Shown piece after piece: positions 1 to 39,034 of a DNA stretch of 39,034 nucleotides. The notes beneath the pieces were generated by a model. That model was not told the origin of the DNA and searched no databases. It worked only from the letters and a program-made list of their open reading frames with translations. Position 1 is the first letter of the stretch. Each line of letters starts with the position of its first letter. The translations under genes were made by a program, and so were the position numbers. The DNA is from Rubellimicrobium arenae (lineage in GTDB: Bacteria; Pseudomonadota; Alphaproteobacteria; Rhodobacterales; Rhodobacteraceae): contig NZ_JAFMST010000020.1 of the NCBI RefSeq assembly GCF_017916275.1, forward strand, positions 1 through 39,034, in the 5' to 3' direction.

Positions 1-490
1 GCACGATCCCGTCCGCCAGGGAGCGGAGCGCGCCCGTGATCTCACCTGAGAGCGCCTCCCCCGGCAAGCCGCCCGCAAGAATCCGTGCCCTGCGCCGGTG
101 GCCCCGGCCATGCTCGGCGGCAGCCAGACGGGATCCGGGGCAGGGGAGGTCGACAGCTCGGCTTCAAGCTGCCAGCGGCATGGGCCAGCGCAGCCATGCG
201 GTCCCCCGCCGACCGGCCGGACGGCCGGCGAGGAGGCCGTCGACCCGCCGGCCGTGGCCGCGCCGGACCTCGTCCACCCGCGCCGAATCGGCGCCGCGCT
301 ATGGCTGCGGCCACGATCCTCCCCTTCACACAGATTGTGCTCTGCCCCCAATCGGAGCGGGTCAGGACAAGGGCATCGCTGCAGGCCAATCCCCCAGCCC
401 TTGGAAATCAATGAAAGCGGGCTTGAGGACGACAACTCTGCCCGCTGCCTCTCCCGTTCAACCTGATGCTGCTTGCCGACGGGTGCGGCT
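1..490. other. Left-edge stretch without a convincing gene
   Basis: I see no gene here that I can support. Open frames exist in several phases on both strands, but they are rich in Arg, Pro and Gly and resemble no family, as expected for non-coding GC-rich DNA. On the minus strand a GGGGGAGG motif (about 54-61) lies a plausible distance before a GTG at 43-45, so a gene running off the left edge may begin there. Only 15 codons would be visible, so this is a weak suggestion. Confidence 0.4.
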
Positions 491-1993
491 TTACGGCGAG
501 GCGGCGGCCAGGATCCTGTGGGCCTCATCGGACCCAGGAAACGTCGGGTCCAGATCAAGCGCATGTTGCAGAAGGTGCCGGCCCTCCTTGACTTGGCCTG
601 CAGCAATCAGGGCCAGCCCATGCCGGAACGCCAGGACGGGGCTGGCGGGCTCGGTGGTCCGCAGGGTGGCATAGCGCGTGGCAGCTTCCTCGGCATGGCC
701 GGCCTTCAGCTCGGCCCAAGCCAAGGTGTCCTGCACATCCGGGTTGCCGGGCGCCAGCTCGGCCGCGCGTCGAGCCAGGCCGAGCGCCCGCGACGGGTCC
801 TGATCGGACAGGACGGCAGCCAGGTTGTTCAGCGCGATCCAGGCATCCGGGGCGAGCTCCAGCGTCCGTTCATAGGCCGCGACCGCTGCGTCCATTCGAC
901 CGAGCTTCTCCTGCAACGTGCCCAGCCACAGGTAATCTCCGGCGACCGCGCCACTGCGCTGGGACAGCCGAACCGCTGGAGCGAGGGCGTCCTCCACTCG
1001 ATCAAGCCGGAACAGCGCAAGGCTCTCACCCTTGAGAAGAGCCGGGTTGTCACGGTCTGTCCCCAGGCCATCGCGGTAGCGGGCCAGGGCCTGCTCGTAG
1101 TTCCCCTGCGCGCCCAGGAGGTTGCCGACCTCGACGTCAAGCTGGACGTCGTCCGGGAACGATCGATCCGCATCGTTAAGGATCCTCGCGGCCTCCTCCA
1201 GTCGACCGGCGGCTACGGCCAGCCGTGCCAGGCCTACGGCGCCGGATGCGCTGGTGCCGCGGCCGGCGATGCGCGCAAAAAGATCCTTGGCCGCGTCGGA
1301 GTCGCCCTTGGCCAGATGTGCGTCGGCCAAGGCCTGAAGGACATCGTCCGGAGCGGTCCGGTCGTCCTGCCATGCGGCGAGTATCGCGATGGCATCGTCG
1401 GCTCGGCCGACCTGTAGGTAAAGCCGCGCGAGGTCGACCTTGACGCCGACATACTGGCCGGGAAGATCCCTGATCCCTGCCTCGAGATGCTCGATGGCGG
1501 CTTGCGTCTGGCCACGTCCGATGGCGATCAGGCCGAGCCGCTGGTGAGCCCGCCGATCCGAGGGATCGATGTCCAAGGCGGCCCGGAAGCTCGCCTCGGC
1601 CTCGTCGACGGAGCCGATGGCAAGCTGCACGATGCCAAGATTAGTCCAAGTGGAGGCCTGCCGGGGTTCGAAGCTCAGCGCCTTGTCAAACGCCGACAGG
1701 CTTTCCTCAATCCGCCCCACGCCAGCCAAGGCCATGCCCCGCAGCTCATAGGCCGCTGCCGAGGACAATCCGGCGGCCATCGCCGCGTCCACGGCGTTCA
1801 ATGCCTCGCCTGGCTTCCCGGCCTCCATCAGGGCCAGTGCCTCGCGGAGCCGCGCATCCCCTTGGATGGGGCCTAGCTGAAAGAGCGGATCCTCGAGTGC
1901 CCCGTCGAACGAAGTGGCGGCGGAGAGCGGGACTGCCCCCAGTCCCAGGGCCGCCAGGACAAGCAAAGGCAGAAGACGGCGCGCTCGGCTCAT
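491..1993 (-). CDS. Secreted TPR-repeat protein
   Basis: This 500-residue protein starts with a signal peptide (Arg-rich start, then LLPLLVLAALGLGAVPLSA) and is otherwise a run of tetratricopeptide repeats from about residue 45 to the end. Typical TPR signatures such as AYERTLELAPDAW and SFRAALDIDPSDRRA recur every 34 residues. TPRs form alpha-helical scaffolds for protein-protein binding; no enzyme domain is present. I chose the second ATG (1993) because GGAGG lies 8 bases before it, inside the codons of an upstream ATG at 2008. It follows the VWA/VPLPA protein by 96 bases on the same strand, so the two are probably co-transcribed. By inference it acts in the periplasm as an assembly partner for that exported protein. 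It resembles the TPR proteins found with PEP-CTERM/exosortase systems, but I cannot assign it to a named family. Confidence 0.85.
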   Translation of the reverse strand: MSRARRLLPLLVLAALGLGAVPLSAATSFDGALEDPLFQLGPIQGDARLREALALMEAGKPGEALNAVDAAMAAGLSSAAAYELRGMALAGVGRIEESLSAFDKALSFEPRQASTWTNLGIVQLAIGSVDEAEASFRAALDIDPSDRRAHQRLGLIAIGRGQTQAAIEHLEAGIRDLPGQYVGVKVDLARLYLQVGRADDAIAILAAWQDDRTAPDDVLQALADAHLAKGDSDAAKDLFARIAGRGTSASGAVGLARLAVAAGRLEEAARILNDADRSFPDDVQLDVEVGNLLGAQGNYEQALARYRDGLGTDRDNPALLKGESLALFRLDRVEDALAPAVRLSQRSGAVAGDYLWLGTLQEKLGRMDAAVAAYERTLELAPDAWIALNNLAAVLSDQDPSRALGLARRAAELAPGNPDVQDTLAWAELKAGHAEEAATRYATLRTTEPASPVLAFRHGLALIAAGQVKEGRHLLQHALDLDPTFPGSDEAHRILAAASP

Positions 1994-2089
1994 GTGGGTT
2001 TCCTCCATCCGGCGGATCTGACGGGCAGGCTAGCGACCAAGGCGCATCCGTGCGAGGCCCCTTGGACAGGAGCCCCGCACGCGGTGCCG

Positions 2090-3154
2090 TCAGAACCAGC
2101 GGTTCCGCAGCACCAAGCCCGCGCCCAAGGCGCTCAGCAGCAGAGGCAGAGTGGCGGGCAACGGGATCGGAGCGGGCGTGTCGTCATCGCCCACCACGAA
2201 GGAGTCGGCCTCGGACGCGATCGCGCCACCGTCCACCAAGGCATCGATGTTGAACGCGCAACTGCCCTCAGATGTACCGGTGAAGGTCACTTCGAAGGTG
2301 AAATCGCGGTCCACGGAGCGGTCGTATGATCCCGAGTAGCCGGGCGAGGTGCTCACGCTCACGCAGCTGGAGTCCCCTGTCACGGCAAGGTCGACCGTGC
2401 TGTAGTCGTCGAAGGTGGTGTCGATGGCGTCGATGATGGCCTCGCTCACACCCGTCCCATCGCCGCTCACGCCGAAGATCTCGCCGCCGGTGGCATCGGT
2501 GATCCGGGTGGCCTGTCCGCCCTCGTCGAGCCCGGTCCCGGTCGTCCCGACGTTGACCGCATGGACGATGATGCCCTTGTCCTCGAGCGCGCCGGTGGCC
2601 GAAGCCTCGGTGTAGGCATCGCCCAGGTAGTCCCGATCCGCCCCGGGTGCATCGCCGAACCATACGATCACGCGCGTCGAGCCCTCGCGCCATGCCGTGC
2701 TGTCGGCCGTGATCTCCAGCCCTCCGAAGTTGAATTCGGGGAGGTCGCCGCCACCGCCTGGGGACAGGGAGTTGATCCCGGCCTGGACGGCCGCCGTGTC
2801 GGACGTCAACGCCGTCGCCAGCCGATACGGCGTCGAGTCGCTGACATCCTTGTAGTCGACGACGCCGAAGTTGACGTCGCCGAAGCCGCTCAGCGTCGAC
2901 AGGATCGAGTTGGCGTTGCTCCGCACGTCCGAGATCACGCCGCCCATCGAACCTGTGGTGTCGACCACGAACATGACATCGAGCCGAGCGGAATCGGGTC
3001 GGCCTGCCGAGACGGTCACGGTCTTTTCGATCGTCACCGACTCGCCCACGTCGAGCGTTCCGGAATAGGCGGCTGGATCGATCGAGTCGGCGAGTGCGGA
3101 ACTCGCCGTAAAGGCGAGCATAAGGCTCGCAAAGCCTCTGAACAGGTTCTTCAT
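2090..3154 (-). CDS. von Willebrand factor A domain protein with VPLPA-CTERM-like sorting tail
   Basis: This 354-residue exported protein has a signal peptide (residues 1-22, ending SSALA), a beta-rich N-terminal segment, and a von Willebrand A domain from about residue 58. The domain carries the metal-binding MIDAS start DTTGS at residues 65-69. A second beta-rich region follows, and the tail has the form of a PEP-CTERM/VPLPA sorting signal: PIPLPA, a hydrophobic helix, and a short Arg-containing end. Proteins with this tail are processed by an exosortase at the inner membrane and delivered to the surface; none is encoded in this window. The ATG at 3154 is preferred over an in-frame TTG three codons upstream because GGGAGG sits 11 bases before it. 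VWA domains bind ligands or matrix through a divalent metal, so adhesion or matrix assembly is a fair inference; the ligand is unknown. The TPR gene follows on the same strand. Confidence 0.88.
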   Translation of the reverse strand: MKNLFRGFASLMLAFTASSALADSIDPAAYSGTLDVGESVTIEKTVTVSAGRPDSARLDVMFVVDTTGSMGGVISDVRSNANSILSTLSGFGDVNFGVVDYKDVSDSTPYRLATALTSDTAAVQAGINSLSPGGGGDLPEFNFGGLEITADSTAWREGSTRVIVWFGDAPGADRDYLGDAYTEASATGALEDKGIIVHAVNVGTTGTGLDEGGQATRITDATGGEIFGVSGDGTGVSEAIIDAIDTTFDDYSTVDLAVTGDSSCVSVSTSPGYSGSYDRSVDRDFTFEVTFTGTSEGSCAFNIDALVDGGAIASEADSFVVGDDDTPAPIPLPATLPLLLSALGAGLVLRNRWF

Positions 3155-3338
3155 TGTACCCAAGCCCTCCCAAAAACACCGAAACGTGCGTTTCGGCCCT
3201 AGTAGGTTAACAGAAAGTTGACCTTGGGGAAATTAATCAATCTTCGGAAACGATCGGGGAGGTCCCGTCGCCGAGCCTGTCGAACCCTGGCATCGGGGCG
3301 TCACGCATTGGCAACGGATGACTCAGCCTCCCTATTCT

Positions 3339-3386
3339 CCGGCGAGCATCCGGAGTCACGACCCGGCAAGCATCCGGAGTCACGAC
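3339..3386. repeat. Two tandem copies of a 24-bp unit
   Basis: Units at 3339-3362 and 3363-3386 both start CCGGC, continue AGCATCCGGAGTCACGAC, and differ at only two positions. The second copy follows the first directly. Function unknown; it lies in non-coding DNA about 190 bases upstream of the VWA gene. Confidence 0.8.
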
Positions 3387-3583
3387 AAGGCAGGGCGCAA
3401 GGGGGCCTGCCTACGCCAACGGGAGCGGATCTCGCCGCTCCGAAATCGCGGCGCCTGATTGTGGCGACCTCCGTAGGGCCGACCAGCCTCCGCGCCGACC
3501 TCACCCGTCTGGCGCTCTTCCTTGGCCGTGCGGGGCCGCTTCGTTCAGCAGGTTCGAGGGCGACCATCTCGAGGCGGAGATGA

Positions 3584-3613
3584 AGCCGGGCCGCGACGTG
3601 CGGCGGCCCGGCT
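3584..3613 (-). terminator. Strong hairpin just after the sugar dehydrogenase gene
   Basis: A perfect 11-bp stem (AGCCGGGCCGC at 3584-3594 with GCGGCCCGGCT at 3603-3613) has an 8-base loop and lies 8 bases beyond the stop codon of the minus-strand dehydrogenase gene. No U-tract follows, so it may act as a 3' stabiliser or a weak intrinsic terminator. Confidence 0.6.
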
Positions 3614-3621
3614 GACTGGCC

Positions 3622-4917
3622 TTAGGCGCCCGTCACGCGCCAGATCACGTCCCCTACGTCGTCGGCTACGAGCAGCGAGCCATCCGGACCGATGGCCACC
3701 CCGACCGGCCGCCCATAGGAGAACTTCTCGTCCGGCGCCAGGAATCCCGAGAGAATCTCGCGCGGTGGTCCAACCGGGCGACCGTTCTCGAACGGGATGA
3801 AGACGACCTTGTAGCCGCTGAGCGTCGAGCGGTTCCATGACCCGTGCTGCCCGACAACCATTCCATCCGGAAAGCCGGGCAGGGTCCCCGCCGGCAGCCA
3901 GCAGAGCCCCAGGGAAGCCGTATGTCCCCCAAGCGCGTAGTCCGGTGTCACGGCCTTGGCCACCATTGCGATGTCCTGCGGCACTCGATCATCGACGGTC
4001 TGGCCCCAGTAGCAGAACGGCCAGCCATAGAACGCGCCATCCTGGACGGAGGTCAGGTAGTCGGGCGGCGTCTCATCGCCCAGCCCGTCGCGTTCGTTAA
4101 CCACGGTCCAGAGGGCTCCGGTCGTGGGCTCCCAGGCCAGCCCCACCGGGTTGCGCAGGCCCGAGGCGAAGATGCGGCTCGCGCCGGTTTCGAGGTCGAT
4201 CTCATAGATGGCGGCCCGGCCCTTCTCCTTGTCGAAGCCGCTTTCACCGATGTTGCTGAGCGAGCCGACCCCGGCATAGAGCTTGCGCCCGTCGGGGCTC
4301 GGCAGGAGGCTCCGTGTCCAATGGCCGGCAGGCTTGAAGCCGACCATCTTCCTGCCTTCCCCGGTAATTCGGGTCGCGCCCTCGGAATAGTCGTAGGCGT
4401 AGACGCCATCGGTGTTGCCCACGTAGAAGGTGCCGTCCAGCATGGCCATGCCGAAAGGATGGTTGAGCCCTTCCATGAACGTATGGCGCTCCTCGGCCAC
4501 GCCATCGCCGTCCGCGTCCCGAAGGAGGGTGATGCGGTTCGGACTATCGCCCACGGCCGCAGCCCGCTTCATCGTGGTGTGCATGGCATAATCGAAAAGG
4601 GTGGTGATCGGTCCTCCGGGGACGCCCAGGGCTTCGGCCGTCACCACATCGCCGTTGGGCAGGACATGGATCCAGCGCGGGTGCTTGAGACCAGCCGCGA
4701 ACGCGTTCACCTTGAGCCCGGGCGCGGCCGTGGGCGTCTGGCCTTCGGTCCAACCGCGGGCGGTGGGCATCTTCAGTGTTGGTATCCCCTGAGGCTTGGC
4801 CTCGGGAATGCTGGGGCTGCTGCCAATGGCAGGCTCGCCTTTCATGGTGCCCCATTGCCGCAAGAGGATCATCGTGCCACCGATCATGGCTACGATCTGC
4901 GCGAAGATTTTCGACAT
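3622..4917 (-). CDS. PQQ-type sugar dehydrogenase (glucose/sorbosone dehydrogenase family)
   Basis: This 431-residue protein has a short N-terminal hydrophobic segment (residues 5-18) and then a six-bladed beta-propeller of the glucose/sorbosone dehydrogenase family. Typical signatures are LPNGDVVTAEA, GLRNPVGLAWEP, DGAFYGWPFCYWGQ and GQHGSWNRSTLSGYKV. Family members oxidise aldoses or sorbosone in the periplasm with pyrroloquinoline quinone and pass electrons to the respiratory chain; the substrate cannot be read from sequence. An upstream extension of 40 codons is open, but it is Arg/Pro-rich and lacks homology. The ATG at 4917 has AGGA at a good distance, so it is the likelier start. A (CTGGC)6 repeat lies about 130 bases upstream. 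It follows the creatininase-family gene by 203 bases on the same strand. No PQQ biosynthesis genes are visible. Confidence 0.88.
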   Translation of the reverse strand: MSKIFAQIVAMIGGTMILLRQWGTMKGEPAIGSSPSIPEAKPQGIPTLKMPTARGWTEGQTPTAAPGLKVNAFAAGLKHPRWIHVLPNGDVVTAEALGVPGGPITTLFDYAMHTTMKRAAAVGDSPNRITLLRDADGDGVAEERHTFMEGLNHPFGMAMLDGTFYVGNTDGVYAYDYSEGATRITGEGRKMVGFKPAGHWTRSLLPSPDGRKLYAGVGSLSNIGESGFDKEKGRAAIYEIDLETGASRIFASGLRNPVGLAWEPTTGALWTVVNERDGLGDETPPDYLTSVQDGAFYGWPFCYWGQTVDDRVPQDIAMVAKAVTPDYALGGHTASLGLCWLPAGTLPGFPDGMVVGQHGSWNRSTLSGYKVVFIPFENGRPVGPPREILSGFLAPDEKFSYGRPVGVAIGPDGSLLVADDVGDVIWRVTGA

Positions 4918-5045
4918 ACCTGCTTTCCTGAATGACCTCACCGGTATGTCAGGTGAAAGTTGACAAGGAAACATGGTCCGGGCGGGGCAGGGCGGCCGGC
5001 CGTGCCATGAGTTTCGCGCGACGCGCAGCCCTCGCACTCCCGGTG

Positions 5046-5075
5046 CTGGCCTGGCCTGGCCTGGCCTGGCCTGGC
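5046..5075. repeat. (CTGGC)6 tandem pentanucleotide repeat
   Basis: Six perfect head-to-tail copies of CTGGC lie between the creatininase-family gene and the sugar dehydrogenase gene, about 130-160 bases upstream of the dehydrogenase start. Perfect short repeats of this kind are prone to slippage. Confidence 0.95.
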
Positions 5076-5120
5076 CGGATCAGGAGCGGCGTTCGACACC
5101 GAGATCCTGGGCCGGTCCCG

Positions 5121-5924
5121 TCATCCAGCCGAAAGCGTGACCCAGTCGCCCTGGGTTACCCGGAAGCGGTCCCAGAGATCGTCGACGTCGGACAGCGTCA
5201 GGAAAGCATCCGCTGGGATGTCGGGCAGGTCGAGCGCGCTGACCGCTTGGCCGATCCTGTCCAGCGACGCTCCCAGGATGCGGGTTCCCTCGTCGGCGCT
5301 GGCCTCCTCGACGTCCGGGTTCTGGGCGAAGCGCCCCAAGGGGTCCGTCCCGACACGGCCCGCACGGGAGAGGTCGACCAGATCAGGGCGGATCGCCAGG
5401 AGTTGCGACAGCTCGTAACGCCCGGCGTGGTCGCCCGTAAACCGCCCCGCAACCAGTTCCGGATCGGTCCGGACGAAATGGGCCATCCCGAACGCGTCCG
5501 AGAACGCTTCGACGACCCGCCTCAGATCGGCCTGCGCGCCGTGATGGCCGCTGATGAGCACCAGCCCGCGAAATCCGGCGTTCCGGAAGGCACGAAGCTG
5601 ATAGAGCAGGGTCTGGAACACGACCTGCGGCGGCAGGGCGCCAAGGCGAGGGTTCACCCCGCCCATCACCTCCTCGAGCCACGGCGCATGATAGCCGGTC
5701 TCGTGGACATGGTAATTCATCGTGGGGGCGACGATGCCACCGAAGCGATGCGCCGCCTCGTCGCAGAGCCAATCGGCCTTGATGGTATCCAGTCCGAACG
5801 GGGCCACGTGGCCATGCGGCTCGCAGAGCCCCATGGGCAGGTAGACGACGGGGCAGGCAGCCTGCCGCGCGAGGAACTCCTGAGGCTTCAGGGTTTCCCA
5901 GCGCACATCCTCGCGGAAGATCAT
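5121..5924 (-). CDS. Creatininase-family amidohydrolase
   Basis: This 267-residue protein belongs to the creatininase/creatinine amidohydrolase family, which are metal-dependent enzymes that open cyclic amides or related C-N bonds. The metal-binding motif is present near the N terminus (LPMGLCEPHGHVAPFGLD, with E35, H37, H39 and D46). SGHHGAQAD replaces the more usual GNGGN, and GDHAGRYELS provides the later Asp/His/Glu ligands. I took the ATG at 5924, preceded by GAGAG, rather than a start 23 codons upstream that lacks a ribosome site. The gene follows the desaturase by 65 bases and may share its transcript. The substrate is unknown: relatives act on creatinine, on cofactor precursors such as the mycofactocin peptide, or on pyrimidine intermediates, and no partner gene here discriminates. 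Confidence 0.85.
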   Translation of the reverse strand: MIFREDVRWETLKPQEFLARQAACPVVYLPMGLCEPHGHVAPFGLDTIKADWLCDEAAHRFGGIVAPTMNYHVHETGYHAPWLEEVMGGVNPRLGALPPQVVFQTLLYQLRAFRNAGFRGLVLISGHHGAQADLRRVVEAFSDAFGMAHFVRTDPELVAGRFTGDHAGRYELSQLLAIRPDLVDLSRAGRVGTDPLGRFAQNPDVEEASADEGTRILGASLDRIGQAVSALDLPDIPADAFLTLSDVDDLWDRFRVTQGDWVTLSAG

Positions 5925-5989
5925 GGATTGCTCTCGGTTCGAAAGGGCGATGGGACGGCCCCTTGCGAGCCCGTTCCGTACGCCTCGGT

Positions 5990-7060
5990 TCAAGCGACTG
6001 CGGTGGGCCGTGCCGGCGAGGGCACATCGCGCTGCACGAAGTATCCCGGATCATGCGCCTGCCGCCACATGGCTGGCAGCACCTCCCGCGTGACGTCCCA
6101 AAGACTCGTGTAGGTCTGGGGCAACTGGCTCTGAACCATCCGGTGAAGCACCGGCAGGTTGTAATAGGGGATGAGCGGATGGACGTGGTGCTCGATGTGG
6201 TAGTTCAGGTTGGCGTACAGGAACTCGCCGACCGGATTCATGATGAAGGTGCGCGTGTTGAGCCGGTGGTCATGGGAATCCTCGGCCAGCCCCGCATGCT
6301 GGGACAGGAAGCCGAAGAAGTTCAGCCAGTTGGCATAGACGCGCGGACCCCAGATGAACAGGAGCGGGACGACGTTGCCCAGGGCCACGCACCAGGCGCC
6401 GACGCCCAGAAGGGCAGCCAGGTAGAGGCGGCTGGACCAGATGACCTTCGGCCATTCGCTTTCGGGCACGTAGTATTGCGAGTTGGCCGAACGGATGCCG
6501 AAGGAGTGCAGCAGGATGCCCTTCAGCTCGCCTTTGGCGGACATCAGGAAGAAGAAATCCGATGCGATCCGCACCAGATCGGCGGGGCGGGTCACCATGA
6601 TCTCGGGATCGTATCCCACATGGATCGTATCGGTGTGGTGACGCGCGTGACGCCAGCGCCAGTCAATCGGCTCCTTGAGCGTCATGAACAGGCAGAGCCG
6701 ACAGAAGGCCTCGTTCAGCCAGCGCGAGCGGAAGGTCGCGCCATGGCCCAAGTCATGGGAGCGCGGGTCGCAGGAACTGTAGATCGTGCCATAGGCGAAG
6801 AAGGCCGGAACGGCCCACCAGGACCAGAGGCTGAGATAGGCCACATAGCCCGACACGCCCAGGAGCCCCAGCCAGAGCAGGTAGTTCGCCAGCGGCCGGG
6901 CGTCCTGCCGTTGCATGAGCGTCCTGAGCTCCTTCCGGGGAATGTCGAAGGTCCACCACTCGCCTTCGTTGGCGACAGGAACCTCGGCCTGCGCGAGGTC
7001 GGTGTTCGAGGAAAAGCCCCTGGCGAGGGCATATCTTTCCGGGACGCTCTTCAGGATCAT
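5990..7060 (-). CDS. Membrane fatty acid desaturase
   Basis: This 356-residue integral membrane di-iron enzyme has the three histidine boxes of the desaturase/hydroxylase superfamily: HDLGH at residues 102-106, HARHH at 138-142 and HIEHH at 288-292. Paired hydrophobic spans lie between boxes (about 58-95 and 212-240). It should introduce a double bond or hydroxyl into acyl chains or a related lipid at the inner membrane, using O2 and an electron donor; the position attacked is not deducible. The ATG at 7060 has an excellent ribosome site (GGAGGAGG) 7 bases upstream. The frame stays open far further upstream, but that part is the shadow of the divergent LacI gene. A perfect palindrome lies between candidate promoter boxes just upstream, so control by the divergent LacI-type regulator is a reasonable inference. 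Confidence 0.9.
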   Translation of the reverse strand: MILKSVPERYALARGFSSNTDLAQAEVPVANEGEWWTFDIPRKELRTLMQRQDARPLANYLLWLGLLGVSGYVAYLSLWSWWAVPAFFAYGTIYSSCDPRSHDLGHGATFRSRWLNEAFCRLCLFMTLKEPIDWRWRHARHHTDTIHVGYDPEIMVTRPADLVRIASDFFFLMSAKGELKGILLHSFGIRSANSQYYVPESEWPKVIWSSRLYLAALLGVGAWCVALGNVVPLLFIWGPRVYANWLNFFGFLSQHAGLAEDSHDHRLNTRTFIMNPVGEFLYANLNYHIEHHVHPLIPYYNLPVLHRMVQSQLPQTYTSLWDVTREVLPAMWRQAHDPGYFVQRDVPSPARPTAVA

Positions 7061-7090
7061 GGGAACCTCCTCCGATATTCTCCCTTCCCG

Positions 7091-7119
7091 GGTGTAAGGT
7101 CGAGGGCCTCGACCCACAA
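7091..7119 (-). promoter_or_regulatory. Candidate desaturase promoter with a palindromic operator
   Basis: On the minus strand TTGTGG (7114-7119) and TACACC (7091-7096) are 17 bases apart and could be -35 and -10 boxes for the desaturase. The spacer is almost exactly filled by a perfect 17-bp palindrome, GGTCGAGG-G-CCTCGACC, at 7098-7114. A repressor bound there would block polymerase. The adjacent divergent LacI-family gene is the obvious candidate. The palindrome is seen directly; the promoter boxes are weak matches. Confidence 0.5.
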
Positions 7120-7189
7120 CGATCTTGCCATATTTCGTGTCATCATGCTTCATGGGGGAGCTTGTTGATGGTTCACGGAGTGTCATGGC

Positions 7190-8233
7190 GTGAATAGGGT
7201 GACGATCGCGGACCTGGCCCAGGCTGCCGGCGTCAGCGTCTCGACGGTCAATCGCGTGCTGTCGGGCAACGCCAAGGTCCGCACGGAAACCATCGAGCAT
7301 GTGCTCGCCGTGGCGCAGCAGTTGAACTTCTACGGGACCTCCGCCATCCGAAGCCGCCTCAAGAAGGATCAGACCCCCTGCCATCTCGGCCTTCTCCTCC
7401 AGCAGGAGACGATGCCGTTCCATAGCGAGCTGGGCCGCCGGTTTCGGGCCGAGGTCGATCGAATGGAGGAACGGCATCTGGTGGCTCATGTGGAGCACAC
7501 CGACGACCTCGATCCCATGGTCGTGGCCGACCGTCTCCGCAAGCTGGGGACCCGCTGCAGCGCCGTCGCCTTGGCCGTGGCCGATCATCCGGCGGTCAAC
7601 CGTGTCGTCGACGATCTGGCCGCCGAAGGCAAAGCCGTCTTCACGGTGGTCTCGGACCTGAGCGCGAGCGGTCGGGCCGGTTATGTCGGCCTCGACAACC
7701 GCCTGTTCGGGCGCGCGGCGGCCTGGTACGCCGCTCACCTCATTCGGCAGGGCTCCGAAGCCGTGGTTGTCATGGGCACGCATCGGCACCTTTGCCAGGA
7801 GCAGCGCGAGATGGGCTTCCGGTCCTACCTGCGCGAGCACGCGCCCGACCTGACGCTGCTGGAGACGGCCACGACGCTCGAGATGGATCAGGGCGCCTAC
7901 GAGGTGACTCGGGACCTCCTTCGTCGGCACCCAAACCTTGGCTTGATCTACGTGACGGGCGGGGGGGTCCGGGGTTGCCTGCGGGCCTTGCGCGAGGTGG
8001 ATGGCTCTCCGCGTCCCCGTGTCATCAGTTGCGAGCTCAATGCCGACACCCAGGCCGCGCTTGTGGATGGATTGCTTACCGTGGCCTTGGCCCATCCCAT
8101 GGGAACTCTCGTGGATCGGCTCGTCCGCGTCATGGTCGCCGCGACGGATCCGGCCGAAGGCTTCGCCGGAGGCGATACCCTGGTGCCCTATGTCACGGTG
8201 ACCTCCGAGAACGCGTATAGTGATGCGCTCTGA
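7190..8233 (+). CDS. LacI-family transcriptional regulator
   Basis: This 347-residue regulator starts at GTG 7190, with GGAG 9 bases upstream. Residues 4-50 form a classic LacI helix-turn-helix and hinge (TIADLAQAAGVSVSTVNRVL). The rest is a periplasmic-binding-protein-like sensor domain that would bind a sugar or sugar-like effector. The sensor half (for example SRLKKDQTPCHLGLLLQQE) resembles regulators next to ribose/rhizopine-type ABC transport genes more than LacI itself. The gene is divergent from the desaturase and is followed after 146 bases by a sugar-binding protein gene on the same strand. By inference it controls the binding protein and possibly the desaturase through the palindrome at 7098-7114. 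Confidence 0.9.
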   Translation: MNRVTIADLAQAAGVSVSTVNRVLSGNAKVRTETIEHVLAVAQQLNFYGTSAIRSRLKKDQTPCHLGLLLQQETMPFHSELGRRFRAEVDRMEERHLVAHVEHTDDLDPMVVADRLRKLGTRCSAVALAVADHPAVNRVVDDLAAEGKAVFTVVSDLSASGRAGYVGLDNRLFGRAAAWYAAHLIRQGSEAVVVMGTHRHLCQEQREMGFRSYLREHAPDLTLLETATTLEMDQGAYEVTRDLLRRHPNLGLIYVTGGGVRGCLRALREVDGSPRPRVISCELNADTQAALVDGLLTVALAHPMGTLVDRLVRVMVAATDPAEGFAGGDTLVPYVTVTSENAYSDAL

Positions 8234-8379
8234 CACGCCTTGACCTGATTGCCTGCGGGTCATGATCTGAATGACACAGAATATCTCAGGCGTCTTGTCG
8301 GGTGGGCCGCTGTCGGTCCAGGCTGCCCTCCAGAACAATCAGCGACGGCGATCGGACCGTTGCGGAGGAGGAGGAAGAC

Positions 8380-9309
8380 ATGCTTCACGACAAGGCCTTC
8401 GCGCCGCTCAGGGCGGCCGTCATTTCCATGGGTCTGCTCGCGCCCGTCGGCGTTCAGGCCGAGACCATCGGCGTGTCGATGCCCTGGTTCGACGATGTCT
8501 GGCTGACGGTCCTGCGGAACGGGATCCAGGATAACGCCAGCAAGGCTGGCTTCGAGACCCAGGCCGAAGACGCGAACGGGGACGTGAACCGCCAGATCGA
8601 CCAGGTCACCAACATGATCGCCTCAGGGGTCGACGCGCTGATCGTCTCGCCCGTCGACACGTCGGCCACCCAGGTCATGACGCAACAGGCGACCGCCGCG
8701 GGCATCCCGATCGTCTATGTGGCGCGAAAGCCCGACGAGGAACTGCCGGCCGGTGCGGTCTATGTCGGCTCGGACGAGCGGACCTCCGGCACCATGCAGG
8801 CCGAGGAGGTGGCCCGACAGCTAGGCGGAAAGGGCAATGTCATCCTGTTCCAGGGCGAACTGGCCGTGAACACGACAACCGTCCGATCGAACGGAGTTCG
8901 GACGGTGCTGGCCCAGTACCCGGACATCGCGATCGTTCAGGAGCCCGCAGCCAATTATCAGCGGAACCAGGCGTCCGACCTGATGACCAACATCATCACC
9001 TCGGGCGAGCCGGTCGATGCCATCATCGCCAACAACGACGAGATGGCCATCGGAGCCATCCTGGCGCTGCAATCGGCTGGCCTCGACCCGAAGCCCGTGG
9101 TGATCGCCGGCATCGACGGCACCGCCGACGCGCTGGGTCAGATGCAGGCAGGGGATCTGGACGTCACCGTCTTCCACAATGCCGCCGGCCAGGCCCAGAA
9201 GGCCGTGGAGGCCGCAGGCGCCATGATGAGGGGCGAACCCGTCGAGCCGGTCACCTGGGTTCCCTTTGAACTCGTCACGCAAGAGAACCTCTCAAGCTAC
9301 ATGAACTGA
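8380..9309 (+). CDS. Periplasmic sugar-binding protein of an ABC transporter (ribose/galactose type)
   Basis: This 309-residue protein has a signal peptide (cleavage near VGVQA-ETIG, residue 27) and the two-lobed periplasmic binding fold of the ribose/galactose class. Hallmarks are MPWFDDVWLTVLRNGIQ at the N terminus, GVDALIVSPVDT, and NNDEMAIGAILAL with GIDGTADAL in the C-terminal half. It would capture a sugar or polyol in the periplasm for an ABC importer. The ATG at 8380 follows a strong GGAGGAGGAGG site. No permease or ATP-binding gene follows; after the stop there is a hairpin and then about 560 bases without a gene. It is therefore an orphan binding protein, perhaps serving a transporter encoded elsewhere or acting as a sensor. 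The LacI regulator directly upstream probably governs it. Confidence 0.9.
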   Translation: MLHDKAFAPLRAAVISMGLLAPVGVQAETIGVSMPWFDDVWLTVLRNGIQDNASKAGFETQAEDANGDVNRQIDQVTNMIASGVDALIVSPVDTSATQVMTQQATAAGIPIVYVARKPDEELPAGAVYVGSDERTSGTMQAEEVARQLGGKGNVILFQGELAVNTTTVRSNGVRTVLAQYPDIAIVQEPAANYQRNQASDLMTNIITSGEPVDAIIANNDEMAIGAILALQSAGLDPKPVVIAGIDGTADALGQMQAGDLDVTVFHNAAGQAQKAVEAAGAMMRGEPVEPVTWVPFELVTQENLSSYMN

Positions 9310-9318
9310 CATCGGTTC

Positions 9319-9377
9319 CGTCCAGGATGGATTATTGGGCGGAGTTGCCGACGCGGCTCCGCCGAACCTCCTGGACG
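9319..9377 (+). terminator. Two-tier stem-loop after the sugar-binding protein gene
   Basis: An outer perfect 9-bp stem (CGTCCAGGA at 9319-9327 with TCCTGGACG at 9369-9377) encloses an inner perfect 7-bp stem (GGCGGAG at 9338-9344 with CTCCGCC at 9357-9363). It starts 10 bases after the stop codon. There is no U-tract, so it could terminate transcription weakly or protect the 3' end of the message. Confidence 0.55.
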
Positions 9378-9899
9378 AGGTTTCGCAGGAGGGCCCCTTG
9401 AGAGGGTCAAGGCATTCCCTTCATCGGACGCTGCAGAAACCGCAGGACCGGTCAGCATCGTCGGATGATGTTTATCCCGTGCCGTTGTCCCTGGGGCATT
9501 CCGCATTGCGATCTGAACCGGCACTTATCGTAGTTACTCAATCGCGCCGCGACCTGATGTCTGCCATTCTGAACTGGAACGAACCAACGCGGAGCATCTC
9601 TTCAGGTCCGCAATTCGGGTATATGAGGCGGCGTATGCTCCTTTGAGCAAAACCCCTTCGCGGTGGCCTGAAACCCCCTCGATTCAACTAGCCAATGGGC
9701 ACGCCCACGTATCGTTCCGTTGGAAACGTGGCATGTCAGTCCCAGGCTGTTTCCTGAGGCTCACGGATACAGGGGCCTCGATGAAAGTTTCCGCATCCCG
9801 GACCGGGCGGATTTATGGTCCAGCCGCGTTGGCGGGCGGGCCAGTGCATTGGCTGATACGCCCGGATGGGGCCGCTGCGCTAGAGGACGCCTGATTGCA

Positions 9900-9919
9900 G
9901 GGCAGCCGGGGAGCTGCCC
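9900..9919 (-). terminator. Hairpin after the first lectin-like gene
   Basis: A perfect 7-bp stem (GGGCAGC at 9900-9906, GCTGCCC at 9913-9919) with a 6-base loop lies 23 bases past the stop codon of the minus-strand lectin-like gene. No U-run is present. Confidence 0.45.
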
Positions 9920-9942
9920 CGCTCGTCTCCTTGGGCCCCTCA

Positions 9943-10629
9943 TCAGGTTGCTCGGCGACGTCCCAAGCCTCCGAGCAGTCCAAGAGCGCTGCCCAGAAGC
10001 AGCACGGTGGCCGGCACCGGGACGACTGCGGGTTCCATGCCACCGTACTCGACCAGGTAAGCCGTGGCTGCGCCCCACTCGAGCGCGTCGTTCCAGTGCT
10101 TCGTGCCGTCGACCCAGCCGATCAGGGCATCCTCCTGTCCGCCCCAGTCGTTCGGCTCACCCCCTGCCCAGTTGGCGTAATCCAGCATCTCGCCGTTCTC
10201 GGGCCCGGCGATCCACGTCCAGTTGCCCTCGTGGTCGGCATCGGACGCGGCCAACCAGGTCGGCCTCCAGCCCATGTCAGGGTAGGTGTAAGGGACCCAG
10301 TCGTAGCGGGGGACGGAATCCTCGAATTCCGTCGCGGACGTCCAGCCGACGACGACCAGATTCCAGCCCACCTTCACGACGGGACCAAAGGTCAGGTCAT
10401 CAAGGAAGGCCATCTCATCAGCCGACGTGATCGTGGCCAGATATCCCTTCAGGCCGTGGAAGGTACGATCGGCCGCGGCGGCCATGGCGCCAGCCAGAGA
10501 ATCCTGCGGATCATTCAGAACCAGCTCGTAATAGTGCCCATTGGCCTCCCATCGCACTGGCACCGCCAGGGCCGAACTCGCGGCCGAGGCCGCCACCGCT
10601 GCCGCACCAAGAATGTGGCATTTGTTCAT
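9943..10629 (-). CDS. Exported C-type-lectin-like domain protein with PEP-CTERM-type tail
   Basis: This 228-residue protein has a signal peptide (residues 1-22, ending SSALA), one C-type-lectin-like domain (about 25-195) and a sorting tail: PVPAT, a hydrophobic helix, then GRRRAT. The domain signatures are NGHYYELV, GLKGYLATITSADEMAFL, GNWTWIAGPENGEM, and a late WAGGEPNDWGGQED segment where carbohydrate-binding residues sit in true lectins. It is therefore likely an exosortase-processed surface or matrix protein with glycan- or protein-binding capacity. The ATG at 10629 is preferred to the TTG one codon upstream because GGAG lies 6 bases before it. A clear paralogue lies at 20091-20765 on the other strand, sharing the NGH(Y/W)YELV and GYL(A/V)TITS blocks. 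Confidence 0.88.
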   Translation of the reverse strand: MNKCHILGAAAVAASAASSALAVPVRWEANGHYYELVLNDPQDSLAGAMAAAADRTFHGLKGYLATITSADEMAFLDDLTFGPVVKVGWNLVVVGWTSATEFEDSVPRYDWVPYTYPDMGWRPTWLAASDADHEGNWTWIAGPENGEMLDYANWAGGEPNDWGGQEDALIGWVDGTKHWNDALEWGAATAYLVEYGGMEPAVVPVPATVLLLGSALGLLGGLGRRRAT

Positions 10630-10666
10630 CAAGCACTCCGCAATTACGGCAACCCAGACAAATTAC

Positions 10667-10694
10667 AGTCTAGATATAGCCATAATTCTGGCAA
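10667..10694 (-). promoter_or_regulatory. Candidate promoter of the first lectin-like gene
   Basis: On the minus strand TTGCCA (10689-10694) and TAGACT (10667-10672) are 16 bases apart in an AT-rich segment, about 38 bases upstream of the start codon. Both are imperfect matches to housekeeping boxes. Confidence 0.35.
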
Positions 10695-11272
10695 TGCGAT
10701 GGCTTTTTTATGGCTTTCGGGCTGCAAGTCGCTGTGCGGCTATCGTGCTATATCACAATCCGTCTTGGGCCGATGCTATTCTTTGGGTTCATTCTCTTTT
10801 AAGGCGATTGTATTTCAGTTGGATCTTGTATTGATGCCGGCCCAGCAATCGTTCTTTCTGGAATCGCTGTTTGTGCGCCCGCCTTGCGGGATCGTCCGGC
10901 GGTTTCCAGGGGCCGCCGCGTGGATAGGGAAGGGGACGTGGCCTTCGGCGCGGTCTGGACCCCGTCCCGTTTGGTGCGGGCCATCCATGCCGGGGTGATC
11001 TGCTGGGGCTCAGGGCGCTGTCGTTGAAGCTGACCGCTGCCGGGGACGTCCGGTGCCGCCTGGCCCAAGGCTCAGGTGGCGGTCAGGAACTTTCAGGAGC
11101 CGCATTCCGTAGCGGCGCCTTCGGAAGCGCGTCGTCCCGTCCTTGATCTTCCGCCGCCCTTCGGGCGCAGATCAGGGCCAGTGACGGGGCCGCGGCCTGC
11201 GTTGAGGGCTGGGGGTCCTGCGCTGGGCAGCCAAGAGGACGTTCGGGTGTGGGGGTCGGACCGGAAAGGATC

Positions 11273-11295
11273 GGGGCCACCTGAGAGGTGGCCCC
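11273..11295 (-). terminator. Perfect hairpin downstream of the small membrane protein gene
   Basis: A perfect 9-bp stem (GGGGCCACC at 11273-11281, GGTGGCCCC at 11287-11295) has a 5-base loop and lies about 100 bases past the stop codon. On the minus strand it is followed by GATCCTTTCC, which has only a short T-run. Confidence 0.5.
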
Positions 11296-11398
11296 GGGTC
11301 GTCGGTCTACAGCTTGGAGTTCTCGGATCCCTGTCCGAGGGGCCAGGGCACTTTCGAACCCGCCGTCCGATGTGGGCGGGCCGATCCGGGCGGAATGG

Positions 11399-11710
11399 TT
11401 ACTCGGTCGTGCCGCCCGTCGTGGTGCCGGTCGTCCCGGTGGTGGTGCCGGTCGTCGCTCCGGTGGTGCCTCCGGTCGTCTCTCCGGTCGTGGCGGCTCC
11501 ATCGGTGGCAGCCGCTCCGTTCGTGGTGGCGGGGGCGTCCGTCGTGGTCGCCGCGTCGTCCGCACCACCGAAGAGGCCCAGGAGCCAGCCCAGGAGAGCC
11601 AGGATGATGATGGCTCCGATCAGATACCAGAGCCAGTTCATGGAGCTGCGCCGCTCGGTCGTGGTTACCTTCGGGTCGCGATAGTCCTGCGGTCCATTCG
11701 CCAAGATCAT
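11399..11710 (-). CDS. Small membrane protein with Thr/Gly/Ala low-complexity tail
   Basis: This protein of about 103 residues belongs to no family I recognise. It has a short charged N terminus, one strong transmembrane helix (about residues 25-46: WLWYLIGAIIILALLGWLLG) and a C-terminal half of about 55 residues built almost only from Thr, Gly and Ala (ATTDGAATTGETTGG, then GTTTG-like units). The start is uncertain: AAGGAG almost touches the ATG at 11710, while an in-frame TTG at 11704 would have ideal spacing. An ATG at 11641, just before the helix, is also possible. It faces away from the YsnF-type stress gene across a 285-base gap, so the two may share control. The tail may be an extracytoplasmic or cytoplasmic disordered linker; topology is not decided by the sequence. 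Confidence 0.65.
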   Translation of the reverse strand: MILANGPQDYRDPKVTTTERRSSMNWLWYLIGAIIILALLGWLLGLFGGADDAATTTDAPATTNGAAATDGAATTGETTGGTTGATTGTTTGTTGTTTGGTTE

Positions 11711-11995
11711 TCTCCTTCTTAGTCGGGCATCGTGGCCTTCGGTCGCTCAATGGCGTGGAGGCCAAGGGGTTCCGTTGCGGGGGGCAAGTTCCACTGTCAT
11801 GAGGTCAGGCTGGCCCAAGAGAGCGGATAAGCGCCCAAGATCCCCGTGATCGGCCGGATAGCGCACTCGCCGTGGTCAAAGTTGTCGGCGCAGGAAACCC
11901 ATGATGGTGTCGGCGGGTTGTGCCTGTCGAAACTCACCGTCGCGACGGGACAGGCGCAGTCCGCCCTGTCCCCGCGGCCAGAAAGGGATTCCACG

Positions 11996-12859
11996 ATGCA
12001 GCGCGCTGTAACGGCTATCTATCGCACCTCCGAGGTTGCCGAACTGGTTCGGCGAGACCTCGAGCAACTCGGCATCGCCCGGCACAACATCACGGTTCTG
12101 CCTGACACCGCCGGCCTTGGCGGCTCGACGCTGGGAACCGGAGACTTCGCGGCGGACCCGATGGACGGGCTTCATGACCTGGGCCTTCCCGAGGAGGATA
12201 TTCGCACCTACCAGCAGGCGCTTCGGAATGGCGACTTCGTGGTCTCGGTCGATGTCGATGACGAGGATTACCTCAGCCAGGTCCAGGAGATCATGCGTCG
12301 CCCCGAGGAGGCCTACGACCTCGACGACCTCGACAACCAATACGCCGACGCGGACTTCATACCGAGGCAGCAGGCCGCCTATGCCGACACCGGCTCGATG
12401 GGCCAGATGGGGGGCGGCAACCTCAATCAGGACGGAACGGTGCGGGTCGTCGAGGAACGGCTCAACGTCGGCAAGCAGGAAGTCGACCGGGGCGCGGTGC
12501 GCGTGCGCTCGTTCGTCCGGGAAGTTCCGGTGCAGGCCGAGGTCGATCTTCGGTCCACCCGCGTCTATGTGGAGCGTCGGCCAGTGGACCGCGCGGTGAG
12601 CCCGGGTGACATCGCCACGGGAGAACAGGTTCTCGAGGCGCGCGAGTACGCCGAGCAACCGGTCGTCTCGAAGGAGGCCCGGGTCGTCGAGGAGATCGGC
12701 CTGCGCGAGGAAACCGAGGTCCAGCACCAGCGCGTTCAGGACACGGTCCGGAAGACCGAGGTCGAGATCGAGGACGAGCGCACCGGTGAGCGGACAAGCC
12801 TGACCGGAAATACCTCCGGCACGAGCGGTTCGGGCTCTTCGGGCAACAGCGGGTTCTAA
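11996..12859 (+). CDS. YsnF/AvaK-domain (DUF2382) stress-response protein
   Basis: This 287-residue soluble, acidic protein has two parts. Residues 1-105 resemble the small alpha/beta domain seen in general stress proteins (MQRAVTAIYRTSEVAELVRRD, with a later GDFVVSVDV strand). Residues about 145-265 form the YsnF/AvaK (DUF2382) domain, recognised by repeating strand-rich units with alternating charges (VRVVEERLNVGKQEVDRG, VYVERRPVDR, REETEVQHQRV). It ends in a Ser/Gly/Thr tail. Members are induced by stress or desiccation; no biochemical activity is established. The ATG at 11996 has AAGGGA upstream; earlier in-frame starts lack a ribosome site. A strong terminator follows. Confidence 0.85.
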   Translation: MQRAVTAIYRTSEVAELVRRDLEQLGIARHNITVLPDTAGLGGSTLGTGDFAADPMDGLHDLGLPEEDIRTYQQALRNGDFVVSVDVDDEDYLSQVQEIMRRPEEAYDLDDLDNQYADADFIPRQQAAYADTGSMGQMGGGNLNQDGTVRVVEERLNVGKQEVDRGAVRVRSFVREVPVQAEVDLRSTRVYVERRPVDRAVSPGDIATGEQVLEAREYAEQPVVSKEARVVEEIGLREETEVQHQRVQDTVRKTEVEIEDERTGERTSLTGNTSGTSGSGSSGNSGF

Positions 12860-13250
12860 GCGAACGACTGCATGGTTCATTCGGGCCCCGGCGCTTGGCG
12901 TCCGGGGCCCGGTTCATTTCAAGGATGAACATGCGACGCCTCAGGCGACGGGGCCCCGGACGAACGGTCCTTCAGCCGGACGTGGGGTGGGGCCTCTGAT
13001 CCGCGAGCCCCGGCCCGCGGATCTGTCGTAGGGGTTGCACGCGCCAAGTGGCCCTTGATGAGCGGCGTTCAGGACGCTCACGGGCCCGGCTCCCCCCCAT
13101 GATCCCGCGCCCCGGATGCCGCTTCGATGGGTATCGTCTGTCCCAGCCCAGCACTTCGCATCGGTCGCAAGAGCCGGCAGCGCGCGTAAGGTTCCTGTGG
13201 CCCTTCGTCGGCCGCAGCAAACCCGACGCGTGAACGCGTGTGCTCCTGCT
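12860..13250. other. Convergent intergenic region
   Basis: This region lies between the ends of the YsnF-type gene (plus) and the I9-like gene (minus). It contains the YsnF terminator and otherwise GC-rich DNA with no credible gene. Confidence 0.5.
12883..12910 (+). terminator. Intrinsic-type terminator of the YsnF-domain gene
   Basis: A perfect 9-bp GC stem (GGGCCCCGG at 12883-12891, CCGGGGCCC at 12902-12910) has a 10-base loop and lies 23 bases after the stop codon. GGTTCATT is repeated directly on either side of the hairpin. There is no U-run of any length. Confidence 0.65.
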
Positions 13251-13631
13251 TCAGCCAGCCTGGACCAGAGGACGCCGGGTATTGGGCCAAAGGGCCAGGA
13301 CTGCCGGAAGTTCCGCAACCCTTTGGATCTCGCGCCCGGTGGCCTTGACGACAAAGGCGCGCGAGGACGGAAGGTAGCGCTCGACCGGGTGCCCCAGGGC
13401 GGTCTCGATCGCACGGCGTACTTGGGTCACCTGCGCCTCGCTCCCGCGATCTCCGATCACGCGGAAGCTCGGCTGGCCGGGCGTCAAGGGGCTGCGGCCC
13501 GAGGCAACGACCTGGGGGCGGGGAAGATCGACCTCGACCAGCACGGTGCGCACGATGCCTTCCCCCGCAAGGGCTGCCTCGCGAAGTTCGATCGAACGGA
13601 TCTTGTCCAGGGCCTCTGAGAGGGCAGCCAT
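13251..13631 (-). CDS. Small protein resembling a subtilase I9 propeptide/inhibitor domain
   Basis: This protein of about 126 residues has no signal peptide. Its second half, from ETALGHPVERYLPSSRAFVV to VAELPAVLALWPNTRRPL, follows the I9 inhibitor pattern: a strand ending in a surface residue, a helix that scans 'REIQRVAELPAV', then a final strand. I9 domains chaperone folding of subtilisin-like proteases and inhibit them. The gene directly follows a subtilase gene on the same strand (81 bases), so a trans-acting inhibitor or foldase of that protease is a natural inference. The start is not certain: ATG 13631 has AAGGAG 12 bases upstream, and the frame is open back to a TTG at 13679. The family assignment rests on pattern resemblance, not on an alignment. 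Confidence 0.65.
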   Translation of the reverse strand: MAALSEALDKIRSIELREAALAGEGIVRTVLVEVDLPRPQVVASGRSPLTPGQPSFRVIGDRGSEAQVTQVRRAIETALGHPVERYLPSSRAFVVKATGREIQRVAELPAVLALWPNTRRPLVQAG

Positions 13632-13712
13632 CGGTCGCGCGGGCTCCTTCCTGCCTGACACATAGCACCGTTGGCTCAAGACGTCTGCTCCTATCCGTTG
13701 GTTCCCCCTGGC

Positions 13713-15302
13713 TCAGTAGCCCAGGTCCTTGGCAAACCCGATGGCGCGCAGGACATCGACCCGGCCAAAGCCGAACCGGTGATCCTTGCCCGCTTCTCCC
13801 AGCTCCTCGGCCGCGCCCGTCATCAGGTCCTGGAGGACCGAGGCACGGAGGTCCGGTTCGACCCGGGCCTTGATATCGGTGGCGCTGAGCAGGATCGCAA
13901 TGGCCCCCGCGACATGCGGCGCGGCCATGGAGGTGCCGTTGAAATACTCCCATGTTCCGCCGGGGATCGAGGAATAGATGGCCACGCCTGGCGCGGTCAC
14001 GTCCGGCTTGGAATAGACCAGCGGGAGCATGTCCTCGGGAAAGTAGGGCGACTGCCGGATCACCTGGGTCCGGCCTCCGGAGAATCCGGCCACCCGGTTC
14101 ACGCTGTCGGTCGCTCCGACGGCGAAGGCCAGGAGGTCGTTGCCGGGCGATCCGGTGGTCTGGCTCCCTTCGTTCCCGATCGCCGTCACGACGGGGATCC
14201 CCACCTGCAAGGCGTTCAGGATCGCGCTGGTGTAGGTGGACGGCGCGTCCGGTCCCCAGGTCAGGCCGCCCAGGGACATGTTGATGACGTCCACCTTCTG
14301 CTCGATGGCCCAGTCGATGCCCGCCAGGACCTGAGCGTCGGTGCCGCCCCGCGCGCCATCGAGCACGAGGGCTGCGGCGATCCTGGCGTCCGGCGCGACG
14401 CCGATCCAGCGGCCGCTGGCGTTGCCGCCCACCATGATCCCGGCGCAATGGGTGCCATGCTGGTCCGAGTCGTGGGCCTTCGATCCGGGGATCATCGCGC
14501 CGTCCGCGTCGAACTCGGCCCAGGCAGCGATCTTGCCCTTCAGGTCAGGGTGGTCGGGATCGACGCCGGTGTCCAGGAGACCGATCTTCACGCCCCGGCC
14601 GCGCGCGCCGAACGCGCCCCAGGCGCTGAGAGCCCCGATGGACCGGACGCCCCAGGCGCTGACCTTGTTGTCCTCGACCAGGCTCGGGATCTTCTTCGTG
14701 ACGATATGGGGCGGCGTTGCGATCCGGCGGTTCGGGAACACACCTTCCAACTCACCGGCCAGGTCGCTTTCGTAAAGTCTCATGAGGTCGTCTTCGCGGA
14801 TGCGGAGAAGAAAGCTGCCCGAGGCCCAGAAGGTGCGCGGCTCCAGATGCCCTGACCGGTCCGATGGGCCGCCGGCGTTCTCGGACAGGTTGCGCTGGAT
14901 GATCTCGGAATCGATGACGGACCTCATGGAACGGAGGCTTGCGGCGCGAAGCCTGCCGATCGCTGCACGCGACCGTGACGGTTCGGCCGACTGCGGCGCC
15001 AGCGTGGCCGTGAGGCTGAGATCCATTGCCCCGCGCCGCCCTGACGCGGAAGCGGCCATTCTCGCTTTCGGTCCACCCTGGTCGCTGGCGCTGTCGATCT
15101 CCGGAGGCAGGACATCGCGCGGCGAGACGGCGAGCGACCTCCTGCGGATGGCGTCGGCCATGCTGCGGTTGAACTGGTCTTCCCCGGGACTTGCCGGGCC
15201 GGTCTTGATGATGACCTCCCGGATCTCGTCGCGGCCGTTATCGAGGATGAACTCGATCTGGTGCCGAAGGGCCGTGCGCCGGTCGCCCTGACGTGTTGCC
15301 AT
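13713..15302 (-). CDS. Subtilisin-like serine protease (S8 family)
   Basis: This 529-residue protease has the full catalytic set of the S8 family: Asp244 in GLLDTGVDPDHPDL, His282 in DQHGTHCAGI, oxyanion Asn377 in AIGNEG and Ser458 in NGTSMAAPHVAG. About 210 residues precede the catalytic domain; their last part (FLLRIREDDLMRLYESDLAG to PNRRIATPP) resembles an I9-type propeptide. No signal peptide or membrane segment is visible at the N terminus, so the enzyme may act in the cytoplasm or leave by another route. The start ATG 15302 has GGAG upstream; an earlier in-frame start 15 codons back is less likely. A small gene with an I9-like fold follows, suggesting a protease-inhibitor pair. Confidence 0.9.
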   Translation of the reverse strand: MATRQGDRRTALRHQIEFILDNGRDEIREVIIKTGPASPGEDQFNRSMADAIRRRSLAVSPRDVLPPEIDSASDQGGPKARMAASASGRRGAMDLSLTATLAPQSAEPSRSRAAIGRLRAASLRSMRSVIDSEIIQRNLSENAGGPSDRSGHLEPRTFWASGSFLLRIREDDLMRLYESDLAGELEGVFPNRRIATPPHIVTKKIPSLVEDNKVSAWGVRSIGALSAWGAFGARGRGVKIGLLDTGVDPDHPDLKGKIAAWAEFDADGAMIPGSKAHDSDQHGTHCAGIMVGGNASGRWIGVAPDARIAAALVLDGARGGTDAQVLAGIDWAIEQKVDVINMSLGGLTWGPDAPSTYTSAILNALQVGIPVVTAIGNEGSQTTGSPGNDLLAFAVGATDSVNRVAGFSGGRTQVIRQSPYFPEDMLPLVYSKPDVTAPGVAIYSSIPGGTWEYFNGTSMAAPHVAGAIAILLSATDIKARVEPDLRASVLQDLMTGAAEELGEAGKDHRFGFGRVDVLRAIGFAKDLGY

Positions 15303-15749
15303 TTTGTTCTCTCCGTGATCCCCCGGTGAAAGGAAGGTCAGGTCCAAGGTGGACCGCCTGCCTCCCGTTCGAAGGTAGCTCCCGACGGGTGGGCGGGCCA
15401 GAAAAGTTTCTGCTGCAAGTTGAGAGACCCGTCTTGTAACAGCCTCCGGGGTCGCAGACCTGCGGGCACCCCGGCCACTCCGCGGCCGTCAAGTGCCGGC
15501 CTGTGGCGTCGCAGCAGGTTGGCTGGCCAATCCAGCCGACGGTCGATAGGATGGCCCAAAGCTCTATCTGGTTCATCGCAGCGGCACGGCGCCGCCGCAC
15601 GGATCGATCGTCAACCGCAATCCCGACATCGGGCCACGACTCCGGGCAGAACAGCCGGCGGAGGCGCGCGGCTTGCTCGTTTCTGGACTGCGCCGCCGAC
15701 CGATCCAAGTCAGGGGAGGGGAACGCCTTAGGGAAAGGTCTGATCGGGG
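15303..15749. other. Divergent intergenic region between protease and kinase genes
   Basis: This stretch of nearly 450 bases separates the starts of the protease (minus) and histidine kinase (plus) genes, so it should carry both promoters. I see no gene and no clear promoter boxes in it, only small hairpins such as GGTCCA-agg-TGGACC at 15341-15355. Confidence 0.5.
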
Positions 15750-18701
15750 ATGAACTCAATGCTTGGCCAGCTCGCTCCGGGTCTGGACGTTCTCCCTGCT
15801 GACAGTTCCGTGGCCGAATTGATCCGCCGGTATGACTGGGCCACCACCCCCCTCGGTCCCAGGGAGAACTGGCCGCAGAGCCTTCGCACCGCGCTGGCCA
15901 TGATCCTGCATTCCAAGTTTCCGACCTACATGGTCTGGGGACCGGATCTGATCAGCTTCTACAACGACGCCTATCGCCCCGTACTCGGGTCCAAGTCCGA
16001 GGGGCTGGGGCGGCCGTTCCGGGAGCTTTGGCCGGAGGCCTGGGATGTGGTGGGGCCGATCGCGCACAAGGCGCTTGCTGGTGAGGCGAGCTACTTCGAG
16101 GATCTCCCCCTCACTCTCGAGAGGACGGGCTATCCGGAACGGACGTGGTGGACCTTTTCCTACAGCCCCATCCACGACGAAAGCGGCCAGGTCGGCGGCG
16201 TGCTGTGCACGGTCCACGAGACCACGGCCAAGGTCCAGACGGAGCGGAGGCTGGAGTTCCTGGTCCGCCTGAGCGATCGGCTCCGGACCCTGTCCGAGCC
16301 GATCGAGGTGATCGAAGCCGCGCAGGAGGAGCTGGGCCGCCAGCTTGGCGTCAGCCGGGTCGGATATGGCGAGGTCGATGCGACCTGCCGCTTCTTCACG
16401 ACCGAGCGCAACTGGACCGACGGCACGGTGGCCCCGCATATCGGCACGCATGACCTCGCCGCCTTCGGGCCCGAGGTCCACGACGCCCTCAGGCGCGGCG
16501 ACACCCTGGCGATCGAGGATGTCAGCACCGATCCCCGCACCAGCACGGCCACGAGCCGGGCCGCCTTCGCATTCCTCGAGACGGCCGCGGCGGCGACTCT
16601 GTCGCTGGTCAAGGGCGGTCGCATGGTGGCCAGCCTTTACGTCCACAACCGGACGCCCCGCCGCTGGAGCGACAACGACCTCAAGCTCATGGAAGACGTG
16701 GCCGAGCGCACCTGGGATGCTCTCGAGCGGGCCCGGTCCGAGGCGGCCCTGAGGGCCAGCGAGGAGCGGTTCCGGGACCTTATCGAGCAGGCCCCCAAGA
16801 AGATGTGGGTGAGCCGGCGCGACGGCTCGGTCGAGTTCTTCAACGCCGCCTGGCGCAGCTACACGGGCCAGCCCCTGGCGCCCGAAGGCCTCTCCTGGGC
16901 CGAGGCCGTCCACCCCGAGGACAGGGAAAGGCTGAAGCAGGTCCGCAGCCGCGGGCTTGCCGCCGGGGAACGCTACGACATCGAACTGCGCCTGCGCCGG
17001 GCGCAGGATGGGGCGTATCGCTGGCATCTCGGGACGGTGGCGCCGCTGCGCAACGCGGCCGGGGAGATCGTCGAATGGGCCGGGATCGCCAGCGACATCG
17101 ATGACGTGCGGCGGGCCGAGCAGGCCCTGCGTGAGCTGAACGGGGCGCTCGAGGCCCGCGTGGCCGAGCGGACCGCCGACCGTGACCGGATGTGGCGGCT
17201 TTCGACCGACATCATGCTCGTGGCACGGTTCGACGCGACCATCGCCGCCGTGAACCCGGCCTGGACCACGCTTCTGGGCTGGAGCGAGGGCGATCTCATC
17301 GGGCGACCGTTCCTCGATCTCGTGCATCCTGACGACCTCGAGTCCACACGGCAGGAGGCCGGCCGGTTGGCCCAGGGGCAGACCACGCTCCGTTTCGAGA
17401 ACCGCTACCGGGCCAAGGATGGCAGCTATCGCTGGCTGTCATGGATCGCCGTGCCCGACGAGGATCTGATCCACGCGGTGGGACGAGACGTCACGGCGGA
17501 AAAGGCCGCCGCCGCCGACCTGGCAGAGGCGCAGGAGCAACTGCGCCAAAGTCAGAAGATGGAGGCCGTGGGCCAGCTGACCGGCGGCATCGCGCACGAC
17601 TTCAACAATCTCCTCACGGCGGTCACGGGCTATCTGGACATCGCGCGTCGCAGTCTGGCGGCGGGGGACGAGGCGCGCGCCCATCGGGCCATCGGCAGCG
17701 CGATGAAGGGGGCCGACAGCGCGGCGGCCCTGACCCACCGGTTGCTGGCCTTTGCCCGGCGGCAGCCGCTTGCACCCCGCTCGGTCGATGTGGGGGCGCT
17801 TCTGGACGGAATGTCGGATCTGCTCTTGCGGGCCTTGGGCGAGATGGTTCGCCTTCGCCTGAAGGCGCCTGTAGGCCTGCCAGCGGTGTTCGTCGACGCG
17901 AACCAGCTCGAAGCCGCGATCCTCAACCTCGCGGTCAACGGGCGGGATGCCATGCCGGACGGCGGCGAGCTGATGATCACCGCCGCGCCCGACAATATTA
18001 CGCCGTCCCAGGCCCGGCGGCTGGAGATAACGCCCGGCGCCTATGTGTCTCTGTCGGTGACCGACAGCGGGACGGGGATGGACCCTGCGGTCCTTTCGCG
18101 GGTCTTCGAGCCGTTCTTCACGACCAAGCCGCAGGGCAAGGGCACCGGCCTGGGGCTGGCGCAGGTTTACGGATTCGCACGGCAGTCGGGCGGTGCGGTC
18201 GAGATTGACAGCGCCGTCGGGCGGGGCACCACGGTTCGCCTGTTGTTCCCGGCGTCAGAGGCCCAGGTGATGCTGGACGGCCCCGGAGCGGGTGGCACCA
18301 GCGCGGCCGGGGAGCGGCGCGGCTCGGAAACCATCCTCTTGGTCGAGGACCAGCCCGATGTGGCGGAACTGGCCGAAGCGCTGCTGACGGATGCCGGCTA
18401 CCGTGTCCTGCGCGCTTCCAGCGGGGACGAAGCGCTCGCTCTGCTGGGCGAGGCATCGATTGACCTGCTGTTCTCGGACGTCGTCATGCCCGGCTCCACG
18501 GATGGCATGAGCCTGGCGCGGGAGGCGCGTGTGCGGCGGCCCGGCCTCCCCGTGCTGCTGACCACCGGCTATGCGCCCGATGCGCTGTCCCGGCACGAGC
18601 TGGGAGAAGCGGGCGTCGCCGTGCTGAACAAGCCGTATCGGCGGCCCGATCTCCTGGCCAAGATCAGGGACGCGCTGGACGCGATGGCGAGCCAGACCTG
18701 A
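15750..18701 (+). CDS. Hybrid sensor histidine kinase with PAS-GAF-PAS-PAS input and receiver domain
   Basis: This 983-residue soluble hybrid kinase has no transmembrane segments. In order: a PAS-like domain (about 35-160), a GAF domain (about 175-335), two PAS domains of the PAS_3 type with PAC tails (about 345-465 and 480-600), a HisKA dimerisation domain with the phospho-acceptor His616 in [12 protein letters not shown], a HATPase domain ([23 protein letters not shown]), and a C-terminal receiver with acidic DQPD, phospho-acceptor Asp910 in [10 protein letters not shown] and conserved LNKPY. The HDFNNLL box places it with cytosolic kinases of alphaproteobacteria. It should autophosphorylate on sensing a cytoplasmic cue and pass phosphate to its own receiver. 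No output regulator lies nearby, so the target is unknown. Start choice is open between ATG 15750 and 15759. Confidence 0.92.
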
Positions 18702-19086
18702 AGCCTGTGGACCCCATTCCCGTGGCGGACCGGTTCTGACCCGTCGAAGACGGCGAGACATCAAAAGGCTTCCTGTCCTCCCTCGCCGCGAGGGCAGGGT
18801 GGCAACCCGTGGCGATGCGCCGGTGACCAGGGCCGGACACCTGAACGCCTGCCTGCGATCGACCAAGCCCGGAAAGGGTTGGCCCGAGCAAGTCCATGCG
18901 CGAGCCGGCGCGAGGCAGGGCCGGTGGGTCCGATCCAGGCCACGTTCCGGCGACGGGCAGCCGAACTGGACCGGCGTTTCTGAGGTGTGGGGAAGCCCAG
19001 GTGTGACGGGTGACGTGGCAGCAACCATGGACTGATCGCTTGCGATTATGTTGCTGCCGACGTAAATCGGGGCAAGGAGACGGCTC
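18702..19086. other. Intergenic region upstream of ohrR
   Basis: About 385 bases without a credible gene. The segment just before ohrR (about 19040-19070) is richer in A and T and contains a weak inverted repeat, CGATT...AATCG, which might be part of the regulator's own operator. Confidence 0.4.
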
Positions 19087-19551
19087 ATGAATGAAGACTC
19101 TGGTCGCGAACAGCAGGAGATGCCTGGCCTTTTCGACTTCATCTGCTTTGCGGTGTATTCGGTGAACCATGCCTTCGGGCGCACCTACAAGCCGCTTCTG
19201 GATGAATTGGGGCTGACCTATCCTCAGTACCTGGTGATGGTCGTGCTTTGGGACAACGACGGCCAAAGCGTCGGCGCCATCGGCCAGAAGCTCTTTCTGG
19301 AAAGCAACACGCTCACTCCGCTGCTCAAGCGTCTTGAGGGTCTGGGGTATGTCACCCGGACACGGGCCAGCCATGATGAACGGCAGGTGATCGTCCAACT
19401 GACGCAGACTGGCCGAGCCCTTCGAACGAAAGCGGTGTCGGTCCCGCAGTGCATCGTTGAGGCGATGGGGCTGGACTTGGAGACCGTGGGGCGGATCCGC
19501 GACGATCTGGTGGACCTGAGGAGCCGGCTGTTCCAGGCCGGGACTGACTGA
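19087..19551 (+). CDS. ohrR: OhrR-type organic peroxide sensor (MarR family)
   Basis: This 154-residue winged-helix repressor matches the OhrR branch of the MarR family along most of its length: a Cys at position 20 in FDFICFAVYSVNHAFGRTYK, then LGLTYPQYLVMVVLW and NTLTPLLKRLEGLGYVTRTR. In OhrR this reactive cysteine is oxidised by organic hydroperoxides, which releases the repressor from DNA and switches on the peroxidase gene ohr. The ATG at 19087 has AAGGAG 9 bases upstream. Unusually, the expected ohr gene is not adjacent; flanking genes are a histidine kinase upstream and, after more than 500 bases, a lectin-like protein. The target may be elsewhere. A hairpin follows the stop codon. Confidence 0.88.
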   Translation: MNEDSGREQQEMPGLFDFICFAVYSVNHAFGRTYKPLLDELGLTYPQYLVMVVLWDNDGQSVGAIGQKLFLESNTLTPLLKRLEGLGYVTRTRASHDERQVIVQLTQTGRALRTKAVSVPQCIVEAMGLDLETVGRIRDDLVDLRSRLFQAGTD

Positions 19552-20090
19552 GTCCATGCCACGGCCACGACACGGCAGGCTCAGGGACATCCTGCCGACA
19601 AGAACGGGCCTTTGCTAAAGCGTTGACTGGCGTCTCTCGGGGCGCGGCCCAATTCCCGATGAGGTCGCCAGAGGTCCTGCGCGGCCGCATCGGGCCCCGG
19701 CTTGACCTGACGAGCAGATCGCCATCCGGGCTGGCCATCGCTCACCTCGGTCCTCCCGACCGAGATCCCGGTGCTTGTTCCTTCCCTCGCTGACGGCGTG
19801 CTCCTTCGGGCACCTCGGTCCCGAGGCATTTGCAGGTCGCGTCACTGACCGGACCGCACGGCCGAAACGCCCCAAGCATCCATTCAGTCATTCGCGCGTC
19901 GGCCTGAGCCGCATCGGCCAGGAGCCCAGATCCGCTCCAGCACGAGATTGCGGCACTGAATTGAACTCATCTTCGAAACGAACTTAGTCGAATGCGATAA
20001 CATCGTGAGCGATTTACAACGCGTTAATCCTCACCTAGATGATCGCGCAAGATAAGATCGCTCATGAATATTCAGTCAGGAAATACGCCA
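19552..20090. other. Gene-free region between ohrR and the second lectin gene
   Basis: No credible gene. The first part holds the ohrR hairpin. The last 130 bases are AT-richer than their surroundings and probably contain the lectin-gene promoter; I see TTGAAC near 19961 as one possible -35 box. Confidence 0.45.
19573..19597 (+). terminator. Hairpin after ohrR
   Basis: A perfect 7-bp stem (CGGCAGG at 19573-19579, CCTGCCG at 19591-19597) has an 11-base loop and begins 21 bases past the stop codon. No U-run follows. Confidence 0.5.
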
Positions 20091-20765
20091 ATGCTTCGCA
20101 AGTTCCGTTCCGCCGTCATGACCCGCACCTCGGATGTGGCGCCTGCCCGTCGCCTTGTCGGCGCTCTCGCAAGCCTCGGCTCCAGCCTGATGGCTCTCGG
20201 CGTCCTGACGTTCGGTGTGTCGACTCCGGTCTCGGCGACGCCTGTGCAGTGGGACGGCAACGGTCATTGGTACGAACTGGTCACCACCAACGCCCAAGGC
20301 ACGTCGGCCGGAGCCATCGCGGCAGCGGCGGGGCACAGCTACAACGGCATGAACGGCTACCTCGTGACCATCACCTCCCAAGCGGAGCAGGTCTTTCTTG
20401 ATGGCCAGGTGAACCCCTGGGCCTTCGTGGCCTGGCTCGGCGGATCGGATGAGCAGGCCGAAGGCGACTGGCGTTGGCTGACCGGACCAGAAAAGGGCCA
20501 GGCCTTGGACTGGACCAACTGGGGCTGGAACGAACCCAACAACCACGGCGAGGGACACCCGGAAGGAGAGGATTATATCCTGGGCTGGTGGAGCGGCGAC
20601 AAGTGGAACGACATCTACGACAACTACAGCAACTATTCGTACATCGTCGAATACAGCGCCGACAACGTGGCGGCCGTGCCGCTTCCGGCGGGTCTTCCGC
20701 TCCTTGGCGGTGGCCTGAGCGTCCTCGGCCTCCTGGCCAGGCGCCGGAAGGCGCGCCGGGCCTGA
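20091..20765 (+). CDS. Second exported C-type-lectin-like protein with VPLPA-CTERM tail
   Basis: This 224-residue paralogue of the lectin-like protein at 9943-10629 has a long charged N terminus, then the hydrophobic part of a signal peptide (about residues 28-50, ending VSA). One C-type-lectin-like domain follows (NGHWYELV, GMNGYLVTITSQAEQVFL, GDWRWLTGPEKGQ, WGWNEPNNHGEG, and a final SYIVEY). The tail is a textbook VPLPA sorting signal: AAVPLPAGLPLLGG, a hydrophobic helix, and ARRRKARRA. The EPNN segment resembles the sugar-binding loop (EPN/QPD) of true C-type lectins, so glycan binding is plausible. I prefer the ATG at 20091, which has AGGA 9 bases upstream, over the ATG at 20064, which has no ribosome site. 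Confidence 0.87.
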   Translation: MLRKFRSAVMTRTSDVAPARRLVGALASLGSSLMALGVLTFGVSTPVSATPVQWDGNGHWYELVTTNAQGTSAGAIAAAAGHSYNGMNGYLVTITSQAEQVFLDGQVNPWAFVAWLGGSDEQAEGDWRWLTGPEKGQALDWTNWGWNEPNNHGEGHPEGEDYILGWWSGDKWNDIYDNYSNYSYIVEYSADNVAAVPLPAGLPLLGGGLSVLGLLARRRKARRA

Positions 20766-21166
20766 GAGCGTAACCCTCCCGCCTGCGCCTGTCCTGACCT
20801 CGGACGGACGGGCGCGTACTTCCAGCAGGATCGAATCGGCCCGTTTGGGCCCGATCTCGGGCGGCGTTCGTCGCGCCGCCGCGCGCCGTGCGGCCTGACG
20901 CCTCTGGGGTCGACTGTCTCCCGCCGGACGCCGAGGCCGACATGGCTTCACCAACTGGGTCGAAGCCCGATGCGCGGCACGATGATCAAGCCCCGCACGG
21001 GAGCAGGCGCGACAGATCAACGAAAGGCGCGGGAATGTAGGGGCCCCGCTTCGCAGGGGCTGGGATGCCGCCCGCCCGGGTCAGGGCCAGCGGCCCGACT
21101 CTCCAGCCCATGATCCTACGGCATGGCCAGTTGGTGCGACCATGCGTGGTAACACAGGAGAGAATG
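20766..21166. other. Intergenic region between two VPLPA-protein genes
   Basis: It contains the terminator of the lectin-like gene and about 350 bases of GC-rich DNA. Near the next gene is a short inverted repeat, GCATGG (21121-21126) with CCATGC (21140-21145), which could be an operator. No gene is supported. Confidence 0.45.
20785..20815 (+). terminator. Hairpin after the second lectin-like gene
   Basis: A 10-bp stem with one G-U pair (GCGCCTGTCC at 20785-20794, GGACGGGCGC at 20806-20815) has an 11-base loop and lies 20 bases past the stop codon. Confidence 0.6.
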
Positions 21167-21838
21167 ATGAAATTGAGTATCGCCGCCGTCGCTGGCCTGC
21201 TCCTTGCAGGTTCGGTCCAGGCGGCAACCATCGCTGAAACCACCGCCCCGGTGAATGGCCGGGAATGGGTCCTTTCGGCCGATCAGTTCGACGGCGGTGC
21301 CGGCCCCTGCGGGAACGGCAAGTCCGTCGACCATCGCGACCGCTGCGCCGTCAGCCTGGAAACGATCGACAGCGGGGCGGCCCGGTACGGCCGGTACAAT
21401 CCCTTGAACTCCACCTCGGGGTTCATCGACAGCCAGGACCTTCCCCAGATCGCCTGGACCATCAGCGCGGATACCGCGTTCACGCGGCTTACGTTCGCGG
21501 TCATCGATGCCTTCGACCAAGCCTACGAGGACGGGCTGGGAGATAGCTTCTTCCAACTGACCGCCGCCGGGGCCGAAGCTGCTGATGCCGCCGGCTGGAT
21601 GCTGGACCATCGCCAGGCCAACGGCAACCTGCATTGGATCACCGTCGAGTTCGCGCAGGCCACTCAGACCGCGACCGTCGACTTCTTTACCCGCCAGAAT
21701 GACGGATTTGCCATCGCGGCCGTGCGGCTTGATGCGGACGTCGCCGCGGTGCCACTGCCCGCGACCTCCGGACTGCTGGTTGCCGGGCTCGGCAGCCTCG
21801 CCACCCTGCGGTCGCGCAGGCGGAGGCGACAGGGCTGA
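21167..21838 (+). CDS. Exported VPLPA-CTERM protein of unknown function
   Basis: This 223-residue protein has a clean signal peptide (MKLSIAAVAGLLLAGSVQA, cleaved near residue 19) and a beta-strand-rich body with two early cysteines in GAGPCGNGKSVDHRDRCAVS, possibly a disulfide. The C-terminal sorting tail reads AAVPLPATSGLLVAG, then a hydrophobic helix and RSRRRRRQG. I do not recognise the body; its strand pattern and the segment TRLTFAVIDAFDQ recall jelly-roll domains common in PEP-CTERM proteins. AGGAG lies 6 bases before the ATG at 21167; the ATG just before it (21164) is also possible. Processing by an exosortase and delivery to the outer surface or matrix is inferred from the tail. Confidence 0.85.
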   Translation: MKLSIAAVAGLLLAGSVQAATIAETTAPVNGREWVLSADQFDGGAGPCGNGKSVDHRDRCAVSLETIDSGAARYGRYNPLNSTSGFIDSQDLPQIAWTISADTAFTRLTFAVIDAFDQAYEDGLGDSFFQLTAAGAEAADAAGWMLDHRQANGNLHWITVEFAQATQTATVDFFTRQNDGFAIAAVRLDADVAAVPLPATSGLLVAGLGSLATLRSRRRRRQG

Positions 21839-22064
21839 GAGCCTGCACGACGCCCGCGACCAGGAAACTCCGCACGGCGCGGACGTTGATGGGGCCGAAC
21901 GGGCCCGATCGGGCGATGGACCTTCGGGGCCACCGCTTTCTTGCTGCTCCAAGGTCCTGCTGACCGCTTTGCCCATCAGTGGTGGAACTTGCCTTCGTCG
22001 GGAACATTGGACCTGGGGGCGGCAGTCGCGGTATGAATCTCCATGGCGCGCCAGGAACGAAGCC

Positions 22065-22583
22065 ATGAACGATCCGCCAAGCAAGATGGAACTGCAGCGA
22101 CTCCAGGCCCTGAGGGGAAGCGGTCTCCTGAGGTCGCCACCGCTGCCCGAGCTCGATGAACTCTGCCAGCGTGCCCGACGGCATTTCGACGTCGCCATGG
22201 CCCTCGTCACCCTGATCGAGGAGGATCGGCAGGTCGTGATGGCGAAGGCCGGGACGGCGCTCGATCAATCGCCTCGCTCTGTCGCCTTCTGCGACTACAC
22301 GATCCGGACGGACGAGGTGCTGGTGGTGCCCGATGCGACCATCGATCCGCGCTTCGCCTCCAATCCGCTGGTGCAAGGAGAGCCGTTCATCCGGTTCTAT
22401 GCGGGTGCGCCGCTCATCTATGTCGGGGGTGTCCGGCTGGGAGCATTCTGCATCCTCGACACCAAGCCGCGCCAGTTCTCGCGGGTCGACGTCGAGGATC
22501 TGGTGATGTCGGCCGAGCAGGTGGTCGGCCGGATCCTGGAGCACGAGTTCGACGCCAAGTTCGGCTCGCGTCCCTCGGGCTGA
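22065..22583 (+). CDS. Stand-alone GAF domain protein
   Basis: This 172-residue protein consists of a single GAF domain. Helix LQALRGSGLLRSPPLPELDE leads into the domain, followed by VALVTLIEEDRQVVMAKAG, FCDYTIRTDEVLVVPDATID, and AGAPLIYVGGVRLGAFCILD, the last being typical of GAF sensors. GAF domains bind small ligands, chromophores or cofactors. No output domain is attached, so it may act with a separate kinase or cyclase, or as an unattached redox sensor; the Cys in FCILD and the one in FCDYT are conserved in many relatives. The ATG at 22065 has AGGA 8 bases upstream; the long open extension upstream is the shadow of the preceding gene. Confidence 0.85.
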   Translation: MNDPPSKMELQRLQALRGSGLLRSPPLPELDELCQRARRHFDVAMALVTLIEEDRQVVMAKAGTALDQSPRSVAFCDYTIRTDEVLVVPDATIDPRFASNPLVQGEPFIRFYAGAPLIYVGGVRLGAFCILDTKPRQFSRVDVEDLVMSAEQVVGRILEHEFDAKFGSRPSG

Positions 22584-22918
22584 GCACCAGCCGGTCCCGG
22601 TGCGCCGCATCACCCCGGACGCGGATCCTGTCGGCGCGGGCCGTCCGAAGGTCCTCGGGCGGGGATAGCCCCGACCTGCGTCGTTCCGGGGGTGTCGGCA
22701 TCCCGGCTTGGTGGTGGGAGGGCGGTGGTCGTGCGACGATACACGCGGGTTCCTCATCCCCTTCGCCACAACGCCGGCGGGCCGTGCAATCCGATATGTC
22801 GGAACATTCGTCGGCTTCACGAGGTTCATGTGTCCTGCGCACGACCGGGGACCCTGGTCGCCGCAAGCTTTGCCGCCCCACCGGTTCGGCGGGCTCTCCT
22901 GGCGGGAAGGATCGACGA
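22584..22918. other. Intergenic region upstream of the cyanophycinase gene
   Basis: About 335 bases with no credible gene, terminator with a U-run or clear promoter boxes. Confidence 0.4.
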
Positions 22919-23743
22919 ATGGTCAAGAACAAGGCCGGACTGGTCGAGGGCATCGAGGGCCGCGGCCGGCTCATCATCATCGGCGGCCACGAGGAGCACG
23001 AAGGCGAACGCCTGATCCTGCGCGAGGTCGCCCGCCATGTGAAGAACGGCCGACTTGTCCTTGCCACCATCGCATCCCACGAGCCCGAAGGGTATCTGGA
23101 GCGATATCGGGCGTCGTTCGCGGACCTCGGCGTCAACGAGGTGGTCGAACTTTATGTAGAGGACCGCCACGAAGCGATGCTGCCCGAAAAGCTTGAGGCG
23201 CTCGAGGGGGTTCATGCGGTCTTCTTCTCGGGCGGGGACCAGCTCCGCATCACGAGCCAGATCGGCGATACCCCGATCTACGAACGCATCCACGCGATCT
23301 TCGAGGCGGGCGGGCTCATCGCCGGGACATCGGCCGGCGCCTCGGCCATGGCCGACACCATGCTTGTCCGGGGCCAGAGCGCCGCTTCCTTCCGCATCGG
23401 CGATGCTCGCATGGCGCCCGGACTGGGTCTCCTGCCCAATGTCATCATCGACCAGCACTTCGCGGAGCGGGGTCGCATCGGCCGCCTGATCGGGGCCGTG
23501 TCGCAGAATCCGCGCGTGCTGGGCATCGGCATCGACGAGGATACCGCCATCGTGGTCGAGGGGCACCGGTTTCGCGTGATCGGAAGCGGGGCGGTCTATC
23601 TGGTGGACGCCTCCGAGGTGACCCACTCCAACATCGCCGAAGCCGAAACGGACGCGGCGCTGTCCATCTACGACCTGACGCTTCATGTGCTCAGCGCCGG
23701 AGATGCCTTCGACCTCGTGACCCGACGACCGGCGCCCGCCTGA
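22919..23743 (+). CDS. cphB: Cyanophycinase (peptidase family S51)
   Basis: This 274-residue serine exopeptidase belongs to the cyanophycinase branch of S51. It has the glycine-rich GRLIIIGGHEEHEGE near the N terminus, VFFSGGDQLRI, and the nucleophile Ser138 in AGTSAGASAM. IIDQHFAERGRIGRL and GIGIDEDTAIVV are also typical of cyanophycinases. It would cut the storage polymer cyanophycin (multi-L-arginyl-poly-L-aspartate) to beta-Asp-Arg dipeptides in the cytoplasm. The start ATG 22919 has GAAGGA 7 bases upstream. No cyanophycin synthetase or dipeptidase lies in the window, so the substrate may come from elsewhere in the genome or from outside, or the enzyme may act on another peptide. Confidence 0.9.
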   Translation: MVKNKAGLVEGIEGRGRLIIIGGHEEHEGERLILREVARHVKNGRLVLATIASHEPEGYLERYRASFADLGVNEVVELYVEDRHEAMLPEKLEALEGVHAVFFSGGDQLRITSQIGDTPIYERIHAIFEAGGLIAGTSAGASAMADTMLVRGQSAASFRIGDARMAPGLGLLPNVIIDQHFAERGRIGRLIGAVSQNPRVLGIGIDEDTAIVVEGHRFRVIGSGAVYLVDASEVTHSNIAEAETDAALSIYDLTLHVLSAGDAFDLVTRRPAPA

Positions 23744-23757
23744 CCAGCACGTCAGGC
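23738..23757 (+). terminator. Hairpin overlapping the cyanophycinase stop codon
   Basis: A perfect 7-bp stem (GCCTGAC at 23738-23744, GTCAGGC at 23751-23757) has a 6-base loop, and its left arm contains the stop codon itself. No U-run. Confidence 0.45.
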
Positions 23758-23907
23758 TCGGGCCCGCGTCGGCTCCGATCCGGTCCCGGACCCTTTCGCG
23801 TCCGCGCCTTGGTCCCCGTGGGGGTCAGTTGGTGGCCGCTGCCAGAGCGAGGCCGGATGTGACGGCCCGTCAGGGACCTTCCGGGGTCCATACGGGCGCC
23901 ATCTGGC

Positions 23908-24039
23908 AAGAAAAAGGCGGCAGCCCCGGGAGGAGGGGCGCCGCCCATGGAAAGGGTCGTCCAGGGAGGAGGAGAGGAGGACCCTGCCAATCAGTTTACG
24001 GCTGACCCAAAAGGGAGGAGATGGGCGCCGCTCGTTACA
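23908..24039 (-). ncRNA. Candidate CcsR/cuckoo-type sRNA with three anti-Shine-Dalgarno hairpins
   Basis: Read on the minus strand, three hairpins follow one another, and each exposes an anti-ribosome-binding sequence. Hairpin 1 (23999-24030) has stems CGGC/GCCG and CCCA/UGGG and the loop UCUCCUCCCUUU. Hairpin 2 (23962-23986) has stem CAGGG/CCCUG and the 15-base loop UCCUCCUCUCCUCCU. Hairpin 3 (23916-23945) has 6 plus 5 GC pairs with one bulged U, the loop UCCUCCC, and a following UUUUU tail, so it is an intrinsic terminator. This layout matches sRNAs of Rhodobacteraceae with CCUCCUCCC loops (CcsR, cuckoo RNAs; related alpha-proteobacterial families), which are stress-induced. Here it lies 181 bases past the nitrilase gene, not behind the usual DUF1127 gene. 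The structures are seen directly; expression is inferred. Confidence 0.72.
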
Positions 24040-24045
24040 GGGGTT

Positions 24046-24073
24046 CATCTACACTGCCGCTGCGATTGCACAA
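24046..24073 (-). promoter_or_regulatory. Candidate promoter of the sRNA
   Basis: On the minus strand TTGTGC (24068-24073) and TAGATG (24046-24051) are 16 bases apart, placing a start near 24039, just before the first hairpin. The same stretch on the plus strand also contains TTGCAC and TATTTG, so direction is not proved. Heat-shock-type sigma factors drive CcsR RNAs in Rhodobacter; whether that applies here is unknown. Confidence 0.4.
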
Positions 24074-24220
24074 TACCGCTTGGGTTGTATTTGCGCCAGG
24101 ACGCCTGCGGCAGGCCGACGCAGGGGCCAGGGCCGGTGCGCTCTGCCATGGTCGGGCAACCCGTCGGCCCAGCACGGCCCGGGCGCGACGGAGCCTGATG
24201 CCTGGGACCGTCCCGCCGGA

Positions 24221-25183
24221 TCAGCCGGTCGGCTCTTCCGAGAACCGTGCCTCCCGGGGCGAAAGCTCGTGGCCGAGCGGTACGGTCAGAGAGGCATAAA
24301 GTTCGGGACGCCGTCCACGGATCCAGCGACGGCCGGTGCAGAGGGGCAGCAGGCCCAGGTCGAGGTCCGCCACCACGAGATCGGCCTCGATCGACTGGGT
24401 TTCGGACAGGATGCGGCCATAAGGATCGAGGATCATGGCATTACCGGTCCGGACTTCGTCATCGTCCTGGCCGACGCCATTCGCGAAGAGCACGAACAGG
24501 CCGTTGTCATGAGCCCGCGCGGGCAGCCACCGCATAAGCCAGCCCCGGCCCTTGTCGCCCTGGAACTCCCGCCGCAGGGGCTCGGGGTCCTGATGACGGC
24601 GATGCCACAGCTCCGGGTCGATCGGTTTCATTCCATGCGGGCTTCGGGATGCCGTGCCGCCCGTCTGATGCGGCGCAAGAAGGATGTCGCAGCCCAGGAG
24701 CGCTGTTGCCCGCACATTCTCGATGATGTTGTTGTCGTAGCAGATCAGAACGCCGACCCTGACGCCCAGTGGCGTGTCGAAGACGGTGAAGCTGTCTCCG
24801 CTGGCGATGTGAGGGCTTTCGAAGGCGTGCAGCTTGCGATGGCAATGCCAGCGCCCGTCCGGCAGGGCGACCACGTAGGCGTTGAACAGCCGGTAGCCGT
24901 CCCGTTCGACCAGCCCGGCGCCGATCACCATGTCGAGCTCGCGCGAGAGCCGCAGGAGCCGCTGCGTGGAGGGTCCCTCCGGAACCGGTTCGGCAAGGCC
25001 CTCCCAGCCGGCGCGATCAAGGTGCCGCGCGTGCCAATAGCCGGTCAGGCACATCTCGGGAAACGCCAGGATCCTTACGCCCTTGTCCCGTGCCCGTCGC
25101 GCGAACCGTTCGACGACCAGGAAGTTCGCTTCCTTCGCGCCCGCCGCGTGCTGAAACTGCACGACGCCAGCCTTCACGATCAT
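24221..25183 (-). CDS. Nitrilase-superfamily amidohydrolase (N-carbamoylputrescine amidase-like)
   Basis: This 320-residue carbon-nitrogen hydrolase has the complete Glu-Lys-Cys triad: E43 in FPEMCLTGY, K117 in CHRKLHAFES and C148 in VLICYDNN. The family hydrolyses amides or nitriles via a cysteine thioester. The overall pattern (KAGVVQF start, Glu in the FPE motif, GVLICYD) is closest to the aliphatic amidase and N-carbamoylputrescine amidase branches, but a long insertion with RSPHGMKPIDPELWHRRH sets it apart, so I do not name the substrate. GGAG lies 7 bases before the ATG at 25183. It is divergent from the CMD-fold gene and followed by the candidate sRNA. Confidence 0.87.
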   Translation of the reverse strand: MIVKAGVVQFQHAAGAKEANFLVVERFARRARDKGVRILAFPEMCLTGYWHARHLDRAGWEGLAEPVPEGPSTQRLLRLSRELDMVIGAGLVERDGYRLFNAYVVALPDGRWHCHRKLHAFESPHIASGDSFTVFDTPLGVRVGVLICYDNNIIENVRATALLGCDILLAPHQTGGTASRSPHGMKPIDPELWHRRHQDPEPLRREFQGDKGRGWLMRWLPARAHDNGLFVLFANGVGQDDDEVRTGNAMILDPYGRILSETQSIEADLVVADLDLGLLPLCTGRRWIRGRRPELYASLTVPLGHELSPREARFSEEPTG

Positions 25184-25387
25184 GGACCTGCTCCCGTGGG
25201 TTCTGTCCCGGTGGATCCTAGACCCGGTTCAAGGCCAGCGCAGCCCCGATGCGGCCAGGCGGTCCATGGAGCCGGGCAGCCCCGGCAACCGCCCGTCGAA
25301 ACATAATCAGGAACCTGGGGCAGGGGGCCTCCGTTGCACGGGCAGTCCTGGCCGGTCCCATGCCGGCGCCTGAGCACCGGAGGGCCC

Positions 25388-25726
25388 ATGGCCACCGCTC
25401 CTGACCAGCTTCCTTCGGGGGCCGGCGAAATCGCGCGAACCTACCCCGATGTCTGGGCGGCCTATGCCGCCTTGGGGAAGGCCTGCTCCGAGGCCGGTCC
25501 GTTGGACCGGCGCACCGCGCGGTTGGTCAAGCTGGCCTTGGCCATAGGAGCTCTTTCCGAAGGGGCCGTTCATTCCCACACCCGGCGCGGGTTGGCCGAC
25601 GGGCTTTCAGCCGCAGAACTGCGGCATGTGGCTCTCCTGGCGATACCGACGCTCGGCCTGCCTCAGGCCGTGAAAGGCCTGACATGGATCGAGGACATCA
25701 CCGACAGGGCTCCGGAACGGGGCTGA
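25388..25726 (+). CDS. Carboxymuconolactone decarboxylase-fold (AhpD-like) protein
   Basis: This 112-residue all-helical protein of the CMD/AhpD fold shows YAALGKACSEAGPLDRRTARLVKLALAIG, split here as helices, then EGAVHSHTRRGLADGLSAAEL. In redox-active AhpD proteins this segment contains a Cys-x-x-Cys pair; here both cysteines are absent and only the His pattern (HSH) remains. It is therefore unlikely to be a peroxidase and is closer to the non-redox, gamma-carboxymuconolactone-decarboxylase-like members of unknown activity. GGAGG lies 4 bases before the ATG at 25388, which is preferred over earlier in-frame starts. It is followed by recX after 44 bases. Confidence 0.83.
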   Translation: MATAPDQLPSGAGEIARTYPDVWAAYAALGKACSEAGPLDRRTARLVKLALAIGALSEGAVHSHTRRGLADGLSAAELRHVALLAIPTLGLPQAVKGLTWIEDITDRAPERG

Positions 25727-25770
25727 GACCCGATGCGGCGATCGTTCGGTGGACAGCGGGGCGGACAAGG

Positions 25771-26505
25771 ATGAGCCGCTCCCCCCGTGCCCCCGATGAT
25801 CGCGGCTGCCACCGCCCAACGCCGGGGGAAGCGGCGGATCCTTCGACGCCGGATGTCGGCTCGGCCCGCCAAGGCGACAGGACGGCGCGGACCTCGGACC
25901 GCGCCGCCGGCGGGGCCAAGCCGCTCACCGCCGCCCGCATCCGGAACATCGCGGAACATTACGTCGGACAACGGGAAAGCAGCGCCCGGATGCTGCGGGA
26001 TGTGCTGGAGCGCCGACTCCTGCGGAGGCTCAGAACTCTCGATCCCGAAGCAGCCGCCGAGGAGCGGGCGATAGCTCAGCCCCTCATCGACGCGGAGATC
26101 GAACGGCTGAAGGATGCGGGCGTCATCCAGGACGCCCGCTACGCCGAGATGAAGGCGCGGACGGCCCTGTCTTCGGGCCGTGGCACCCGCCGGATCCTGC
26201 GCGACCTCGCGCGGAAAGGCGTGGAGGGGGACACGGCGCAGGAAGCTCTCCTCGGGGCCGCGCGGGAGGTGGCCGATGCACCGGACGGGGCGGACCGGGC
26301 AGAGGTTCTTCAGGCCGCCGAGTTGGAGGCCGCTGAACGGTTCGCCCAGAAGCGGCGGATCGGCCCGTATCGTGCGGAGCCCTTGCCCGATCCCTGGCCC
26401 GAACGCTCCAAGATCTGGCGCCGGGAGGCCGGGGCCATGGCGCGTGCCGGGTTTGGCGCGGACGTGATCCGTCGAATCCTCGACCGGGAGCCCGAGGCGG
26501 AATAG
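25771..26505 (+). CDS. recX: RecX-family regulator of recombinase RecA
   Basis: This 244-residue protein has a disordered N terminus of about 50 residues rich in Arg, Pro and Asp and then the helical-repeat RecX fold. Signatures are RESSARMLRDVLERRLLRR, AGVIQDARYAEMKARTALSSG, GTRRILRDLARKGV, and a C-terminal AGFGADVIRRILD. RecX binds RecA filaments and limits their growth during recombination and SOS induction. It is usually next to recA; here recA is absent and the neighbours are a CMD-fold gene and a small conserved gene. The start at ATG 25771 is uncertain because AAGG touches it; translation could be coupled to the upstream gene. Confidence 0.82.
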   Translation: MSRSPRAPDDRGCHRPTPGEAADPSTPDVGSARQGDRTARTSDRAAGGAKPLTAARIRNIAEHYVGQRESSARMLRDVLERRLLRRLRTLDPEAAAEERAIAQPLIDAEIERLKDAGVIQDARYAEMKARTALSSGRGTRRILRDLARKGVEGDTAQEALLGAAREVADAPDGADRAEVLQAAELEAAERFAQKRRIGPYRAEPLPDPWPERSKIWRREAGAMARAGFGADVIRRILDREPEAE

Positions 26506-26583
26506 GAGCGGCTTGACGGACGAGGCGCATGGCAGAGGCAGCCTCGCGTCCTTGCGCTGCGGGCCGGCCTACCCGATCCTGGC

Positions 26584-26844
26584 TCAGGGGTAGAAGACGA
26601 CCGCCTCGCTGCTGCCCTCCGGCTCGTCCTCGACCATGCTGCCGATCTGCCGGAGAAGTTCCTGCTTCTCCGGTCCGGAGCCGCCTTCCATCAGGAACTC
26701 GCCGACTTCCATGTCGCGGGTCTGGCCGCCCGAGGGGATATTCGGACGGTGGCGGACGAAGACATGTCCGGACTCCGTGTCCCGGGCCAGGCTCCAACGG
26801 TCGCCGTTCGGACTGCTGTAGATTTCTCGCTCCCGGATCGACAT
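26584..26844 (-). CDS. Small conserved hypothetical protein
   Basis: This 86-residue protein has a distinctive N-terminal block (EIYSSPNGDRWSLARD) followed by VFVRHRPNIPSGG and MEVGEFL. I recall this pattern from short hypothetical proteins in many Rhizobiales and Rhodobacterales genomes, but no function is established. The C-terminal part is acidic (VEDEPEGSSE). No signal peptide, membrane span or metal-binding motif is visible. The ATG at 26844 has GGGAGGG four bases upstream. It converges on recX with a 78-base gap and follows the alpha/beta hydrolase on the same strand at 124 bases. Confidence 0.8.
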   Translation of the reverse strand: MSIREREIYSSPNGDRWSLARDTESGHVFVRHRPNIPSGGQTRDMEVGEFLMEGGSGPEKQELLRQIGSMVEDEPEGSSEAVVFYP

Positions 26845-26968
26845 GGGGCCCTCCCTCCCTTCGTGTTGCCCGCCGGTACCTAGAGCTGGCCGGGACCTTG
26901 TCAGACCCGGCTCGTTGTCCGTCGCGCCGGAGGAGGGCATCGCGTCGCCCCTGCACACCGGTCCGCCC

Positions 26969-27970
26969 TCAGGGGGCGACCCGCTCGATGGCGGCGAGTA
27001 CGGCGCTGGTGGCCGTGTGGTGGACCATGTGCCCGGTGCCCGGCAGGCAATCGAAGGTGCTTTGCGGAATCTCGGCATGGAGACGGGCGGACTGGTCCTT
27101 TGCCGCGACCATCCGGTCGCCCTCGCCCGCGATGATTGCGGTGGGCTGGCGCAGTCTCGCATAGCGGCCCTGCGCGGCGGCGGCGCAGGGGATCATCATC
27201 GCTGTCTCCTCTGCGCTCGCGCGCAGGTGAGTGGGCCGAAGGGCCATCTCGCGCGGGAAGGCCCGGAACTTGTCCGGCGTCCGCTCGGGGCCGAAGATCT
27301 TGCGCATGAGGAGCGGCCAGATCGCCCGGCTCAGCGGCGGGGAGATCGTGTGCCGCAGGACATCCCCGGCGAGCGGGACCGCAGGCAGCGACATGGGCAG
27401 GACGTCAAGGCGAACAGATGGATAGAAGTAGCCGCCTTCCAGCACCAAGGCGCTGACAAGGCCGGGGTGCCGGTCGGCCATCGCGACGGCAACGGCGCCG
27501 GCCCAGGAATGGCCAAGCACGGTTGCAGGCTCTGCGCCCAACTGCCGGAGGGCGGCCGCCAGGAGATCGGCCTGTGCATCGGGCGTCCACAGCCGTCCCC
27601 GGGGGCGATCGCTGTAGCCGTAGCCCGGGCGATCGAACACGATCACGCGATGCCGCTTTGCCGCTTCGTCGACCAGGCCGCTCGACAGGAAGTCCTGGAT
27701 CATCCCGCCGTTGCCGTGCAGCAGGACAAGAGGGCTGCCGGATCCACGCTCCAGGTAGTGCAGCCTCACACCGTCCACTTGGAGGAACCGCCCTACCGGG
27801 GGGTTGGCATTCTCGGCCCTCCGGGCACGTCGATGATTGACGACGGCGGAGGCCGCCAGCGCGGCGACCAGGCCGCCGGCCGCAAGAAGCTTGGTGCGGC
27901 TTCCCCGAGACCGCCGCCGCTTGGAGGGCGGGCCAGGCCGGTCGTTCATTGCCGAGAGAGAAGAGTTCAT
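26969..27970 (-). CDS. Membrane-anchored alpha/beta hydrolase
   Basis: This protein of about 333 residues has an N-terminal Arg/Lys-rich stretch and one hydrophobic segment (about residues 28-45), so it is probably membrane-anchored. The alpha/beta-hydrolase fold follows: HGNGGM oxyanion loop, nucleophile Ser155 in GHSWAG, Asp285 in AGEGDR and His314 in GTGHMVHH. The cap between strands 6 and 7 is long. Esterase, epoxide-hydrolase or haloperoxidase-like activity is possible; the Ser nucleophile excludes the Asp-nucleophile epoxide hydrolases and dehalogenases. The start is uncertain among ATG 27979, 27970 and 27949; none has an ideal ribosome site. It diverges from the MarR-MFS-HlyD operon. 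Confidence 0.82.
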   Translation of the reverse strand: MNSSLSAMNDRPGPPSKRRRSRGSRTKLLAAGGLVAALAASAVVNHRRARRAENANPPVGRFLQVDGVRLHYLERGSGSPLVLLHGNGGMIQDFLSSGLVDEAAKRHRVIVFDRPGYGYSDRPRGRLWTPDAQADLLAAALRQLGAEPATVLGHSWAGAVAVAMADRHPGLVSALVLEGGYFYPSVRLDVLPMSLPAVPLAGDVLRHTISPPLSRAIWPLLMRKIFGPERTPDKFRAFPREMALRPTHLRASAEETAMMIPCAAAAQGRYARLRQPTAIIAGEGDRMVAAKDQSARLHAEIPQSTFDCLPGTGHMVHHTATSAVLAAIERVAP

Positions 27971-28166
27971 TGCCCTCATCCGTGTTGGTTCGCGGGGTTG
28001 CCACAGGCGTCCTGCGTCCATGCCGCACTGCAGCGTAACGCGCGTCCGGGGCACGGGGTTCCGGCACCCATGCTGCCCTCCGCAGGGCACTGGGTGTCAT
28101 CGGGGCGGCCTGTGACCATGCATTCTCAGGCAACGGCCACTGGACATCCCTCCGCGAACACCTAAA

Positions 28167-28193
28167 TTAGCTTCCTAACAGTTAGTTTGCTAA
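28167..28193 (+). promoter_or_regulatory. MarR operator overlapping the start of its own gene
   Basis: A 27-bp dyad is built from TTAGC, TTC, CTAAC, an A centre, GTTAG, TTT and GCTAA; only the 3-base arms between the paired blocks do not pair. It ends 2 bases before the ATG of the MarR gene. TTAGC...GCTAA-type dyads are typical MarR operators. No ribosome site lies between the dyad and the ATG, so the message may be leaderless or nearly so. Confidence 0.7.
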
Positions 28194-28195
28194 TC

Positions 28196-28636
28196 ATGAC
28201 CGAGCGATCCGTTCGTCTTTCCTTCCTTTTCGCCACGACCCGTGTCACGCAGGGGCTCAAGCGCCACTTCGATGAGCGGGCGCGAGCCCACGGGCTCACC
28301 TATTCCCGGGCCCGGCTCCTGACGCTGGTGGCCCGGAACCCGGGCGTCACCCAGGCCGAGCTGGCGCGCCTCATGGAGGTCGAGCCGCCGACGATGAAGC
28401 ACCTCCTCGACGGGCTCGAGGAGGGCGGCTTCGTGCAGCGTTGCCCGGTCGAGGGCAATCGCCGCGCCAACCAGGTGTTTCTGACCGAACGCGCCGAAAC
28501 CGAGCATGCCGGGATCCTCCGCTTCCTCGAGGATCTCGCCGAGGAGTTGTTCGACGACGTCCCCGACGAGGATCTGGCGGGAGCCCTTCGCCTGCTCGAC
28601 CGGATCTCGGCCAAGCTGGCAGGGGAGTCCTCATGA
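28196..28636 (+). CDS. MarR-family repressor of the efflux operon
   Basis: This 146-residue winged-helix protein of the MarR family has FLFATTRVTQGLKRHFDERA (dimer helix), LTYSRARLLTLVARNPGVTQ, the recognition helix region ARLMEVEPPTMKHLLDGLEE, and wing GNRRANQVFLT. It is the first gene of a three-gene operon with an MFS pump and a HlyD adaptor; its stop codon overlaps the pump's start (ATGA). MarR proteins repress such pumps until a phenolic or drug-like ligand binds. The operator at 28167-28193 sits against its ATG, supporting autoregulation. I took ATG 28196, not the TTG three codons upstream, because the TTG lies inside the operator. Confidence 0.88.
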   Translation: MTERSVRLSFLFATTRVTQGLKRHFDERARAHGLTYSRARLLTLVARNPGVTQAELARLMEVEPPTMKHLLDGLEEGGFVQRCPVEGNRRANQVFLTERAETEHAGILRFLEDLAEELFDDVPDEDLAGALRLLDRISAKLAGESS

Positions 28637-30414
28637 CGCGCGCCGTCCAGACCACGGCGGACGGAACCATGGGGGCGCTGGATGAGCCGCTGCTCCTTCG
28701 CGATGCCGACCGGGTGAAAGAGCACCAGCAGGACGACGGGCCGACATCTTCGGATCGTTCCGACGAGGCTGGGACCGACCTCCCGGTCGTGGCCCAGGCG
28801 GCTGGACCGGAACAGAAGGCGGCGCCCACGCCGGCCGCGCCGGCGCCCATGCCGCTGCCCCGTGCCGCGGCCTATCTCCTGGCCGGGATCGTCATCGCCA
28901 TCACCCAGGGGCTGGGTTCCAGCCTCATCTCGGCCAATACCCAGTATGTCGGGGGCGAGATCGGCACGACCTCGGTCGAGACGAGCTGGCTGATCGCCGC
29001 CTTCATGGTGCCGCGCGCTTCGCTCCCGCTGCTTCTCATCAAGATCCGCACGCAGTTCGGATTGCGCCGCTTTGCCGAGGTCGGGGCGGTCGCCTATGTC
29101 CTGTCGCTGCTCGTCAGCTTCTGGATGCACGACCTGACCTCGGCCATCGTCGTGCAGTTCCTGGCCGGCGTGGCCGCCGCGCCCATGTCGACGCTGGCGT
29201 TCCTCTACCTGCTCGAACCCTTTCCGCCGACCCTCAAGATGAGGGTGGGCCTGTCGCTCGCCCTGACCCTGATCACCTTGGGCTCGCCCCTGGCGCAGAT
29301 CGTCTCGCCCAGCCTGATCGACATCGGCCTCCCGCATGGCTTCAGCCTGCTGAGCCTCGGGCTCGCGCTGGTCTGCCTGGCCCTGGTGACCCGGCTGCCA
29401 CTGACGCCGCAGCCGCAGGCCAAGGTCATCAGCCTGCTGGACATCGTGAGCTACCTCCTTGTCGCGGTGGGCTTTGGCGGCCTGACGGTCGCCTTCGTGA
29501 CCGGCACCGGATACTGGTGGCTCGAGGCGCGCTGGCTGGGCATCCTCCTGGTGGTCTCCATCATGGCCCTGACCATGACGGCCGCCATCGAGCTGAACCG
29601 GAAGGCGCCTCTTCTCGACATACGTTGGCTGACCTCCCCGGCGATCGTCCACCTCACGGGGGCGCTTCTCGTGTTTCGCGTCGTCCTGTCCGAACAGACC
29701 TCGGGCGCGCCGGGCCTGTTCCAGCAGCTGGGTCTGGGCGCGGCGCAAATGAGGACGATGTACGTGGTCATCGTGGCGGCGACGCTCTGTGGCGGGGCCC
29801 TTTGCGCGATGATCATGAAACCGGGGCGGGAAGGACGCATCCACCTCGTGGCCCTGGCCTTCGTCGCGATCGGCGCTTGGGCCGACAGTCAGGCCACGGT
29901 CCTGACCCGGCCCCAGCAGATGTACGCGAGCCAGGCCATGATCGCGTTCGCGGCCGGCCTGTTCCTGCCGCCCGCGATGCTGAAGGGCATGATGTCGGCT
30001 CTTGCGAAAGGGCCGAACTATCTCCTGAGCTTCATCATCGTGTTCCTCAGTTCGCAGAGCCTTGGAGGCCTCCTGGGCTCGGCCGTGTTCCGCAGCTTCG
30101 TCACCCTTCGCGAGAAGACGCATCTCGCGGTCCTGACCGATCCCATACGTCTCAGCGATCCGCTGGTGGCGCAGCGGATCGGCCAGATCGGCGCCGGCTT
30201 GACCCCCCAGATCGCCGACCCGGGCCAGCGGAATGCCCAGGCGGTCGCGACCCTGGCCCGCGATCTTGCCAATCAGGCCTATGTCATGGCCTACAACGAC
30301 GCCTTCTTCCTGATCTTCGTGATCGCGGTCGGCGCCCTGACCATCCTTTCGCTCCACTTGGCCTTCCTGGCCGTCCAGACCGGGCGGCGCACGGATGCCC
30401 CTGTTCCGGCTTGA
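28633..30414 (+). CDS. MFS drug-efflux pump with 14 transmembrane segments (DHA2/EmrB-like)
   Basis: This 593-residue transporter has a soluble N-terminal extension of about 75 residues rich in Ala, Pro and acidic residues, then 14 predicted membrane spans starting at AAYLLAGIVIAITQGLGSSL. Fourteen spans and a HlyD partner next door place it in the DHA2 class (EmrB, FarB), which export drugs, bile salts or fatty acids using the proton gradient. The N-terminal extension is unusual for the family. It overlaps marR by 4 bases with AGGGGAG before its ATG, so translation is coupled. No outer-membrane TolC-type gene is in the window. Confidence 0.9.
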   Translation: MTRAVQTTADGTMGALDEPLLLRDADRVKEHQQDDGPTSSDRSDEAGTDLPVVAQAAGPEQKAAPTPAAPAPMPLPRAAAYLLAGIVIAITQGLGSSLISANTQYVGGEIGTTSVETSWLIAAFMVPRASLPLLLIKIRTQFGLRRFAEVGAVAYVLSLLVSFWMHDLTSAIVVQFLAGVAAAPMSTLAFLYLLEPFPPTLKMRVGLSLALTLITLGSPLAQIVSPSLIDIGLPHGFSLLSLGLALVCLALVTRLPLTPQPQAKVISLLDIVSYLLVAVGFGGLTVAFVTGTGYWWLEARWLGILLVVSIMALTMTAAIELNRKAPLLDIRWLTSPAIVHLTGALLVFRVVLSEQTSGAPGLFQQLGLGAAQMRTMYVVIVAATLCGGALCAMIMKPGREGRIHLVALAFVAIGAWADSQATVLTRPQQMYASQAMIAFAAGLFLPPAMLKGMMSALAKGPNYLLSFIIVFLSSQSLGGLLGSAVFRSFVTLREKTHLAVLTDPIRLSDPLVAQRIGQIGAGLTPQIADPGQRNAQAVATLARDLANQAYVMAYNDAFFLIFVIAVGALTILSLHLAFLAVQTGRRTDAPVPA

Positions 30415-30418
30415 TCCC

Positions 30419-31492
30419 ATGAAGAAGCATGTCCCCACTCTTGTCGCTTTCCTGGTCGGCCTCGTCGGGGTCGTCGTCGTTCTTTACGCCTGGCAGCTTC
30501 CGCCCTTTGCGGGTCACGTCATGATCACGGAGAACGCCTATGTGCGAGGCCGTGTCACCACCATGTCGCCCCTGGTGGCGGGCCACGTGACCGAGGTTCT
30601 GGTGCAGGATTTCCAGGAGGTGGAGGCCGGGCAGGTCCTCGTCCGCCTGGATGACCGCAGCCTCGTCCAGCGCAAGGCCCAGGCCCAAAGCCAGCTTGCC
30701 GCCGCCCAGGCCGCCCTCGCAAGCTCCAGCCAGTCCGAAGCGTCGGCGCAGGCTGGCCTCCGGGCGCGGCAGGCGGCGCTGGATGCCGCGCAGGCTGGAC
30801 TTGGCACGGCGCAGTCTGCCGCGGAACGGGCCGCCGAACTGTGCGGACGCGGCGTGATCGCACAAAGCGAGGCCGACCAGGCCCAACTCAACCTCGACCA
30901 GGCGACGGCCGCTCTGCAGCAGGCCCAGAGCCAGATCGACGTCGCGCAGGAGGATCTCAAGGCGGTTCTCACCGGGCGCGAGCAACTCGTGGCCTCCGTG
31001 GCCTCTGCCCAGGCGGCTCTGGAACTCGCCGAGATCGACCTGGAGAATGCCGTCATCCGTGCTCCGGTGGCGGGGCGGCTGGGCGAGGTCGGGGCCCGGG
31101 TCGGACAGTACGTCACGCCAGGCACCAGCCTGATGGCGCTGGTCCAGCACGATGTCTGGATCGTGGCCAACTTCAAGGAAACCCAGGTGAGCGGCATGGA
31201 GCCAGGCCAGCCCGTCACCTTCACCGTGGACGCCATGAACCATCGCGCCTTCACGGGCACGATCGAGCGCTTTGCCCCTGCCATGTCGTCGGAATTCAGC
31301 CTCTTGGGCTCGGCCAGCGCATCCGGCAACTTCACGAAGATCGCCCAGCGCATGCCGATCCGCATCGACATCGACGAAGGGCAGGAACGGTCGGACCAGC
31401 TCGCCCCCGGGATGTCCGTCGTCGTGCGGGTGGACACGGATCTCGGGCCGACCGGCTCCGAGGTCGCGATGGAGTCGGGTCCGCATTCGTGA
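30419..31492 (+). CDS. HlyD/EmrA-type membrane fusion protein
   Basis: This protein of 357 residues has an N-terminal membrane anchor (LVAFLVGLVGVVVVLYAW), a first half lipoyl domain (AYVRGRVTTMSPLVAGHVTEV), a long alpha-helical hairpin rich in Ala and Gln (about residues 75-200, strongly coiled-coil), then the second lipoyl half with VIRAPVAGRLGEVGARVGQYV and a beta-barrel domain. It would link the inner-membrane MFS pump to an outer-membrane channel, as EmrA does for EmrB. The start could be ATG 30419, 4 bases after the pump's stop, or ATG 30395, overlapping it; neither has a strong ribosome site, which fits translational coupling. Confidence 0.88.
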   Translation: MKKHVPTLVAFLVGLVGVVVVLYAWQLPPFAGHVMITENAYVRGRVTTMSPLVAGHVTEVLVQDFQEVEAGQVLVRLDDRSLVQRKAQAQSQLAAAQAALASSSQSEASAQAGLRARQAALDAAQAGLGTAQSAAERAAELCGRGVIAQSEADQAQLNLDQATAALQQAQSQIDVAQEDLKAVLTGREQLVASVASAQAALELAEIDLENAVIRAPVAGRLGEVGARVGQYVTPGTSLMALVQHDVWIVANFKETQVSGMEPGQPVTFTVDAMNHRAFTGTIERFAPAMSSEFSLLGSASASGNFTKIAQRMPIRIDIDEGQERSDQLAPGMSVVVRVDTDLGPTGSEVAMESGPHS

Positions 31493-31498
31493 CTGGAA

Positions 31499-31534
31499 CG
31501 ACCGGCCGCCGTTCGCCCTTGTCAGGGCCGGTCG
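31499..31534. terminator. Bidirectional hairpin between the HlyD and ribokinase genes
   Basis: A perfect 9-bp stem (CGACCGGCC at 31499-31507, GGCCGGTCG at 31526-31534) has an 18-base loop and sits between two convergent genes. It could serve both. No U-run. Confidence 0.5.
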
Positions 31535-31576
31535 ACCTCCGGGTTTGAGCCGGATCCCGCGCGGCTCCTGTTCGCG

Positions 31577-32449
31577 TCAGCCCAAGCCCGCGACATGGCG
31601 GGCCGCACGCCGGTTGGCGGCGCGGACCGCCTCCTCGAGAGGGGATCCCGCCGCCAGGGCGGCCGTCAGGGTGCCGACGAACACATCTCCGGCGCCGTGG
31701 GTGCTGACCACTCTGATCGGCTCTGCGGAAAGGTGAAAACCTTCTCCATGCCGCTCCGCTACGGCGACTCCGTCTCCGCCGGCGGTCACGACAGCGACGG
31801 GAAACCGCGCCGAGAGAGTCCGGGCGGCGATCTCGGCGTCGGAGATGTCCCGAACCGGAACGCCAGCCAGCGCCTCCGCCTCGAGAGCGTTGACGATCAG
31901 GAGGTCGACGGCCCCCTCCAGCGTGGTGGAAAGCTTCCGGTACGGGGCCGCGTTCAGGCAGACCCGAGTCCCGCGTGCGTGCGCGGCCTGTGCCGCGGCT
32001 TCGTTCAGGGTCTCGGACACTTCGTTTTGCAGAACCAGCATGGCGGCGCCGTGCCAGAACGTCTCGTCCTGAAGACGAGCGGCGTCGATCCCGAGATTGG
32101 CACCCGACACGATCACCGCGCCATAGTCGCCGGTCAGGTCGCTGATCGCCACGCTCATGCCCGAACCGCTGCCGGGCAGGGTCACGACATGCGCGTCGTC
32201 GACGCCACCCTGGCGCAGGTTCTGCCTCAGGAATGTGCCAAAGGCGTCGTCCCCGACGGCCCCCAGCATCCTGACTGAGGCGCCGGCCCTGGCGGCGGCG
32301 ACGGCCTGGTTGCCGCCCTTGCCCCCGAATTTGGGGTGCCAGCGATCGCCCTGCACCGTCTCGCCTGCGGCAGGTCGATGGGGCGCGGCGACCATGATGT
32401 CGTAATGAAGGCTGCCGACGACCACGACACCCGGAGCGGACTGGATCAT
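31577..32449 (-). CDS. rbsK: Ribokinase (PfkB-family sugar kinase)
   Basis: This 290-residue kinase of the PfkB family has the substrate-loop motif KFGGKGGNQAVAAARAG (residues 40-56) and the C-terminal ATP/anion-hole motif THGAGDVFVGT with catalytic Asp255. This is the ribokinase branch, which phosphorylates ribose or related pentoses with ATP. The residue before the second motif is Ser249 where many ribokinases have Asp (DTxGAGD), a small deviation that leaves GAGD intact. AAGGA lies 6 bases before the ATG at 32449. Together with the TIM-barrel gene behind it on the same strand and the orphan sugar-binding protein at 8380, it suggests pentose use, but no ribose transporter or mutarotase is present. 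Confidence 0.88.
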   Translation of the reverse strand: MIQSAPGVVVVGSLHYDIMVAAPHRPAAGETVQGDRWHPKFGGKGGNQAVAAARAGASVRMLGAVGDDAFGTFLRQNLRQGGVDDAHVVTLPGSGSGMSVAISDLTGDYGAVIVSGANLGIDAARLQDETFWHGAAMLVLQNEVSETLNEAAAQAAHARGTRVCLNAAPYRKLSTTLEGAVDLLIVNALEAEALAGVPVRDISDAEIAARTLSARFPVAVVTAGGDGVAVAERHGEGFHLSAEPIRVVSTHGAGDVFVGTLTAALAAGSPLEEAVRAANRRAARHVAGLG

Positions 32450-33068
32450 GGCAGGTCCTTACCTCTGGCGTGATCGTTCAACACGGGCCGGGGTCCGCCC
32501 AGGTCAGTTGCAGCAGACGAGCTTGCCAAGGTGTTGCCGCTTTCAGGCGACCCGGTCCCCATGTTCCAGCGTTCGGTCCCGTCACATGGGGCCGTCGCCA
32601 TCCCCGCACGGTCGGGGCGCCCCGATCTCGATCAGAACCCGAATGGACCCGTCCGATCAAGCCGAAGCGCCGGACTGTCGGGCCCGGGACTTGCCATGCA
32701 ACCGATAGGTCCATCGGTCGTCCGGCGCCGACCACCCGTCCCACAGTCCTGATCACGTTGCCCTTCCGGATGGAGTGGGTCGATGGACAACGCGGCATGG
32801 CCAGAGGGCAACCTGATCGAGCGATGTGGATCCATCCGATTGGTCGGTGTCGGTCGGCTGGTGGGTACCCGAAGCGTGATAGGTCGATGAGGTTGATATC
32901 CATTCGACCCTCTCACTTGTGGGCGACCAACCATGACCGTGACTGGATTTCGCGATGCGTGCGGCACCTGCTGGCGATCCCTGGCCCCAGGAACGTCCGA
33001 GATGCCAGCCTCCTGCTTCGGGTTTGCTGACGACCGGCGGTTCCCCACAAGGAGATCGGGGCACGCGA
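32450..33068. other. Gene-free stretch between the two sugar genes
   Basis: Over 600 bases separate the TIM-barrel gene end from the ribokinase start on the minus strand. Long frames on both strands have no recognisable content or ribosome site. The ribokinase promoter must lie here; I cannot point to its boxes. The gap suggests ribokinase is transcribed on its own. Confidence 0.45.
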
Positions 33069-34052
33069 TCAGCCCCCCGTCAGGGCGCGCCCAACGATCT
33101 GCTGGGAGGTCACGGCATCCTGCGCGGCGACGGCGGCCCTCAGGGCGTTGTCGGCCGACAGGCGTCGCGCCACGGCGATCAGGCGCTTGACGGTGGCGAT
33201 GTTCACCTCGCATTCGCGCACGGGGTCGAGGCCGCTGAGGTCCGGGAACGTGTCGAAGTAGATCGGCCCGTCGTAGCCATCCTTCTCGAGTTGCCAGAGC
33301 AGTTCCAGAGTCGCCTGAAGGTGGACCGATCCCACCATGAGCCCGTCATCCCGCTTGGCGTAACCGTCGTTCAGGTGGACCCCAAGGAGTCGCGACCTCC
33401 GGGAGATCATCGCGGCCGCGAAGGCCGGCATCTCGTCGGCGTAAAGGACATGGGCAAAGTCGAAGGTGACGCCGAGGTTGTCGGTGCCGACCTCGTCCAA
33501 GGCAAGGAGCGTGGTCGAAAGGTCGGACAGAAGCGAGTAGGAGCGTGGCTCGTTGGGCTTGTACTCGATGGAGATCATGCAATCAGGGTCATGCTGGGCC
33601 ACCTCCCGAAGCGCGTCGATCTCGTCATCCCAGAGCCTCCCATAATCGGCCTGGAAGCTGTAATCGAAGCCATCCTGGCCCAGCCAGATCGTCATGAGCC
33701 TCGACCCCATCGATCGGGCGGCGTCGATGCCGCGCTTGGTCAGATCGATGGCCTCCCTGCGCACCTGGGGATCGGGATTGGTGAAGGCGCCGATCTTGAA
33801 GGCCGGATTCGTGTAATAGCGCATGGCAAGGCCGTTCACGCCCAGCCCCATGTCGGACAGCCGCCGGGCGAACTGCGCAGGGTCGCGGTCCACGTGATCG
33901 GGATAGTTCAGGTCGACGTCGGTCAGTCCTTCCGCCATCGCGGCGCGTTCTGCCATCTGGAGAGCGGTCGGCTTGCCCGTCTGCCCCGGCCAGGCCTGCT
34001 CGGCTCGCGACCCGAACGAGTTGAGACGAGTGGCGTAGCGCTGGCCCAGCAT
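33069..34052 (-). CDS. Xylose-isomerase-like TIM-barrel sugar isomerase/epimerase
   Basis: This 327-residue protein belongs to the AP endonuclease 2 / xylose-isomerase-like TIM-barrel family. Barrel strands and metal ligands are visible in VDLNYPDHVD, MTIWLGQDGFDYSFQADYG, MISIEYKPNEPRSYSLL (catalytic Glu), VTFDFAHVLYADE (His), and LLGVHLNDGYAKRDDG (His/Asp). These enzymes isomerise or epimerise sugars or inositol derivatives using a divalent metal; I recall similar proteins annotated as L-rhamnose or sugar-phosphate isomerase. AGGAG lies 5 bases before ATG 34052, so the 41-codon extension upstream is rejected. It shares strand with ribokinase but is 619 bases away. Confidence 0.85.
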   Translation of the reverse strand: MLGQRYATRLNSFGSRAEQAWPGQTGKPTALQMAERAAMAEGLTDVDLNYPDHVDRDPAQFARRLSDMGLGVNGLAMRYYTNPAFKIGAFTNPDPQVRREAIDLTKRGIDAARSMGSRLMTIWLGQDGFDYSFQADYGRLWDDEIDALREVAQHDPDCMISIEYKPNEPRSYSLLSDLSTTLLALDEVGTDNLGVTFDFAHVLYADEMPAFAAAMISRRSRLLGVHLNDGYAKRDDGLMVGSVHLQATLELLWQLEKDGYDGPIYFDTFPDLSGLDPVRECEVNIATVKRLIAVARRLSADNALRAAVAAQDAVTSQQIVGRALTGG

Positions 34053-34592
34053 GATCGCTCCTGCATTGTCGGTGCTAGAGGCATCGCGACATGGACGGAT
34101 GTCAAGAAGCGCATCCGCTACCCAGGCGGCGACGAAGGGGTTGCCGGTCCCCGTCAGTCGATCACGCCTCATCATGGGCCGTCCGCCCCAATGCTTCAGG
34201 CAAGGACTGACGTTTCAGCGGTCTTCGTCGTCAGAGCGGGCGAGAGTGCGGCTGCCTTCATCGGGGTCCAGGCCCCGGACCCCGAGGACCCCGGTCCGTA
34301 CATGACCGGCGCCTGACCCACCCAAGGTCGCATCTACGGCGAGCAAGGCCCTCCACAACGGGCCGACCCTGATCGCCGCCTCGGCAAAGGACAGCCTCGG
34401 CCAGCAGGGCCTTGATACGTCGCCTCGCAGCCAAGCCAGGGGCAACCCAGTCGTGCGAGGCCATCGTCGTGCAGCCCGCAGTCCTGCTCCTCCATGCACG
34501 GCAGACCACTTCATCCTCATGACGGCCAAACCCCAGAATTCCCCCGCAGACCCTTGCGCCCCACGAGCCAGAGGGGCTAAGGAGCATCTCAC
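34053..34592. other. Intergenic region upstream of the tRNA gene
   Basis: About 540 bases without a credible gene. It contains a strong hairpin (34261-34285) and should hold promoters of the TIM-barrel gene (minus) and the tRNA gene (plus). Confidence 0.45.
34261..34285. terminator. Strong hairpin in the gap before tRNA-Ser
   Basis: A perfect 9-bp stem (TCGGGGTCC at 34261-34269, GGACCCCGA at 34277-34285) with a 7-base loop lies in non-coding DNA. It does not directly follow any gene I recognise, so its job is open; it may end read-through from an unseen transcript. Confidence 0.4.
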
Positions 34593-34682
34593 GGAGCGGT
34601 GGCCGAGTGGTCGAAGGCGCACGCCTGGAAAGTGTGTAGGCGGGAAACCGTCTCGAGGGTTCGAATCCCTCCCGCTCCGCCA
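34593..34682 (+). tRNA. tRNA-Ser(GGA)
   Basis: The acceptor stem pairs GGAGCGG (34593-34599) with CCGCTCC (34672-34678), followed by G and an encoded CCA. The anticodon loop CTGGAAA carries anticodon GGA, which reads UCC and UCU serine codons. The long variable arm and the TTCGAATC T-loop are standard for tRNA-Ser. A mobile segment begins shortly downstream. Confidence 0.95.
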
Positions 34683-34685
34683 TCA

Positions 34686-34708
34686 ACACATAAGTTGTTC
34701 ATATGTGT
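34686..34708 (+). terminator. Hairpin after tRNA-Ser
   Basis: A perfect 7-bp AT-rich stem (ACACATA at 34686-34692, TATGTGT at 34702-34708) with a 9-base loop starts 4 bases after the CCA end. No U-run follows. Confidence 0.45.
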
Positions 34709-34950
34709 AGGAAATGCGGGAAATCCACCCGTCATTTCTGCGGCTTCCGAGGGCCTTCCCAGCTCTGAGACTATCTCCTCGCTCCTGATCTCCGCCTCTT
34801 CCGCCCCTCGTCTCTGAGCCCGCTTGGGCGCGGTGCGGTTTGCGCCTGCTCCGGCGGTTTACAGGTGTCCCGGATCAGCGCCCATGAGACAGGCTGGGCT
34901 GTTTTGTGAGAGGAGGATGTCTGGTTCATCGCAGCCGCCAAGGAGCGAAG

Positions 34951-35328
34951 ATGAAGCAGACATCCGGGCCAACCAAGAAGGCTCCTGCTGAAGCCGTCCT
35001 GAAGGACATCCGGCGCGTCACCAAGCGTCAGTTCTCCGCCGAGGAGAAGATCCGCATCGTGCTGGAGGGTCTGCGCGGGGAGGACAGCATCGCCGAGCTG
35101 TGCCGGCGCGAGGGGATCAGCTCGTCGATGTACTACGGCTGGTCCAAGGAGTTCCTGGAAGCTGGCAAGCGCCGCCTGGCCGGCGACACGGCCCGGGCGG
35201 CCACCTCGGACGAGGTGAAGGAGCTTCGTCGGGAAGCCAGTGCCTTGAAGGAGGTCGTGGCGGATCTCACGCTCGAAAACCGCCTGCTCAAAAAAAGCAT
35301 GAGCGGGGCTGGGGGCGACGACGCATGA
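34951..35328 (+). CDS. IS3-family transposase OrfA
   Basis: This 125-residue DNA-binding subunit has a helix-turn-helix (KRQFSAEEKIRIVLEGLRGE, then IAELCRREGISSSMYYGWSKE) and a C-terminal leucine-zipper-like helix (LRREASALKEVVADLTLENR). The ATG at 34951 has GGAG upstream. Its stop overlaps the orfB start in ATGA. A run of seven A residues at 35290-35296 lies near its end, and the orfB frame is open across it in the -1 phase. A slip there would produce the OrfAB fusion transposase known in this family. Confidence 0.9.
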   Translation: MKQTSGPTKKAPAEAVLKDIRRVTKRQFSAEEKIRIVLEGLRGEDSIAELCRREGISSSMYYGWSKEFLEAGKRRLAGDTARAATSDEVKELRREASALKEVVADLTLENRLLKKSMSGAGGDDA

Positions 35329-36305
35329 GGTACCCCGCATCCGAGAAGGCCGAGATCATCCGGCTCGTAGAGCAGTCGCATCTGCCCATCCGGCGCACCC
35401 TGGAGAAGCTCGGGATCCCGAGAGCCACCTTCTACCGCTGGGTTGAGCTCTACCAGACCGGAGGACCTGAGGCGCTCGAGGACCGCCCCTCCCGGCCCGG
35501 TCGGGTCTGGAACCGCATCCCCGACGAGGTCCGGGCCAAGGTGATCGCGCTGGCTCTCGAGCAGCCGGAGCTTTCACCTCGAGAGTTAGCCGTGCGCTTC
35601 ACCGACGAGCAGCGGTACTTCGTCTCTGAAGCCTCAGTGTACCGCCTCCTGAAGGCGCACGACCTCATCACCAGCCCCGCCTACATCGTGGTCAAGGCGG
35701 CCGACGAGTTCACCACCAAGACCACGGCACCCAACCAGCTTTGGCAGACCGACTTCACCTACCTCAAGGTCACTGGCTGGGGCTGGTACTACCTGTCCAC
35801 GGTACTCGACGACTTCTCCCGCTTTGTCGTGGCGTGGAAGCTGTGCTCGACCATGAAGGCCGAGGACGTCACTGCCACACTGGACCTGGCGCTGAGCGCC
35901 TCAGGGCTCGACCAGGTGAAGGTCCGGCATCGTCCTAGGCTCCTGAGCGACAACGGCTCAAGCTACATCGCCAGTGATCTCGCGAAGTGGCTCGAGGACC
36001 AAGGCATGACCCACATCCGGGGTGCCCCAGGGCATCCGCAGACCCAGGGCAAGATCGAGCGCTGGCACCAGACCCTGAAGAACAGGATCCTGCTCGAGCA
36101 CTACTACCTGCCCGGCACCCTGGAGGAGCAGGTCTCAGCCTTTGTCGAGCATTACAACCACAGCCGCGCCCACGAGAGCCTGAGCAACCTGACCCCCGCC
36201 GACGTCTACTTCGGTCGAGGCGAGGCCATCCTCGCCGAACGCGAGCGGATCAAAAAACAGACCCTGACCCACCGGCGCTTGCAGCACCACGCCGCAGCCG
36301 CCTAA
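35325..36305 (+). CDS. IS3-family transposase OrfB (DDE integrase)
   Basis: This 326-residue catalytic subunit has an N-terminal helix-turn-helix (RRTLEKLGIPRATFYRWVEL), then the retroviral-integrase-like core with the DDE triad: Asp in LWQTDFTYLKV, Asp in LLSDNGSSYIAS and Glu in QGKIERWHQTLKNR. It looks intact. Its ATG overlaps the orfA stop. The protein may be made separately or as a frameshift fusion with OrfA, the fusion being the active transposase in the family. Confidence 0.92.
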   Translation: MRYPASEKAEIIRLVEQSHLPIRRTLEKLGIPRATFYRWVELYQTGGPEALEDRPSRPGRVWNRIPDEVRAKVIALALEQPELSPRELAVRFTDEQRYFVSEASVYRLLKAHDLITSPAYIVVKAADEFTTKTTAPNQLWQTDFTYLKVTGWGWYYLSTVLDDFSRFVVAWKLCSTMKAEDVTATLDLALSASGLDQVKVRHRPRLLSDNGSSYIASDLAKWLEDQGMTHIRGAPGHPQTQGKIERWHQTLKNRILLEHYYLPGTLEEQVSAFVEHYNHSRAHESLSNLTPADVYFGRGEAILAERERIKKQTLTHRRLQHHAAAA

Positions 36306-36359
36306 CCTCACCCCCAGATGGACCAGACCCTCCGATCCTGAGCTAACCCATCGGTCTCA

Positions 36360-36547
36360 AATCACCTGACGACGGACAAGGCATAGCCCTAAGCACGGCC
36401 TTGTCAGATAAAACTGCTCTGATAGGCTCAGGGCGCGGTCGGTCGGCGGGTCTCGTGGCGCTCCTCTTGGCTTTGAGCCAAGCAACGTTGATCGCATGCC
36501 CAGATGAAAGAAGGGCAGAGCGGAAGAGGACGGCCTCCGCTGATTAG
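36360..36547. other. Short non-coding piece between IS3 and the mcr remnant
   Basis: A junk-like segment with a perfect 8-bp inverted repeat (GACAAGGC at 36375-36382, GCCTTGTC at 36398-36405). No IS6 or mcrB sequence is recognisable here. Confidence 0.4.
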
Positions 36548-36559
36548 TCTGACAGTGCC
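36548..36559. repeat. Solitary IS6-like terminal repeat
   Basis: Read inward (leftward), GGCACTGTCAGACTAAT matches 14 of 17 positions of the right end of the IS6-type element at 38810 (GGTGCTGTCAGACGAAT). No transposase belonging to it is present to its left. It may be the scar of an IS6-driven deletion. Confidence 0.45.
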
Positions 36560-36710
36560 CAAGCCGCGGTTCCTGGTGCGTGAAGAAATGAAGGCATCTG
36601 ACGGAATGGAGAGTGACAGCTTCTCCGGTCCGCGGCAGCGATGGCGCGTCAAGCCAGAGCGGGACAGCAGCGGCAACGGCGGCTTCGACTTCACTGAGTT
36701 CCAAGCCTGA
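36560..36710 (+). pseudogene. C-terminal remnant of the gene once upstream of mcrC
   Basis: An open frame of about 50 codons runs from the IS6-like end to a TGA whose last base is the A of the mcrC start codon. The tight overlap is what one expects of an mcrB-mcrC operon, so this may be the tail of mcrB, the GTPase motor of the system. The residues (VPKPRFLVREE, then FDFTEFQA at the end) carry no diagnostic motif, so the identity is an inference from position only. Confidence 0.4.
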
Positions 36711-38803
36711 TGCCCGCTTACAGCGTCCTTGAATACAAGTCTCTGCCCCATGGCGAGGGGCCTGGTTGTATTCCAGCCCACCTTGCCAGTCGCCTGGCTG
36801 CAGTCGCACAGAAATCGAGCTTCGCCGGTCGCGGTGAGAGCGGCGTGCTGGAAGATCAGCGGCATGCACTCCGCGCCCGGGGAGTGGTCGGCGTCATTGC
36901 CGCCGATGATTGCAGTCTCGAGGTTCTCCCCAAGATCGATGTGCCCGCCGCCGATGGATCGGCGGAGGAACGCGGCGAAATCCGCAAGCGCCTTGTACAC
37001 ATGCTCGCTGTTGCACTCGACCTGAAGATCGAAACGGGACGACTGACGGATCTGGACTGGCAGCACGAGACGCTTCTTGAGATCCTGATCCGCATCTTTT
37101 GTGACAAGCTGACCGAGGCCGTCCGCCGCGGCATGCCACGGCGATATATCGCTCACGAAGAGGACCTTTCGACCCTGCGAGGGACACTCGACCTGCCGCG
37201 CCAGTTCACGCACCATGCGGCAAACCCAAGCCGCCTTGCCTGCCGCTTCGACGAGTTGTCGGAAGACATCGCGCTGAACCGGATCATGAAGGTGACCATC
37301 GCGCACTTGTCCCGGATGTCGCGCCGTGTCGCGAACCTGCAGTGGCTTAGGGAACTGGCCTTCGTCTATGCGGACATTGCAACGGTGCCAGTGCCGGCTC
37401 TGCGATGGGACGAGGTGGTCATCGACCGGACCAATCGCGCCTGGCAGGCTCTGTTCGGGATGGCGCAACTGTTCCTTCACAAGCGCTACCAGACCACCAG
37501 CGCTGGATCAGGACATGGAACGGCGCTGTTGTTCGAAATGAAGACGCTCTTCGAGGAGTATGTTGGCCGGCTGGTAGCCCGCTCCCTTGAAGGCACCGAG
37601 TTTTACGTCAGGCTGCAGGGCGGGCGAGAGTATTGCCTAACCGCGATCAATGATGGGCGGAGGGTTTTTCAGACCAAGCCCGACATTCTGATCCGGCGTG
37701 ACGGGCAGGTTGTTCATGTGATCGACACAAAATGGAAGCGGATATCGTCTCGGATCGATGATCCGAAGCAGGGGGTCTCCCAGGCCGACGTGTATCAGAT
37801 GATGGCCTATGCCCATCACTACAAAGCACCCAAACTGACACTCCTCTATCCTCACTACAGGGGACTCGGTGGGACCGAGGGAGTCCAAAGCCGTTTCCGG
37901 ATTACTGGTCAGGAGACGTTCTTAGAGATAGCCACTGTTGACGTGGCTCTTATGGAAGACATCGTATTGCGCCTGAGAGAGATCATACACGGCAACGGCA
38001 GTGTCAGAAGAAGTTGGCTTGAGCCGGGCAGGGGACCTACTACCCTCCGTGGCATGACCCAGCGCAGCCCGTTCCGCTACTTCAAGACCTCGCCTGAGGT
38101 GATCCGCCTGGCGGTGATGCTGTACATTCGCTTCCCGCTCTCCTTGAGGAACGTCGAGGACCTCCTCCACGAGCGCGGGATCGAGGTAAGCCACGAAACC
38201 GTGCGGTTCTGGTGGCAGAGGTTCGGACCGATGTTCGCCACCGAGATCCGGCGCAAGCGGGTAAGCGGGATGCGCTCCTCCCGCTGGCGCTGGCACTTGG
38301 ACGAGGTGTTCGTGAAGATCAATGGCGTGCAGCACTACCTCTGGCGCGCGGTGGACCACGAGGGAGAGGTGCTGGAGGCCTTCGTCTCCAAGCGGCGGGA
38401 CAAGAAGGCAGCGCTAAAGTTCCTGCGAAAGCTGATGAAGCGGCATGGTCAGCCCGAAGAGCTGGTCACCGATGGGCTGCGCTCCTACGGCGCCGCTCTC
38501 AAAGCACTCGGTGCCGAGAACCGGCAAGTCACCGGCCGCTGGGAGAACTACCGGATCGAGAACTCGCACCAGCCTTCCGAAGGCGAGAGAGGGCAATGCT
38601 GCGGTTCCGGCGCATGCGAAGTCTTCAGAAGTTCGTCGCTGTCCACTCCTCAGTTTGCAACCACTTCAACTCGGATCGGAGCATCTCCAGCCGCCCTGTG
38701 TACAAGCAGGCCCGCACCGCCGCTCTTGCCGAGTGGCGGACGCTCTGTGCCAGTTAAGATCGAGCCCGCCTGCCGAAAGCGAGACGAGTTCGCATTCGTC
38801 TGA
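36710..38803 (+). CDS. mcrC: McrC-type restriction subunit fused in frame to an IS6 transposase remnant
   Basis: Residues 1 to about 429 form an almost complete McrC protein, the nuclease subunit of 5-methylcytosine-dependent restriction. After an N-terminal beta-domain, the PD-(D/E)xK nuclease is visible as TKPDILIRR (Asp325) and VIDTKWKR (Asp339, Lys341), followed by QADVYQMMAYAHHY. At 37997 an IS6-type element begins, and the frame continues through its left end into its transposase until a frameshift, ending at 38803 (697 residues in all). McrC works only with the McrB GTPase; no intact mcrB is present, just a possible tail. It is therefore probably inactive. The start overlaps the preceding frame (TGATG). 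Confidence 0.8.
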   Translation: MPAYSVLEYKSLPHGEGPGCIPAHLASRLAAVAQKSSFAGRGESGVLEDQRHALRARGVVGVIAADDCSLEVLPKIDVPAADGSAEERGEIRKRLVHMLAVALDLKIETGRLTDLDWQHETLLEILIRIFCDKLTEAVRRGMPRRYIAHEEDLSTLRGTLDLPRQFTHHAANPSRLACRFDELSEDIALNRIMKVTIAHLSRMSRRVANLQWLRELAFVYADIATVPVPALRWDEVVIDRTNRAWQALFGMAQLFLHKRYQTTSAGSGHGTALLFEMKTLFEEYVGRLVARSLEGTEFYVRLQGGREYCLTAINDGRRVFQTKPDILIRRDGQVVHVIDTKWKRISSRIDDPKQGVSQADVYQMMAYAHHYKAPKLTLLYPHYRGLGGTEGVQSRFRITGQETFLEIATVDVALMEDIVLRLREIIHGNGSVRRSWLEPGRGPTTLRGMTQRSPFRYFKTSPEVIRLAVMLYIRFPLSLRNVEDLLHERGIEVSHETVRFWWQRFGPMFATEIRRKRVSGMRSSRWRWHLDEVFVKINGVQHYLWRAVDHEGEVLEAFVSKRRDKKAALKFLRKLMKRHGQPEELVTDGLRSYGAALKALGAENRQVTGRWENYRIENSHQPSEGERGQCCGSGACEVFRSSSLSTPQFATTSTRIGASPAALCTSRPAPPLLPSGGRSVPVKIEPACRKRDEFAFV

Positions 38804-38810
38804 CAGCACC
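37997..38810 (+). mobile_element. IS6-family insertion sequence
   Basis: An element of 814 bp is bounded by imperfect inverted repeats: GGCAGTGTCAGAAGAA from 37997 and, read inward from the right, GGTGCTGTCAGACGAA from 38810. The size and transposase are typical of the IS6 family. The 8 bases on either side differ, so there is no target duplication; IS6 elements often leave such junctions after deletions or cointegrates. It lies at the 3' end of mcrC. Confidence 0.8.
38054..38757 (+). pseudogene. IS6-family transposase, broken by a one-base deletion
   Basis: The transposase begins at ATG 38054 (YFKTSPEVIRLAVMLYIRFP; SHETVRFWWQRFGPMF) and has the DDE residues in WHLDEVFVKING (Asp), LVTDGLRSYG (Asp) and IENSHQP (Glu). 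Near 38575 the usual HQPFRRRERAM is read as HQPSEGERG: one T of a TTT run seems to be missing (CCTTCCGA in place of CCTTTCCGA). The correct reading continues in the next frame (RRRERAMLRFRRMRSLQKFV) to a stop at 38755-38757. The protein is thus truncated and replaced by a wrong tail, and the element cannot move by itself. Confidence 0.85.
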
Positions 38811-38944
38811 CCTCCCGGTCATCTCGGCCGTTGACCCGTTGCCGGGTTTCTTCCTCGCGTCCGGCTTCTCGGGACATGGCTTCGGCATCGGCCCGGCGGC
38901 TGGCCGTCTGAGGGCTGACCTCGTGACGGACAGCGCACCCCTGG

Positions 38945-39034
38945 TGTTTTGATTTCCACTGAGAGCTGACCCGGGTTTTTCGTCGAGGAGTGACCCGCCT
39001 GAGGGTTATGTTCTGCGGGTTACGCGTGCGTCAA
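38945..39034 (+). mobile_element. Possible end of an IS21-like element at the right edge
   Basis: From TGTTTTGATTT at 38945 there are two copies of a GAG...TGACCCG unit (GAGAGCTGACCCG at 38961-38973 and GAGGAGTGACCCG at 38985-38997). Multiple short terminal repeats containing TGACCC at the ends are a feature of IS21-family elements. The transposase would lie beyond the window, so the assignment is tentative. Confidence 0.35.

Follow-up and report, generated by a model that had tools for sequence, protein, structure and literature searches.

The stretch of DNA analyzed here (the window; 39,034 nt on contig C12 of the 4.55 Mb genome of Rubellimicrobium arenae, the source genome) carries a putative small RNA gene on its minus strand, between a peptidase and a nitrilase-family gene. 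The features of the locus are the following:

22784..23743, plus strand: peptidase S51 family gene, convergent with the RNA (family match)
23911..24040, minus strand: probable stand-alone cuckoo/alpha-r14-like sRNA gene, about 130 nt (R1 model, ar14, fold)
23911..23946, minus strand: hairpin 3 with CUCCUCCC in its loop (23935-23928), intrinsic terminator with U5 (fold; z -3.35)
23953..23985, minus strand: hairpin 2 with CUCCUCCUCCC in its loop (23974-23964) (fold; z -1.14 alone)
23998..24031, minus strand: hairpin 1 with CUCCUCCC in its loop (24020-24013) (fold; z -2.38)
24046..24051, minus strand: TAGATG, weak -10 candidate at spacing 16 (ranks last of 43 promoters by -10 region score)
24060..24073, minus strand: TTGTGCAATCGCAG, conserved -35 region box common to the promoters of relatives (promoter comparison)
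24087..24101, minus strand: position of the VtlR/LsrB-like box in DUF1127 arrays, unrecognisable in the window copy (motif scoring)
24221..25183, minus strand: nitrilase-family gene (CN_hydrolase), upstream of the RNA and co-directional (family match)

The 5' end of the RNA (24040) was inferred from promoter spacing. On the minus strand, CUCCUCC starts at 24020, 23974, and 23935, hairpin 3 spans 23946-23915, and its U5 tail 23915-23911. The peptidase S51 gene (22784..23743) presumably encodes a cyanophycinase-like enzyme. Elsewhere in the window, two adjoining reading frames were found at 20064-21838, one with a C-type lectin domain; we take the tails of both to be VPLPA-type sorting tails.

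An earlier note on this DNA had described three minus-strand hairpins with CUCCUCC loops, the third a terminator followed by U5, and both descriptions were borne out. The triple anti-Shine-Dalgarno (anti-SD) motif occurred once in the window and in none of 100 dinucleotide shuffles of it. The 132-nt RNA 24036-23905 folded with -55.5 kcal/mol, where shuffles averaged -42.9 (z -3.78; 0/200 as good), while the full interval of the earlier note (24073-23908) was less striking (z -2.17; 5/200 shuffles as good). Taken singly, hairpin 3 was strong, hairpin 1 moderate, and hairpin 2 weak. The inner stem of hairpin 1 is slipped in the window copy; it shows mismatches in the covariance model row, yet an inner stem of five pairs of its own folds. 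Hairpin 3 was the sole terminator-like site in 23700-25400, where shuffles averaged 0.6. As the plus strand of 23908-24036 folded well too (z -2.58; 3/200), the strand is not assignable from folding energy alone.

At the Rfam gathering cut-offs, a scan of the window returned tRNA only and no sRNA family. The best match to the RNA was ar14 (RF02344) with 36.6 bits (E 3.1e-5; E 6.1e-5 in a genome-wide search), below its gathering cut-off of 58.8, and CcsR1 (RF02791), with its cut-off at 65.3, gave 17 bits. The covariance-model search proposed in the earlier note reached the gathering cut-off of neither family. Among 20 loci of relatives, a single ar14 match (L017) was obtained at the gathering cut-off; across 37 genomes, ar14 matched at E 0.01 in 22 and reached the cut-off in three. 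The architecture is that of ar14, with three hairpins, an anti-SD loop in each, and the third as terminator. It is also that of cuckoo RNAs in the wide sense, in which hairpins stand in tandem, stems vary, loops of the CCUCCUCCC type are conserved, and homology links them to the hairpins of DUF1127 arrays. A CIN1/CcaF1-CcsR operon was not found at the locus: a CN_hydrolase gene lies upstream, and none of the eight DUF1127 matches of the genome is on C12. That three loops are unusual, as had been claimed, did not hold, since this is the normal alpha-r14 design and NfeR1 has three according to the accessible part of its description (PMC10746234).

A covariance model, R1, was generated from ten Rubellimicrobium stand-alone copies, window copy included. 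It matched the window copy, one of its ten training rows, at 24040-23903 with 102.4 bits, and all eight Rubellimicrobium genomes at E 0.01 or better. The source genome contains a second stand-alone copy (C33:399067-399197). It also has an array behind a DUF1127 gene (C33:94.5-95.1 kb), with seven such hairpins by count; the last three hairpins of this array match R1 with 93.1 bits. Across the eight Rubellimicrobium arrays, the corresponding hairpins scored 84-120 bits in six, the remaining two giving 27.8 and 37.4. Three-hairpin stand-alone copies were present in five of the eight genomes, namely the source genome (2), R. rubrum (3), R. aerolatum (4), R. mesophilum (1), and R. roseum (1), whereas the R1 matches of the remaining three lay inside arrays. 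Other Rhodobacteraceae have stand-alone copies too. The remark that a nitrilase gene takes the place of DUF1127 is thus right in that the RNA does not lie beside DUF1127, but loses its novelty. Given this kinship and a shared promoter type, the stand-alone gene looks like the array promoter joined to the last three array hairpins, without DUF1127.

In a tree of the copies, the window copy sat on a long branch and joined the copy of R. roseum (support 0.68) rather than the nitrilase-adjacent one of R. mesophilum. Some further loci were observed in passing. At about C11:212644-212751 of the source genome (L094), an ar14-like match of 36.4 bits has two anti-SD hairpins. A contig filed under Martelella mediterranea, of a Rhizobiales genus, carries a stand-alone cuckoo gene close to those of marine Rhodobacteraceae (L121), possibly by transfer or contamination. 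In R. aerolatum, two stand-alone copies (L083 and L096) adjoin two similar genes, the product of which, we assume, resembles an ArdC-type antirestriction protein; with such neighbours, cuckoo copies may travel with mobile DNA.

Taken together, we regard the feature, with a probability of roughly 0.7, as a divergent stand-alone paralogue of the cuckoo (CcsR/alpha-r14/NfeR1-like) RNAs in a Rubellimicrobium genome, in line with the divergent CcsR-like RNA proposed earlier. It resembles alpha-r14/NfeR1 of Sinorhizobium meliloti, described in the parts of the literature available as stand-alone, about 115-130 nt long, and made of three hairpins with the anti-SD motif. It differs in scoring below the ar14 cut-off, in its Rhodobacteraceae host, and in that the TGC-N6/7-GCA box was not found. 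With CcsR1-4 of Rhodobacter sphaeroides and the DUF1127-cuckoo (CIN1) operons it has the anti-SD loops and the TTGTGCA promoter box in common, but the window copy comes without a DUF1127 gene. A literature search returned no paper on this RNA in Rubellimicrobium among the matches listed, which is no proof of absence.

Compensatory stem changes in relatives, which the earlier note had suggested looking for, were found. The main alignment comprised 12 Rubellimicrobium copies, the 11 stand-alone ones and an odd copy (L170), aligned to R1. In this alignment, which leans towards the structure because it was fitted to the R1 model, 93.2% of the stem cells paired (0/500 shuffles) and 12 of 30 pairs showed double-sided changes (1/500). 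The covariation score was 0.269 compared to 0.165 in shuffles (0/500), and further pair types numbered 24 compared to 21.0 (30/500). Slid partners paired at 22-50% only. With six array ends added (18 rows), pairing was 92.7% and 14/30 pairs changed on both sides, each seen in 0/500 shuffles. Double-sided changes affected four of the five pairs in the outer stem of hairpin 1 and five of the eight in the helix of hairpin 2. The odd copy, from R. aerolatum, scored 79.5 bits and has a third loop without the anti-SD motif.

The proposed promoter TTGTGC-16-TAGATG held up in part. Its letters are present at 24073-24046 and the -35 box is conserved; TAGATG agrees with TATAAT in only 3/6 positions, and a sigma-70 scan of 23700-25400 found no promoter. 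For comparison, one genome per species was scanned for TTGTGCAnnnGCAG followed by two anti-SD motifs. This gave 38 stretches, 33 of which are filed as alphaproteobacterial, in Rubellimicrobium, Paracoccus, Pseudoruegeria, Roseovarius, Thalassovita, Sulfitobacter, and other genera. These 33, together with the window and the second copy of the source genome, made up 35 stand-alone copies. A TGC-N6/7-GCA box was found at -50 to -12 from TTGTGC in 32 of the 35 (0.8 expected after shuffling; 0/5 unrelated matches), 20 of these boxes being N7 at -36. Upstream of the -35 region, this T-N11-A, NfeR1-type box was absent from the window copy, L106, and L128; among the 11 Rubellimicrobium stand-alone copies its loss is common to the window copy and L106 only. 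For the NfeR1 promoter, the accessible text gives the LsrB box as TGCA-N6-GCAT (PMC10746234), and the -36 boxes match the position of this site (about -72 to -60) if TTGTGC is the -35 hexamer. A strict pattern of promoter plus anti-SD motifs matched 14 of 394 family genomes (reversed control, five genomes); judged by the matched letters, four were cuckoo-like (G000, G386, G408, G491), two unclear, and eight chance-like. With so few cuckoo-like genomes, stand-alone copies with the exact promoter type are patchy.

A TTGTGC-type promoter as in the stand-alone copies also precedes the DUF1127 frame in all eight Rubellimicrobium arrays. The motif of the LysR-type regulator VtlR of Brucella is given as CAATGCAGCCATGCA in the section of PMC12595884 at hand; we scored this published consensus, read on the other strand, and at least 12/15 letters had a shuffled P of 0.0008. 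All eight arrays (L078, L087-L092, L095) reached 12-14/15 at -28 from TTGTGC, and a second DUF1127 gene of the source genome (L039, C37:316380) reached at least 12/15 at -27. The same threshold was reached by 10 of 11 promoters of other genera, a biased set as these had been chosen by their box, and by 13 of the 35 stand-alone copies, where both orientation and place of the match varied. Among the 11 Rubellimicrobium stand-alone copies, two reached 12, eight scored 8-10, and the window copy scored 7, its best value in the 60 nt upstream (shuffled mean 8.1). A weak VtlR match therefore does not set the window copy apart, whereas the loss of TGC-N-GCA does. Among 43 promoters, its LysR-box region ranked 41st, with two Pseudoruegeria copies that have their box elsewhere scoring lower, and its -10 region ranked 43rd, the weakest. 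Judged by this comparison, the candidate promoter of the window copy is an eroded form of the one conserved among relatives, without their LysR-type box.

VtlR/LsrB is reported to activate AbcR RNAs and DUF1127 or small-protein genes (PMC7486931, PMC8844928, and PMC12595884, each available in part). The eight array promoters with their putative VtlR box resemble this regulon of the Rhizobiales; the window copy differs with 7/15, as do most Rubellimicrobium stand-alone copies, of which only two of 11 reach 12. The DUF1127-cuckoo operon of R. sphaeroides is described in the accessible part of PMC10253847 as driven by RpoHI/RpoHII. RF02345 (ar15/AbcR) matched 0/13 and 0/142 genomes, a result uninformative on absence because the control genomes gave no match either.

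A second putative regulatory element was found among these promoters. CceR is a LacI-family regulator of central carbon genes in Rhodobacteraceae, and mutation of cceR in Paracoccus denitrificans raises the levels of Zwf, Edd, and pyruvate kinase (PMC11323563, PMC5507952; both as far as available). The exact LacI-type palindrome TTAGCGCTAA has five sites in the source genome (L138-L142; reversed control, one). Four of them immediately precede edd, zwf, pdhA, and pyk, pointing to control by CceR; the fifth (L077 8206-8215) overlaps the -10 region of the second stand-alone cuckoo gene of this genome. The exact palindrome overlaps or adjoins the -10 region in eight of the 11 Rubellimicrobium stand-alone copies and is present in two of four Pseudoruegeria copies (L100, L109). 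An 8-of-10 form occurs in seven of the eight arrays, 36-37 nt from the TTGTGC start. The neighbouring genes suggest CceR as the protein that would bind this operator; no CceR consensus sequence was found in the accessible parts of these papers. The window copy has no such operator, its best match being 5/10, and seems to have shed controls to which its relatives are subject. Three states are conceivable for it: silence, weak transcription, or production by nitrilase read-through.

Silence would follow if the window copy were a decaying duplicate, with its RNA body still recognisable and its promoter gone, a reading we hold possible but on the doubtful side. It would account for the VtlR-like box that scores below the shuffled mean, the lowest-ranking -10 region, the long branch, and the lack of a same-place copy in the two other genomes with a nitrilase orthologue (searched on the nitrilase side). 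However, a dead copy is expected to lose stems, loops, and terminator early; here all are intact and the changes keep pairing, including those in the shifted inner stem of hairpin 1.

A 3'-UTR origin, in which transcription reading through the nitrilase gene ends at hairpin 3 and RNase E excises the RNA, appears unlikely. The RNA lies 185 nt downstream on the nitrilase strand, neither a sigma-70 match nor a terminator-like site was found between the nitrilase stop and the RNA, hairpin 3 is the only terminator-like site nearby, and the RNA's own promoter is weak. There is also precedent in CcsR, which is cut from the ccaF1 transcript by RNase E according to the available portions of PMC10253847 and PMC8307010. 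The retained -35 box speaks against this origin, as does the inconstant pairing of nitrilase and cuckoo genes. The nitrilase orthologue is present in three of eight Rubellimicrobium genomes; the cuckoo copy lies downstream of it in the window, directly upstream in R. mesophilum (L084 7418-7558, the reverse of the window order), and none adjoins it in R. roseum. As order and presence differ across these three genomes, the nitrilase as a conserved partner was dropped.

Finally, a further reading takes the plus-strand GGAGGAG repeats for the ribosome-binding sites of a small gene, with the hairpins as a by-product; in that case the earlier note expected lost stems and kept plus-strand sites. This reading is very improbable and was rejected. 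An ATG 10 nt behind GGAGG does open an 83-codon frame in the window, and the R. roseum copy has a frame of 53 codons from an ATG at the same place, but a matching ATG occurs in only two of the 11 copies examined, two have no start behind any GGAGG, four have 3-codon frames only, and no start and frame are common to all. Covariation and the direction of the terminator also point to the minus strand.

For a stand-alone cuckoo paralogue, the known relatives suggest a mode of action. An anti-SD mechanism is described for them in the accessible parts of PMC10746234 and PMC8307010. The three anti-SD loops of NfeR1 are reported to be redundant on the leaders of transporter genes and to target ntrB as well (PMC10746234, PMC8844928; partial texts). 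If transcribed, whether from its own weak promoter or through nitrilase read-through, the window RNA would pair in trans through its loops with GGGAGGAG ribosome-binding sites and block translation, its three loops acting redundantly as in the published excerpts on NfeR1. Its targets would probably be transport binding proteins and genes of glutathione-dependent formaldehyde oxidation.

In the source genome, GGGAGGAG-N4-9-ATG has 41 sites (reversed pattern, 6), and frames were scanned at 29 of them. Six encode transport substrate-binding proteins (L186, L190, L196, L205, L216, L217); further frames encode an ABC-type permease, a GFA-family protein, and an S-formylglutathione hydrolase. If such genes make up 2-5% of all, an assumed background, six binding proteins at 41 sites correspond to P 0.0002-0.016. 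A control leader set gave 0/19 sites (15 frames scanned) and is too small to prove enrichment. Four of the sites lie within 5.7 kb of contig C15 (L213, C15:11000-20320; P 0.0009 under uniform random placement), at the GFA-family gene (gfa), fghA, a gene for a 214-aa protein that matched no family, and a frame truncated at the contig end. This last frame, also without family match, resembles the beginning of a class III alcohol dehydrogenase. We regard the gfa and fghA sites as candidate cuckoo targets in formaldehyde oxidation. The list was derived from the seed alone and would hold equally for all cuckoo RNAs of the cell.

By itself, the window copy adds only modestly to an RNA family already known. 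A wider scenario, which we consider improbable as a whole, is that it escaped the regulon of its relatives, lacking their VtlR-like box and CceR-like operator, and is now part of the 3' UTR of the nitrilase mRNA, so that anti-SD silencing of transporters and of formaldehyde oxidation would be tied to nitrile or amide use. The family left behind would then form a newly seen regulon, in which a LysR-type (VtlR) box and a LacI-type (CceR-like) operator unite the DUF1127-cuckoo operons with some of the stand-alone cuckoo genes of Rhodobacteraceae. The apparent wiring of these operons to both VtlR and CceR is the more interesting lead. It raises a testable question: are these operons, in Rhodobacteraceae, members of the VtlR/LsrB regulon with an additional link to central carbon metabolism? 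If so, plant symbionts, animal-associated bacteria, and free-living bacteria would all have one sRNA family linked to a regulator of the same type. The promoters, ranging from intact to eroded, also offer a natural series for studying how sRNA copies leave a regulon.
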